The translations under genes were made by a program, and so were the position numbers. Below, piece by piece: positions 1 through 39,880 of a DNA stretch of 39,880 bases; the stretch's first letter is position 1; every line of letters begins with the position of its first letter. The stretch spans positions 1 through 39,880 of IMG/VR virus record IMGVR_UViG_3300036944_001048. The stretch is one strand, 5' to 3'. The notes below the pieces were generated by a model. That model searched no databases. It had not been told where the DNA came from and was given only the letters and a program-made list of their open reading frames with translations. Origin of the DNA: a virus.

Positions 1-119
1 CGCCTGACGCACGAACCTAAAAGGCTGGGACAATGGATGACGATTTCAGTGAGCGCTTCAAGGCGCTCAAGCGTGAATTGCGTGAGGTTGCGGAGGACTT
101 CGAACAGCTCAGGAAGCGC
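1..119. repeat. Left copy of 119-bp terminal overlap (circular contig)
   Basis: These 119 bases are identical to 39762..39880. The repeat begins inside the last codons of the S74 tail fibre and runs into the gene at 33. Exact identity, and a length that matches a common assembler word size, point to the joining point of a circular assembly and not to a biological terminal repeat. Removing one copy gives a 39,761-bp circle. Confidence 0.95.
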
Positions 120-440
120 AAGGCAAACGGAGAAGACGTGGAACAGATCGCAGCAAAGGTGACCGCCATCGAGAGCGAGATGCGGACGAAGTTCGCGTCC
201 CTCCAGTCCGATAGCCAGGAAGTGCGCCACGGGCTTCAGAAGCTCGTGGAGGCAATCGACCATCTCCGCGCTGACCTGTCCACGCACAAGCGCGAAATTG
301 CGCAGGTACAGGACAGCCAGAAGGGAACCGTGTGGTCACGCATCCCGACATTCGGGTGGGTGCTGATGGCGGTTGGCATCTTCGCGGTGTTGCAGCTCGG
401 CCTTGAACGCTGGGCCGAGTTTCAGGGGATAGGGCGTTGA
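33..440 (+). CDS. Coiled-coil protein with C-terminal membrane segment (XhlA-like layout)
   Basis: This 135-residue protein has a long charged helical region (about residues 5-95) with coiled-coil character, then one hydrophobic segment (about 106-124) and a short tail. The layout resembles XhlA-type haemolysin/holin helper proteins, but I see no diagnostic motif, so the family is not established. It is the first gene of the lysis region and follows the S74 tail-fibre gene across the circle junction by 25 bp. AAGGCTGGG lies just ahead of the ATG. The stop overlaps the TTG start of the next gene (TTGA). A role in lysis, as a holin partner or membrane anchor, is inferred from position only. Confidence 0.7.
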   Translation: MDDDFSERFKALKRELREVAEDFEQLRKRKANGEDVEQIAAKVTAIESEMRTKFASLQSDSQEVRHGLQKLVEAIDHLRADLSTHKREIAQVQDSQKGTVWSRIPTFGWVLMAVGIFAVLQLGLERWAEFQGIGR

Positions 441-1471
441 GAGCCCCCACGAAAGCCGAGTGGGCATCCGCTGGCCGTTGGGTCAGGGATGAAGCCGCAG
501 AGTGGGTTATTGGCTCGTGGGCCTTGATCTTGGGCTGGCTGATTGTCGGCGTGATCTTCTTCAGCTTCCTGCAAATGGACGGCTATTTCAGTCGGGGCCT
601 TGGGGAGAACTCAGGCGTAGACCCTGACCTGTTCATGCACATCGGCTGGATGTTCCGGCTGTTTGCCGCGATTTTCCTCGTCTTCACGGTCAAGCTGAAA
701 TCGCTGGGCATGGACAGCGAAGCCATGTGGATCAAGGTAATCGGCGTTGTCGTGACGCTGCTGGTTGTGTCTCACGCGCTCGGCTTCGGCCTCAAGGCGC
801 TGGAAGGCAAGCGGTCCAATGCGGTTGCTGTCGAGCAGACGGCAGACGTTGCCGCAAAGTCCAATGACCAGGTTATTGCCGAACTGAAAGAGCAGAAACA
901 GGGCATTGAGACGACGCGGGATAATCAGCTCGCCAACCTCCAATCCAGCATCGACAAGATCACTGGCGACGGTCTGGACAATGACGACCTCGCGGATGAA
1001 TACCGCAAGGACCAGAAGACAGAGCGCGACAACGCACGCACGGCAATTGCAGACATTGACCGTCGCATCACTGAACTGACCGTCTCTGGCGGCGCAGCGC
1101 AGACGGAAGCCACGCAGGAAATTGCCACGACCGAAAAGTGGGCGCCGCTGTTTGTCGGCATCGCTCAACTGTTTACGTGGAACCCGAACCCTGACGACTG
1201 GTGGATTTACGTCGCTGGCGTCCTGTTCCTCGCCTTCTGGATTTTGGTTGGCGACACGATCTGCATCTTCATGCCTCACGCGCTCTACAAGATGCACCTA
1301 GCGGACGCTCGCAGGCGCAAGGCGCAAGAGAACGGATCGAAGGGCGGTCGCAAGGCCGCGCGGATGCGCTTCATCCAAGATCTGCGAGACGCCAAGAACG
1401 AAACCAAAGCCGATCTCTCGGAGGATAAAGACAATGGCGATAGAGATATTGCGCCGAAGGCCGCCGAGTGA
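437..1471 (+). CDS. Four-TM membrane protein with internal coiled coil
   Basis: 344 residues, TTG start overlapping the previous stop, with a GGGATAGGG stretch upstream. Hydrophobic segments lie near residues 24-45, 67-86, 98-118 and 255-278. Between the third and fourth is a long hydrophilic helix (about 130-215) with heptad character, and the C-terminus is rich in Lys/Arg. I do not recognise the family. Its place directly before the endolysin, with a 38-bp overlap, suggests a lysis or membrane-organising role such as an unusually large holin or a lysis regulator. An inner-membrane phage protein unrelated to lysis is equally possible. Confidence 0.75.
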   Translation: MRAPTKAEWASAGRWVRDEAAEWVIGSWALILGWLIVGVIFFSFLQMDGYFSRGLGENSGVDPDLFMHIGWMFRLFAAIFLVFTVKLKSLGMDSEAMWIKVIGVVVTLLVVSHALGFGLKALEGKRSNAVAVEQTADVAAKSNDQVIAELKEQKQGIETTRDNQLANLQSSIDKITGDGLDNDDLADEYRKDQKTERDNARTAIADIDRRITELTVSGGAAQTEATQEIATTEKWAPLFVGIAQLFTWNPNPDDWWIYVAGVLFLAFWILVGDTICIFMPHALYKMHLADARRRKAQENGSKGGRKAARMRFIQDLRDAKNETKADLSEDKDNGDRDIAPKAAE

Positions 1472-2624
1472 GCACATCGTCACTGATCAAGCCATAGGTC
1501 TGATCAAGGGCTTTGAAGGCTTACACCTGAAGGCATACCCGGACCCTGCAAGCGAGCTGGCGAAAACCGGCAAGGGCAAGGGCGACCCGTGGACAATTGG
1601 TTACGGCCACACGAAGGGCGTCAAGCCCGGCGACACCTGCACGCTGGATCAGGCTAACGCTTGGCTGCGTGAGGATGTGGATGAAGCCGCCGACATCGTG
1701 CGCGCGGCTGTGCAAGTCCCGCTGACCGCTGGCGAGTTCGCGGCGCTTGTCTCGCTTGCCTACAACCTTGGATACATCCCGCCATCGTTGAAAGCCTGCC
1801 TGAACGGTGGCGTCACCGACAAGGGCAAGGTGATGACGCCGGGCAGCTATGGGTCTGCGCTTCTCCAGTTTCCTAGAAATTCGCGGGCGGCTGGTAAAGT
1901 GATGCCAGGTTTGTACCGACGCCGACTTGCTGAGACATGCGTATACTCGGATCTTCCTTGGGAGAACGCGTGCAGCCCCACGGTTGTCAAAGTCAAATTT
2001 GACGCAAGCGGCGAAATCGACCCGAACGAAAGCACGTCTCTGGAAGACACCCTAATGCGTGCGCGGCTCGACACGTCGCGCCCGCCCGACACCTCGCACA
2101 TCCTGAAAAAACCTTGGTCAGAATTGGTCAAGAAAGCTGAGCCTGAAGCCGTGCAGGCGACAGGCGAGGCGGAACCAGCGGAGAAGGAAGCCCCCCAGCC
2201 CAACCCTCCGCTGGTGTCTGCCCCCGTTCCAATCGAGAAACCGGCGCTGCGTGGTCCCGCGCCGGCTACGGCGGGGGGGATTGTTGTTGCCTCCCCGCCG
2301 ACTACGCCGGTCAAGCCTGCGCCGCCTCCGAAGCTCCCCGACCCGCCCGTTCCCATTGGTCAACAGACCGGCGCTGTAGACGCTGCGAGAAAGTCGGAGG
2401 AGTGGTCGTCCAATGCCAAGTCGATGATCTACTCCCGCCGATTTTGGGGCCTTCTCCTGGTTGTGGCGGGCCGTGTCTGGATGCTCAAGACTGGCAGCAA
2501 CGCGGTTCTTGGAGCTGTTTCTGATCCGCTCGTGATGGAGATGTTCTCCGGCTTCATGGTCATGATTATTGGAGAGATCATCCAGCATATTGGAGAACGC
2601 AAAGCGACACGGCCTCTCAAATGA
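1434..2624 (+). CDS. GH24 endolysin (lysozyme) with C-terminal membrane hairpin
   Basis: The first ~165 residues are a T4/P22-type lysozyme (glycoside hydrolase 24) that cuts the peptidoglycan glycan chain. The catalytic pattern is visible: E28 in GFEG, D37 eight residues on in YPDP, and T54 in WTIGYGHT, with an insertion of about 16 residues between D37 and T54. No signal peptide is seen. A long Pro-rich linker (about 235-320) leads to two hydrophobic segments (about 336-350 and 370-387), so the enzyme is fused to a membrane hairpin; most GH24 endolysins are only 150-180 aa and lack this. GGAGGATAAAGACA precedes the ATG, fixing a start inside the previous gene. The hairpin could be a holin-like domain or a membrane anchor. 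Confidence 0.93.
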   Translation: MAIEILRRRPPSEHIVTDQAIGLIKGFEGLHLKAYPDPASELAKTGKGKGDPWTIGYGHTKGVKPGDTCTLDQANAWLREDVDEAADIVRAAVQVPLTAGEFAALVSLAYNLGYIPPSLKACLNGGVTDKGKVMTPGSYGSALLQFPRNSRAAGKVMPGLYRRRLAETCVYSDLPWENACSPTVVKVKFDASGEIDPNESTSLEDTLMRARLDTSRPPDTSHILKKPWSELVKKAEPEAVQATGEAEPAEKEAPQPNPPLVSAPVPIEKPALRGPAPATAGGIVVASPPTTPVKPAPPPKLPDPPVPIGQQTGAVDAARKSEEWSSNAKSMIYSRRFWGLLLVVAGRVWMLKTGSNAVLGAVSDPLVMEMFSGFMVMIIGEIIQHIGERKATRPLK

Positions 2625-2923
2625 TTGCGTTATGGATGGGCCTGCCACAATGGGCGCGCACCGCGCTCCTGTGGTGCGGCGCGCTGTTCATGATGGCGCT
2701 GACGGGCAAGTTCCTGCTGTCGCAACACGACAAGCGCATTCGCAGGGAAGTGAACGACGCGCGCGACATCGAAGCCGCGCAAGTAGAGTCAGAAGTCCTC
2801 ACCCAGATCACGGAAAACACAAATGAAGTCGTTCGCGAGGCTGACGCTGTGCGCAGCCATACCGCTGTTGTCGAGCTGCCAGACGGAACCAAAAGCCTCC
2901 CCGAATATCATTTCCGCGACTAG
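2621..2923 (+). CDS. Rz: Rz-like inner-membrane spanin (i-spanin)
   Basis: 100 residues with one N-terminal transmembrane segment (about residues 10-30) followed by a charged helical region, the shape of an inner-membrane spanin. Such proteins pair with an outer-membrane lipoprotein to fuse the two membranes at the end of lysis. The strongest support is context: it follows the endolysin with an ATGA overlap, and a lipoprotein gene begins inside it in another frame (2823). Sequence similarity among Rz proteins is poor, so the call rests on topology and on the overlapping partner. Confidence 0.8.
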   Translation: MIALWMGLPQWARTALLWCGALFMMALTGKFLLSQHDKRIRREVNDARDIEAAQVESEVLTQITENTNEVVREADAVRSHTAVVELPDGTKSLPEYHFRD

Positions 2924-3098
2924 CGGCGCGATCTGGAAAGAGGCGCTCTGCACCACGGGGACGCCGATCCTGATCTCGCGCGGCGACGTGCTGACGATCC
3001 CGACCGCCGAGGCAATCGGGGACCACAACAACGCGATTTTTTGCGCTTGTCCGGAGAAGCGGCCTCCGGCGTTTGACGCCGCCATTTGCAAAACATAG
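2823..3098 (+). CDS. Rz1: Rz1-like outer-membrane lipoprotein spanin (o-spanin)
   Basis: 91 residues. The N-terminus is a lipoprotein signal: Lys/Arg near the start, a hydrophobic stretch and the lipobox LSSC, giving C19 as the lipidated residue. The gene starts inside the Rz-like gene in a different frame (101-bp overlap) and continues past its stop, the overlapped Rz/Rz1 arrangement. The mature protein carries several further cysteines and lacks the strong proline bias of lambda Rz1. GGAAAAC upstream is a modest ribosome site. The expected role is to bind the i-spanin across the periplasm and complete outer-membrane disruption. Confidence 0.82.
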   Translation: MKSFARLTLCAAIPLLSSCQTEPKASPNIISATSGAIWKEALCTTGTPILISRGDVLTIPTAEAIGDHNNAIFCACPEKRPPAFDAAICKT

Positions 3099-3108
3099 GA
3101 GACTTGAC

Positions 3109-3345
3109 GTGAACATTCTTGGGCTGGAAATCACAAGCAAGGGGGGCGCCGTGAACTGGATGAATGTTCGCCGGTTCTTCTACGTTGCAATCGTAACCTG
3201 GCTGGTCGGCGTTCGCCTGATCGGCCTGAACCCGTTCGATGACAAATCCATCGGGCTGGACACCATCCTTGACGGCCTCGCGCTCTACGCCGTCTGGCTG
3301 ATCGTCTGGCACATGCTCTGGTCGCTGCGTCCGAAGTTCAGCTAA
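3109..3345 (+). CDS. Small two-TM membrane protein, possible holin
   Basis: 78 residues from the GTG at 3109, chosen because AGGAGA lies at an ideal distance ahead of it; an in-frame TTG at 3073 would overlap the Rz1-like gene and has no such site. Two hydrophobic segments are clear (about residues 20-37 and 52-73), with a short polar loop containing two adjacent Asp. Small size, two TMs and location in the lysis region fit a class II holin, which would open the inner membrane to release endolysin and trigger spanins. No holin family motif is recognised and other membrane proteins nearby are competing candidates. Confidence 0.72.
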   Translation: MNILGLEITSKGGAVNWMNVRRFFYVAIVTWLVGVRLIGLNPFDDKSIGLDTILDGLALYAVWLIVWHMLWSLRPKFS

Positions 3346-3347
3346 CC

Positions 3348-3569
3348 TTGCGAGTTCGTGTAACCAACCCGGCGATGCTCGGCGCTGTCGCGCTGTGTGT
3401 CGCCGGGGCTGTTGGCGCGTGGGTGTTCCTCGAGGGCCACGCGCAGGACTGCGCGGCGCGCTGGGCTGATAGCGGCCTGCGTGTGACCTATCGGGACGGG
3501 CAATGTCTCGTTGAAGCTGGCTCGCGCTGGTATCCGGAGCGGGCCGTGAAGATCTGGGTGCGCCAGTGA
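3348..3569 (+). CDS. Small membrane-anchored protein of unknown function
   Basis: Up to 73 residues from a TTG two bases after the preceding stop; an in-frame ATG at 3372 would give 65. The N-terminal half holds one hydrophobic segment (about residues 9-28), after which come two cysteines (C35 and C53) in a hydrophilic domain that would sit in the periplasm if the segment is an uncleaved anchor. No family is recognised. It sits in the run of short membrane genes ending the lysis region and its stop overlaps the next GTG start (GTGA). Confidence 0.6.
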   Translation: MRVRVTNPAMLGAVALCVAGAVGAWVFLEGHAQDCAARWADSGLRVTYRDGQCLVEAGSRWYPERAVKIWVRQ

Positions 3570-3658
3570 AATACCTGCCGTTCGCCAAGACCCTCTTGCT
3601 GGCAATCTCAGGCGCAAGCGCGCTGGTCTGGTTCGCTGTGGTGTTGGGGCGGCTTTGA
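3566..3658 (+). CDS. 30-residue single-TM mini-protein
   Basis: A GTG start overlaps the previous stop (GTGA) and opens a 30-codon frame ending with TGA at 3656..3658. The product is almost entirely one hydrophobic helix with a short basic start and a Gly-Arg-Leu end. Stop/start overlap and TM composition support a real gene. It is the last gene before the attachment region. Its role is unknown; small single-TM proteins in this position can modulate holin timing. Confidence 0.5.
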   Translation: MKYLPFAKTLLLAISGASALVWFAVVLGRL

Positions 3659-3666
3659 AGGCATCT

Positions 3667-3684
3667 CCCGAAATAGTCCCGAAG
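3667..3684 (+). repeat. Left attP arm-type direct repeat
   Basis: CCCGAAATAGTCCCGAAG matches the copy at 3897..3914 except for the three central bases (consensus CCCGAAnnnGTCCCGAAG). The two copies have the same orientation, lie exactly 230 bp apart and straddle the tRNA-like core. Each contains CCCGAA twice. This is what arm-type binding sites of a tyrosine integrase look like, though binding is inferred. Confidence 0.65.
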
Positions 3685-3739
3685 TCGAAAACGCCGAATG
3701 CCGGAAACGCCTGCAAACAAAGGCTCCGCGTAGTGTGAC

Positions 3740-3786
3740 CAACCAGATTTTAAGTCTGGTGCGTCTACCAGTTCCGCCACGCCCGC
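3740..3786 (-). other. attP: attP core: 5' half of a tRNA-Leu(UAA) gene
   Basis: Read on the minus strand from 3786, the sequence folds as the first half of a bacterial tRNA-Leu: acceptor strand GCGGGCG, the D-arm GGCGGAACTGGTAGACGC, and a perfect anticodon arm at 3743..3759 with loop CTTAAAA (anticodon UAA). There is no T-arm and no matching 3' acceptor strand, so this is not a working tRNA. Tyrosine integrases often use tRNA anticodon arms as crossover sites, and the fragment lies 145 bp past the end of int. I infer that the phage inserts in the host tRNA-Leu(UAA) gene. Carrying the 5' half and not the 3' half is the less common arrangement. Confidence 0.8.
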
Positions 3787-3839
3787 AATTCTCGAAACCT
3801 CGCAAATTCAACGCTTTTCCGCCAGTCCTTCGCGTGTCA

Positions 3840-3856
3840 CCCGAACCCCGTTCGGG
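3840..3856. other. Hairpin within the attP region
   Basis: CCCGAAC, a CCC loop and GTTCGGG form a perfect 7-bp stem. The left arm contains the same CCCGAA core found in the flanking attP repeats, so it may be a third integrase or Xis arm site with an inverted half, and not a terminator: no T-run follows on either strand. Confidence 0.45.
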
Positions 3857-3896
3857 GAACAGAGGGAATACGGCGCACCCGAGCGGAAGCGAAATC

Positions 3897-3914
3897 CCCG
3901 AACATGTCCCGAAG
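3897..3914 (+). repeat. Right attP arm-type direct repeat
   Basis: CCCGAACATGTCCCGAAG, the partner of 3667..3684, lies 16 bp beyond the 3' end of int, on the far side of the tRNA-like core from the first copy. Confidence 0.65.
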
Positions 3915-3930
3915 CGTGTTGCCGAGGCGT

Positions 3931-4932
3931 TCATTTCCGCGCCTTGTGCATGGTGGTGAGCGCGTCCCGCAGATCGTTCTCGGTCGCGTGGGCATAGCGC
4001 ATGGTCGATTGGATCGAGGCGTGCCCCAGCATCCTCTGCGTCAGCTTCAGGTTGCCCGTGCTGCGCAACAGCGTTGTCGCTGCATGGTGGCGCGCCCCGT
4101 GGATTGCACGCGCCCCCAGCCCCGCCTTGGCCGCTGTCGTGCGCAGGCGGCTCATCAGCCCCCAATAGCTGTACCCGAACACCGTCTCGTCAGCCTGGCG
4201 TGTCGATGCCATCGCGGCCAGCGTGCGGGCGTGTTCGGGCATCAAGGGGATGGTGAGCGTGTCCCCCGCCTTGCGGTTGCGCAGGGTGAGGCGGGCGCCG
4301 ACGCCGTCCACATCGGCCGGCAGGAAGAACAGCTCCCCGAACCTAAGCCCATAAGTCAGCATCAAATCCAGCGCGAGGCGGGGCACGGGCTCCAGCCCGT
4401 CGCGCCACGCGTTGATTTCGGCCTCGCTGTATTCCCGCACAATGCCCTTGGGCTCTTTGAGCCTGACCGCCCGCCAGTCGATCGCGGGCAGGGATTTAGC
4501 GCCCCACACCTTGCGGGCGCGGTTCAGGAGCGGGCGTAGCGTATGGTCGATAAGGTCGCGGTTTATCGTGGCGGGGGCAGGCGTGCGGCCCGGATACTTG
4601 CGGCGCCTGCGGATGGCGTCTGCTATGGTCGCGGTGTCGATCTCGCGCAGAAGCTTGCCCTTGCCGACGCAGTCCAGCACGACGTCAATGCGCCTTTGCA
4701 GGTCCACGGCTGCGTTAAGCGTGTGGTTGACCTCGTCATAGTAGCGGCTGACGGCAATCTCTAGCGTGATGTCGCCGGCGTCCTGACCCGTGCCGGTCGC
4801 GGCTTCAAGTCGGCGCGCTCGCTCCACGGCTTCAGCGCTGCGGCGCGTCTCCTGGCCGGTCGAGCCATGGTAACGCCGCCCTTTGTAGACGAAGTCATAG
4901 TGCCAGTATCGGCCCTTTGGGTAGACGGACAT
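3931..4932 (-). CDS. int: Tyrosine-recombinase integrase
   Basis: 333 residues. The catalytic set of tyrosine recombinases is complete: R197 (TYGLRFGE), K221 (NRKAGD), H278/R281 (HGARHH), H304 (LGHAS) and the nucleophile Y313 (MRYAHA). The N-terminus (about 1-28, Tyr/Gly/Arg-rich) is the short beta-strand arm-binding region common in phage integrases, and 55-150 is the core-binding helical domain. It recombines attP with the host attB, and its 3' end lies beside the tRNA-derived attP. Its first 172 bp overlap the Xis-like gene, and it is the last gene of the leftward operon, so its transcription should follow the leftward early promoter unless a separate promoter exists. Confidence 0.97.
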   Translation of the reverse strand: MSVYPKGRYWHYDFVYKGRRYHGSTGQETRRSAEAVERARRLEAATGTGQDAGDITLEIAVSRYYDEVNHTLNAAVDLQRRIDVVLDCVGKGKLLREIDTATIADAIRRRRKYPGRTPAPATINRDLIDHTLRPLLNRARKVWGAKSLPAIDWRAVRLKEPKGIVREYSEAEINAWRDGLEPVPRLALDLMLTYGLRFGELFFLPADVDGVGARLTLRNRKAGDTLTIPLMPEHARTLAAMASTRQADETVFGYSYWGLMSRLRTTAAKAGLGARAIHGARHHAATTLLRSTGNLKLTQRMLGHASIQSTMRYAHATENDLRDALTTMHKARK

Positions 4933-5096
4933 GCTTTGGCCTGTGCGATGAAGGCGGCGACGTCAGCGGGATCAAAGCGGAGGCAGCGTTTACCAATCCT
5001 TACCGCGCGCAGGGAGCCAGCGTCCACAAGAGCGCGAACGGTCTTGGGGTCCACGTCGAGAAGGGCGGCGACTGCCTCAGTTTTCACAAGGCTCAC
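4761..5096 (-). CDS. xis: Excisionase-like HTH protein
   Basis: 111 residues, GTG start overlapping the previous stop (GTGA). Residues 1-53 form a winged-helix/MerR-type excisionase domain (HTH_17 class): TEAVAALLDVDPKTVRALVD is the helix-turn-helix and RIGKRCLRFDPADV the wing. The rest is a basic, Arg/Pro-rich tail that lies almost entirely within the 5' end of int in another frame. A small DNA-bending recombination-direction factor directly before int is the expected arrangement, and the overlap would couple their translation. An AlpA-type transcription regulator is the alternative. Confidence 0.85.
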   Translation of the reverse strand: MSLVKTEAVAALLDVDPKTVRALVDAGSLRAVRIGKRCLRFDPADVAAFIAQAKACPSTQRADTGTMTSSTKGGVTMARPARRRAAALKPWSERADLKPRPARVRTPATSR

Positions 5097-5389
5097 TTCT
5101 CACCGCTCCCCGCTAGTGCTGCGCGGGCGCGGTCGATCCCGCCGCTGATTGTCTTGATGGCGGTCGCCTTCGTGCATCCAGTTTCAAGGTCAATCCGCGC
5201 GTTCATCATGTAGCCTACGGCTGCGGATAGCTCGGCGCGCATCCTCGCATTCTCCCGCTCCAGCTCGGAGAGGCGAAGTGCGGCGGCGCGCAGATGATCG
5301 GCCCACACCAGATCGTCTCTGCGAAAAAGCTTCTCGATATCTGCGGCCAATTCGTTCAGATGCGCTGCAAGATCACTCGTCGTGCTCAT
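5093..5389 (-). CDS. Hypothetical helical protein
   Basis: 98 residues from an ATG that overlaps the preceding stop (ATGA). The protein is mainly helical and charged; a leucine/glutamate heptad segment (about residues 39-57, RLSELERENARMRAEL) suggests a short coiled coil and hence dimerisation. No enzymatic motif or known family is seen. A longer upstream reading in the same frame exists but is Arg/Pro-rich and lies over the neighbouring gene, so the internal ATG is preferred. It is co-transcribed with xis and int. Confidence 0.75.
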   Translation of the reverse strand: MSTTSDLAAHLNELAADIEKLFRRDDLVWADHLRAAALRLSELERENARMRAELSAAVGYMMNARIDLETGCTKATAIKTISGGIDRARAALAGSGEK

Positions 5390-5694
5390 GGGCGGCGGTC
5401 CTGTGCTGTTGGTGGGGCGGCGTCGATCACTCGCGCAACGACAGTGTCGATCAGATCGACGGCCTCGTATTCGCCCTGTTCGGTGAGCCGTGAGGCCAGC
5501 TTGTTGAGCCCGGCGATCAGCTCGGGCGATACGCGCGGGGGCATCGCGGCCTGATACGCGGTGACGGCGGCGCGGGAGATCCATCGCAAGTGCGCGCGTT
5601 CGCTATCAATCAAGTCGTCCCATGGGTCGTCGCAATCGATTTCACCGACAGCCCTTGCAGCCGCCTCCAGCGCGCGGGGGTGGGGGTGGGTCAT
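5386..5694 (-). CDS. Hypothetical protein, conserved phage type
   Basis: 102 residues, with ATGA overlaps at both ends. The N-terminal half (ARAVGEIDCDDPWDDL followed by an Ala-rich AAVTAYQAA helix) has the look of small phage and prophage proteins common in alphaproteobacteria, with a conserved acidic Trp motif before a helix ending in AYxAA. Function is unknown. The C-terminal half is helical and acidic. No TM, signal or metal-binding cluster is visible. Confidence 0.8.
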   Translation of the reverse strand: MTHPHPRALEAAARAVGEIDCDDPWDDLIDSERAHLRWISRAAVTAYQAAMPPRVSPELIAGLNKLASRLTEQGEYEAVDLIDTVVARVIDAAPPTAQDRRP

Positions 5695-5864
5695 GGGGTG
5701 GGTTCCTCATCGCTCTGGATGTATTCAACGAGGTCAGCGATGGCTTCGCGCGAAGTCGTGCCGCGACCTTTCGGGCCGCGCGGATCGTCCACGAGGTAGG
5801 CTTGCCATGTGCAGCCGTCCGCATCCTCCGGTATCTCGCGCGTCTTGATGTGCCACGTACTCAC
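5691..5864 (-). CDS. 57-residue protein with HicB-like fold pattern
   Basis: GTG start at 5864 overlaps the previous stop (GTGA), and the TGA at 5691..5693 overlaps the next ATG (ATGA), so both ends fit the operon. The product begins STWHIKTREI, continues with a WQAYLVDDPRG strand-turn and a TTSREAIADLVEYI helix. A beta-hairpin followed by a small-residue turn and a helix is the pattern of partial RNase-H-fold HicB-type proteins, but no HicA toxin gene is adjacent, so an antitoxin role is not supported. Function unknown. Confidence 0.7.
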   Translation of the reverse strand: MSTWHIKTREIPEDADGCTWQAYLVDDPRGPKGRGTTSREAIADLVEYIQSDEEPTP

Positions 5865-6214
5865 TCTCCACCCCCTTCCGTCAGCGCCTGAAGGGCGTGC
5901 GTCGCTTGCGCTACGGTTGCGATCAGCCGAGCGTCAGGGCCAGCCGTGCCGCCAGACGTCATCGCGACCTGCGCCAGTTTTTGTAAGACGTCGGCGCACT
6001 CCAGCAGCGCGGGGAGCGAGTTCATCGCGGCGACGATGGCGGCGGCGTCTTCGGGCGAATAGCCAGAGCCTACGTGCCATGTGCCGGGACCGGCCCAGCA
6101 CTTGTCGCAGCCAACGCTACCGCACCACACGGCGCAACGCTCAACCTTCCACTCAACATCGCTCGCCTTGGCTTGCAACTCTCGCAGGCGCGCGATCTTG
6201 TCACTTGCACTCAC
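5861..6214 (-). CDS. Hypothetical protein with four-cysteine cluster
   Basis: 117 residues from a GTG at 6214 with a strong ribosome site (GGAGGAAACC) immediately upstream; longer in-frame upstream readings run over the neighbouring small gene. A short N-terminal helix is followed by C27, C31, C36 and C39, a compact cluster able to hold one zinc ion. The C-terminal half is helical and Ala-rich (EDAAAIVAAMNSLPALLE), a pattern seen in small phage proteins of unknown role. No enzymatic motif is recognised. Confidence 0.75.
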   Translation of the reverse strand: MSASDKIARLRELQAKASDVEWKVERCAVWCGSVGCDKCWAGPGTWHVGSGYSPEDAAAIVAAMNSLPALLECADVLQKLAQVAMTSGGTAGPDARLIATVAQATHALQALTEGGGE

Positions 6215-6330
6215 GGTTTCCTCCTCACAGGCCAGATCCACACCACCAGGAACATCACCACGCCCACAGCAGCCATCGGCGCGGCGAACATCACGGATTG
6301 ATAGAGGCGGTCTATTTCGTCGGGGGTCAT
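6211..6330 (-). CDS. 39-residue single-TM protein
   Basis: ATG at 6330 overlaps the previous stop (ATGA) and the TGA overlaps the next GTG (GTGA). The peptide starts MTPDEIDRLYQSVMF, has one strongly hydrophobic helix (about residues 14-34) and ends with the basic VRRKP. This predicts one membrane pass with the basic C-terminus in the cytoplasm and the acidic N-terminus outside. Function is unknown; a small early membrane protein in the lysogeny operon could act in exclusion or host membrane control, but nothing in the sequence shows it. Confidence 0.65.
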   Translation of the reverse strand: MTPDEIDRLYQSVMFAAPMAAVGVVMFLVVWIWPVRRKP

Positions 6331-6659
6331 GCTGCCCTCGCGTTGCGGTGAGGGATCGAGACACCCTTGCGGCGCAGGTTCGTGATGACAGCCGCTGCAG
6401 CCTTGCCAGGAACAGTAGTGCGGAACGCCGCGCCCTTGGACGTTGCGCCCCGAGTGCTGTCGATTTCACGAAACGAGCAGCCGGCCATGTAGAGGCTCAA
6501 CACCTCTTGCTCTGTCGGCGTCATCCGCTGGCCGCTGCCAAGCACTGCGACCACCGCAGCAACCGAGCGGCCGGACCATTCCGCAATTTCTTCCAGCGTG
6601 TCACCGCTGCGAAAGCACTCGCGCGCCCATTCCAGTTCATCACGGTCCCAGCGCATCAC
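6327..6659 (-). CDS. Small protein with two HTH-like segments
   Basis: 110 residues from GTG at 6659 (ATG at 6656 is the next codon); the start overlaps the previous stop. Residues 5-40 (RECFRSGDTLEEIAEWSGRS) and 46-100 (TPTEQEVLSLYMAGCSFREI) each look like a sigma-region-4/GcrA-type helix-turn-helix, and the second ends in a helix NLRRKG. A DNA-binding or transcription-regulating role is inferred from this pattern. It could tune the operon or host genes. I do not recognise a named family. Confidence 0.75.
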   Translation of the reverse strand: MMRWDRDELEWARECFRSGDTLEEIAEWSGRSVAAVVAVLGSGQRMTPTEQEVLSLYMAGCSFREIDSTRGATSKGAAFRTTVPGKAAAAVITNLRRKGVSIPHRNARAA

Positions 6660-6835
6660 CGCTCCTCCACCCGCACAATGATGTGGTCCAGAAGATCAGC
6701 CAACAATCGCATCTCGCGTTCCGGCGTGCGGCCATCACGCACCAGCCTCCGCATCAGGCGCTCGCAGTCGGCGCGGATGGTGTCGTCAGTGGCGGGGCGC
6801 GGGGCGTTTGGCCTCAGTTGCACTACGTTGCTCAT
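6656..6835 (-). CDS. 59-residue hypothetical protein
   Basis: ATG at 6835 overlaps the preceding stop (ATGA) and the stop overlaps the next start. The product starts MSNVVQLRPNAPRP, a disordered Pro-rich leader, followed by two charged helices (about residues 18-57). No family is recognised. The longer in-frame upstream reading is Pro/Cys/Arg-rich and runs across the neighbouring gene, so it was not used. Confidence 0.65.
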   Translation of the reverse strand: MSNVVQLRPNAPRPATDDTIRADCERLMRRLVRDGRTPEREMRLLADLLDHIIVRVEER

Positions 6836-6996
6836 ATCGGCCTCCGCAGCTTGGCGCACGTCGAGCGCACCACGTTGACGGTCTGGCGCTTGCGCACATG
6901 GCTGGTCAGGTCGAAGGCAGACACCTCGGCAGAGCGCGCCAGGTGCTCCGTGAGCGCGAACGCAGGGCGGGTGAGGGCTAGGGCTTCGCGGATCAT
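6832..6996 (-). CDS. 54-residue hypothetical protein, possible HTH
   Basis: ATG at 6996 and TGA at 6832..6834 both overlap neighbouring genes by four bases, the rule in this operon. The peptide has a helix (about 2-22) then VSAFDLTSHVRKRQTVNVVR, which reads like a helix-turn-helix with a basic second helix, and ends KLRRPI. The net charge is positive, so nucleic-acid binding is plausible but unproven. Confidence 0.6.
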   Translation of the reverse strand: MIREALALTRPAFALTEHLARSAEVSAFDLTSHVRKRQTVNVVRSTCAKLRRPI

Positions 6997-7286
6997 TGGT
7001 CGCGCTCCATTCTTGCATCACGCAGATCGTCCGCATCCGGCCCGTCATCCTCGTCGGGGTTCTCCATGATGTCGGTGATCCACTGGTCTTCCTCGGCGTC
7101 CGACATGAAGTCGTCCTCGCCGCTCGCTAGCTTCACGCTGATGACTTCGACCTCGCCGCCTTCGGCCTGGTAGCAAGTCTCGGCGGGGCCTGACGTTTGC
7201 GCGGGGACGTAAGGCGACTGGGTGTAGGTCACGATCACGCAGTCCTCGTTCTCGCGGTAGAATTTGCGGGTGCGGAGGCGGATCAT
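6993..7286 (-). CDS. Acidic hypothetical protein
   Basis: 97 residues from the ATG at 7286, which overlaps the previous stop (ATGA). The N-terminal part (about 1-55) alternates beta-type residues, starting with a basic RLRTRKFYR strand. The C-terminal 40 residues are extremely acidic (ENPDEDDGPDADDLRD). Small proteins with such Asp/Glu-rich tails can mimic DNA or bind basic partners; this is only an analogy. An upstream in-frame extension overlaps the neighbouring gene and has no ribosome site. Confidence 0.7.
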   Translation of the reverse strand: MIRLRTRKFYRENEDCVIVTYTQSPYVPAQTSGPAETCYQAEGGEVEVISVKLASGEDDFMSDAEEDQWITDIMENPDEDDGPDADDLRDARMERDQ

Positions 7287-7444
7287 GCTGCACCTGTGGC
7301 TTTGGCGTTCAGGCGCTTGCACTCGGCTACTGCAGCCGACTTGTATGCCCACTGCTGGACCGGCGTTTGGCCGTCGTAGATCGCCCAGAAGTTGCGCTTA
7401 GCTGACGGGCTCCACTCGGGCTTGACCGTGTATCGCTGGCCCAT
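7283..7444 (-). CDS. 53-residue hypothetical protein
   Basis: Starts at ATG 7444 (or GTG 7447, directly before it) with GGGGAGG upstream at good spacing. The sequence is compact: a beta-strand RYTVKPEW, a strand FWAIYDGQTPVQQW, then a basic helix SAAVAECKRLNAKA. This strand-strand-helix pattern is frequent in small phage proteins of unknown role. The stop overlaps the next start (ATGA). Confidence 0.7.
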   Translation of the reverse strand: MGQRYTVKPEWSPSAKRNFWAIYDGQTPVQQWAYKSAAVAECKRLNAKATGAA

Positions 7445-7728
7445 CACGCCACCTCCCCGCACAGCTTCGCGATGGCCGCAGCCAGCGCACGCTCGCAATC
7501 AGCCGCCGCGTTCTTCACGCTTTCAAGCTGCTCGTCCGTCGCCTGCCAGCGCGCGGCGCGTTCCGCTGCGTCGCTCATGCGGTTGACGTAAATGCGCGCG
7601 TCTTCTGCTGCGTTCAGCGCGAGGTAGACCTGACGGCCCGCCTCGTCGTGTTGGGTGATCGTGAAGCGCGGCGCGGGCGCGTAGGGCGTGGCGTTCGCGT
7701 CGCTAAGGGGTCCGTGGTCGCGGTACAT
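7444..7728 (-). CDS. First gene of the leftward operon, hypothetical
   Basis: 94 residues from the ATG at 7728, preceded by GATGGAGCCACC, a good ribosome site. It is the first gene after the leftward promoter at 7766..7794, leaving an untranslated leader of about 30 nt. Residues 20-45 are beta-like (RFTITQHDEAGRQVYLAL); 45-90 are helical, with a ready coiled-coil pattern and an Ala-rich end. No known family. As the first product made after repression is lifted, it may act on the host or on transcription. A longer reading to 7809 would run through the operator and promoter and is rejected. Confidence 0.75.
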   Translation of the reverse strand: MYRDHGPLSDANATPYAPAPRFTITQHDEAGRQVYLALNAAEDARIYVNRMSDAAERAARWQATDEQLESVKNAAADCERALAAAIAKLCGEVA

Positions 7729-7765
7729 GGTGGCTCCATCTGCCTGCGTGGGCTTCGATGGGGCT

Positions 7766-7794
7766 ATCTTCCACAATGGAAGAATGATCGTCAA
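7766..7794 (-). promoter_or_regulatory. Leftward early promoter (PL-like)
   Basis: On the minus strand TTGACG (7794..7789) is followed by a 17-bp spacer and GAAGAT (7771..7766). The rightward promoter at 8233..8261 has the same plan: TTGAC, 17 bp, GAAGATA, with the CTTCC-N5-GGAAG palindrome at the same offset over the -10 region. The -10 is weak by consensus, but the shared architecture supports it. It would drive the operon from 7728 through xis and int. Confidence 0.65.
7768..7782. promoter_or_regulatory. Operator OL1, CTTCC-N5-GGAAG
   Basis: CTTCCACAATGGAAG, a 15-bp palindrome, overlaps the -10 of the leftward promoter. It is one of five copies of CTTCC-N5-GGAAG in the 7768..8259 switch region. 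Binding by the repressor and/or the Cro-like protein would block RNA polymerase. Confidence 0.8.
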
Positions 7795-7802
7795 TACGAA
7801 AT

Positions 7803-7817
7803 CTTCCATGTCGGAAG
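7803..7817. promoter_or_regulatory. Operator OL2, CTTCC-N5-GGAAG
   Basis: CTTCCATGTCGGAAG, centred 35 bp from OL1 and just upstream of the -35 of the leftward promoter. It lies between the repressor stop codon and the leftward promoter, so it could also slow transcripts coming through from the repressor gene. Confidence 0.8.
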
Positions 7818-7840
7818 ACTTTTTCGCTAACGGATTATTA

Positions 7841-8164
7841 CTAGGCGCGTTTCGCTGACTTGAGCATCTGGACGATGACGGCGCGGACTGGCTCGTCCAG
7901 ACCGGCTAACAGCTCTTCCTGCGTAGGTCTGTCGGGGTGGCGGTACAGGTCGCCCACCTCGACATCGAGCGCGAAGGCAAACGCCGCAATCCATTCCGTG
8001 CTCATCTTTGCGGGGTCTTTGAGCTTTTTCGATATCGTGCCACTGCTGCCGACCTCCAGGCGCCGCGCTATGTCTGTCTGGTTCAATCTCCGCTTCTCCA
8101 TCCACTCGTGGATGAACAGGCGCGCTGGCTTGCGCAGGCCGATGCGGGGGACGTTTCTACTCAT
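7841..8164 (-). CDS. Lysogeny repressor-type HTH protein
   Basis: 107 residues from ATG 8164. Residues 15-75 form an HTH_3 (phage CI/Cro) domain: RLNQTDIARRLEVGSSGTIS is the helix-turn-helix and later helices include STEWIAAFAFALDVEVGDLY. After it comes only a helical tail of about 30 residues; there is no S24/LexA-type peptidase domain, so RecA-stimulated self-cleavage is not possible as in lambda CI. It lies divergent to the Cro-like gene between the two operator clusters, which marks it as the probable repressor. No strong ribosome site precedes the ATG; TATTCT lies just upstream, so the message may be leaderless. Its own promoter region carries OR2 and OR3. Confidence 0.88.
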   Translation of the reverse strand: MSRNVPRIGLRKPARLFIHEWMEKRRLNQTDIARRLEVGSSGTISKKLKDPAKMSTEWIAAFAFALDVEVGDLYRHPDRPTQEELLAGLDEPVRAVIVQMLKSAKRA

Positions 8165-8179
8165 AGCGGGAGAATAAAC

Positions 8180-8194
8180 CTTCCGCGCTGGAAG
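8180..8194. promoter_or_regulatory. Operator OR3, CTTCC-N5-GGAAG
   Basis: CTTCCGCGCTGGAAG lies 16 bp upstream of the repressor ATG (8164), where it overlaps any promoter for that gene. It would allow the repressor or the Cro-like protein to control repressor expression. Confidence 0.8.
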
Positions 8195-8198
8195 GCCG

Positions 8199-8213
8199 CT
8201 TCCGATATGGAAG
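8199..8213. promoter_or_regulatory. Operator OR2, CTTCC-N5-GGAAG
   Basis: CTTCCGATATGGAAG, centred 19 bp from OR3, a close spacing that could favour cooperative binding of two dimers. It lies between the repressor promoter region and the rightward promoter. Confidence 0.8.
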
Positions 8214-8232
8214 AAAAGTTTTAGACACCCCC

Positions 8233-8261
8233 TTGACCGCCTTTCTTCCAATATGGAAGAT
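8233..8261 (+). promoter_or_regulatory. Rightward early promoter (PR-like)
   Basis: TTGACC (8233..8238), a 17-bp spacer and GAAGAT (8256..8261), matching the leftward promoter in layout, including the position of the operator over the -10. The Cro-like ATG is only 8 bp past the -10, so this transcript may be leaderless or nearly so. Confidence 0.65.
8245..8259. promoter_or_regulatory. Operator OR1, CTTCC-N5-GGAAG
   Basis: CTTCCAATATGGAAG overlaps the -10 of the rightward promoter; its GGAAG half is also the only ribosome-site-like sequence before the Cro-like ATG at 8269. Protein bound here would block both transcription start and access to that site. Confidence 0.8.
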
Positions 8262-8268
8262 ACACGGT

Positions 8269-8505
8269 ATGAAGAAAAAGTCTCCCCTCTGGCACTGGCG
8301 TCAAATCAAGGGCGTGTCGCAAGCCGAGCTTGGCAAACTGCTGGGCGTTCAGGATGCGGCTGTCACCAAATGGGAAAAGGGCCGCGTTCCGGCTGAGCGC
8401 GTCCTGCCCGTCAGCAAAGTGACTGGCATCCCCGCGCACCAGATACGTCCCGACCTTTATCCGGCACCCACCAAAGAGCGCAAGGAGGCCGGGGCGACCG
8501 CGTAA
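8269..8505 (+). CDS. Cro/YdaS-like HTH regulator
   Basis: 78 residues from ATG 8269; a TTG at 8233 would begin inside the -35 and is rejected. The body is a Cro/YdaS-type helix-turn-helix: GVSQAELGKLLGVQDAAVTKWEKG, followed by VPAERVLPVSKVTGIPAHQIRPDLYP. The VPAER and RPDLYP signatures match YdaS-like proteins, which recognise the same operators as their partner repressor and promote lytic growth. It is the first gene rightward from the switch. The tail is short and charged. Confidence 0.9.
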   Translation: MKKKSPLWHWRQIKGVSQAELGKLLGVQDAAVTKWEKGRVPAERVLPVSKVTGIPAHQIRPDLYPAPTKERKEAGATA

Positions 8506-8689
8506 GCGGTCAATCGGGGCGGACATGACACATCACACGACACCGCGCGCTCTGCCGCGCGCATCAATCCCGAACACCAAAACGCACGAACGGAATGCGT
8601 GTTCCGTCCGTGCGTGCGCCGCCGGCTCGACCCCCAACACCCAGCCGGCGGCGCGAACATTAACCCCCGTCCGTGGTCCGGTCGGGACT
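8506..8689 (+). other. Untranslated leader with two strong tandem hairpins
   Basis: No convincing gene lies between the Cro-like stop and the RusA gene. A first hairpin pairs 8584..8595 with 8602..8613 (11 of 12 bp, 6-nt loop); a second pairs 8616..8627 with 8643..8654 (12 of 12 bp, 15-nt loop rich in C and A). They are only 2 bp apart and neither has a T-run. They lie just before an intrinsic terminator, so they may form an antitermination or put-like RNA element, or a small RNA. Confidence 0.55.
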
Positions 8690-8714
8690 GCCTGCGCTTC
8701 GGCGCGGGCCTTTT
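8690..8714 (+). terminator. Intrinsic terminator before the early operon (tR1-like)
   Basis: GCCTGCGC, loop TTCG, GCGCGGGC form an 8-bp stem (one T-G pair) closed by a stable tetraloop, followed by C and TTTTATT. It ends only 16 bp before the RusA ATG, so rightward transcripts from the switch would stop here unless antitermination or readthrough occurs. Confidence 0.8.
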
Positions 8715-8730
8715 ATTCGGGAGGCTGCGC

Positions 8731-9192
8731 ATGAGCGCGCTCCGCTTCGTGATCCCGGGCGAACCACGCGGGAAGGGCAGGCCGCGCTTTGGTCGCTCGC
8801 GCGCTGGCTTCGTGACCGTGCGCACCGACGACAAGACCGCGACATACGAAAATCTCGTGAAGCTGGCGGCGCTCCAGGTCGGCGCAAGGCCGTTTGCGGG
8901 GCCGCTTGCTGTCGCGGTGACTGCTTACTTTGTCCCGCCTCCGTCATGGTCGAAGAAGCGCCGCGCGGCTGCGTTGGCGGGTCACGAGACGCCGAGCCGC
9001 TTCGACATCGACAACATTTGCAAGGCCGTTTTTGACGGCCTGAACGGCATCGCGTTCGAAGACGATAAACAGATCGCGCTGCTGTACGCGCGCAAGCTGT
9101 TTGCTGACGTAGCGCGCTGCGAAATTGAGGTTTTCCCGTCCACGGGAACACAAGAGCAAAGCGATGGTGTCCTGCGAGATAAGGCGGCCTAG
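8731..9192 (+). CDS. rusA: RusA-type Holliday junction resolvase
   Basis: 153 residues from the ATG at 8731, preceded by CGGGAGG; upstream in-frame codons run through the terminator and are excluded. RusA hallmarks are visible: a PRGKGRPRF strand near residue 12, FDIDNICKAVFDGLNG with D92, D94, K98 and D102, and the acidic pair D111/D112 followed by K113. These acidic residues bind the metal used to cut Holliday junctions. The enzyme resolves recombination or replication intermediates before packaging. It opens the early rightward operon, followed by recombination genes. Confidence 0.93.
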   Translation: MSALRFVIPGEPRGKGRPRFGRSRAGFVTVRTDDKTATYENLVKLAALQVGARPFAGPLAVAVTAYFVPPPSWSKKRRAAALAGHETPSRFDIDNICKAVFDGLNGIAFEDDKQIALLYARKLFADVARCEIEVFPSTGTQEQSDGVLRDKAA

Positions 9193-9283
9193 GCCGCGCG
9201 AATAAGCAGGGGCAAGTGCTCCTTTCCACCATCGCCCGCCATCCAGCGGCGCAAGGGAAGGGGTCTGAAAAAAGGAGCCGACT

Positions 9284-10117
9284 ATGGGACTACCCATTAT
9301 CTCGGCCGACGAACGGATGCGGCAAACGAGGGGCGTCAAGGCGCTCATCCTCGGGCCTCCGGGCGTTGGCAAGACATCACTGCTTCGCACCATCGACGCG
9401 AAGTCTACCCTGTTCGTTGACCTCGAGGCCGGCGACCTCGCCGTGCAGGACGTCGCGGTTGACCAGATGCGCCCCGGCACATGGGAAGAGTGCCGCGACC
9501 TGGCGTGCTTCCTCGCGGGGCCTAACCTGAACGTGCGGCCGAAAGACCAGTACGGGCAAGACCACTATGACCGTGCCGTGGCGCGGTTCGGATCGGCCGA
9601 CAGCCTGTCGAAGTATTCCACCATCTTCATCGACAGCATCACGGTTGCCGGCCGCCTCTGCTTCAACTGGTGCGAGCACCAGCCCGAGGGCTTCAACGCC
9701 AAGGGCGAGAAGAACTTGTTGGGTGTTTATGGCCTCCACGGCCGCGAGCTGATCCAGTGGATTACCCGCCTGCAGCACGCACGCGCACAGAATGTGGTGT
9801 TCGTCGCGCTGTTGGAAGAAAAAGAGGACGACTTCAAGCGCAAGTCGTGGGCGATGCAGGTCGATGGCGCAAAAGCCGGGCGCGAGATGCCAGGCATCGT
9901 TGATGAAGTCATCACGCTTGCCATCATCCGCCCCGATGACGGTCCGCCCTATCGGGCATTCGTCACGGACCCCGCGAATGAGTGGGGCTTCCCCGCGAAG
10001 GACCGCTCCGGCCGTCTCGACCCGATGGAAAAGCCGCACCTCGGCGACCTCTTCAACAAGCTGAACGACACGGCGCGCGGAGCATCCGCCAAGACGACAC
10101 CGCGCGCCGCTGCCTGA
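9284..10117 (+). CDS. Sak4-like RecA-fold ATPase (AAA_24)
   Basis: 277 residues; AAAGGAGCC precedes the ATG. Walker A is GPPGVGKT (24-31), and Walker B is IFIDS with D117. The EECRDLACFLAG segment and a conserved LLEEKEDD region are typical of the phage AAA_24 nucleotide-binding proteins, of which Sak4-type single-strand annealing recombinases are the best known. It would load on ssDNA and anneal it to a partner strand. The next gene is a probable ssDNA-binding protein and RusA lies upstream, a usual Sak4 neighbourhood. A helicase-like role cannot be excluded. Confidence 0.88.
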   Translation: MGLPIISADERMRQTRGVKALILGPPGVGKTSLLRTIDAKSTLFVDLEAGDLAVQDVAVDQMRPGTWEECRDLACFLAGPNLNVRPKDQYGQDHYDRAVARFGSADSLSKYSTIFIDSITVAGRLCFNWCEHQPEGFNAKGEKNLLGVYGLHGRELIQWITRLQHARAQNVVFVALLEEKEDDFKRKSWAMQVDGAKAGREMPGIVDEVITLAIIRPDDGPPYRAFVTDPANEWGFPAKDRSGRLDPMEKPHLGDLFNKLNDTARGASAKTTPRAAA

Positions 10118-10149
10118 TCAATCCCCAATCAAGAGAAAGAACACGCATC

Positions 10150-10728
10150 ATGTCTATCGACTTCAACCTGGCCGAACGTCAATCCGCCCCGGCCGGCGAG
10201 CCCATCCCCGAGGGCACTGTTGCGCCCGTCATCATGGCGCTGCGCGAGATCAAGACCGGCAAGAGCGGGGCGCAGGGCCTCGACGTTGAGTACACCGTCA
10301 CCGCCGGGCCGTTCAAGAACCGCAAGGCGTGGGGATGGGTCGGCATCGCGGGCAATGGCAGCGAGGGCCACAATACGATGGTCCGCATCTCGCACGCTGC
10401 CCTGCGCGCCATGCTCGAAAGCGCCTACGGCATCGACCCGGAGGACAAGGGCGCCGCTGCGATGGAAGCGCGCCGCATCAACGATTGGGAAGATTTCGAC
10501 GGGCTTGAGTTCGTCGCGCGTTTCTCGGTCGAAGCGGCCAAGGACTACACCGACCAGCGCACGGGCGAGACGAAAACCGGCAAGGCGAAAAACACGCTTC
10601 GCGCGGTGACGCCTGACGACGAAGACTACAAGGGCTTCACGCCCGCGAAGAAGGGCAAGGCCGCGCCCGCGAAGGCGAACGGCACGGCCCAACCCGTGAC
10701 GGGCGGCAACCGCCCGGCGTGGGCGTAA
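10150..10728 (+). CDS. Probable ssDNA-binding protein (phage SSB-like)
   Basis: 192 residues from ATG 10150, with AAGAGAAAGAA upstream. It begins MSIDFNLAERQ, then IPEGTVAPVIMALREIKTG, a beta-rich fold typical of the SSB-like/DUF669-type proteins found next to Sak4 recombinases. After about residue 150 it becomes a Lys/Ala/Pro-rich flexible tail ending in RPAWA. It would coat ssDNA and recruit the neighbouring recombinase. Its N-terminal peptide matches that of the primase-helicase (12250), which suggests a common partner or docking mode. Confidence 0.75.
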   Translation: MSIDFNLAERQSAPAGEPIPEGTVAPVIMALREIKTGKSGAQGLDVEYTVTAGPFKNRKAWGWVGIAGNGSEGHNTMVRISHAALRAMLESAYGIDPEDKGAAAMEARRINDWEDFDGLEFVARFSVEAAKDYTDQRTGETKTGKAKNTLRAVTPDDEDYKGFTPAKKGKAAPAKANGTAQPVTGGNRPAWA

Positions 10729-10735
10729 CCGGGCA

Positions 10736-10769
10736 GGGGGCGGGGTAACTCTCGCCCCCACGCTGGGGC
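10736..10769 (+). promoter_or_regulatory. Two mutually exclusive hairpins before 10777
   Basis: GGGGGCG (10736..10742) pairs with CGCCCCC (10753..10759); alternatively GCCCC (10754..10758) pairs with GGGGC (10765..10769). The two stems share bases and cannot form together. The GGGG of the second stem is the only ribosome-site-like sequence before the ATG at 10777, so the choice of fold could control translation. This is a structural reading only. Confidence 0.35.
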
Positions 10770-10776
10770 AAATACA

Positions 10777-11166
10777 ATGACAGATGATCCAGACAATGTG
10801 GCGACCGTTGCGGCGGCCGCCACGCTCAAACGCATGCTTGCAGACCGGCGGCATGTCGTGACCGACAAGGACGCGTGGTTTCTCGCCTTCACGTCAATCA
10901 ATACATGGATACAGGCGCGCACATGCAATTGGGCGACGCGGCGCGGCACGCCGCGTTGCGGTTCGCCCGATGCGATGACGCTGGGCTTTGCCGAGGCGGC
11001 GCTGCCGCTCATCGCGGACAAGGCGAGCGGCCTGCCGTGGGCTGAACCGCTGGGCCGATGGTCGAAGGTGGATGTCGCCACGCTCTTTGCGGTGGCCGCA
11101 GAGGCCATCGAGGCGAGCCGCATTCACACGCTGGAAGATCCAACATTTGACGAGGTAGGGGCATGA
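10777..11166 (+). CDS. Hypothetical early protein
   Basis: 129 residues, mostly helical and Ala-rich. Residues 13-45 and 65-115 are likely helices; a central segment (about 47-65) carries two Cys and several Arg. No motif or family is recognised. Its stop overlaps the next ATG (ATGA), and it sits between the SSB-like gene and the nuclease module, so a DNA-metabolism accessory role is a guess from context. Confidence 0.75.
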   Translation: MTDDPDNVATVAAAATLKRMLADRRHVVTDKDAWFLAFTSINTWIQARTCNWATRRGTPRCGSPDAMTLGFAEAALPLIADKASGLPWAEPLGRWSKVDVATLFAVAAEAIEASRIHTLEDPTFDEVGA

Positions 11167-11519
11167 CAACGCGCTTCAAACAGATCGACATGGAAAACTC
11201 AAAGGCCATCGCGCGCGAGATGAACGCCAGGCGCACATGCGAGGGCTGCGCGTTCCTCGTGACGCATCTCCGGCCGCGCTGCATGGGCGAGACATCGCCC
11301 AACTTCAGGACGCCCCGCGATACCTATCACGAACGCTGCGGCGCCTATGCCGTGCGCGGCCGTGACGGGAAGCCGGTCGAGCGCAAGCCCGAACCGCCGG
11401 CGCCAGTGGAGAAGCGCAAGCGCATGCGGCTCGTCGAGGTGCGCGGCGAGAAGCGGGCCGTGACCGAGGATGAATACGACCGCCTGCTGGCGCGCAACGC
11501 CGCAAGGAGGCGCGCATGA
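11163..11519 (+). CDS. Small Cys-rich protein, possible zinc binder
   Basis: 118 residues, ATGA overlap with the previous stop. C26 and C29 (CEGC) with C40 and C59 could form one four-cysteine zinc site. The rest is basic with a Pro-rich spacer (about residues 75-84) and a C-terminal VTEDEYDRLLARNAARRR helix. No family is recognised. It precedes the nuclease gene and overlaps it by 4 bp, so it may be an accessory factor. Confidence 0.75.
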   Translation: MTTRFKQIDMENSKAIAREMNARRTCEGCAFLVTHLRPRCMGETSPNFRTPRDTYHERCGAYAVRGRDGKPVERKPEPPAPVEKRKRMRLVEVRGEKRAVTEDEYDRLLARNAARRRA

Positions 11520-12253
11520 TCGACCTGAACCCCTCCAGCATGGTCCGCACGGCAGATGTCGCCGCCATCCATGCGCTTATCGACGGGCTCCCGCCGCCGG
11601 CCGAGAAGCGGCGCACTTATGTCGGCGCGTCCGCTATCGGCTCGCCCTGCGAGCGCAAGATACAGTACGAGTTCATGGGGCTCCCGCATGACGAGGGTTG
11701 GCGTTTCAGCGCGCGAACGCTGCGCATCTTCCAGCGCGGGCATGTCATGGAAAGCATGTCCGCCGTCTGGCTGGCAGACGCTGGCTTCCGGCTGACGCAG
11801 ACGGGCAGGAACGGCCAGCCCCTCGGCTTCAAGGTGGCTGACGGCTCGTTCGCCGGCCACGTTGACCGCGTCATCACGGGCGGGCCCGCCGACATCGCGT
11901 ATCCGCTGGTGTGGGAGCACAAGGCGCTTGGGTCGAAGTCGTGGAAGGCGCTCGAGAGCAGGGGCCTGGCGAAGGCCAAACCGGAGTACGCCGACCAGGT
12001 CGCGGTCTACCAGGCCTACATGGACCTGACGAACCCCGCCCTGTTCATGGCGGTCAACGCGGACACGATGGAAATCTATTTGGAGTTGGTGCCCTTCGAC
12101 CGGATCCGCGCGCAGGCGGCGTCTGACCGGGCCGTGGGGATCATCATGGACAGCAGGGCGGGGGCGCTCCGCCCGCGCTGCACCGACGATCCGACCTTCT
12201 ATGCGTGTTCGGACTGTCCGTTCCGCAAGCGTTGCTGGGGGGCTGCGGCATGA
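11516..12253 (+). CDS. PD-(D/E)XK nuclease, Cas4/RecB-like with Fe-S-type cysteines
   Basis: 245 residues, ATGA overlap. The nuclease core is readable: E79 after GH in the first helix, D117 in AGHVDR, and E134-x-K136 in WEHKAL, followed by a Gln (Q161) in the DQVAVYQAYM helix. Four cysteines, C45 and then C231, C234 and C240 (CSDCPFRKRC), are placed as in Cas4/AddB-type 4Fe-4S nucleases. It is probably an exonuclease that makes the single strands used by the Sak4-like annealer. There are no CRISPR genes nearby, so this is a phage recombination nuclease and not part of a CRISPR system. Confidence 0.9.
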   Translation: MIDLNPSSMVRTADVAAIHALIDGLPPPAEKRRTYVGASAIGSPCERKIQYEFMGLPHDEGWRFSARTLRIFQRGHVMESMSAVWLADAGFRLTQTGRNGQPLGFKVADGSFAGHVDRVITGGPADIAYPLVWEHKALGSKSWKALESRGLAKAKPEYADQVAVYQAYMDLTNPALFMAVNADTMEIYLELVPFDRIRAQAASDRAVGIIMDSRAGALRPRCTDDPTFYACSDCPFRKRCWGAAA

Positions 12254-14367
12254 CCATCGACTTTAATTTCGCCGACCGGCAAGGGAAGCCGGGCAACGTC
12301 ACAGAGCTGCCAGCGGTGCGGAAGACGCGCGTCATGCGCGCCGTCCAGCTTCGCATCCGCGACCTCGTCCGCACGCTCTACCCGCACGCCACGGGCCTGA
12401 AAGGCGACACGGCGCGCATCGGCGGGCTGTCAGGCGAAGCGGGGCAATCCCTCGCCATCGCCCTGTCACCCATCGACAGCGCCGGGCTTTGGAAGGAGTT
12501 CAACGAAGGCGGCGGCGTCCGCGACAGCGGCGACGTGTTCGACCTGTACGCCCTGGCGAACGGGATGACACGCCGCGACCTCCCCCGGATCGTTGACGAG
12601 CTCGACGCATGGTGCGGGGGCTCGCCCCCCGCTTACGTCCAGAAGCGCCACGAAGCACTGGCGGCCAAGCCGCCGCCCCCGGTCAAGCACGAGGAAATCG
12701 TCAACGCCTTCCCCTACCTGTCATCGACCGGGGAAACACTGTTCGAGACGTGCAGGATTGAGTACCGCGACGATGCAGGCGCCAAGGTGCTGCGGGACAA
12801 CGGCAAGCCCGAGAAGATATACCGGCCCCGGCGTCTCGACGGGTCATGGGGATATCCCCCCGGCCAGTGGTCGCTGTATCGCGTGCCCGACATCGACCGG
12901 ACGCAGGACGTGGTTCTGGTCGAGGGCGAGCCCTGCGCCGATGCCCTGAACGGGATAGGCATCACCGCGACGACCGCCCCGGGCGGGTCCAGCGTCAAGC
13001 CCGACAAGATCGACTGGCGGCCGCTCGCCGGCAAGAACGTGACCCTGTGGCCCGACAATGACGTCCCGGGCATCAAGTTCATGAACGAGATAGCCGCCCA
13101 CCTGCGCACCATCGGCTGCACCGTCAGGCTGTTGGCGCCGCCGCCCGGCAAGCCGGAGAAGTGGGACGCGGCTGACGCCGTGGCCGAGGCGTTCGATGTT
13201 GTCGGCTTCCTCAAGAGCGAGGCCCAGCCCACCCACGGCCTCGCCGGCCAGTGGATTGATGACCTGAAGTACGTCTATGAGCCTGAAATTGTCGAAGACC
13301 TGATCCCGGCGCGCGGCGTGGGGGTCGTCTTCGGCCCATCAAGCGCAGGCAAGTCGTTCGTGGTCGTGGATTGGGCCATGGAGATTGCGAGCGGAGGCAA
13401 GGTCCTCGGCATGCACACGACGCCTTCAGGCGTCCTGTATTTCGCTGGGGAAGGGCAGCATGGCCTCAAGAAGCGTATCGTGGCGTCCCGCCGTGAGCGC
13501 GGGCTGGATGATGTCGTGCTGCCGTTCAACGTCCTCTCGGCGCTGCTGGACCTATCCAAGTCCGAAGCAAAGGACATTGACCGATTGTGCGCTTATGCGC
13601 GCGAGATCGCTGGCGAAATGACAGCCAGAGGCGCACCGCTGCGTGTCGTGTTCATCGACACCCTGGCAGCGGCGGCGCCCGGAGCGAACGAAAACGCCGG
13701 CGAAGACATGGGACCCATCATGCAGGCGTTCCATCGCATGTCTGAGGTTCTGGGTGTGGTGATTGTGCTGGTTGCACACACAGGGAAGGACGAGACGCGC
13801 GGAATTCGAGGGTGGTCAGGTATTCGCGCCAACATTGAATTCGCAATTGAATGCCAGGTCGAACGGGACCCAGACACCAAGAAGGTCGTCCGTCGCAGCC
13901 TGTTCTTCGAGAAAGCCAAGGACGGACCCGACGGGTTTACGCTTACGGACTATGACCTTGGGATCATCGAAATGGGCAAGAAGGTCAGCGGCAACCCCGA
14001 TTGCACCTGCGTGGTACAGTACCGCCCACCGCCGACCGAACCTACCGATGAAGACGTTGCGCGGGAGCGCGAGGAAGCCCAGCGCCTGGCTGCGGACGAA
14101 CTTCGCTCGCAGGTGCTAGGCGCAGTCATCCGCGTCTCCGACGACAGGTGGCAATCACTCAAGTCCACGATTGAAGCCATCCGCGCTGCAGGCATCACCA
14201 GGCCAAGCCGCGACACCGTGCGCGGCTACCTCAAGACGCTCATCAGCGACGACCCCAACGGCCTTCGCGTGCATGTCTGGAAAGGGTATCGGATCGAGCT
14301 CCAATCTACCCAGCGGCGCACATCGCAAATCGATATCGAGATGCGCGTTTTGCGTGAGGAGCAATAG
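12250..14367 (+). CDS. TOPRIM primase fused to RepA-type helicase
   Basis: 705 residues from ATG 12250 (ATGA overlap). An N-terminal part (1-130) with WKEFNEGGGVRDSGDVFDL resembles phage primase-associated N-domains. A TOPRIM fold follows: VLVEGE (222-227) and WPDNDVPG with D269/D271. Residues 350-560 are a RecA/RepA-type (AAA_25) ATPase, with Walker A GPSSAGKS (362-369), an FAGEG motif and a VVFIDT Walker B. The C-terminal 150 residues are helical. One protein would thus unwind DNA and make primers, using the host polymerase. It begins MTIDFNFADRQ, like the SSB-like protein. Repeats just past its stop may be the origin it acts on. Confidence 0.92.
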   Translation: MTIDFNFADRQGKPGNVTELPAVRKTRVMRAVQLRIRDLVRTLYPHATGLKGDTARIGGLSGEAGQSLAIALSPIDSAGLWKEFNEGGGVRDSGDVFDLYALANGMTRRDLPRIVDELDAWCGGSPPAYVQKRHEALAAKPPPPVKHEEIVNAFPYLSSTGETLFETCRIEYRDDAGAKVLRDNGKPEKIYRPRRLDGSWGYPPGQWSLYRVPDIDRTQDVVLVEGEPCADALNGIGITATTAPGGSSVKPDKIDWRPLAGKNVTLWPDNDVPGIKFMNEIAAHLRTIGCTVRLLAPPPGKPEKWDAADAVAEAFDVVGFLKSEAQPTHGLAGQWIDDLKYVYEPEIVEDLIPARGVGVVFGPSSAGKSFVVVDWAMEIASGGKVLGMHTTPSGVLYFAGEGQHGLKKRIVASRRERGLDDVVLPFNVLSALLDLSKSEAKDIDRLCAYAREIAGEMTARGAPLRVVFIDTLAAAAPGANENAGEDMGPIMQAFHRMSEVLGVVIVLVAHTGKDETRGIRGWSGIRANIEFAIECQVERDPDTKKVVRRSLFFEKAKDGPDGFTLTDYDLGIIEMGKKVSGNPDCTCVVQYRPPPTEPTDEDVAREREEAQRLAADELRSQVLGAVIRVSDDRWQSLKSTIEAIRAAGITRPSRDTVRGYLKTLISDDPNGLRVHVWKGYRIELQSTQRRTSQIDIEMRVLREEQ

Positions 14368-14368
14368 A

Positions 14369-14523
14369 GGTGGCGCGGGTGGTCCGAAAACATGCCCCGC
14401 GCCACCCGTACCACATGATTTTATTGACTTTTCTTGGGGTGGAACGGGTGGTCCGGTTTGCTTGCGTCGCGCCACTCCAAAATTCCCTTCAAAATCAGGT
14501 GGTACGGTGGAACGGGTGGTCCG
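14369..14523 (+). repeat. Three 18-bp iteron-like direct repeats, candidate origin
   Basis: GGTGGnnCGGGTGGTCCG occurs at 14369..14386 (nn = cg), 14438..14455 (aa) and 14506..14523 (aa), starting 69 and 68 bp apart. An inverted partial copy lies at 14398..14413, and half-units (GGTGGTACGG) overlap the third copy. A short AT-rich run (14416..14435) is between the first two. Direct repeats next to a primase-helicase gene are typical of replication origins. A regulatory or packaging site is the alternative. Confidence 0.55.
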
Positions 14524-14603
14524 GCCCTCTACGAGGGCGGTTCGGTGTCCGCACCACCGAGCCCGTCGTGTCGGGTTTACCCATGCGGCGCCTTCGCAAC
14601 GAA
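14524..14603. other. Hairpins beside the repeat array
   Basis: GCCCTC-TAC-GAGGGC (14524..14538) is a perfect 6-bp hairpin directly after the third repeat. A second stem-loop at 14583..14603 (GGCGCCTTCG with CGAAGCGCC, one-base bulge) follows. Neither has a T-run, so they are not obvious terminators. With the repeats they fill the 294-bp gap before the next gene; no coding region is supported there. Confidence 0.4.
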
Positions 14604-14661
14604 GCGCCGGATGGGTTAGCAATTTAATCCGCGCAGGCGCGGCAACAGGGAAGGTTTGAGA

Positions 14662-14970
14662 ATGCAGTGGGTCGTTGATGTGGACGGGGACCTGGTCACG
14701 GTGAAGCCGGCTCCTTCGTACCTGATTGAGCGAAAGCGCCTGACCGAGAAGACCGAACGCGCCGGGAAGAAACTTTACGAATGGCCCGTCCATCTTGCGG
14801 AAAAGGAATGGGTCAACCTTGAAAGCTTCGAACGCGCGTGGGTGTGGGCGGTTTATAACTCCGGCCTCCCGTTCGACCCGGAGCTAGCGCGCGCCAGCTT
14901 TCGATGGGCGGCCGATGAACGCGTCGAGCTGCGCATACCAATCGCCGGGACACCGAACCCATTTGCTTGA
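14662..14970 (+). CDS. Hypothetical early protein
   Basis: 102 residues from ATG 14662, with GGGAAGG eight bases upstream. The sequence is beta-type at the start (WVVDVDGDLVTVKPAPSYLI), then charged, with a Trp-rich helical middle (about 50-70, EKEWVNLESFERAWVWAV). No family is recognised. It is separated from the primase-helicase by the repeat region, and 92 bp without features separate it from the next gene. Confidence 0.7.
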   Translation: MQWVVDVDGDLVTVKPAPSYLIERKRLTEKTERAGKKLYEWPVHLAEKEWVNLESFERAWVWAVYNSGLPFDPELARASFRWAADERVELRIPIAGTPNPFA

Positions 14971-15062
14971 CCACCGCCACAACTCGCGTCACACACGAAC
15001 CGTGATCGGCCCGCCAGTGGCTGACGCAGACCGGACCACGGGCTCAATCCAGGAGCCCGACC

Positions 15063-15356
15063 ATGACCAACCACGAGCAGTGCCTCAACGAATTCCGAGA
15101 CGCGTCCGCCGCCGTGCGGCTTGCCTTCGCCGCGCTTTCCGAGGCGCGTGAAGTCCAGATCATCGCCAACCGCGCGCACGCCGATTGCAACCAGGCCTAT
15201 GTCGAGGCGCAGTCCCGGCTCGATGCGGCCGACGCTGCCCTGCTTGCCGTCCGCGCCGAACCGCGCGCCGCTCCCGACATCGACGTGATGCGCCAGCCCG
15301 TCAGCTTCAGCGGCGTGACGTTCGTCGAGACGACCCTGAACGGCGCCGGCGAGTAG
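15063..15356 (+). CDS. Hypothetical helical protein
   Basis: 97 residues with CAGGAGCCC before the ATG. The first 65 residues are one or two long Ala-rich amphipathic helices with coiled-coil character; the C-terminal 25 residues look like a beta hairpin (VSFSGVTFVETTLNG). No known family. It lies just before the putative DNA-binding gene at 15366. Confidence 0.7.
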   Translation: MTNHEQCLNEFRDASAAVRLAFAALSEAREVQIIANRAHADCNQAYVEAQSRLDAADAALLAVRAEPRAAPDIDVMRQPVSFSGVTFVETTLNGAGE

Positions 15357-15365
15357 GGGCGCACC

Positions 15366-15905
15366 ATGGGGCGATTGGGGCGACCACGTAAGATCGGGAC
15401 GCGCTACAAGTCGGGCGACCTGCGCCCGACCGAGGCGGAAATTGAACGCCGGAAAACACCTCGGGGCGAGGTGATCGAGCCAACGCCGGAAACCATCGCC
15501 CGTAGACAGGCCCTATTTGGCGATTACAGGGCCGTACGTGAGGAAGTCTGTCCCGTCGATAGGGTAGCCGCCCGACTGACCGAAGAACAGTACCACGCAG
15601 GCCGCTACGCCCGAACCGTGTATGCCCGGTACGTGGTCGCTATCCGCGCCCCGCGCCTCGTGTCAGGCCCGCTTAGGGAGTTCGTACAGGGCAGCGGGGA
15701 AGGCGGGATGACCCTCGACCAGGCGCAGGCCGCCGTGGCCGAGTACCTCGAGGTGGTGACAGCCATCCGGCGCTATTCGTATCGGTCGCTACGGGAGGTA
15801 CAGCGCATCATGCACGGCTCGCCCCCGCGTTCGCTTGACGTGTTGGCCGTGGGGCTGACAGCCCTTGCGGATCACATGGGCATGTTTCGGCGGGAGGCGG
15901 CATGA
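15366..15905 (+). CDS. Putative DNA-binding protein with AT-hook-like N-terminus
   Basis: 179 residues. It opens GRLGRPRKIG, an AT-hook-like or basic leader seen on phage proteins of the style GRPRKxG...SGDLRP. Residues 65-110 and 115-175 are helical and could form a helical regulatory or structural domain. It is the last sizeable gene of the early operon, where an antiterminator or late-gene activator is often found; a terminator and then the late block follow. This role is inferred from position, and no antiterminator family is recognised. Its stop overlaps the next ATG (ATGA). Confidence 0.75.
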   Translation: MGRLGRPRKIGTRYKSGDLRPTEAEIERRKTPRGEVIEPTPETIARRQALFGDYRAVREEVCPVDRVAARLTEEQYHAGRYARTVYARYVVAIRAPRLVSGPLREFVQGSGEGGMTLDQAQAAVAEYLEVVTAIRRYSYRSLREVQRIMHGSPPRSLDVLAVGLTALADHMGMFRREAA

Positions 15906-16006
15906 ACCCGGATCAGGTTGCATTGCTCATCGGGGTCATTGCGGCCGCGCCGCTGATCGTGTGGATTGTGTGGAAAGCGATCCGGCATGGGAGCGGGAAT
16001 ACGTAG
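15902..16006 (+). CDS. 34-residue single-TM mini-protein
   Basis: ATG overlaps the previous stop (ATGA), with GGGAGGCGGC as ribosome site, and TAG ends at 16006. The peptide is one hydrophobic helix (about residues 6-26, ending IVWIVW) flanked by a polar start and a basic tail. The strong start signal supports a real gene. Its role is unknown. Confidence 0.6.
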   Translation: MNPDQVALLIGVIAAAPLIVWIVWKAIRHGSGNT

Positions 16007-16050
16007 GCTTTACAGCGCCCACAAATCGCTTTATTTGGTAAATTCAGAGT

Positions 16051-16077
16051 GGCGGTTCCTGTGTGGAGCCGCCATTT
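16051..16077 (+). terminator. Intrinsic terminator of the early operon
   Basis: GGCGGTTC (16051..16058) pairs with GAGCCGCC (16066..16073) through one T-G pair, 7-nt loop, followed by ATTTT. It closes the early operon after the mini-protein at 15902. Confidence 0.7.
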
Positions 16078-16093
16078 TCCGTTCCGGGGCGCC

Positions 16094-16519
16094 ATGATCT
16101 TACCGTCAAGGGACATGGTCACACAGATCGAAACCGCGCGCTGGTCCCCCGATCCCGAAACCGTCGCAACCCTTGAATTTATCGTTGTTTCCCTCACGGC
16201 CCCGGACGATACCGGCGCCTGCGAGCTGCAACGCATTTACGAGCGGTGCGCATACGAAGCTGAACGCGACGAGGCTGTCGGGGCCATAGGCTTCAAGCTG
16301 GCCGCAGCGCGACGGAAACACGTCTACGTCTGGTTCATGGCGGATTGCCCCGATGATGGCTGGTGTTCGTTTCATCTGGTTTTGTCTGACCGGCCGATCA
16401 CTCGGGAAGACGTCCGACGAAAAGCGAAACGCAGATACTCGCTGAACCTGCTGAAAGAGCGTTCGGAGTGGGTCGGCCCACAAAGCAAAGCGCCCCCGGA
16501 TTTCTCCGAGGGCGTTTGA
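16094..16519 (+). CDS. Hypothetical protein, monocistronic
   Basis: 141 residues from ATG 16094; an ATG at 16115 is an alternative. It is flanked by terminators on both sides, so it forms its own unit. The sequence has a beta-rich first half, several Cys (including CPDDGWC around the middle) and a basic C-terminal helix (DVRRKAKRRYSLNLLKE). No family is recognised. Isolated genes like this between phage operons are often accessory genes. Confidence 0.7.
   Translation: MILPSRDMVTQIETARWSPDPETVATLEFIVVSLTAPDDTGACELQRIYERCAYEAERDEAVGAIGFKLAAARRKHVYVWFMADCPDDGWCSFHLVLSDRPITREDVRRKAKRRYSLNLLKERSEWVGPQSKAPPDFSEGV
16491..16514. terminator. Bidirectional intrinsic terminator between convergent genes
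   Basis: CGCCCCCGGA, loop TTTC, TCCGAGGGCG: 9 of 10 bp pair. Rightward it is followed by TTTGACTT, leftward by CTTTGCTTTG. It spans the 3' end of the gene at 16094 and would end both that transcript and the convergent leftward one. Confidence 0.75.
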
Positions 16520-16520
16520 C

Positions 16521-16988
16521 TTAGGCCACTTTGTTCCAGCGCTTCTCAGCGAGTAGACGGGCCGGATTGATTACCGGCGCCACTTGCCTGTGATCCTTCA
16601 TGGCCCTTGCAAAGCCGAAGCTGGCAAACACGTTGACCAGCGAGATGAAGAAGCAGGCGGGCCAGAGAGCCCAATCAGGGGCCAAGGCGTATTCTGCGTT
16701 GAGGTGTTCCAGGCCCACGTGGTTGAGCCCGGCCTCGATGCAGCCGAAACCTACGCCGAGGACACCGGCAATCACTGCCGTGGCGTAGTTCTTGGTTTCC
16801 CAAGCCTCCATCACGCGCTCCACAGCGCGGGACAGAAGGAACACAATCACCACCATTGCGACGGTGAGCAGTGTTCCGGGAAGCCAGCCCTTCGACCAGA
16901 AGCCGAGGGTAGCTGTGACAACAGACAGGGCCACAAAGGCAAGGCAGGCCTGTTGTTCAAAGGTTTTTTCGTCGGTATATTTCGTCAT
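16521..16988 (-). CDS. Four-TM membrane protein, leftward moron candidate
   Basis: 155 residues, ATG preceded by AAAGGAC at good spacing. Hydrophobic segments lie near 14-30, 36-53, 68-84 and 105-125; the tail is basic. It is the only clear leftward gene between two rightward blocks, has a convergent terminator at its 3' end and a 200-bp upstream gap for its own promoter. This is the usual arrangement of a moron expressed from the prophage. Superinfection exclusion or a change of host envelope is a reasonable guess but no family is recognised. Confidence 0.8.
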   Translation of the reverse strand: MTKYTDEKTFEQQACLAFVALSVVTATLGFWSKGWLPGTLLTVAMVVIVFLLSRAVERVMEAWETKNYATAVIAGVLGVGFGCIEAGLNHVGLEHLNAEYALAPDWALWPACFFISLVNVFASFGFARAMKDHRQVAPVINPARLLAEKRWNKVA

Positions 16989-17192
16989 AGCGGGGTCCTT
17001 TCCCGTTAGACCGTGGGTGAGGGGCTGAAGCCTCCCCGCGGTCGCTGATTTTCAATCTGCTCTCCAAGCGCGTTTTGCTTGTGCAGTGACATCAACATAC
17101 GCATTCGCCTGTTGCGGGATACGTTACAGCCTCAAGTTACTTGGCTGTCTCCAAATCACATTCGCGCGAGCTTACGCAGAGGAAGGCAAGTA
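16989..17192. other. Divergent intergenic region with hairpin
   Basis: This gap separates the leftward membrane gene from the first late gene and must hold the leftward promoter and perhaps a late rightward promoter. I could not pick out convincing -35/-10 pairs. A stem-loop runs from GACCG (17009) to CGGTC (17043), with an inner GGGGCT/AGCC pairing. No gene is supported. Confidence 0.4.
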
Positions 17193-17567
17193 ATGGCCTA
17201 TCCCAATCCGATCATTCGATACCGCGAGAACAACCGCGAAATCTTGCGCGGCGTCACGAAAGACCATCGTGTTGGGAGGTTCGTCTTGCAGCAACGCGAG
17301 AACGAGACAGGCTTGGCCGTCCTAGACTTCACAGACGTGTTGAACGGCGCAACGATTACTGCCGCTGTCACTGACAGCAACATCAGCGGCTCTGTCGCTG
17401 TCTCATCCGGTCAGGTCACGCTGACCACGACCGGCCTCGGAATGGGATACGGCGACACTGACATCACGGTCACGTTCTCAGATGGACGCGTGCGCATCGA
17501 GAAGCTGCGGTACGTCGAAGTGAACGGAAACTGGCGCAGCGACTATGGCTGGACGTATGCTTCGTAA
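17193..17567 (+). CDS. Beta-rich hypothetical, first late gene
   Basis: 124 residues from ATG 17193 with AGAGGAAGG upstream; longer in-frame readings lack such a site. It is beta-rich, with an Ig-like repeat of hydroxyl-rich strands (VAVSSGQVTLTTTGLGMG, DITVTFSDGRVRIEKLRYVE). This looks like a virion surface or decoration protein, but no family is assigned. It lies upstream of the terminase genes. Confidence 0.7.
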   Translation: MAYPNPIIRYRENNREILRGVTKDHRVGRFVLQQRENETGLAVLDFTDVLNGATITAAVTDSNISGSVAVSSGQVTLTTTGLGMGYGDTDITVTFSDGRVRIEKLRYVEVNGNWRSDYGWTYAS

Positions 17568-17592
17568 CCGCTCGGGAAGCGAAGAGGGCGAA

Positions 17593-17808
17593 ATGATCGA
17601 CAACCGTTTCTTAAACGTCACCGCAAGTGCCACGGCCCAGCCAATCAACGCGACAATCAAGTTCCGCGATGGCCGTACGGTCGATGTCAGACTGAACGAG
17701 CGGACCTCAACTGGCGGCCATTACGAGTTCGAAGATATCGAGAGCATCACCTATTACACAATCGAGGGTCTGGACGCCTCAATAGACGTTGGAACAACCA
17801 GTGAGTGA
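17593..17808 (+). CDS. Small hypothetical protein upstream of terminase
   Basis: 71 residues from ATG 17593 (GAGGGCGAA upstream); an in-frame ATG at 17557 is possible. The product is predicted beta-rich with a central NATIKFRDGRTVDVRL segment and an acidic end. Its last bases overlap the terminase small-subunit start. Function is unknown. Confidence 0.65.
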   Translation: MIDNRFLNVTASATAQPINATIKFRDGRTVDVRLNERTSTGGHYEFEDIESITYYTIEGLDASIDVGTTSE

Positions 17809-18262
17809 CCTGAGCGACCAACAGGAACGGTTCTGCCGCGCTATCGTCAAAGGCATGAGCCAGCGCGAGGCTTACCTTGAAGCCGGATACAAGCCGAGCA
17901 ACGAAAACGCGACAGACGCCGCAGCCTCGCGGTTGTTAAGCACTGTTAAGATACAGGCACGCATCGCGGAGATGCGCGAACCCATCGCCAGAAAGTTCGA
18001 AATCACAACGGACTTCCTCGCGACCGAGCTGCTGAACGTCTGGAAAGCCTCGATAGGCGCAGACGACAGAACCAACGCGCGCCAGGCGCTGATGGACATC
18101 GCCAAGCTGACAGGCCGGATCATCGATATGAGCCGCGTGCAGGCTGAGAACGTCAATTACAACCTGTCCGCAGATCCCTTGCCGGCCGAGGAATGGGAGC
18201 GAGAGTTTGGAGACGCGAACGCTCTGGGCGCCGCAGCCGGGTCCACAGCACGCGCTCATTAA
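17801..18262 (+). CDS. terS: Terminase small subunit
   Basis: 153 residues from GTG 17801; a TTG at 17789 would add four residues. The opening DLSDQQERFCRAIVKGMSQREAYLEAGY is the signature of the Terminase_2/TerS family, a helix-turn-helix DNA recognition domain. The middle (70-110) is the helical oligomerisation part and the C-terminus is flexible. TerS rings select the viral DNA and activate TerL. It overlaps the terL start by 56 bp in another frame. Confidence 0.93.
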   Translation: MSDLSDQQERFCRAIVKGMSQREAYLEAGYKPSNENATDAAASRLLSTVKIQARIAEMREPIARKFEITTDFLATELLNVWKASIGADDRTNARQALMDIAKLTGRIIDMSRVQAENVNYNLSADPLPAEEWEREFGDANALGAAAGSTARAH

Positions 18263-19613
18263 ATGCCCTGCGCGGGAAATCCTGTTCGGCGGGGCGCGCG
18301 GCGGCGGCAAGACTGACGGCATCGTTGGCCGGATCGGCCTGCGCCAGAAGATCATGGGCGCCAACTATAACGGCGTGATCTTCCGTCAGGAGATGCCGCA
18401 GGCAGACGACTTGATTGAACGCAGCCAGGCCGTCTACGGGCCGCTCGGCGCGCGGTTCAACAAGGTGCAGAGCCAGTGGAGCTTCCCTGATGGGGGCAGG
18501 CTAAGGTTCAGGCCGCTCGAAAGCATAGACGACGCGGCCAAGTATCAGGGCCAGAACCTCACCGATGCGGTGATTGAGGAAGCGGGCAACTATCCGACGC
18601 CCGACCCCATCGACCGCCTCTGGGGCGCTCTGAGGGGCGCGAACGTGCAGATGCTGCTGACTGCCAACCCGGGCGGCGCTGGCGCTTCATGGATCAGGCC
18701 AAGGTTTCACATTGACGAGTGTCCGCAGGGAATGCGGATCTTCAGGGACGCGCTGCCCAACGGGGCGGAACATACACGCTGCTACATCCCAAGCCGGGTG
18801 ACGCAGAACCGGGCGTTGCTGAGCAAGGACCCTGATTACGTCAACCGCCTGTATCTGGTCGGCTCCAAGGAGCTGGTTCGCGCCTGGCTGGATGGCGACT
18901 GGAACGCCATTGAAGGCGCGTTCTTCGATTGCTGGGGACCGCAACACGTTGTCAGCCCTTTCGAGGTGCCGGCCGAGTGGCATTGCTTCCGGTCATTCGA
19001 TTGGGGCAGCGCCAGCCCGTTCAGTTGCGGCTTCTGGGCTGTCGCAAGCGACGACCTGCACCGGCCCGAAGGCGTCATCCCGCGCGGTGCGCTGGTCAGG
19101 TTCAACGAATGGTACGGCGCCAAGGGACCGAACAAGGGCCTGAAGCTTACGATTGAGCAGGTGGCCGCTGGCATCCTCGAGCGATCCAAGGGCAAGCGCT
19201 TCGTGGGCTGTGTCGCTGACCCGGCCATCTTTGCCGAGGATGGCGGCCCGAGCCGCGCCGAGGTGCTGAGACGCAACGGCGTGGCGTTCAAGTCGGCGGA
19301 TAACAAGCGCGTTGGCCGTAATGGCATGATGGGCGGCTGGGACGAGATGCGGCAACGCATGGTCGGGCATGGCGGCCGGCCGATGATCTACACGTTCTCG
19401 ACCTGCAAGGACTCAATTCGGACGATCCCGTCCCTGCCTCACGACACGACCAGGCCGGAAGACGTGAACACTGACGCAGAAGACCACGCAGCAGATGAAT
19501 GGCGTTACGCCTGCATGTCGCGGCCTTGGATTGCACCGAGGCCGGACGCAGGACCGGGACGACCACGCGACTACAGGCCCCCACCAAAGGCGGACAATTG
19601 GCGAGTATTGTAA
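18207..19613 (+). CDS. terL: Terminase large subunit
   Basis: 468 residues from a TTG start inside terS, with GGGAGCGAGAG upstream. Motor part: Walker A GGARGGGKT (28-36), Walker B AVIEEAG with D120 and E124, coupling motif TANPGG (152-157). Nuclease part (RNase-H fold): D265 (SFDWGS), D338 (VADPA) and D430 (HAADEWRYA) form the metal site. The protein pumps DNA into the procapsid and cuts it. Size and order with terS and portal are normal. The packaging strategy (headful or cos) cannot be told from this sequence. Confidence 0.97.
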   Translation: METRTLWAPQPGPQHALIKCPAREILFGGARGGGKTDGIVGRIGLRQKIMGANYNGVIFRQEMPQADDLIERSQAVYGPLGARFNKVQSQWSFPDGGRLRFRPLESIDDAAKYQGQNLTDAVIEEAGNYPTPDPIDRLWGALRGANVQMLLTANPGGAGASWIRPRFHIDECPQGMRIFRDALPNGAEHTRCYIPSRVTQNRALLSKDPDYVNRLYLVGSKELVRAWLDGDWNAIEGAFFDCWGPQHVVSPFEVPAEWHCFRSFDWGSASPFSCGFWAVASDDLHRPEGVIPRGALVRFNEWYGAKGPNKGLKLTIEQVAAGILERSKGKRFVGCVADPAIFAEDGGPSRAEVLRRNGVAFKSADNKRVGRNGMMGGWDEMRQRMVGHGGRPMIYTFSTCKDSIRTIPSLPHDTTRPEDVNTDAEDHAADEWRYACMSRPWIAPRPDAGPGRPRDYRPPPKADNWRVL

Positions 19614-19615
19614 GC

Positions 19616-21796
19616 ATGTCGCCTAAGCCCGACACGGGCGAGGACGGCGCCGAGCGCATTCGGAAGATGGTGCGCGAGTATCTCGATACGATGGAAGAAG
19701 CCCGCGACCGTGCTGCGATGAGCCGCGACTATTACGATGGCAAGCAGTGGACGAAAGAAGAGATTGCGACCCTCAAGCAGCGCGGCCAGCCGCCTATCGT
19801 CTTCAACCGCATCAAGCGCAAGGTGGACAGCATCCTTGGCGTCGAGCGCAACCGCCGCACCGACCCCAAGGCTTACCCCCGGACCCCCAAGGACGAGCAA
19901 AGCGCAGACATCGTAACGCAGGCGCTGCGGTTCGTGTCGGATCAGACGCGGCTCAACAACATATTCTCAGGCGCTTTCGAGTGCGGGATGATCGAAGGCG
20001 CTGGCGCTGCCGAAGTCATCATGGACGGCCCCGAGGACATTCGCGTCAACCTGATCCCTTGGGACGAGTTCATCTTCGACCCGAGAAGCAGCCGTCACGA
20101 CTTTTCGGATGCGCGCTATCTCGGCGTCCTCAAGTGGATGGACGCTGACGACGCAATCGCGCTGTACCCCGACAAGGGCAAGGAGATCGAGGCGGGCATA
20201 ACCGGCTCCGAGAAAGCTTTCGTTGCTGACCAGTCTGTTGACGACAAGCCGTCGTCCGGAACGTGGATCGACCGCAAGCGCCGTCGTGTCCAGGTCTGCC
20301 AGCTCTATTACAAGCAGGGCAGCGAGCATAACTACGCGGTGGTTGTCGGCTCGACGCTCGTGATGGATGGGCCATCGTATTACCGGGACGAGAAGGGCAA
20401 GACGGTCTGCCCAATCGAGGCGTTCAGCGCCTACGTGGATCGCGAGAATTGCCGTTACGGCGTTGTCCACGACATGCGCGGGCCGCAAGACGAGATCAAC
20501 CATCGCCGCTCCAAGGCCGTTCACTTCCTGCACTCGCGCCGCGTCATGGCGCAACAGGGCGCCGTTGCCGATGTGGGGCAGGCCAAGCGCGAGATTGCCC
20601 GGCCTGACGGCTGGGTCGAGGTAGTTGACCCGCAAGCCGTCTCAGTGCTGGACACAGCGCAGGAGACAACCGGCAACCTGAACATGTTGCAGGAGGCGAA
20701 GGCAGAGATTGACCTTCTCGGGCCTAACAACGCCTTGCAGGGCAAGGGCACGGAAGGCGAAAGCGGACGCGCCATCATCGCGCAGCAACAGGCGGGGCTT
20801 GCCGAGCTCGCGCCGCTTTACGACCGGTTCAATGACTTCAAGCTGCGCGTGTATCGGGCCACATGGGCGCGCATCAAGCAGTTCTGGAAGGCCCCGAAGT
20901 GGGTCAGGGTTACGGACGACGAGCAGGCCACGCAATTCATCGGGCTGAACCAGGTGCAGGTGGACCCGATGACGGGCCAGCCGATGGTACAGAACGCCGT
21001 GGCGCAGATGGACGTTGACGTGATCCTCGAGACTGGCCCCGACACGGTCACGTTGCAGTCCGAGGAGTTTGAACAGCTCGCCCAGATCATGCCGCAGTTG
21101 GCCGCGCTCCCGCCGCCCTATGCGCTGGCGCTGATCGAGGCGTCATCGCTGCCGGCGCAGCGCAAGAAGAAGATGACGGAGCTGCTGTCGGGCCAAGGCC
21201 AGCAGCAGGACCCCGAGGCGATGGCGATGCAGAAGCGCGCAGCCGAGGCCGAGATTGCGGGCAAGGAAGCCGAGGTCGAGTACAAGCGTTCGCAGGCTGC
21301 GGCGACGATGTCCAAGGCGCAGCTCGATAGCCAGTTGGCCCCGCTGCAACTTGAGATGGAACGTCAGAAGCTGGGCTCCGAGGCTGAGACCCGCGCGCTT
21401 GAGCGTGAACGGATGATGCTGGAGCGGGAAAGCTCGGAGCAGGAACGGACGTTCAAGGCGCAGGAAATGTACACGCGCTCGCAGGAGAGCGAGCAGCGTC
21501 TGGCCTTTGATCGTGAGCGGGCAACGTCTGAGGACAATTTCCGGTCACAGGAAGCTGCGGCAAGGGCCAAGCCCGAACCCGATCCGGCACTTGCGAAGAT
21601 GGACGAGATGAACAGGCAGTCGGTCGAACAACTGACGGCGCTGGATGAGAAGATCGGGCAGCTCACGGAAGGCATTGTTGCCGTGGTGCAGGGGCAGGCG
21701 CGGCTTGAGCAGGCGCTTTCGGCTGAGAAGGAACTCGTCCGCGATCCCAAGACCGGCAAGGCGCTGGGCGTGCGGATCAAGAAGGGGAATAGCTGA
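19616..21796 (+). CDS. Portal protein, P22 type
   Basis: 726 residues from ATG 19616, close to the 725 of P22 gp1. The N-terminus carries RDYYDGKQW and PIVFNRIKRKVDSILGVER, characteristic of P22-like portals, followed by the wing and crown regions. The C-terminal third (about 555-700) is a very long charged coiled coil rich in Gln, Glu and Ala, like the barrel extension of P22. Twelve copies form the DNA entry ring. It follows terL by 2 bp, and the stop overlaps the next ATG (TGATG). Confidence 0.94.
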   Translation: MSPKPDTGEDGAERIRKMVREYLDTMEEARDRAAMSRDYYDGKQWTKEEIATLKQRGQPPIVFNRIKRKVDSILGVERNRRTDPKAYPRTPKDEQSADIVTQALRFVSDQTRLNNIFSGAFECGMIEGAGAAEVIMDGPEDIRVNLIPWDEFIFDPRSSRHDFSDARYLGVLKWMDADDAIALYPDKGKEIEAGITGSEKAFVADQSVDDKPSSGTWIDRKRRRVQVCQLYYKQGSEHNYAVVVGSTLVMDGPSYYRDEKGKTVCPIEAFSAYVDRENCRYGVVHDMRGPQDEINHRRSKAVHFLHSRRVMAQQGAVADVGQAKREIARPDGWVEVVDPQAVSVLDTAQETTGNLNMLQEAKAEIDLLGPNNALQGKGTEGESGRAIIAQQQAGLAELAPLYDRFNDFKLRVYRATWARIKQFWKAPKWVRVTDDEQATQFIGLNQVQVDPMTGQPMVQNAVAQMDVDVILETGPDTVTLQSEEFEQLAQIMPQLAALPPPYALALIEASSLPAQRKKKMTELLSGQGQQQDPEAMAMQKRAAEAEIAGKEAEVEYKRSQAAATMSKAQLDSQLAPLQLEMERQKLGSEAETRALERERMMLERESSEQERTFKAQEMYTRSQESEQRLAFDRERATSEDNFRSQEAAARAKPEPDPALAKMDEMNRQSVEQLTALDEKIGQLTEGIVAVVQGQARLEQALSAEKELVRDPKTGKALGVRIKKGNS

Positions 21797-22236
21797 TGGC
21801 TGCGGGCGCATGGCAAGTCTTCAACATCGCCAAGGAGAAGCTGGCGGACGGGACGTTCGATCTCGACACCAACACGTTCAAAATGGCGCTGACGACGGAC
21901 GCTCAGGCATTGGCCGCGACGTTCGCCGGCACGAGCACGAACGCGCAGTATAGCGACCTGACGAACGAGGTTGCCAATGGTGGTGGCTATACGACGGGCG
22001 GCAAGACGCTGTCTGCAACGTGGGTTCGCTCAACTGGCACGATCACCTTCGACTGCGACGACCAGGCGTGGACCTCGTCCACCATCACGGCCAAGTATGC
22101 GGTGATCTACGCGGACAACGCGGGGAACGACGACCTGCTGTGCTTCTGCGAGCTGGACACCGGCGGCAGCGTCTCGACGGTGTCTGGAACGCTGACGGTC
22201 GCGATAAACGCCTCTGGCGTGTTCACGCTGGCATAA
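21796..22236 (+). CDS. Phage virion-associated protein, conserved hypothetical
   Basis: 146 residues, ATG overlapping the portal stop. The pattern NIAKEKLADGTFDLDTNTFK near the start, then GGGYTTGGKTLS and ITFDCDDQAWTSSTITAKYA, marks a family of beta-rich proteins often found among phage structural genes, function unknown. It probably forms part of the head or neck surface. It is the first of four accessory genes between portal and scaffold. Confidence 0.8.
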   Translation: MAAGAWQVFNIAKEKLADGTFDLDTNTFKMALTTDAQALAATFAGTSTNAQYSDLTNEVANGGGYTTGGKTLSATWVRSTGTITFDCDDQAWTSSTITAKYAVIYADNAGNDDLLCFCELDTGGSVSTVSGTLTVAINASGVFTLA

Positions 22237-22239
22237 CGC

Positions 22240-23202
22240 ATGGCACACGTAACAGGCGACCGCGTCAAGGACACGACCACGACGACCGGCACGGGCAACA
22301 TCACCGTGTCGGGCTCGGCGCCGACCGGCTTCCGCACGCTCAGCACTGTTGCGACGGCTGACGGGGACACGCTGTTCCTCGCCATCGTGGGCGGCGCAGA
22401 GTGGGAAACCTCGCTCGCAACGCGGGTGTCGGCCAACGTCTACACGCGCACAACAATCCTTGCGAGTTCGAACGCTGGGGCTGCGGTCAACTTCAGCGCG
22501 GGGACGAAAGACGTATTCATCACGCTGCCTGCGAGCAAGATTGCGGATGACACGGCGTATGCTTCAAGCTGGAACGGCGACACGGCGACTGCGCCGAGCA
22601 GGAATGCGGTGCATGACAAGTTCGAGGGCATTATCCATCCGGGCTATGTCGCCGGAAACTGGTATTTGCCCTTTATCACTGGCGCTCCAAACAGTTCTGC
22701 GGCTGGGGGCGCCAATACGATTGTTTACACGCCCACATATATTCCGCGCCGGATCACGATTTCCGATTTGGGTTGCCTGATCACTACGGCGTCTGCCGGC
22801 GGTAACATGAAGCTGGCAATTTACGCGCACAGCTCGTCAACCAACCGCCCGAGCGGAACGCCACTGGCGGAAACGGGAAACATCAGCACGACTGCGACAG
22901 GCGTTGTCAGTGCAGACATTACAGGCGCAAACGTGACGCTTGAGGCGGGCATGTACTGGTTTGCCTATTGGGCGGATAACGGAACGTCCGCGATCAAGGG
23001 TTTTCTTCGTGATAGTTTCTCATATCATTCTGCGCTGATTGGTTCCGCCACGCAGTCGAGTGCGATGAACTCATCGGGCTACGGGATTTTCTGCCTGACA
23101 AGTTCGGAGACATACGGGACGTGGCCTAACGCGACGAGCGAAACCTTTACCGAGCAAGTGGGGCTTCACTTCACCGGCATTCCGTACCTGAAGGCCGCAT
23201 AG
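22240..23202 (+). CDS. Fibre-like structural protein with jelly-roll-type C-terminus
   Basis: 320 residues. The N-terminal module (1-100) is a beta-repeat head or base domain (VTGDRVKDTTTTTGTGNITV...), followed by SWNGDTATAPSRNAVHDKFE, a helical linker common in phage fibres. From about residue 135 to the end is a beta-sandwich-like region (KLAIYAHSSS, LEAGMYWFAYWADN) often found in virion proteins that meet the host surface. Its place between portal and scaffold, away from the tailspike, is unusual for a fibre. Receptor binding is inferred. Confidence 0.75.
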   Translation: MAHVTGDRVKDTTTTTGTGNITVSGSAPTGFRTLSTVATADGDTLFLAIVGGAEWETSLATRVSANVYTRTTILASSNAGAAVNFSAGTKDVFITLPASKIADDTAYASSWNGDTATAPSRNAVHDKFEGIIHPGYVAGNWYLPFITGAPNSSAAGGANTIVYTPTYIPRRITISDLGCLITTASAGGNMKLAIYAHSSSTNRPSGTPLAETGNISTTATGVVSADITGANVTLEAGMYWFAYWADNGTSAIKGFLRDSFSYHSALIGSATQSSAMNSSGYGIFCLTSSETYGTWPNATSETFTEQVGLHFTGIPYLKAA

Positions 23203-23204
23203 CG

Positions 23205-23519
23205 ATGGGCATTTCCTACAACCGCAAATCCGGAACAGTCACCGTAACCGCCGACGACGGCACAACCCGCATCTGGCCCCTCGCCACATTCGAGGCCGAT
23301 CCTGCGGCGTGCGTCGCGCAGACCGGCAACGGCATCACACCGCCAGAGCCCATCATCACCGCAGACGAGAAGATCGCCGCGCTGGAGAAAGAAAACGCCG
23401 CTTTGCGCGAAGTGCTGATCGAGAAGGCCATCATCACGAAATCCGAGGTTGACCTGAAGATTGATGCGATTGCCGCAGAAAAGGCCGTGGCAGTCGAAGC
23501 TGAAGTTGTGAAGGGCTAA
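23205..23519 (+). CDS. Small coiled-coil protein
   Basis: 104 residues: a beta N-terminus (RKSGTVTVTADDGTTRIWP), then a strong coiled coil (about 53-95, EKIAALEKENAALREVLIE). It follows the fibre-like gene by 2 bp and precedes the repeat protein, so it may be part of the same surface structure, for example a trimerising partner. No family is recognised. Confidence 0.7.
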   Translation: MGISYNRKSGTVTVTADDGTTRIWPLATFEADPAACVAQTGNGITPPEPIITADEKIAALEKENAALREVLIEKAIITKSEVDLKIDAIAAEKAVAVEAEVVKG

Positions 23520-23522
23520 CCC

Positions 23523-24173
23523 GTGCTAGGCCATAGCGCGCTATCAGAAGCCCCGCTAAGCGCGCTACCAGCGGCGGCAGGCGGCGGTACAGACGCCACT
23601 GCATCCCCCGGCGCAGGCTCCCTGACGCTCCAAGGCTTTGCGCCAACGGTCAGCGCAGAGCAGAACGTCACGGTCAGCCCCGGCATAGACACGCTGGTCC
23701 TGACGGGGTTCGCCCCCACGGTCAGCGCAACACAGAGCCAGACGGCATCGCCTGGAACTGGCGCGCTGGTCATTCAGGGCTACGCGCCCAGCGTCACGGT
23801 TCCGACCAGCGTCAGCGTGACGCCGGGAACGGGCGGGCTGATCATCCGAGGCTTCGAGCCGGCAGTTGATAACGGCCTGTCCAGCGGCTCCAAGAGCGGC
23901 GGCGTTGCTGAAGACCCTTACTATTACAAGAAGCGCAAGAAGAAGCAGCCAGAGCCCGTCTCCAAGGAGTTCGGAGACGACTGGAAGCCGCCGACGCCGC
24001 GGCCGGCCATTCCGCCGCTTCCCGCGCCGCAAGAGATTATCGCGCGTCAGGATGCAGCGATTGCACGCACGCAGGCGCAGCTCACAGCCGCGCTGGAACA
24101 ACTCGCCCGGCAGCAAGCCGAGGCCGAACAGGAAGACGAGGACGAAGCCGTGATGCTGCTGCTCGCGGCGTAA
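23523..24173 (+). CDS. Protein with four ~25-residue tandem repeats
   Basis: 216 residues from GTG 23523. Residues about 25-120 are four copies of a unit with the core SPGxGxLxLxGFAPTVS (first SPGAGSLTLQGFAPTVSAEQ, last TPGTGGLIIRGFEPAVDNG). A YYYKKRKKKQ basic patch, a Pro-rich linker and a Gln/Glu coiled coil ending in VMLLLAA follow. The N-terminus GHSALSEAPLSALP is a common opening in such phage proteins. The repeats look like beta strands on a surface spike or neck; function is unknown. The strong terminator at 24201 follows. Confidence 0.75.
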   Translation: MLGHSALSEAPLSALPAAAGGGTDATASPGAGSLTLQGFAPTVSAEQNVTVSPGIDTLVLTGFAPTVSATQSQTASPGTGALVIQGYAPSVTVPTSVSVTPGTGGLIIRGFEPAVDNGLSSGSKSGGVAEDPYYYKKRKKKQPEPVSKEFGDDWKPPTPRPAIPPLPAPQEIIARQDAAIARTQAQLTAALEQLARQQAEAEQEDEDEAVMLLLAA

Positions 24174-24200
24174 CGCTTCCGACAATCAAGAGATGAACGA

Positions 24201-24225
24201 CCCGCCCTGATCAGGCGGGTTTTTT
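24201..24225 (+). terminator. Strong intrinsic terminator inside the late block
   Basis: CCCGCC and GGCGGG flank CTGATCA, followed by six T. It ends the portal-side accessory genes. The scaffold and coat genes after it need readthrough, antitermination or a promoter in 24226..24308, which I could not find. Confidence 0.9.
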
Positions 24226-24308
24226 CGTACCCGCCGCCGGGGTCAATCGGGCGCCAAACAGGACGCCGCTGTTCGGGCGATTGCGTGACGACGACGAAAG
24301 GTCGAACG

Positions 24309-25037
24309 ATGAGCGATGAGAAGCTGAACTTTCTGGACGCTGAAGAACCGGCAGCCGTAACGCCTGAGGCCGCGCCTCAGACTGTGGAAGCCGAGCCTGC
24401 AGCACAAGCCACACCCGAGCCGCAAGGCGATGGCAGGGCGCGTGATCCGGAAACAGGGCGTTTCGTTCCCATCTCCGCGCTTCTAGATGAGCGCGACAAA
24501 CGACAAGCCGAGACCCGCAAGCGGGAAGACCTCGAAGCCCAACTCCAACGCTACCAGCAACCGCAACAGCCCGAGCAGATACCGACTGACCCGTCAGGGA
24601 TCATTCAGTATGCGCTCGCTGAACAGCAGCGGATCGCCTTCAACGAACGCCTCAACACATCCGAGCTGATGGCCCGACAGGCCCATGGCGAGGACATCGT
24701 GAGCGAGGCGCAACAGGCATTCCTGTCTGCTGTCGGTCAGAACCCGATGCTGCAACAGCAACTGCAAGGCCAGATCCACCCTTATGATTTCGTGGTGAAA
24801 TGGCACAAGCAGCACAAGCTGATGTCAGAGATCGGGCAAGACCCGGAAGCCTGGCGCAAGTCTGAGGCCGAGAAGATCCGCGCGCAGGTACTGGCTGAAC
24901 TTCAGGGCCAAGGCGTCCAGCCAGCCCCATCGTCACAGCAACCCCCGCCGTCAGTGGTCGGAAGACCAGCGGCAGCGAGAGCCGGAACCGTGCCCATTGG
25001 CCCGGGGAACGCTTTCGATAACCTATTCAGAGGATAA
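24309..25037 (+). CDS. Scaffolding protein
   Basis: 242 residues from ATG 24309, with CGAAAGGTC upstream. It is highly hydrophilic, Glu/Gln/Ala-rich and helical, with an acidic Pro-rich start, a RDPETGRFVPISALLDERDKR patch and long Gln-rich helices. This composition and its place immediately before the coat gene are what is expected of a P22-type scaffold, which shapes the procapsid and then leaves. The C-terminal residues (IGPGNAFDNLFRG) may be the coat-binding end. Sequence similarity to other scaffolds is naturally low. Confidence 0.82.
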   Translation: MSDEKLNFLDAEEPAAVTPEAAPQTVEAEPAAQATPEPQGDGRARDPETGRFVPISALLDERDKRQAETRKREDLEAQLQRYQQPQQPEQIPTDPSGIIQYALAEQQRIAFNERLNTSELMARQAHGEDIVSEAQQAFLSAVGQNPMLQQQLQGQIHPYDFVVKWHKQHKLMSEIGQDPEAWRKSEAEKIRAQVLAELQGQGVQPAPSSQQPPPSVVGRPAAARAGTVPIGPGNAFDNLFRG

Positions 25038-25040
25038 CCA

Positions 25041-26150
25041 ATGTCAGAAGTAATTCTGGCCTCTGCTTCTGAGAAACAGAAGTGGATCAGCCAATACTAC
25101 TCCGAATACGTGCGCGCCTCCGGCTTCAAGCCGTACATGGGCCGCTCGTCGTCATCCATCATCATCGCCAAATACGAGCTTCAGGAAGAAGCGGGAAAGA
25201 CCATCAACATCCCGCTGATCACGCGTCTTGTCGGCCAGGGCGTCACCGGCGCCACGGTGCTTGACGGCTCCGAGGAAGAACTCGGCAACTACAACTGCGC
25301 TATCAGCGTCGACTGGCGCAGGAACGGCGTGCGCGTGCCGAAGTCCACCAGCTACAAGACCGAGATCGACCTTTACGGCGCTGCGAAAGACATGCTGCGC
25401 CAGTGGGAAGCGGAGAAGCTGCGCGATGACGTCATCAAGGCGATGCTGTCCGTGGTCACGACGGGCGATACCACGGTCAAGCTGGAAGATTCGAGCGCTG
25501 CTAACCGCAACGCTTACGCTCTGGCGAACGCTGACCGCCTGCTGTTCGGCAAGCTGCGCTCGAACTACTCCGCCACGTGGGCAACCGCGATGGGCAACCT
25601 TGATACGACCGACGATAAATGCACGGTTGCGTCGATGTCTCTCGCCAAGCGCATGGCGAAGCAGGCCGATCCCCATGTGCGTCCGTACAAGACCTCGGAC
25701 GGCAGGGAATATTTCGTGGCGTTTCACGGCTCGCGGACGTTCCGCGACCTGAAGGCAGACACGACAATGACGCAAGCGAACCGTGAGGCTCGCTCGCGTG
25801 AAGGCTCTGGGATGGATGACAACCCGATCTTTCAGGACGGTGACCTGCTCTATGACGGGATCATCCACCGCGAAGTCCCGGAGATCGACGACATTGCCGG
25901 CGCTGGCACGTACCAGCTTGACGCGGTTGGCGCAGCTTCGGCTGACGTTCGCCCCGTCTTCCTGTGCGGCGCGCAGGCGGTTGGCATCGCGTGGGGCCAA
26001 GAGCCGACCCCGCGCAGCGACATGCAGAAAGACTATCAGTTCCGTCCTGGCGTCGCCATCGAGGAGCTGCTTGGCGTCAAGAAGCTGGCCTATAATGGTC
26101 GTCAACATGGCATGATCAGCGCGTTTTTCTGCGCCGCGTCAGATTCCTGA
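25041..26150 (+). CDS. Major capsid protein, N4-gp56/DUF4043 type
   Basis: 369 residues, AGAGGATAACC before the ATG. The recognisable features are LITRLVGQGVTGATVLDGSEEEL near the start, a helical E-loop/spine region, and PHVRPYKTSDGREYFVAFHG with DLKADTTMTQANREAR in the middle, all marks of the N4 gp56-like (DUF4043) coat family of HK97 fold. It forms the capsid shell. It lies directly after the scaffold. Here it sits beside a P22-type portal, a mixture of two lineages. Confidence 0.92.
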   Translation: MSEVILASASEKQKWISQYYSEYVRASGFKPYMGRSSSSIIIAKYELQEEAGKTINIPLITRLVGQGVTGATVLDGSEEELGNYNCAISVDWRRNGVRVPKSTSYKTEIDLYGAAKDMLRQWEAEKLRDDVIKAMLSVVTTGDTTVKLEDSSAANRNAYALANADRLLFGKLRSNYSATWATAMGNLDTTDDKCTVASMSLAKRMAKQADPHVRPYKTSDGREYFVAFHGSRTFRDLKADTTMTQANREARSREGSGMDDNPIFQDGDLLYDGIIHREVPEIDDIAGAGTYQLDAVGAASADVRPVFLCGAQAVGIAWGQEPTPRSDMQKDYQFRPGVAIEELLGVKKLAYNGRQHGMISAFFCAASDS

Positions 26151-26168
26151 TAGTTAGGAGATAGATCA

Positions 26169-26681
26169 ATGGTTGCTGAAACACTCACCGCGACGCGCGG
26201 TGCGACGGGCTTCCCGATTGCCAGCTTTGCTGGCGCGGGCATCCTGCAAGTCGCTTACGGGACGTACACCATCCCGGCTGTTGTTGAAGATGGCGACATC
26301 TTCGAAATGTGCTGGGTGCCTGCGGGCGCTGTCATTGTCGGAGGCATGTTCTACGGCGCCGACATCGACACCGGCACCGAGACGCTGGACATGGACCTCG
26401 GCTGGGCTGCCAACGGCGGCTCTGGCACGTATGACGCTGCTGACCCTGACGGGCTTGGCAATCTCGGCGTGCTGACGGGCGATGCGTTCGCTGCTGGCAA
26501 TATCTCGCCAGTCACCGGGCTCATGTACCCGCTGAGCGGCGTTCTGGCTGCGGGCACGCTCCCGCAGTTCACGAAGAAGACGAAGCTGCAAATCGAAGCC
26601 AACGCAGCCTCGAACGCGGGTCACACGGGCGTTATCACGCTTGTTGTGTACTACGTGGTCGATCCGACGCTGGCCGTTTAA
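26169..26681 (+). CDS. Probable head decoration protein
   Basis: 170 residues with AGGAGATAGATCA before the ATG. The protein is beta-rich, with many Gly, Ala and Thr and few charges: GTYTIPAVVEDGDIFEMCWVP, then GAVIVGGMFYGADIDTGTETLDMDLGW. Its place next to the coat gene, with no membrane segment or coiled coil, suggests a capsid-surface or stabilising protein. No named family. Confidence 0.72.
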   Translation: MVAETLTATRGATGFPIASFAGAGILQVAYGTYTIPAVVEDGDIFEMCWVPAGAVIVGGMFYGADIDTGTETLDMDLGWAANGGSGTYDAADPDGLGNLGVLTGDAFAAGNISPVTGLMYPLSGVLAAGTLPQFTKKTKLQIEANAASNAGHTGVITLVVYYVVDPTLAV

Positions 26682-27022
26682 TGACGGCTTTCATCTGGAA
26701 GGGTGACGAAGAGGAGGGGGCAGAGTTCTGCTCCCTCTTCAACGTGACGTTCCCGGTGGGGCAGCTTGTGGACGTGGGGCATCTGCTCCCGTGGCAGGTA
26801 AACAAGCTCCGGGGCAATCCGCATTTCACGGAAGCCCCGGAGAACGCCCCCGCGCCGAAAGGCAACCCGGAACAGGACGAACGCGCCATCATCAAGCAGC
26901 AACTGGACGACCTCGGCGCGAACTATGACAAGCGCTGGGGCATCGATCGGCTACGCGCTGCGCTTGAGGGCGCGACACGCGAACCGCTGGAAGTGATCGA
27001 GGGCGAGGTGGTCAATGGCTGA
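26681..27022 (+). CDS. Neck/head protein with HeH/LEM-like C-terminus
   Basis: 113 residues, ATG overlapping the previous stop (TAATG). Residues 1-55 are beta-rich with VTFPVGQLVDVGHL. The C-terminal IIKQQLDDLGANYDKRWGIDRLRAAL reads as a HeH/SAP-like helix-extended-loop-helix motif, often found at the end of phage head-completion proteins where it may bind DNA or the portal. It precedes the gp4-like gene and overlaps it by 8 bp. Confidence 0.7.
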   Translation: MTAFIWKGDEEEGAEFCSLFNVTFPVGQLVDVGHLLPWQVNKLRGNPHFTEAPENAPAPKGNPEQDERAIIKQQLDDLGANYDKRWGIDRLRAALEGATREPLEVIEGEVVNG

Positions 27023-27371
27023 CGCCACACTGGCCGAGCTGCGCAACCGCGTGCTTCAGAAGCTCAAGGTGCTGCAAGCAGGCGAGACGGCGGAAGCCGA
27101 GGACACCGCGCTGATCGAGGGGCTGATTGCCAGCGTCAACGAGAAGCTGCGCGACCTTGGCATTGCCTACTGGTCCGACAGTGCTTGCCCGCAGTCGATG
27201 CTGGAAGACCTCGCCATGTACGTGGCCTGCCATGCGGCTGACGACTACATGGACGGCGGGCAGGCCGCATCGTTCCGGCAGACTTACGAGCCGACGGCAG
27301 AACGCAACCTGCGGCGTCTGGTCCAGAGCGGCGAGCGGTTCAACAAGCCGACGCGGGCGGAATACTTCTAG
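27015..27371 (+). CDS. Head-tail connector, P22 gp4-like
   Basis: 118 residues, GAGGTGG upstream. The pattern ATLAELRNRVLQKLKVL, a long helix, then SMLEDLAMYVACHAADDYMDG is that of phage head-tail connectors of the gp6/gp4 type. P22 gp4 has the same helical beginning but is longer (166 aa). It would dock under the portal and allow gp10-like binding. The next gene is the gp10-like protein, as in P22. Confidence 0.8.
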   Translation: MADATLAELRNRVLQKLKVLQAGETAEAEDTALIEGLIASVNEKLRDLGIAYWSDSACPQSMLEDLAMYVACHAADDYMDGGQAASFRQTYEPTAERNLRRLVQSGERFNKPTRAEYF

Positions 27372-28795
27372 TGCGCGTGCCCATGGCGACGTCTGCGGCC
27401 TCCGCTGTTGTCACGGGGCTTGCCGAGAAGAAATGCCACAACGTCTACCGCGAACCGCATCCGAACGACCCGCAGCGCGAGAATGTGCTGATTGAGGCTC
27501 CAGGCTCATTGCAGCGTGCCGACTTTGCCGGCGCGTGCCGTGGGATGTGGCAGGCAGACGGCCACGCCTCGGGCAATGTGCTGATTGCGCAGGGGACGAC
27601 CCTGTCCACGTTCACGCCATCGGGCAACACGACGGGAAGCCTCACGGGGACGATTGCCGGGACCGACCGTGGCGACTTCGCGTTCACCGAGACGCAGGGC
27701 TTCGGCTTGTTCAATGGCGGGCTGTATGTCTCGACGGGAACGGCCATCGCGGCGGTCACGGATGCGCAGTATGCAACGCTGCTGTCTGACGCCAGCGCAA
27801 CGGCGTTCACGTCGGTAGACACCCTCGGGCAGCGCGGGCTGTTCACTTACAAGAACAGGTTCGGCTTTACGGCCGTGCTGGACCTCGATGACGTGACGGC
27901 GCTGAACTACTACACAGCTGAAAGCTCGCCTGACGACATCATCGCGGGCCGCGTGCTGGGCGAGTTCTACTACCTGCTGGGCTCGCAGACGATTGAGGTG
28001 TGGTCGCAGACGGGCGACAGCGCCGACCCATTCGCGGCGCAGGCTGGCATGACGCAGCAAGTGGGCTGCGCCTGCCGTGATGGCATCGTCAAGGCCGATA
28101 ACAGCATCTTCTTCGTGGACGAGGCGTTCAACGTTCGCAGGCTGGGGCAGGGCGGCTCGCCCATCGTCTCGGAGCCGTGGGTATCTGCGGCGCTGAGATC
28201 GGCGGGCGCGGCCAACATCATCGGCAAGACGTACCAGGACCGGGGGCACATCTTCATCAGCTACCGGACGCCTACGGCTTGCATGGTGTTCGATGTGCTG
28301 ACGCAGGAATGGCACACGCGCGGAACCAACCTGACCGCGACGTGGCGTTATACGGATATCATCACCGCCGCTGGCCGGGTGTTCGTCTGCGATGCAACGG
28401 GCCAGTTTGACGAGCTGAGCCGGGACTATGCGTCCGAAAGCATGGCGACGGCCTCCACGATGGGAACGGAGATCGTTCGCGAGTTCACGGCGCATCTGTC
28501 GGGCGCTCCCGATAGCTTGCCCATCACGTCCGTTCGGCTTGAGAGTTCCAAGGGCGTTGGCGTGGCGACGGGGCAGGGTGTGGACCCTGTCGTGCAACTT
28601 CGCGTGTCAACGGACGGCGGCAATACGTGGACCAACTGGCGCAGCCGGAAGCTGGGCGCGCAGGGTGTCTATGACCAGCGCACGGTATGGCATCGCTGCG
28701 GGCGAACGAAGCTCGCGGGAATGGTGTTCCAGTTCCAGAAGTCCGATCCCGCGCCGGCAGCCTATCTCGGCGTTGTCGTCAATGAGGATCTGTAA
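27371..28795 (+). CDS. Packaged-DNA stabilisation protein, P22 gp10-like
   Basis: 474 residues, against 472 in P22 gp10. GTG start overlaps the previous stop. The gene reads as a beta-propeller-like protein with repeated W-containing turns; landmark segments are the N-terminal NVYREPHPNDPQRENVLIE, RVLGEFYYLLGSQTIEVWSQTG and CRDGIVKADNSIFFVDEAFNVRRLGQGG. It belongs to the phage stabilisation family: six copies form the tail tube after gp4 and hold the packaged DNA. It gives the strongest support for P22-like tail assembly in this phage. Confidence 0.92.
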   Translation: MRVPMATSAASAVVTGLAEKKCHNVYREPHPNDPQRENVLIEAPGSLQRADFAGACRGMWQADGHASGNVLIAQGTTLSTFTPSGNTTGSLTGTIAGTDRGDFAFTETQGFGLFNGGLYVSTGTAIAAVTDAQYATLLSDASATAFTSVDTLGQRGLFTYKNRFGFTAVLDLDDVTALNYYTAESSPDDIIAGRVLGEFYYLLGSQTIEVWSQTGDSADPFAAQAGMTQQVGCACRDGIVKADNSIFFVDEAFNVRRLGQGGSPIVSEPWVSAALRSAGAANIIGKTYQDRGHIFISYRTPTACMVFDVLTQEWHTRGTNLTATWRYTDIITAAGRVFVCDATGQFDELSRDYASESMATASTMGTEIVREFTAHLSGAPDSLPITSVRLESSKGVGVATGQGVDPVVQLRVSTDGGNTWTNWRSRKLGAQGVYDQRTVWHRCGRTKLAGMVFQFQKSDPAPAAYLGVVVNEDL

Positions 28796-29515
28796 GTGAC
28801 GGAGCGGGCGCCTAAACCGCCATCTGTCGGCGTGCCGCTGGTGGACAAGGAAGGCCGTCTCACAAACGAATGGTACAAGTACCTGACGGGCGGGGTGAAG
28901 TTCTCCACGAACGTCAATAGTGGCGTGGCGCGGCTGGCTGCTGAGCAGGAAGCGCAGGCGGCGCGGATTGAAGCCGAGCGCGCGGCGCGCATTGCCAATG
29001 ACACGGCGGTGCAGGCAGCGGCGGGCGGTGGCGGCGCCATGACCTCCAACGGCGTGGCGTTCTCGGGCGGCGTCTCGAGCGGTGCAACGTGGGTGACGAT
29101 TGCGACGGTCACGCTCACCCCAACCGGCGCGGGCGGTGACTACAGCATCACGGCGACAATCGACAGCCTCATATCTGGCGGCCTGAGTGATGACGGCGCG
29201 ACTGATACCAGCTTCTCAGGCAACTGGCGCATCAGGGAAGAACTGACAGGCGGCGGCACGGAATACACGCTGGATAGCGATGTCTTCTCTGTCGATTACA
29301 CCGCCCCGCAGAGCTTCATCGAGGCGGGCATCCCTTTCGACATTCCAGCCTTCTGGGCTGTGTCATTTACGGGCCTGCCGCTGACCAACGTTCTGGTCGC
29401 GGCCAACGAGGGCGCGCAGGTGGATATCAGGCTTGAGATACAGCGCGCGAGTGGAACGAACGAGATAACGGCGCCCGGCCTTTCCGGGTCAATGTCTGTT
29501 ACGTGGACGGCATAA
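28796..29515 (+). CDS. Tail-associated protein, possible needle or knob
   Basis: 239 residues; GTG start after the gp10 stop. It starts PPSVGVPLVDKEGRLTNEWYKYL, a stretch found at the N-terminus of several podovirus tail proteins. Then comes a short Ala/Glu coiled coil (about 42-72), a Gly-rich hinge, and a beta-sandwich C-terminus (about 90-239). In P22 the tail needle gp26 is at this place; the coiled coil and trimer-like plan fit, but the similarity is not enough to name it so. Confidence 0.7.
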   Translation: MTERAPKPPSVGVPLVDKEGRLTNEWYKYLTGGVKFSTNVNSGVARLAAEQEAQAARIEAERAARIANDTAVQAAAGGGGAMTSNGVAFSGGVSSGATWVTIATVTLTPTGAGGDYSITATIDSLISGGLSDDGATDTSFSGNWRIREELTGGGTEYTLDSDVFSVDYTAPQSFIEAGIPFDIPAFWAVSFTGLPLTNVLVAANEGAQVDIRLEIQRASGTNEITAPGLSGSMSVTWTA

Positions 29516-29516
29516 A

Positions 29517-30653
29517 ATGTGGGATCAGGTTGTAAAGTTCGCCACGGATAACGCAGGCGCGCTGATTGGCGCGGGCGCTTCTCTGGCGGGCGGATATCTG
29601 AGCGGACAAGGCGGCCAAGCGGCTGCGGGTGCGCAGCAGGACGCGGCGAACCAGACAACTGCGCTTCAGCGCCAGATTTACATGGACCAGCGCGGGCTTG
29701 CCTCGCCGGGGTACATGACGGGCGGCGCAGCCTCCAACAAGCTGGCCGCGCTGTTCGGCATCGCACCGCAGGATTATCAGGCGGCCTACGGTGGCGGCGG
29801 CATGAACATGCAGGGCGGCTCGCAGATGCTGCCCAACCTAGGCGCAGGCCAGCCGGTTCAGGGTCACACAGGCGGCGGTGGTTCCAACGCGGCAGCGGGC
29901 CTGATTGGCAGCGTTGCGGGCAGCTTCATTCCCGGCCTTGGCCCCATCGGCAGCGCGCTGGGCGGCGCTGTCGGCGGCATGATCCGCAACGGCGGCGACA
30001 ACTGGCAGACGGTCGCCACGCAAGCGCCGGGCGGCTTCAACTATGCCGCCTACATGCAACAGCCTGACCTAGCTGCCGAATGGGCCAAACCCGACATCAA
30101 GGCGCTGTTTGGCGGCAACCAGGACGCCTACGCAAACTGGCACTACAACCAGTTCGGCAAGAACGAGGGCCGCACGCTCGCGTCGATGACCGACACGAAG
30201 TCCACGATGCCCACGGGCGGCGCGCAGCAGATGCAGGGCGGCGCGTCCAACCCGCTCGCAGAGTTCTACGCCTCGCCCTATGCCAAATTGGCGACGACGA
30301 TCAACGATCAGCAATTTGACCAGATCAAGGGCAACCTCGGGGCGGCTGGCAAGTCGATCAGCGGGGCTGCTGAAGGCCGCTATGCGAAGACGCTGGCGGG
30401 CAACACCTACGACGCGTTCGGAGACTACACGAACCAGTTGGCGAACCTCGCAGGCATGGGCCAGACCAGTTCGCAGCTCGCATCCAACGCTGCCGGGAAC
30501 TACGGCGTCAACGCGGGCGACTCGATGATGCAGGCGGGGAACGCCAAGGCCAATGCGCTGACGTCCGCATACAAGGGATACGGCCAGGGGATTAGTGACG
30601 CGGTCGGCAATGTCGTGGACTACGGCAACAAGAACAAGTGGTGGACGACATGA
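29517..30653 (+). CDS. DNA ejection protein 1 (glycine-rich)
   Basis: 378 residues. It has a Gly/Ala-zipper region at residues 12-30 (AGALIGAGASLAGGYLSGQGG) and another at 120-150, able to enter membranes, with Gln/Asn/Gly-rich low-complexity stretches. This composition is typical of podoviral ejection (internal virion) proteins like P22 gp7/gp20. It would be ejected with DNA to form a channel across the envelope. The next two genes continue the module (ATGA overlap). Confidence 0.8.
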   Translation: MWDQVVKFATDNAGALIGAGASLAGGYLSGQGGQAAAGAQQDAANQTTALQRQIYMDQRGLASPGYMTGGAASNKLAALFGIAPQDYQAAYGGGGMNMQGGSQMLPNLGAGQPVQGHTGGGGSNAAAGLIGSVAGSFIPGLGPIGSALGGAVGGMIRNGGDNWQTVATQAPGGFNYAAYMQQPDLAAEWAKPDIKALFGGNQDAYANWHYNQFGKNEGRTLASMTDTKSTMPTGGAQQMQGGASNPLAEFYASPYAKLATTINDQQFDQIKGNLGAAGKSISGAAEGRYAKTLAGNTYDAFGDYTNQLANLAGMGQTSSQLASNAAGNYGVNAGDSMMQAGNAKANALTSAYKGYGQGISDAVGNVVDYGNKNKWWTT

Positions 30654-32038
30654 TCCAGAACCCGCTTGCGGCAAGCATGGTTCAGAAGCCCATGCAGTCG
30701 GCTGCGCTCAACATGAACCCGCAGATGGCGCTGCCCGAGCCGCCCAAGAACGCGCTCATGCAAGCCATCGGCGGCGGGCTGGACAGCTTTCGCAAGAGCT
30801 TCGACCCGGAAGGCTACAAGGCCGGTAAGGACGAGGCGAAGGTTGCAGAAGGCGACAAGCTGAAACAGACGCTTGCCCTGATGCAGCAGCAACGCGCGCT
30901 CCCCGAGGCGCAGCGCGGCCAGTGGTGGCAACAGAACGCGCCGACGATTTCGAAGATCATCGGGCAGGACGTCTCGCAGATGCCGCTGGACGTGACGAAG
31001 TTCAGTGACGACGCGCTTGACGGGAAGATCGCGGCGCTGTCGGCGCAGGCGGGGATTGGGCCTGTCGTGCCGGAGCCCATGACGGCTTATCAGGCTGCTG
31101 TGCTGAAGCAGCAGGAAGAGGAAGGCAAGCGTCCGCAGGGCGTCAACCTCGGCGGCGGCGCTTATGCGGAGTATGACCCGACAGCGCCGGCTGAAAGCCG
31201 CCTGCGGATGCTTCAAACGCCGGATGCCAAGCCTGCCGATCTCCCAGAGGGCATGTGGTACGGGCAGGACGGCAAGGGACCTCCTCAGCCAATTCCGGGC
31301 TATGTCGGAATGCGGACACAGATCGCGCGCGGCAGTCAATCGCCTAGCGCCAGCGCCGATACTTATCGCCCCGCCACGCCGGAAGATCGCGCGAAGTGGG
31401 GTCTGCCGCCAGAAGGCGCGTTCAAGATCAACGAGCGCACCGGAGAGCCTGCGGCTATTTCCGGCGCGCGAGCGGCGCAAGACTTTTCGCAAACCGAAAT
31501 TCGCGGCTTCCGTGACCAAGCAGATGGACTTTATATTCTGAAAAACGCTGTGAACCAGTATGTCACCATGCTGGAAAAAATGGGCGGGCCGCAGGTTCTT
31601 GACACGCCCCTTAATGCAGAAAACACCCAAGCGTTGAAAAGCGCTCACGGCCTCATCACGGAAGCCATCAAGGATGCAGGCAAGCTCGGCGCGCTTGACC
31701 AAGGCGTGCAGAACCTCGTCAATGCGATCATTCAAGAGCCCGTGGGCTGGGGAACATTCGGCAAGTCTACGGAATCGATCAAGCAGGCCGCAAACCAACT
31801 CAACAGCAGCATTGAGTTCAAGCTTTCCCGCGTGCCGGAAGAGTATCGGGCGGGCTCGACTGGTGCTGTCCCTGACTTCGGGAAAGAAGACGATGAAGAC
31901 AACGCTTTCCTCGACAAGCTGTTTGGCCGCTTCGAAGAGATTGCGGGCGCTGCGCCGCCTTCTGGAGTTGATCCTGAAGACTGGAAATTTTTTACGCCTG
32001 AGATGAAACAGCAATTCATGGCTGGTCGCGGTCAATGA
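30650..32038 (+). CDS. DNA ejection protein 2
   Basis: 462 residues from ATG 30650, overlapping the previous stop (ATGA); a GTG at 30638 is less likely. The N-terminus (MIQNPLAASMVQKP) is hydrophobic, then mixed helical regions and a C-terminal helical domain (about 270-460, LVNAIIQEPVGWGTFGKSTESIKQAANQL). It is predicted soluble. Its position corresponds to P22 gp20. Function by context: a part of the ejection tube or channel. The stop overlaps the next start (ATGA). Confidence 0.75.
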   Translation: MIQNPLAASMVQKPMQSAALNMNPQMALPEPPKNALMQAIGGGLDSFRKSFDPEGYKAGKDEAKVAEGDKLKQTLALMQQQRALPEAQRGQWWQQNAPTISKIIGQDVSQMPLDVTKFSDDALDGKIAALSAQAGIGPVVPEPMTAYQAAVLKQQEEEGKRPQGVNLGGGAYAEYDPTAPAESRLRMLQTPDAKPADLPEGMWYGQDGKGPPQPIPGYVGMRTQIARGSQSPSASADTYRPATPEDRAKWGLPPEGAFKINERTGEPAAISGARAAQDFSQTEIRGFRDQADGLYILKNAVNQYVTMLEKMGGPQVLDTPLNAENTQALKSAHGLITEAIKDAGKLGALDQGVQNLVNAIIQEPVGWGTFGKSTESIKQAANQLNSSIEFKLSRVPEEYRAGSTGAVPDFGKEDDEDNAFLDKLFGRFEEIAGAAPPSGVDPEDWKFFTPEMKQQFMAGRGQ

Positions 32039-35000
32039 CGCCTGAACAACTTCTGCTGATAGCGCAGGCCAAGCGGAAGCGTGCGGAAGCTGGCGGCGAC
32101 GCCAAGCCAGACCCGAACGCGTCCAACCCGATCATCACGGCGCAGCGTCAGAGCCAAGTGAAGGCTGGCAACGATTTCGCAAAGAAGAAGGACGCCGAGC
32201 GCCGCTATCAAGACGAGCTTGCGGTGATGAACGCCTCGTCCCCGATCCCGTTCAAGAACACGGGGCCAGATGGACCGCTGGAGCTAAACCAGGAGCGACC
32301 GGATCGATTTGCGGGCCGCGCTACTGGTGCGTTCGTCAACTCCAACATCAACGTTGCAAACACGCTCGGCCAATTGGGCCTCAGCACTGCCAATGCCTAT
32401 GGTGCTGGTTTTGACCCGTCGATGCAGGGCGCGCTGGCTGGTGGTGAATATGGCGATATCACGCAGCGCGTCGCAGATGCTGCGCAGCAAGGCGGCTACG
32501 TCAAAAACCAACAGGCCGTTGGCGATATTCTTCCCAGCCTTCCGATACCCGCTGCCACTACACCGGGCGAAATGGCTGCTGATGTTACGGGCAATCTTGC
32601 ATCCGTGTTTACCGGATTTGGAGCGCCGATCCTCAAAGGCGGCAAAGTACTCAGCGAGAGTTTAGCGACCGTTCCGGGGATGTCGCGGACGCTTCGTGGC
32701 GTTGGCGTTGAGACTGGCGAGAACGCCGCCTTGGCTTACGGATTGAGCGCAGGCGCTGCGCCTCCGGGCTCTGACCGCAACATGGCCGGTACGCGTGGCG
32801 CTGCTGACCCGCTCAATTACGTCAGCATAGAAGCTGCTCGTGCTGTCCCGCGCGCCATTAAGGGGCTGGACAATGCTCTGAAGCCAGCCGCTACGCCAAC
32901 CAATGCAGGCGGTGTGGCTCCCCGCGCAACACGCCCTCAGTCCTCAGTCGCTCCCATTACCCCCGCCGCGCAAGCCGGGCCGGCCAGCACGGGGCAGCAG
33001 GCTAACGCTAGCCCGCCTCCCGTTGGCCGACAGACCCTCAACGCTACCGCTCAGGCCGCGCCGCAGAACGTCGTCGCCCTCGCCAAGAGTGACGCTCGGA
33101 ACCTCCGGAACCTCATGCGGGCCGCTGGCGTACCCCGTAACGACGTAGACGCGCTTCTGATTGGCATGGTGCAGGACTTTAATCGCGTCAACGACCCGCG
33201 CATGCGCCTTGCGTTCTTCGCTGCGGAGTATCTTCCGCAGAAGCTTCCGAAGCCTGTCGCTGATGCTGTGCTTGCGCAGTTTGACGCCTTTGGCTTCCAG
33301 CAACTGACCGATTCCGGCCCAGGCGCTGGCGTGATGAAGTCCAGTATAGACGAAGTTCGGGACACCCAAAAACCCTACCTTGAAGGGGAATTTGACGCCG
33401 CGTTCGGCAAGCAAGACCTGATCACGACCAAGGGCAAGGTCCGGAAGCTCAAGGCCGACAATGCCGATGCCATCTACAAAACGCAGATTGGGCGGCAACA
33501 AGACCTTATCGCAAAAGGGAGCGCCCCGCCTGAGCAGATTGCGGCGCGTGATGAGCTTCTGTCGCTCATGGCAGGCGAGGACTTCTACAAGCGCATCCCA
33601 GAAGAACTGGCTTTCCGCTCACGCAATGAGGGCTTTGGAGCGTTATCGGATTACGTCAAGAGCCGCCCGCTCGAATCGGCACACTGGCTACAGTCGCGGC
33701 TGGGTGAGCTGGCCCGCAAGGGCGGCGACAATGCGGGCATGTACCGCGAAATGAGAACGGCGCTTCTCAAGCAGATCGAGGAGGCCGTTCCCGGCTATCG
33801 TGGCGCCCGTCGTCAGCACGGGGACGCCATCGGGCAGGAACTGGCTGTCACGTTCGGCAAGGAAGTCAGGGCAGCAGCAGGCGACCGTCTGAAGATTGCG
33901 GAACTGGCCGAGGAGTATCGCGCACTTCCCAAATCGCAGCAGTCGGTTGCTCGGCTGGCGATGAAGGAGGCGCTGACCAACGAGTTCCGCAAACTCAAAG
34001 GCGCTGCTCGCGTCGATCCCGCCACCGGCAACGCCATCGACCCCCAGCAAGTCATGATCACCCAGCTCCAGAAAGACGGGATGATGGACGCGCTGGAGAC
34101 AATCTTCGGCAAGCCGGGCGAGCGCGCTACGACAGCTATTCGCAAGGTCATGCGCGAGAACGAGGGCCTTCCGAAGTATCGCTCCGACACTGCGCCGAAC
34201 ATCAAGAAGCAGGAGGGAGCCGTTGAGGCGGTACGCAGCCCTGCTAACAAGCTGATGCGCGGCGTCTCGGACAAGACGGGATACTCGTTCACTGTGCCGG
34301 CTGACATTGTTGGCGCAGCGATGGGCGTTCCGCCTGTCTTCACGGCTTCAAAAGTTGCGGGGGATGTTGGCTCCTTCCTGAGCAAGCCAAACCCGAAGAA
34401 AATGGCGAGCACGGCTAATGTGCTTTACGGTATGAAGCCTGCCGGTGGCATTCCTCCGGCCGGCCCTGTTCGCAACAAGCTTGCCGGTCCGTCAGGGCGG
34501 GGCAAAACGAAAGCGCCCCCGCCCCCGCCATCACAAGACGCGCTGGCGGATCTTCGCAGGCAATATGATCTTGTTGATCCAGGCGCAAATCCGCGCGAGG
34601 CGGAGCGCATCCGCAAGGCAATTCTCCGCATGGAGAACGATCTTTCTGGCGCTTCAGCGCTACCCGCACCGCAGAGGCCACCTGTCAACCGTCTCGGCAT
34701 GTCTGGAAGCCCCGAAGCCATAGGCGCAGGCGGTGGAGCCATCGCAGGCGGCACGCTGAACCTCACAGACGCGAACGGCGATGGCGTCATTGACGACGCA
34801 GACCGGATGCTCAACGCGGTTGGCGGTGCGCTTACTGGCGGCATTGCAGGCCGTGGCGTGCGTGGCGGGATGAACGCGCTGGCGCCGCGAGGGCCGGATC
34901 AGGCGGGGTTGTTTGGCAGGCCCAAGGCCACCCCTGCATTCGATCAACGCTTCATGAAAGAAGCGCAGCAACTCGTGAGCTACAACGGCGGAGTGAAGCC

Positions 35001-36021
35001 TGCGGTCAAGGCGCAACAGTATGTCATCGACCAGCTTGTGAAGAACAACGCCTCGCAGGATCGCATCAACCGCGCTGTAAGTATTCGGTCGGCAATCGAG
35101 CGCATGGCGGAGCGGTCAAACCGTGAGTTGGATGAGATCGCGGCTCGCGGCTCCAATCGCGAGCCTCCCGAACAATCTGGCTTCGGATCTAGCCCCAAGC
35201 CTCCCCCCAAGAAGGCCGAGGAAGTCGCCCTTATAAGCGCGCTGAAGAAGGCGAGGGCGACGGAGACGGCAACCAGGCGGCGCAACGTGATGCGCGACAA
35301 CCGGGATGAGCTAAACAGCGTGGCCGAGGAAGCGGTGATGCAGGCGGAGCGCGATCTGCTGGAATACCGCGACCGTCAGTTCCGGCAGGCCGCTCAGGGA
35401 GCGCGCTGGATGGATAGGGGAGCTGCTGTTGCAAACGTCGGCAAGAAAGCCGCTGTAGCAACTGGCAACCAGATCAAGAAAACGATGATGAAGAACGATG
35501 CCGAGTTGCTGAAGACCTACGGCGTGGCAGTCGGCGGCATCGGTGCGGTTGCGCTAGGCGCTCGCGCTTTGGCTGGACCAGACGACGGCAAGGATGAGAA
35601 GAGGGAAGCCATCGCGCCAACCGACAAGCGCTATTTTGTAGAAACAAAGCTTAAGAAGAACCCGGAGATGCTTCGCCCCGTGCAGGATGCTCTTGTGGAG
35701 CTTGAGCTGCTGGACATCCTCGATGCGGATACGAAGTGGGGCGCAAAGACCCGTGACGCTATCGATGCTTATCTTTCTCAGAAGCCAGACCGCTTGCCTA
35801 TCCCGCTTCAGGACTATGAAGTCCCCGCGCTGCTTGCCGAGGCTTACGGCGGCTATCAAGAAAACGGCAAGTGGTTCTACGACACGGGCGAGCCCATCGT
35901 GTACCCGCCGAAGCGGAGCGACACGTACCTACCGGCCCGACCGCTTCGCCCCGATGAGGCTCGCCGCATGACCTACGACAAGCGCACAGAGGCCCAACGC
36001 AATAAGCTGCTCGGGCCCTAG
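32035..36021 (+). CDS. Large (1,328-aa) DNA ejection protein 3 with Ca-loop and PG-binding-like domain
   Basis: The longest gene in the genome. Residues 60-280 contain small-residue helical segments; 340-740 is long helical; a calcium-loop DANGDGVIDDAD (912-923), of the EF-hand/dockerin type, is followed by Gly-rich GGALTGGIAGRG; a hydrophobic Gly helix lies near 1159-1182; and VQDALVELELLDILDADTKW (about 1215-1235) resembles a peptidoglycan-binding type 1 fold. Size is near T7 gp16 (1,318 aa), but no transglycosylase motif is seen. It is probably packed inside the head and ejected to lead DNA through the cell wall. P22 gp16, at this place, is half the length. Confidence 0.82.
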   Translation: MTPEQLLLIAQAKRKRAEAGGDAKPDPNASNPIITAQRQSQVKAGNDFAKKKDAERRYQDELAVMNASSPIPFKNTGPDGPLELNQERPDRFAGRATGAFVNSNINVANTLGQLGLSTANAYGAGFDPSMQGALAGGEYGDITQRVADAAQQGGYVKNQQAVGDILPSLPIPAATTPGEMAADVTGNLASVFTGFGAPILKGGKVLSESLATVPGMSRTLRGVGVETGENAALAYGLSAGAAPPGSDRNMAGTRGAADPLNYVSIEAARAVPRAIKGLDNALKPAATPTNAGGVAPRATRPQSSVAPITPAAQAGPASTGQQANASPPPVGRQTLNATAQAAPQNVVALAKSDARNLRNLMRAAGVPRNDVDALLIGMVQDFNRVNDPRMRLAFFAAEYLPQKLPKPVADAVLAQFDAFGFQQLTDSGPGAGVMKSSIDEVRDTQKPYLEGEFDAAFGKQDLITTKGKVRKLKADNADAIYKTQIGRQQDLIAKGSAPPEQIAARDELLSLMAGEDFYKRIPEELAFRSRNEGFGALSDYVKSRPLESAHWLQSRLGELARKGGDNAGMYREMRTALLKQIEEAVPGYRGARRQHGDAIGQELAVTFGKEVRAAAGDRLKIAELAEEYRALPKSQQSVARLAMKEALTNEFRKLKGAARVDPATGNAIDPQQVMITQLQKDGMMDALETIFGKPGERATTAIRKVMRENEGLPKYRSDTAPNIKKQEGAVEAVRSPANKLMRGVSDKTGYSFTVPADIVGAAMGVPPVFTASKVAGDVGSFLSKPNPKKMASTANVLYGMKPAGGIPPAGPVRNKLAGPSGRGKTKAPPPPPSQDALADLRRQYDLVDPGANPREAERIRKAILRMENDLSGASALPAPQRPPVNRLGMSGSPEAIGAGGGAIAGGTLNLTDANGDGVIDDADRMLNAVGGALTGGIAGRGVRGGMNALAPRGPDQAGLFGRPKATPAFDQRFMKEAQQLVSYNGGVKPAVKAQQYVIDQLVKNNASQDRINRAVSIRSAIERMAERSNRELDEIAARGSNREPPEQSGFGSSPKPPPKKAEEVALISALKKARATETATRRRNVMRDNRDELNSVAEEAVMQAERDLLEYRDRQFRQAAQGARWMDRGAAVANVGKKAAVATGNQIKKTMMKNDAELLKTYGVAVGGIGAVALGARALAGPDDGKDEKREAIAPTDKRYFVETKLKKNPEMLRPVQDALVELELLDILDADTKWGAKTRDAIDAYLSQKPDRLPIPLQDYEVPALLAEAYGGYQENGKWFYDTGEPIVYPPKRSDTYLPARPLRPDEARRMTYDKRTEAQRNKLLGP

Positions 36022-36090
36022 ACCCAAAGCAAAAGCTCCAACCACGGTTGCAGCAGCAGCGGCAATGGCAACAAGTTTTCTGATGCTCAT
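35929..36090 (-). CDS. Possible 53-residue antisense membrane protein
   Basis: On the minus strand an ATG at 36090 opens a 53-codon frame encoding a basic start (MSIRKLVAI) and two hydrophobic segments (about residues 6-24 and 29-47), ending GAKRSGR. It overlaps the 3' end of the large ejection gene by 93 bp and fills part of an otherwise empty gap. No strong ribosome site is seen. The composition is gene-like, but an antisense chance reading is quite possible. Confidence 0.35.
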   Translation of the reverse strand: MSIRKLVAIAAAAATVVGAFALGLGPEQLIALGLCALVVGHAASLIGAKRSGR

Positions 36091-36180
36091 AACAACACCA
36101 TAACGCAAAAACACCTGCCGGTTAAGGCAAATCAGCCAGCCGTACCCTGAACTAACCCCACCCCCACCACAAACGACCCG
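36022..36180. other. Gap between ejection and tailspike genes
   Basis: About 160 bases with no rightward gene. It is less GC-rich than the surroundings in its middle (36085..36125). It contains the 5' part of the doubtful leftward gene (36022..36090), and ends at the intrinsic terminator. Confidence 0.5.
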
Positions 36181-36205
36181 GCCCCGCTCGCAAGGCGGGG
36201 CTTTT
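36181..36205 (+). terminator. Intrinsic terminator before the tailspike
   Basis: GCCCCGC, a 7-nt loop and GCGGGGC, followed by TTTT. It ends the ejection-protein transcript 17 bp before the tailspike ATG, so tailspike expression needs readthrough or a near promoter. Confidence 0.75.
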
Positions 36206-36222
36206 CGCATTGAGGACTGCAC

Positions 36223-38262
36223 ATGGCCGTCAAGAGCTTCACCTTCATGGCCCGTTCTGTCGATGGCGTGAGCGCGGAATCAGGTGCGCTGACAACGGTG
36301 CGGCGCAAGAACACCACGACGAAAATCGTTGTTTATACAGACAGCGACCTGACAGTGCCGGCCGCAAATCCCCAGGTTGCAAGTTCACTCGGCCTTGTGG
36401 GTCCGCTCTACTGGAACGACAGTACGGAAGCCGAGGTTACGTTTACCGTTGCGACGTCTGACGGCGGGACAACGCTGCTTCAGGTCGATTATTCCGGTGG
36501 CGTGTTTACCGCATCCTATGCGCAGGTTGGGCAGCTTACCCTGTTCGAAGAGACTGCCACGGGCGATGGGTCAGATACGACTTTCGTCCTTTCTGACGTG
36601 GTTGCATCCAGCCCCTATCAGATGGACGTCACGATTGACGGCCTGCTTCAGAACAAGGGCAGCTATACGGTATCAACGGACGGGACGGATACGACCGTCA
36701 CCTTCACCGAAGCTCCGCCTGATGATGCGGTCATCTACTTCACAGCCTCGACGCTGGCGGCGCTATCGCCATCAGACCAGAGCAGCGCGGTTGTGCTGCC
36801 GCAGGGCGGGACGGATGATGAAACGCTTGCGCTCTGGCTTGCCCGGCCTGCAATCCGCGTTCGTAGCTGCGGCGCGCTCACGGATGGAAGCGATGCACGG
36901 CCAGGAATCGCTGCGGCCATTGCTCTGGCAGTTTCAAGCGGCGTCAATGCGATCGAGTGCGAGCCGGGAACCTATACGTTCCTGACGGCGGCGGATTCAT
37001 CCTACTGCATCAGCCTGCCGGAAGTGGAAAACTTCTTCATTGGCGGGCAGGGGCGCAAGCAGACCGTCTGGAAGGTAGACAGCAGCATTTCCCGCGGTGT
37101 GATGGCGACGGCAGACGGCTGCAACGGCCTCAAAGTGCGCGGCGTCACGTTCGATGGCAACCGCCAGAACACCACGGCGGCGGGGCTTCACGCGCTACGT
37201 CTTGGCGAGGCTGATGATGTCGAACTTGACGGCGTCGGCTTCATCAATGCGAACGCTTATGGGCTAGGCGCACAGGCGGGTCACTATCGCGGCCTGAAGA
37301 TCACGAACTTCTACGTTGCGAACTGCAATCTAGACGGCATCGACATCAAGAATTTCGACGACCTGAACGAGCGGATTATCATCAGCGGCGGAACGGCAAG
37401 CAACAACGGGCAAGACCTTTCGGCGTCTGCGCCTGCGGCAATCGACATTCGCGGCCCCGGCTCGCTAGTGTCGAATGTCCATACGTATCTGACGACGGCG
37501 AGCCTCACTGGTTCCGGCATCCGGCTTCGTCAGGACGATGGCACGCAAGGTCTTGGCGGCAAGTATTCTCAGGTCACGAACTGCCACCACTACGGCACAA
37601 CCGGAACGTATGGCTTCTACAGCGCAGCGCCCCGCGCGGCCTTCACGGCCTGTTCTGTCTACATGGCTGGCGGCACGGGAAACTGCTTCTTCTTCTCTGT
37701 GGACGCGACAGACGACACAGTCGCCAACTGCATCGCAGTCGATGGCGGGCGCGGCTTCTGGAGCCAGGCGGCGCGCGTTCACTTCACGTCCTGCGCCGCT
37801 TTTGACCATTCGAACGAAGGCTGGCGCATTGACGCGGCCAATGACAACACGTTCCTCGCCTGCCATTCGAATGACAACGCCTATGGCTTCCGACAAATCA
37901 ACAGCTCGACCGGTTCGGATTTCCGGGTGTGTCAGACGTCCGGAAATAGCACGCTGAACTGGTCCGCAGTCGCTGGAAACTACAAGGCAACTCACTGCAT
38001 CGGCATCGTGACGCAGAACGCAGGTGGAGCATCCGGCACAACGGATGGCTCTGGCGATCTGACGGTTACGCACGGTCTTGTCTCGACGCCTACGCGCGTC
38101 ATGGTGACAGTAACCGGCACGACCTACGCTCACGCGCAGGTTCACACCATCGGCAGTACGACATTCAAGATACGCTTTTTTGACGCTGCCGGTGTGGCGC
38201 TCGCAACGACATCACTCACAGCAGATTGGGACGCCCGTAACGCGGCGGCGATTGCAGCATGA
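36223..38262 (+). CDS. Tailspike with right-handed beta-helix
   Basis: 679 residues, TTGAGGAC upstream. N-terminal 1-105 is the tail-binding region; 106-175 is a beta module (ATGDGSDTTFVLSDV...VTIDGLLQNKGSYTV) shared among many tail proteins; 205-580 has the pectate-lyase-like parallel beta-helix (GVTFDGN, VGFINANAYGLG, NLDGIDIKNF), typical of spikes that bind or cut host polysaccharide. A C-terminal domain (about 610-679) starts GTTDGSGDLTVTHGL, a known terminal module. I cannot assign catalytic residues, so whether it is an active depolymerase is open. Its stop overlaps the next start. Confidence 0.88.
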   Translation: MAVKSFTFMARSVDGVSAESGALTTVRRKNTTTKIVVYTDSDLTVPAANPQVASSLGLVGPLYWNDSTEAEVTFTVATSDGGTTLLQVDYSGGVFTASYAQVGQLTLFEETATGDGSDTTFVLSDVVASSPYQMDVTIDGLLQNKGSYTVSTDGTDTTVTFTEAPPDDAVIYFTASTLAALSPSDQSSAVVLPQGGTDDETLALWLARPAIRVRSCGALTDGSDARPGIAAAIALAVSSGVNAIECEPGTYTFLTAADSSYCISLPEVENFFIGGQGRKQTVWKVDSSISRGVMATADGCNGLKVRGVTFDGNRQNTTAAGLHALRLGEADDVELDGVGFINANAYGLGAQAGHYRGLKITNFYVANCNLDGIDIKNFDDLNERIIISGGTASNNGQDLSASAPAAIDIRGPGSLVSNVHTYLTTASLTGSGIRLRQDDGTQGLGGKYSQVTNCHHYGTTGTYGFYSAAPRAAFTACSVYMAGGTGNCFFFSVDATDDTVANCIAVDGGRGFWSQAARVHFTSCAAFDHSNEGWRIDAANDNTFLACHSNDNAYGFRQINSSTGSDFRVCQTSGNSTLNWSAVAGNYKATHCIGIVTQNAGGASGTTDGSGDLTVTHGLVSTPTRVMVTVTGTTYAHAQVHTIGSTTFKIRFFDAAGVALATTSLTADWDARNAAAIAA

Positions 38263-38486
38263 CCGAAGCAGAGATCGAAACAGCCTGCCGCGCCAAGTGT
38301 GCAGCGCAGGGCATCAATCCGGACGAGCCGGTTATGCTGTGCTGGTCTGGCGGCATCTACTCGCTCAAGGACTTCTACGCAGGCCGCAAGCCTCGCCCCG
38401 GTTACGAGGAGGGCTTTGCGTGGATGCGTTTCTGGAACGAGGTTGAGCCCGTCCCTGTGTGGCAACCGCCAGTGGTCGAGGACTGA
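38259..38486 (+). CDS. Small hypothetical after the tailspike
   Basis: 75 residues, ATGA overlap with the tailspike. It starts with a helix (TEAEIETACRAKCAAQG), followed by an aromatic-rich part (LCWSGGIYSLKDFYAG, GFAWMRFWNEVE). No known family. Small genes directly after spikes sometimes encode assembly chaperones, but there is no direct evidence here. Confidence 0.65.
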   Translation: MTEAEIETACRAKCAAQGINPDEPVMLCWSGGIYSLKDFYAGRKPRPGYEEGFAWMRFWNEVEPVPVWQPPVVED

Positions 38487-38488
38487 CC

Positions 38489-38689
38489 ATGAGCAAGCGC
38501 ATCTCCACCATGAAGAACGTCCGCGAATACACCAGCGGCCAGCCCGTTGAGCTTTGGCAGGTAGACGGGCGCCTTGTCGTTCGCGCTGGCGGCGGCGCTG
38601 TCGAGATTGATCTTTACGACCTCGTCCACTGGTTCCGCGACACGCCGCAGAATGGCGTTGCAGCGGCCTTTGACGAGATGGCCGGTTAG
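38489..38689 (+). CDS. Small hypothetical, beta-rich
   Basis: 66 residues from ATG 38489, two bases after the preceding stop. A basic N-terminus (SKRISTMKNVREY) leads into beta strands (PVELWQVDGRLVVRAGGGAVEIDLYDL) and a short helix. No family is recognised. It is co-transcribed with the tailspike and fibre. Confidence 0.65.
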   Translation: MSKRISTMKNVREYTSGQPVELWQVDGRLVVRAGGGAVEIDLYDLVHWFRDTPQNGVAAAFDEMAG

Positions 38690-38724
38690 GCAGTTTTTGT
38701 GTCTGCGCGCATCAGGGAAAATCC

Positions 38725-39768
38725 ATGAGCCTTCTTAAAACAAACCGCCGCATGGAAGACGTGTCCTCTGCGCATGGCGCGCTGGGGCAGTCATCCGGTA
38801 ATGAAATCGTTGTCCAGACTTTCACGCACACGGACACGAACGCGGGAAGCACGATTGGCAGGCTGTTGCGCTATTCGGCCGGCGCAACGCACGAGACAAC
38901 CGCATACGAGATGCGGCGGCGTGTCGATGTGCAAGACCTCTCGATGTGGCGTCTGCGCTCTGTCGGCTTCGCATGGGGCGTCGGTTCGACGGTCCATTGG
39001 GGCGGAACAGTTGCGGGCCACCTGCTGCCCGAACTTACCGAGACGTACAACATAGGCTCTGCGACGTTTGAGGTAAACAACATCTACGCGCAGAACGCTG
39101 TCACGGTGTCTGACAGGCGGCTGAAGAACGACCTCGGGCCGATTCCAGGCGAGCAGGCCATCGACTTCATCAGCAAGCTGGAGCCGCGCTGGTTTCAATA
39201 CAAGGACACAGAGCTTTCAGACGGGCGCGTGATCAAGCATTCGCGGCCACATACCGGCTTCATGGCCCAACAGGTGAAGGAAGCCATGACTGCGGCGGGC
39301 ATAGAGGATTGGGCGGGCTACGCTTACGAGAAAGACGAAGATACGCACGTCCTGCGGCTGCTTGAGATGATCGGCGTACTGGCTGCGGCCGTCAAGCATC
39401 TTGCGGCAGGGCACGTTGCGCCTGTGGCTGCGCCGGAACCAGAACCGGAGCCCGTGCCAGAGCCATCGGTTGACCTCGCAGCAGAGAACGAAGCCCTGCG
39501 CCGGCGCATTGCAGAGCTTGAAACGATACCGGAACCGACGCCAGATCCGGAACCTGAGACGCACTTCGCAGACCTGATGCTTGCGGACGAGACGCTGGAC
39601 GATGCCAAGGCGCGTCTCTCGCAGCGCCTGCGCGAGCTGCGTCACTACCTCATCGCCCCGGAAATCAAGGTCAACGAGGACGGCTCTGTCGGCCTTACGG
39701 GCGATGAGCAATCCGAACTGCAAGACCTTGAGAGACGGCAGACGCTGGGGCGCTGGCTCGACGCCTGA
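38725..39768 (+). CDS. Tail fibre with peptidase S74 intramolecular chaperone
   Basis: 347 residues, CAGGGAAAATCC upstream. The N-terminal 125 residues are the short fibre part ending in NNIYAQNAVT; the S74 domain begins TVSDRRLKNDLG (S129 and K134 as the expected self-cleavage pair), with EPRWFQYKD and HTGFMAQQVKEAM typical of the family and an EMIGVLAAAVKHL helix closing it. Unusually it goes on for another ~120 residues: two Pro/Glu linkers (231-248, 268-279), short coiled coils and an acidic tail. The chaperone helps the fibre to trimerise and then cuts itself off. The gene ends just inside the terminal overlap. Confidence 0.92.
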   Translation: MSLLKTNRRMEDVSSAHGALGQSSGNEIVVQTFTHTDTNAGSTIGRLLRYSAGATHETTAYEMRRRVDVQDLSMWRLRSVGFAWGVGSTVHWGGTVAGHLLPELTETYNIGSATFEVNNIYAQNAVTVSDRRLKNDLGPIPGEQAIDFISKLEPRWFQYKDTELSDGRVIKHSRPHTGFMAQQVKEAMTAAGIEDWAGYAYEKDEDTHVLRLLEMIGVLAAAVKHLAAGHVAPVAAPEPEPEPVPEPSVDLAAENEALRRRIAELETIPEPTPDPEPETHFADLMLADETLDDAKARLSQRLRELRHYLIAPEIKVNEDGSVGLTGDEQSELQDLERRQTLGRWLDA

Positions 39769-39880
39769 CGCACGAACCTAAAAGGCTGGGACAATGGATG
39801 ACGATTTCAGTGAGCGCTTCAAGGCGCTCAAGCGTGAATTGCGTGAGGTTGCGGAGGACTTCGAACAGCTCAGGAAGCGC
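39762..39880. repeat. Right copy of the 119-bp terminal overlap
   Basis: Exact duplicate of 1..119; see the left copy. The two copies should be counted once. Confidence 0.95.
39794..39880 (+). CDS. Partial duplicate of the gene at 33..440
   Basis: The first 29 codons of the coiled-coil/TM lysis-region gene are repeated here because of the terminal overlap; the reading frame runs off the window. It shows that the tail-fibre gene is followed directly by the lysis genes in the closed circle. It is not a separate gene. Confidence 0.95.
   Translation, partial: MDDDFSERFKALKRELREVAEDFEQLRKR

Follow-up and report, generated by a model that had tools for sequence, protein, structure and literature searches.

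Most elements that integrate into tRNA genes leave the promoter of the host gene in place. The locus described here raises the question of how a tRNA gene is rebuilt and transcribed when the element brings the 5' half of the gene. It lies in the 39,880-base virus record of a marine phage of the P22-like podovirus type, which was analysed over its whole length and is called the window below; podovirus-type genes in it are P22_portal, Phage_capsid_3, terminase, lysozyme and a repressor-like gene. On the downstream side of a tyrosine integrase gene (int), whose stop codon is at 3931, the window carries the 5' half of a tRNA-Leu(UAA) between repeated sequence words (Table 1). We think it very likely that the locus serves a temperate P22-like podovirus as its attP, with an integrase directed at the anticodon arm of tRNA-Leu(UAA), and that the phage-borne 5' half rebuilds the tRNA, which would then probably be transcribed by read-through.

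Table 1. Features of the attP region and the adjoining genes in the window
Feature	Positions	Strand	Basis or remark
Putative arm-site pair CTTCGGGACTATTTCGGGA, lysis-gene side	3666..3684	-	Word also in L003, L004, L012 and distant relatives
Putative core-type sites, the flanking stem	3755-3759 / 3743-3747	-	Position beside the anticodon loop
5' half of tRNA-Leu(UAA), nt 1-43; bacterial-type half of attP	3744..3786	-	Host tRNA identity
Anticodon loop CTTAAAA, presumed 7-bp crossover (overlap) region	3748..3754	-	Where identities end
Phage leader, upstream of the would-be rebuilt tRNA	3787..3930	-	No host-type promoter recognised
Further CCCGAAC / GTTCGGG words, possible extra arm sites	3839..3856	-	Sequence words
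Putative arm-site pair CTTCGGGACATGTTCGGGG, between int and tRNA half	3896..3914	-	110 nt upstream of tRNA start
int, tyrosine integrase, 333 aa	3931..4932	-	PF00589 and phrog_1; same strand as tRNA half
HTH_17 protein, likely excisionase	4761..5096	-	PF12728; overlaps int start

The tRNA half starts at 3786 on the minus strand and spans, down to 3744, the 5' strand of the acceptor stem, the D arm and the anticodon arm minus its last base. Over these 43 nt it is identical to the tRNA-Leu(UAA) of nine uninfected Hyphomonadaceae genomes, and base 44 differs. The initial annotation had rightly recognised an attP with the 5' half of this tRNA, but had drawn the tRNA stretch at 47 nt and let it reach past the anticodon arm, while the identity to the host covers only 43 nt and stops one base short of the end of the anticodon stem. 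The identity does run past the anticodon loop, contrary to the finding that the annotation had named as fatal to its reading, a host identity that ends before the anticodon arm. It is confined to the 5' half, unlike in a classical 3'-half attP, and what accompanies it is typical of a 5'-fragment attP: int lies alongside, the host tRNA is present from its 5' end to the crossover, and arms are repeated on both sides. No complete tRNA gene was detected by ARAGORN in the 39,880 bases. The same tRNA-Leu(UAA) stretch recurs in many viral contigs among the matches listed, as could be expected if the phage had once had the complete tRNA gene and the half were what decay left of it, without a role in integration. 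Against such an origin stand the adjacent int, the flanking arms, related prophages that are cut exactly here, and the half tRNA, of some isotype, that all int relatives with enough sequence have at the same place. We hold it to be highly improbable, and a vestigial tRNA gene was rejected on the int and arm context and the common cut point.

Five IMG/VR contigs possess a near-identical int (92-100%) and the same attP, and the tRNA-Leu(UAA) 5' half is kept in L002-L006. L003 and L004 have a different 5' half of tRNA-Leu(UAA), with the stem GCAGA, and the same phage 3' side TCTGGTTGGTCACAC; in L005 and L006 the identity with the window ends at the anticodon loop CTTAAAA, and 39 nt (3786..3748) are common to all. 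As tRNA halves are thus swapped at the anticodon loop between near-identical phages, the crossover is most probably located at this loop. In related prophages, attL and attR match only as far as GACTTAAAATC.

The core is flanked by the direct repeats CCCGAAATAGTCCCGAAG (3667-3684) and CCCGAACATGTCCCGAAG (3897-3914). These 18-bp repeats at a start-to-start distance of 230 bp had been pointed out before, and indeed both sequence and spacing are kept in relatives, with 230 also in L003-L006 and 221 in L048. A symmetric framing of the core, as formerly stated, is wrong, since the repeats are direct and lie ~63 bp (left arm) and ~142 bp (right arm) from the anticodon loop at 3748-3754. Between 3640 and 3939, CCCGAA/TTCGGG words occur six times; 0.23 would be expected per 300 bp, no other part of the window has more than three, and six was reached in 0 of 20,000 mononucleotide shuffles. 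The additional CCCGAAC hairpin of the annotation exists as words at 3840-3856 (CCCGAAC-CCC-GTTCGGG), but as a hairpin it is broken in L003 and L006, and only the word CCCCGAAC is kept among the relatives. The arm word CTTCGGGACTATNTCGGGA is also found, exactly, beside integrases that are only ~30% identical to that of the window (L283, L285, L290, L280, L284, L286) and that use other tRNAs, namely 5' halves of tRNA-Val or tRNA-Pro, which suggests that recognition of the arms has been conserved much more strictly than the choice of target.

The outcome of integration can be seen in related prophages at the tRNA-Leu(UAA) site, whose integrases are 52-61% identical to that of the window and which were found in four Hyphomonadaceae (G001, G002, G023 and G093). 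In each of them, one end is an intact tRNA-Leu(UAA) that consists of the phage 5' half and the host 3' half, and the opposite end is the orphaned host 5' half with its own host upstream sequence. In G002, where a single contig contains both ends, the complete tRNA-Leu(UAA) is at 16.7 kb, with its 5' side running into the phage arms, and the 5' half with host upstream sequence adjoins int at 61.07 kb; the ends are on two contigs in G001 and on one 3.2-Mb contig in G023. The empty site in uninfected relatives of G001 is a contiguous arrangement of a thiolase gene, an intact tRNA-Leu(UAA) and downstream sequence, and it matches the host flank at each G001 end. The proposal that the phage gives the rebuilt tRNA a new 5' half and a new upstream region is thereby borne out for the related prophages, at both of their ends and in comparison with the empty sites. 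UUA codons require tRNA-Leu(UAA), which is their only reader, and in G001, G002 and G023 a single intact copy each was detected, the rebuilt one. It follows that the phage-borne leader must support transcription in these three lysogens.

Tyrosine integrases and an attB inside tRNA genes are likewise found in tRNA-dependent lysogeny of the mycobacteriophage style, in which the host tRNA is broken and complemented by a phage tRNA; there, the core is too short for rebuilding the tRNA and a complete cognate tRNA gene is carried by the phage (PMC10865867). The window lacks such a complete gene, and its 43-nt identity suffices to rebuild the tRNA, compared with a core of ~10 bp. This alternative was rejected for these two reasons and is hardly credible here.

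The host tRNA promoter stays with the orphaned host 5' half and would direct transcription into the prophage (L073, L074, L085; window 3657-3747). This would be antisense to int in the related prophages and to lysis genes in the geometry of the window, and a regulatory side effect is possible. G093 contains a third copy of the tRNA-Leu(UAA) 5' half (L083, G093:C8:39369-39392) with different upstream repeats, GGTCCAATTCGTGGTCCA; it appears to belong to a second element, which has a different integrase and likewise brings a 5' half. At L080 (G031:C23), the 5' half of tRNA-Leu(UAG) comes after an integrase with 42% identity, and the Leu(UAA) gene of G031 is intact (L082). In the G023 prophage, a partial tRNA gene (L081) seems to lie just inside the rebuilt end, on the opposite strand ~150-200 nt upstream of the rebuilt tRNA-Leu, and resembles a 3' half with anticodon CAU.

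The genomes with a matching host tRNA were reached via the genus of G093, and all nine uninfected matches are from this genus, which belongs to the family of the Hyphomonadaceae MAG G002. Their upstream sequences have no similarity to the window leader. The 43-nt identity to the host tRNA with unrelated upstream sequence makes a Hyphomonadaceae host, with the genus of G093 as the best match, likely but not proved. A search of 385 Alphaproteobacteria with 44 nt of the phage sequence and at most two mismatches gave one match, a Leu(CAA) tRNA. Among 105 genomes of the likely host family, there was no exact window-type prophage, lysogen or junction. The annotation had suggested a search for tRNA-Leu(UAA) genes joined to the integrase end, together with a comparison of attL and attR, and had regarded prophages at another site as contrary evidence. 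An exact window-type prophage was found at no site in these genomes, whereas the search did yield the related prophages, in which the rebuilt tRNA is at the int-distal end.

We infer that the window phage itself integrates like these relatives, at the cut sites deduced above. A crossover in the anticodon loop would join the phage tRNA 5' half to the host 3' half, so that the int end of the prophage would hold the rebuilt tRNA, preceded by ~145 bp of phage leader and, further upstream, by int. The host 5' half and its promoter would be left at the far end, antisense into the lysis genes. The rebuilt tRNA would be transcribed by read-through from the co-directional int operon; this is the simplest source of the tRNA because int has the same direction and ends ~145 bp upstream. 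What speaks against this model is that the rebuilt tRNA is int-distal in the related prophages of which both ends are seen, while it is predicted to be int-adjacent in the window phage.

The attPs of the integrase relatives have three geometries. In the first, classical form, the attP has a 3' half on the int-distal side. In the second form, a 5' half of tRNA-Pro, Val, Thr or Leu is int-distal and on the strand opposite to int. In the third form, the 5' half is int-proximal and on the strand of int; among the relatives, this is found only in the window, L002-L006 and L012. Carriage of the 5' half changed several times among 50 related attPs, and a quick tree built from 52 integrases requires six changes among the three states, four between 5' and 3', and two origins of the third form, which are forced by the starred branches. 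The G002 prophage and the window have a common gene order (Hc3-like gene, fibre genes, orf437-like gene, attP, int, HTH gene), within which int is on the opposite strand, and the tRNA half with its arms is reversed in the window compared with the G002 prophage. The arm upstream of the tRNA half is 104-127 nt away in the second form and 110 nt away in the window, and this near-equal distance indicates the same cassette, flipped. In the second form, the int frame continues through the near arm and stays open for 367-413 residues. In the window, the 333-residue int ends immediately before the arm, inside the stretch TGAAC...GGCAACAC, which flanks the int-distal arm in L048. Judged from these sequences, the window clade has undergone an in-place inversion of its attP cassette next to int.

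The annotation had proposed to examine 3787..3840 for a promoter of the rebuilt tRNA. A two-box promoter model was trained on 31 tRNA upstream sequences of G023, separate from the test genes, and replaced a model with test genes in its training set, which was discarded; L010, which has no arm motif of this integrase family, was left out of the final test. In the second form, the 90 nt before the 5' half score like host genes, with p <0.1 in 12 of 16 cases and a combined p of ~1.5e-9, where p-values are from mononucleotide shuffles and the sequences are related and hence not independent. A typical site is CTTGCCC-17-TAAGGGC, 10 nt before the tRNA. The 3'-half controls of the first form gave no promoter signal with the same model (combined p 0.73), and neither did the third form (window p 0.81, L006 0.60, L012 0.31). 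The host-trained model finds a promoter in most int-distal 5'-half relatives, but none in 3787..3840 of the window, and none within 90 or 250 nt of the leader (p ~0.5-0.8). A sigma-70 scan of the leader gave no promoter-like site, the -35 word CTTG does not occur in it, and in RNA folding it does not stand out from shuffles (z -0.48). The single terminator-like match between int and the tRNA half overlaps the arm and is no more than shuffled sequences lead one to expect. As the window clade yielded no promoter, transcription reading through from int probably supplies the rebuilt tRNA there.

It has to be weighed, with a chance only a little short of even, that the same attP has a promoter of its own in the leader (3787-3930), either non-consensus or dependent on a phage factor, so that the tRNA would be independent of int transcription. 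The leader block 3798-3838 is almost invariant in six phages beside a variable stretch, and the Leu(UAA) genes of the host genus that matches best get scores of just 5-7 from the model, which means that a promoter may be missed. Neither the host-trained model nor the sigma-70 scan finds a site, however, and the block is equally explicable as a binding site of Int, Xis or IHF; possibly it is one of these or a promoter of an unfamiliar type. Staying with read-through, it is possible, although less likely than not, that the inversion of attP, in the window clade and separately in L012, replaced a phage-borne tRNA promoter by int read-through and so coupled the tRNA supply to it. If so, the essential tRNA-Leu(UAA) of lysogens would come from the integrase operon, and its supply would be tied to phage gene expression.

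A homologue of the HTH_17 gene adjoins int in G002, G023 and G093, and L138, L141 and L142 have an int-HTH-attP module that is 49-56% identical to that of the window, with few or no other detectable genes in common, which suggests that the module moves between phages as a unit. The lysozyme of the window (396 aa, 1434-2624) has, past its Phage_lysozyme domain (25-167), a long C-terminal extension that is proline-rich and then hydrophobic, possibly a membrane anchor.

Capture of a 5' half is of a known but uncommon kind, as the Islander collection and the plasmid pTN3 indicate. Of the 3919 islands mapped in Islander, 3760 have a 3' tDNA fragment and 159 a 5' fragment (PMC4383910). Like the window, the 5'-fragment islands supply the 5' part of the tRNA with an anticodon-centred crossover, and the host 5' fragment is displaced to the far end, as in our model (PMC4383910). 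This class was listed without promoter analysis (PMC4383910), whereas here one integrase family comprises 3', 5'-distal and 5'-proximal forms. In pTN3, ~41 bp of the 5' part of a tRNA-Leu are common to attP and attB, and the rebuilt gene is cut off from its promoter (PMC5495485); according to a review on archaea, integrases of the pTN3 type work with the 5' half, the tRNA being expressed from the integrase promoter, and this is rarely encountered in bacteria (PMC8371274). There, the element is an archaeal plasmid with attP inside int, which is split on integration (PMC5495485, PMC8371274), while the phage attP of the window is downstream of the int stop codon and int is left whole. The cyanophages P-SSP7 and S-TIP37 resemble the window phage in being marine and short-tailed with an attP downstream of int that matches a host tRNA-Leu, and differ in being T7-like and without stable lysogens (PMC8776855).

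Sphingopyxis phage VSN-002 and Synechococcus phage Ssp-JY42 have integrases of the same family (36-44% identity), similar arm words and an attP downstream of int. Unlike the window, VSN-002 has an int-distal 5' half of tRNA-Pro with a host-type promoter, and Ssp-JY42 a classical 3' half. The VSN-002 integrase (L009:2501-3619, MZ127829.1 gene_22) is named 'telomere resolvase' in GenBank, but its homology and the adjoining attP with the tRNA-Pro 5' half point to an ordinary tyrosine integrase. As far as open papers go, what seems to be new is that the cassette is flipped in place and that promoters differ in this way among members of one integrase family. This family is a natural series, from the 3' rebuild through the 5' half with a phage-borne promoter to the flipped 5' half without a visible one, and it indicates a tendency of elements that seize the 5' part of an essential tRNA gene to come with a host-type promoter. 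The window may represent a bacterial case of a tRNA supply that depends on phage transcription.
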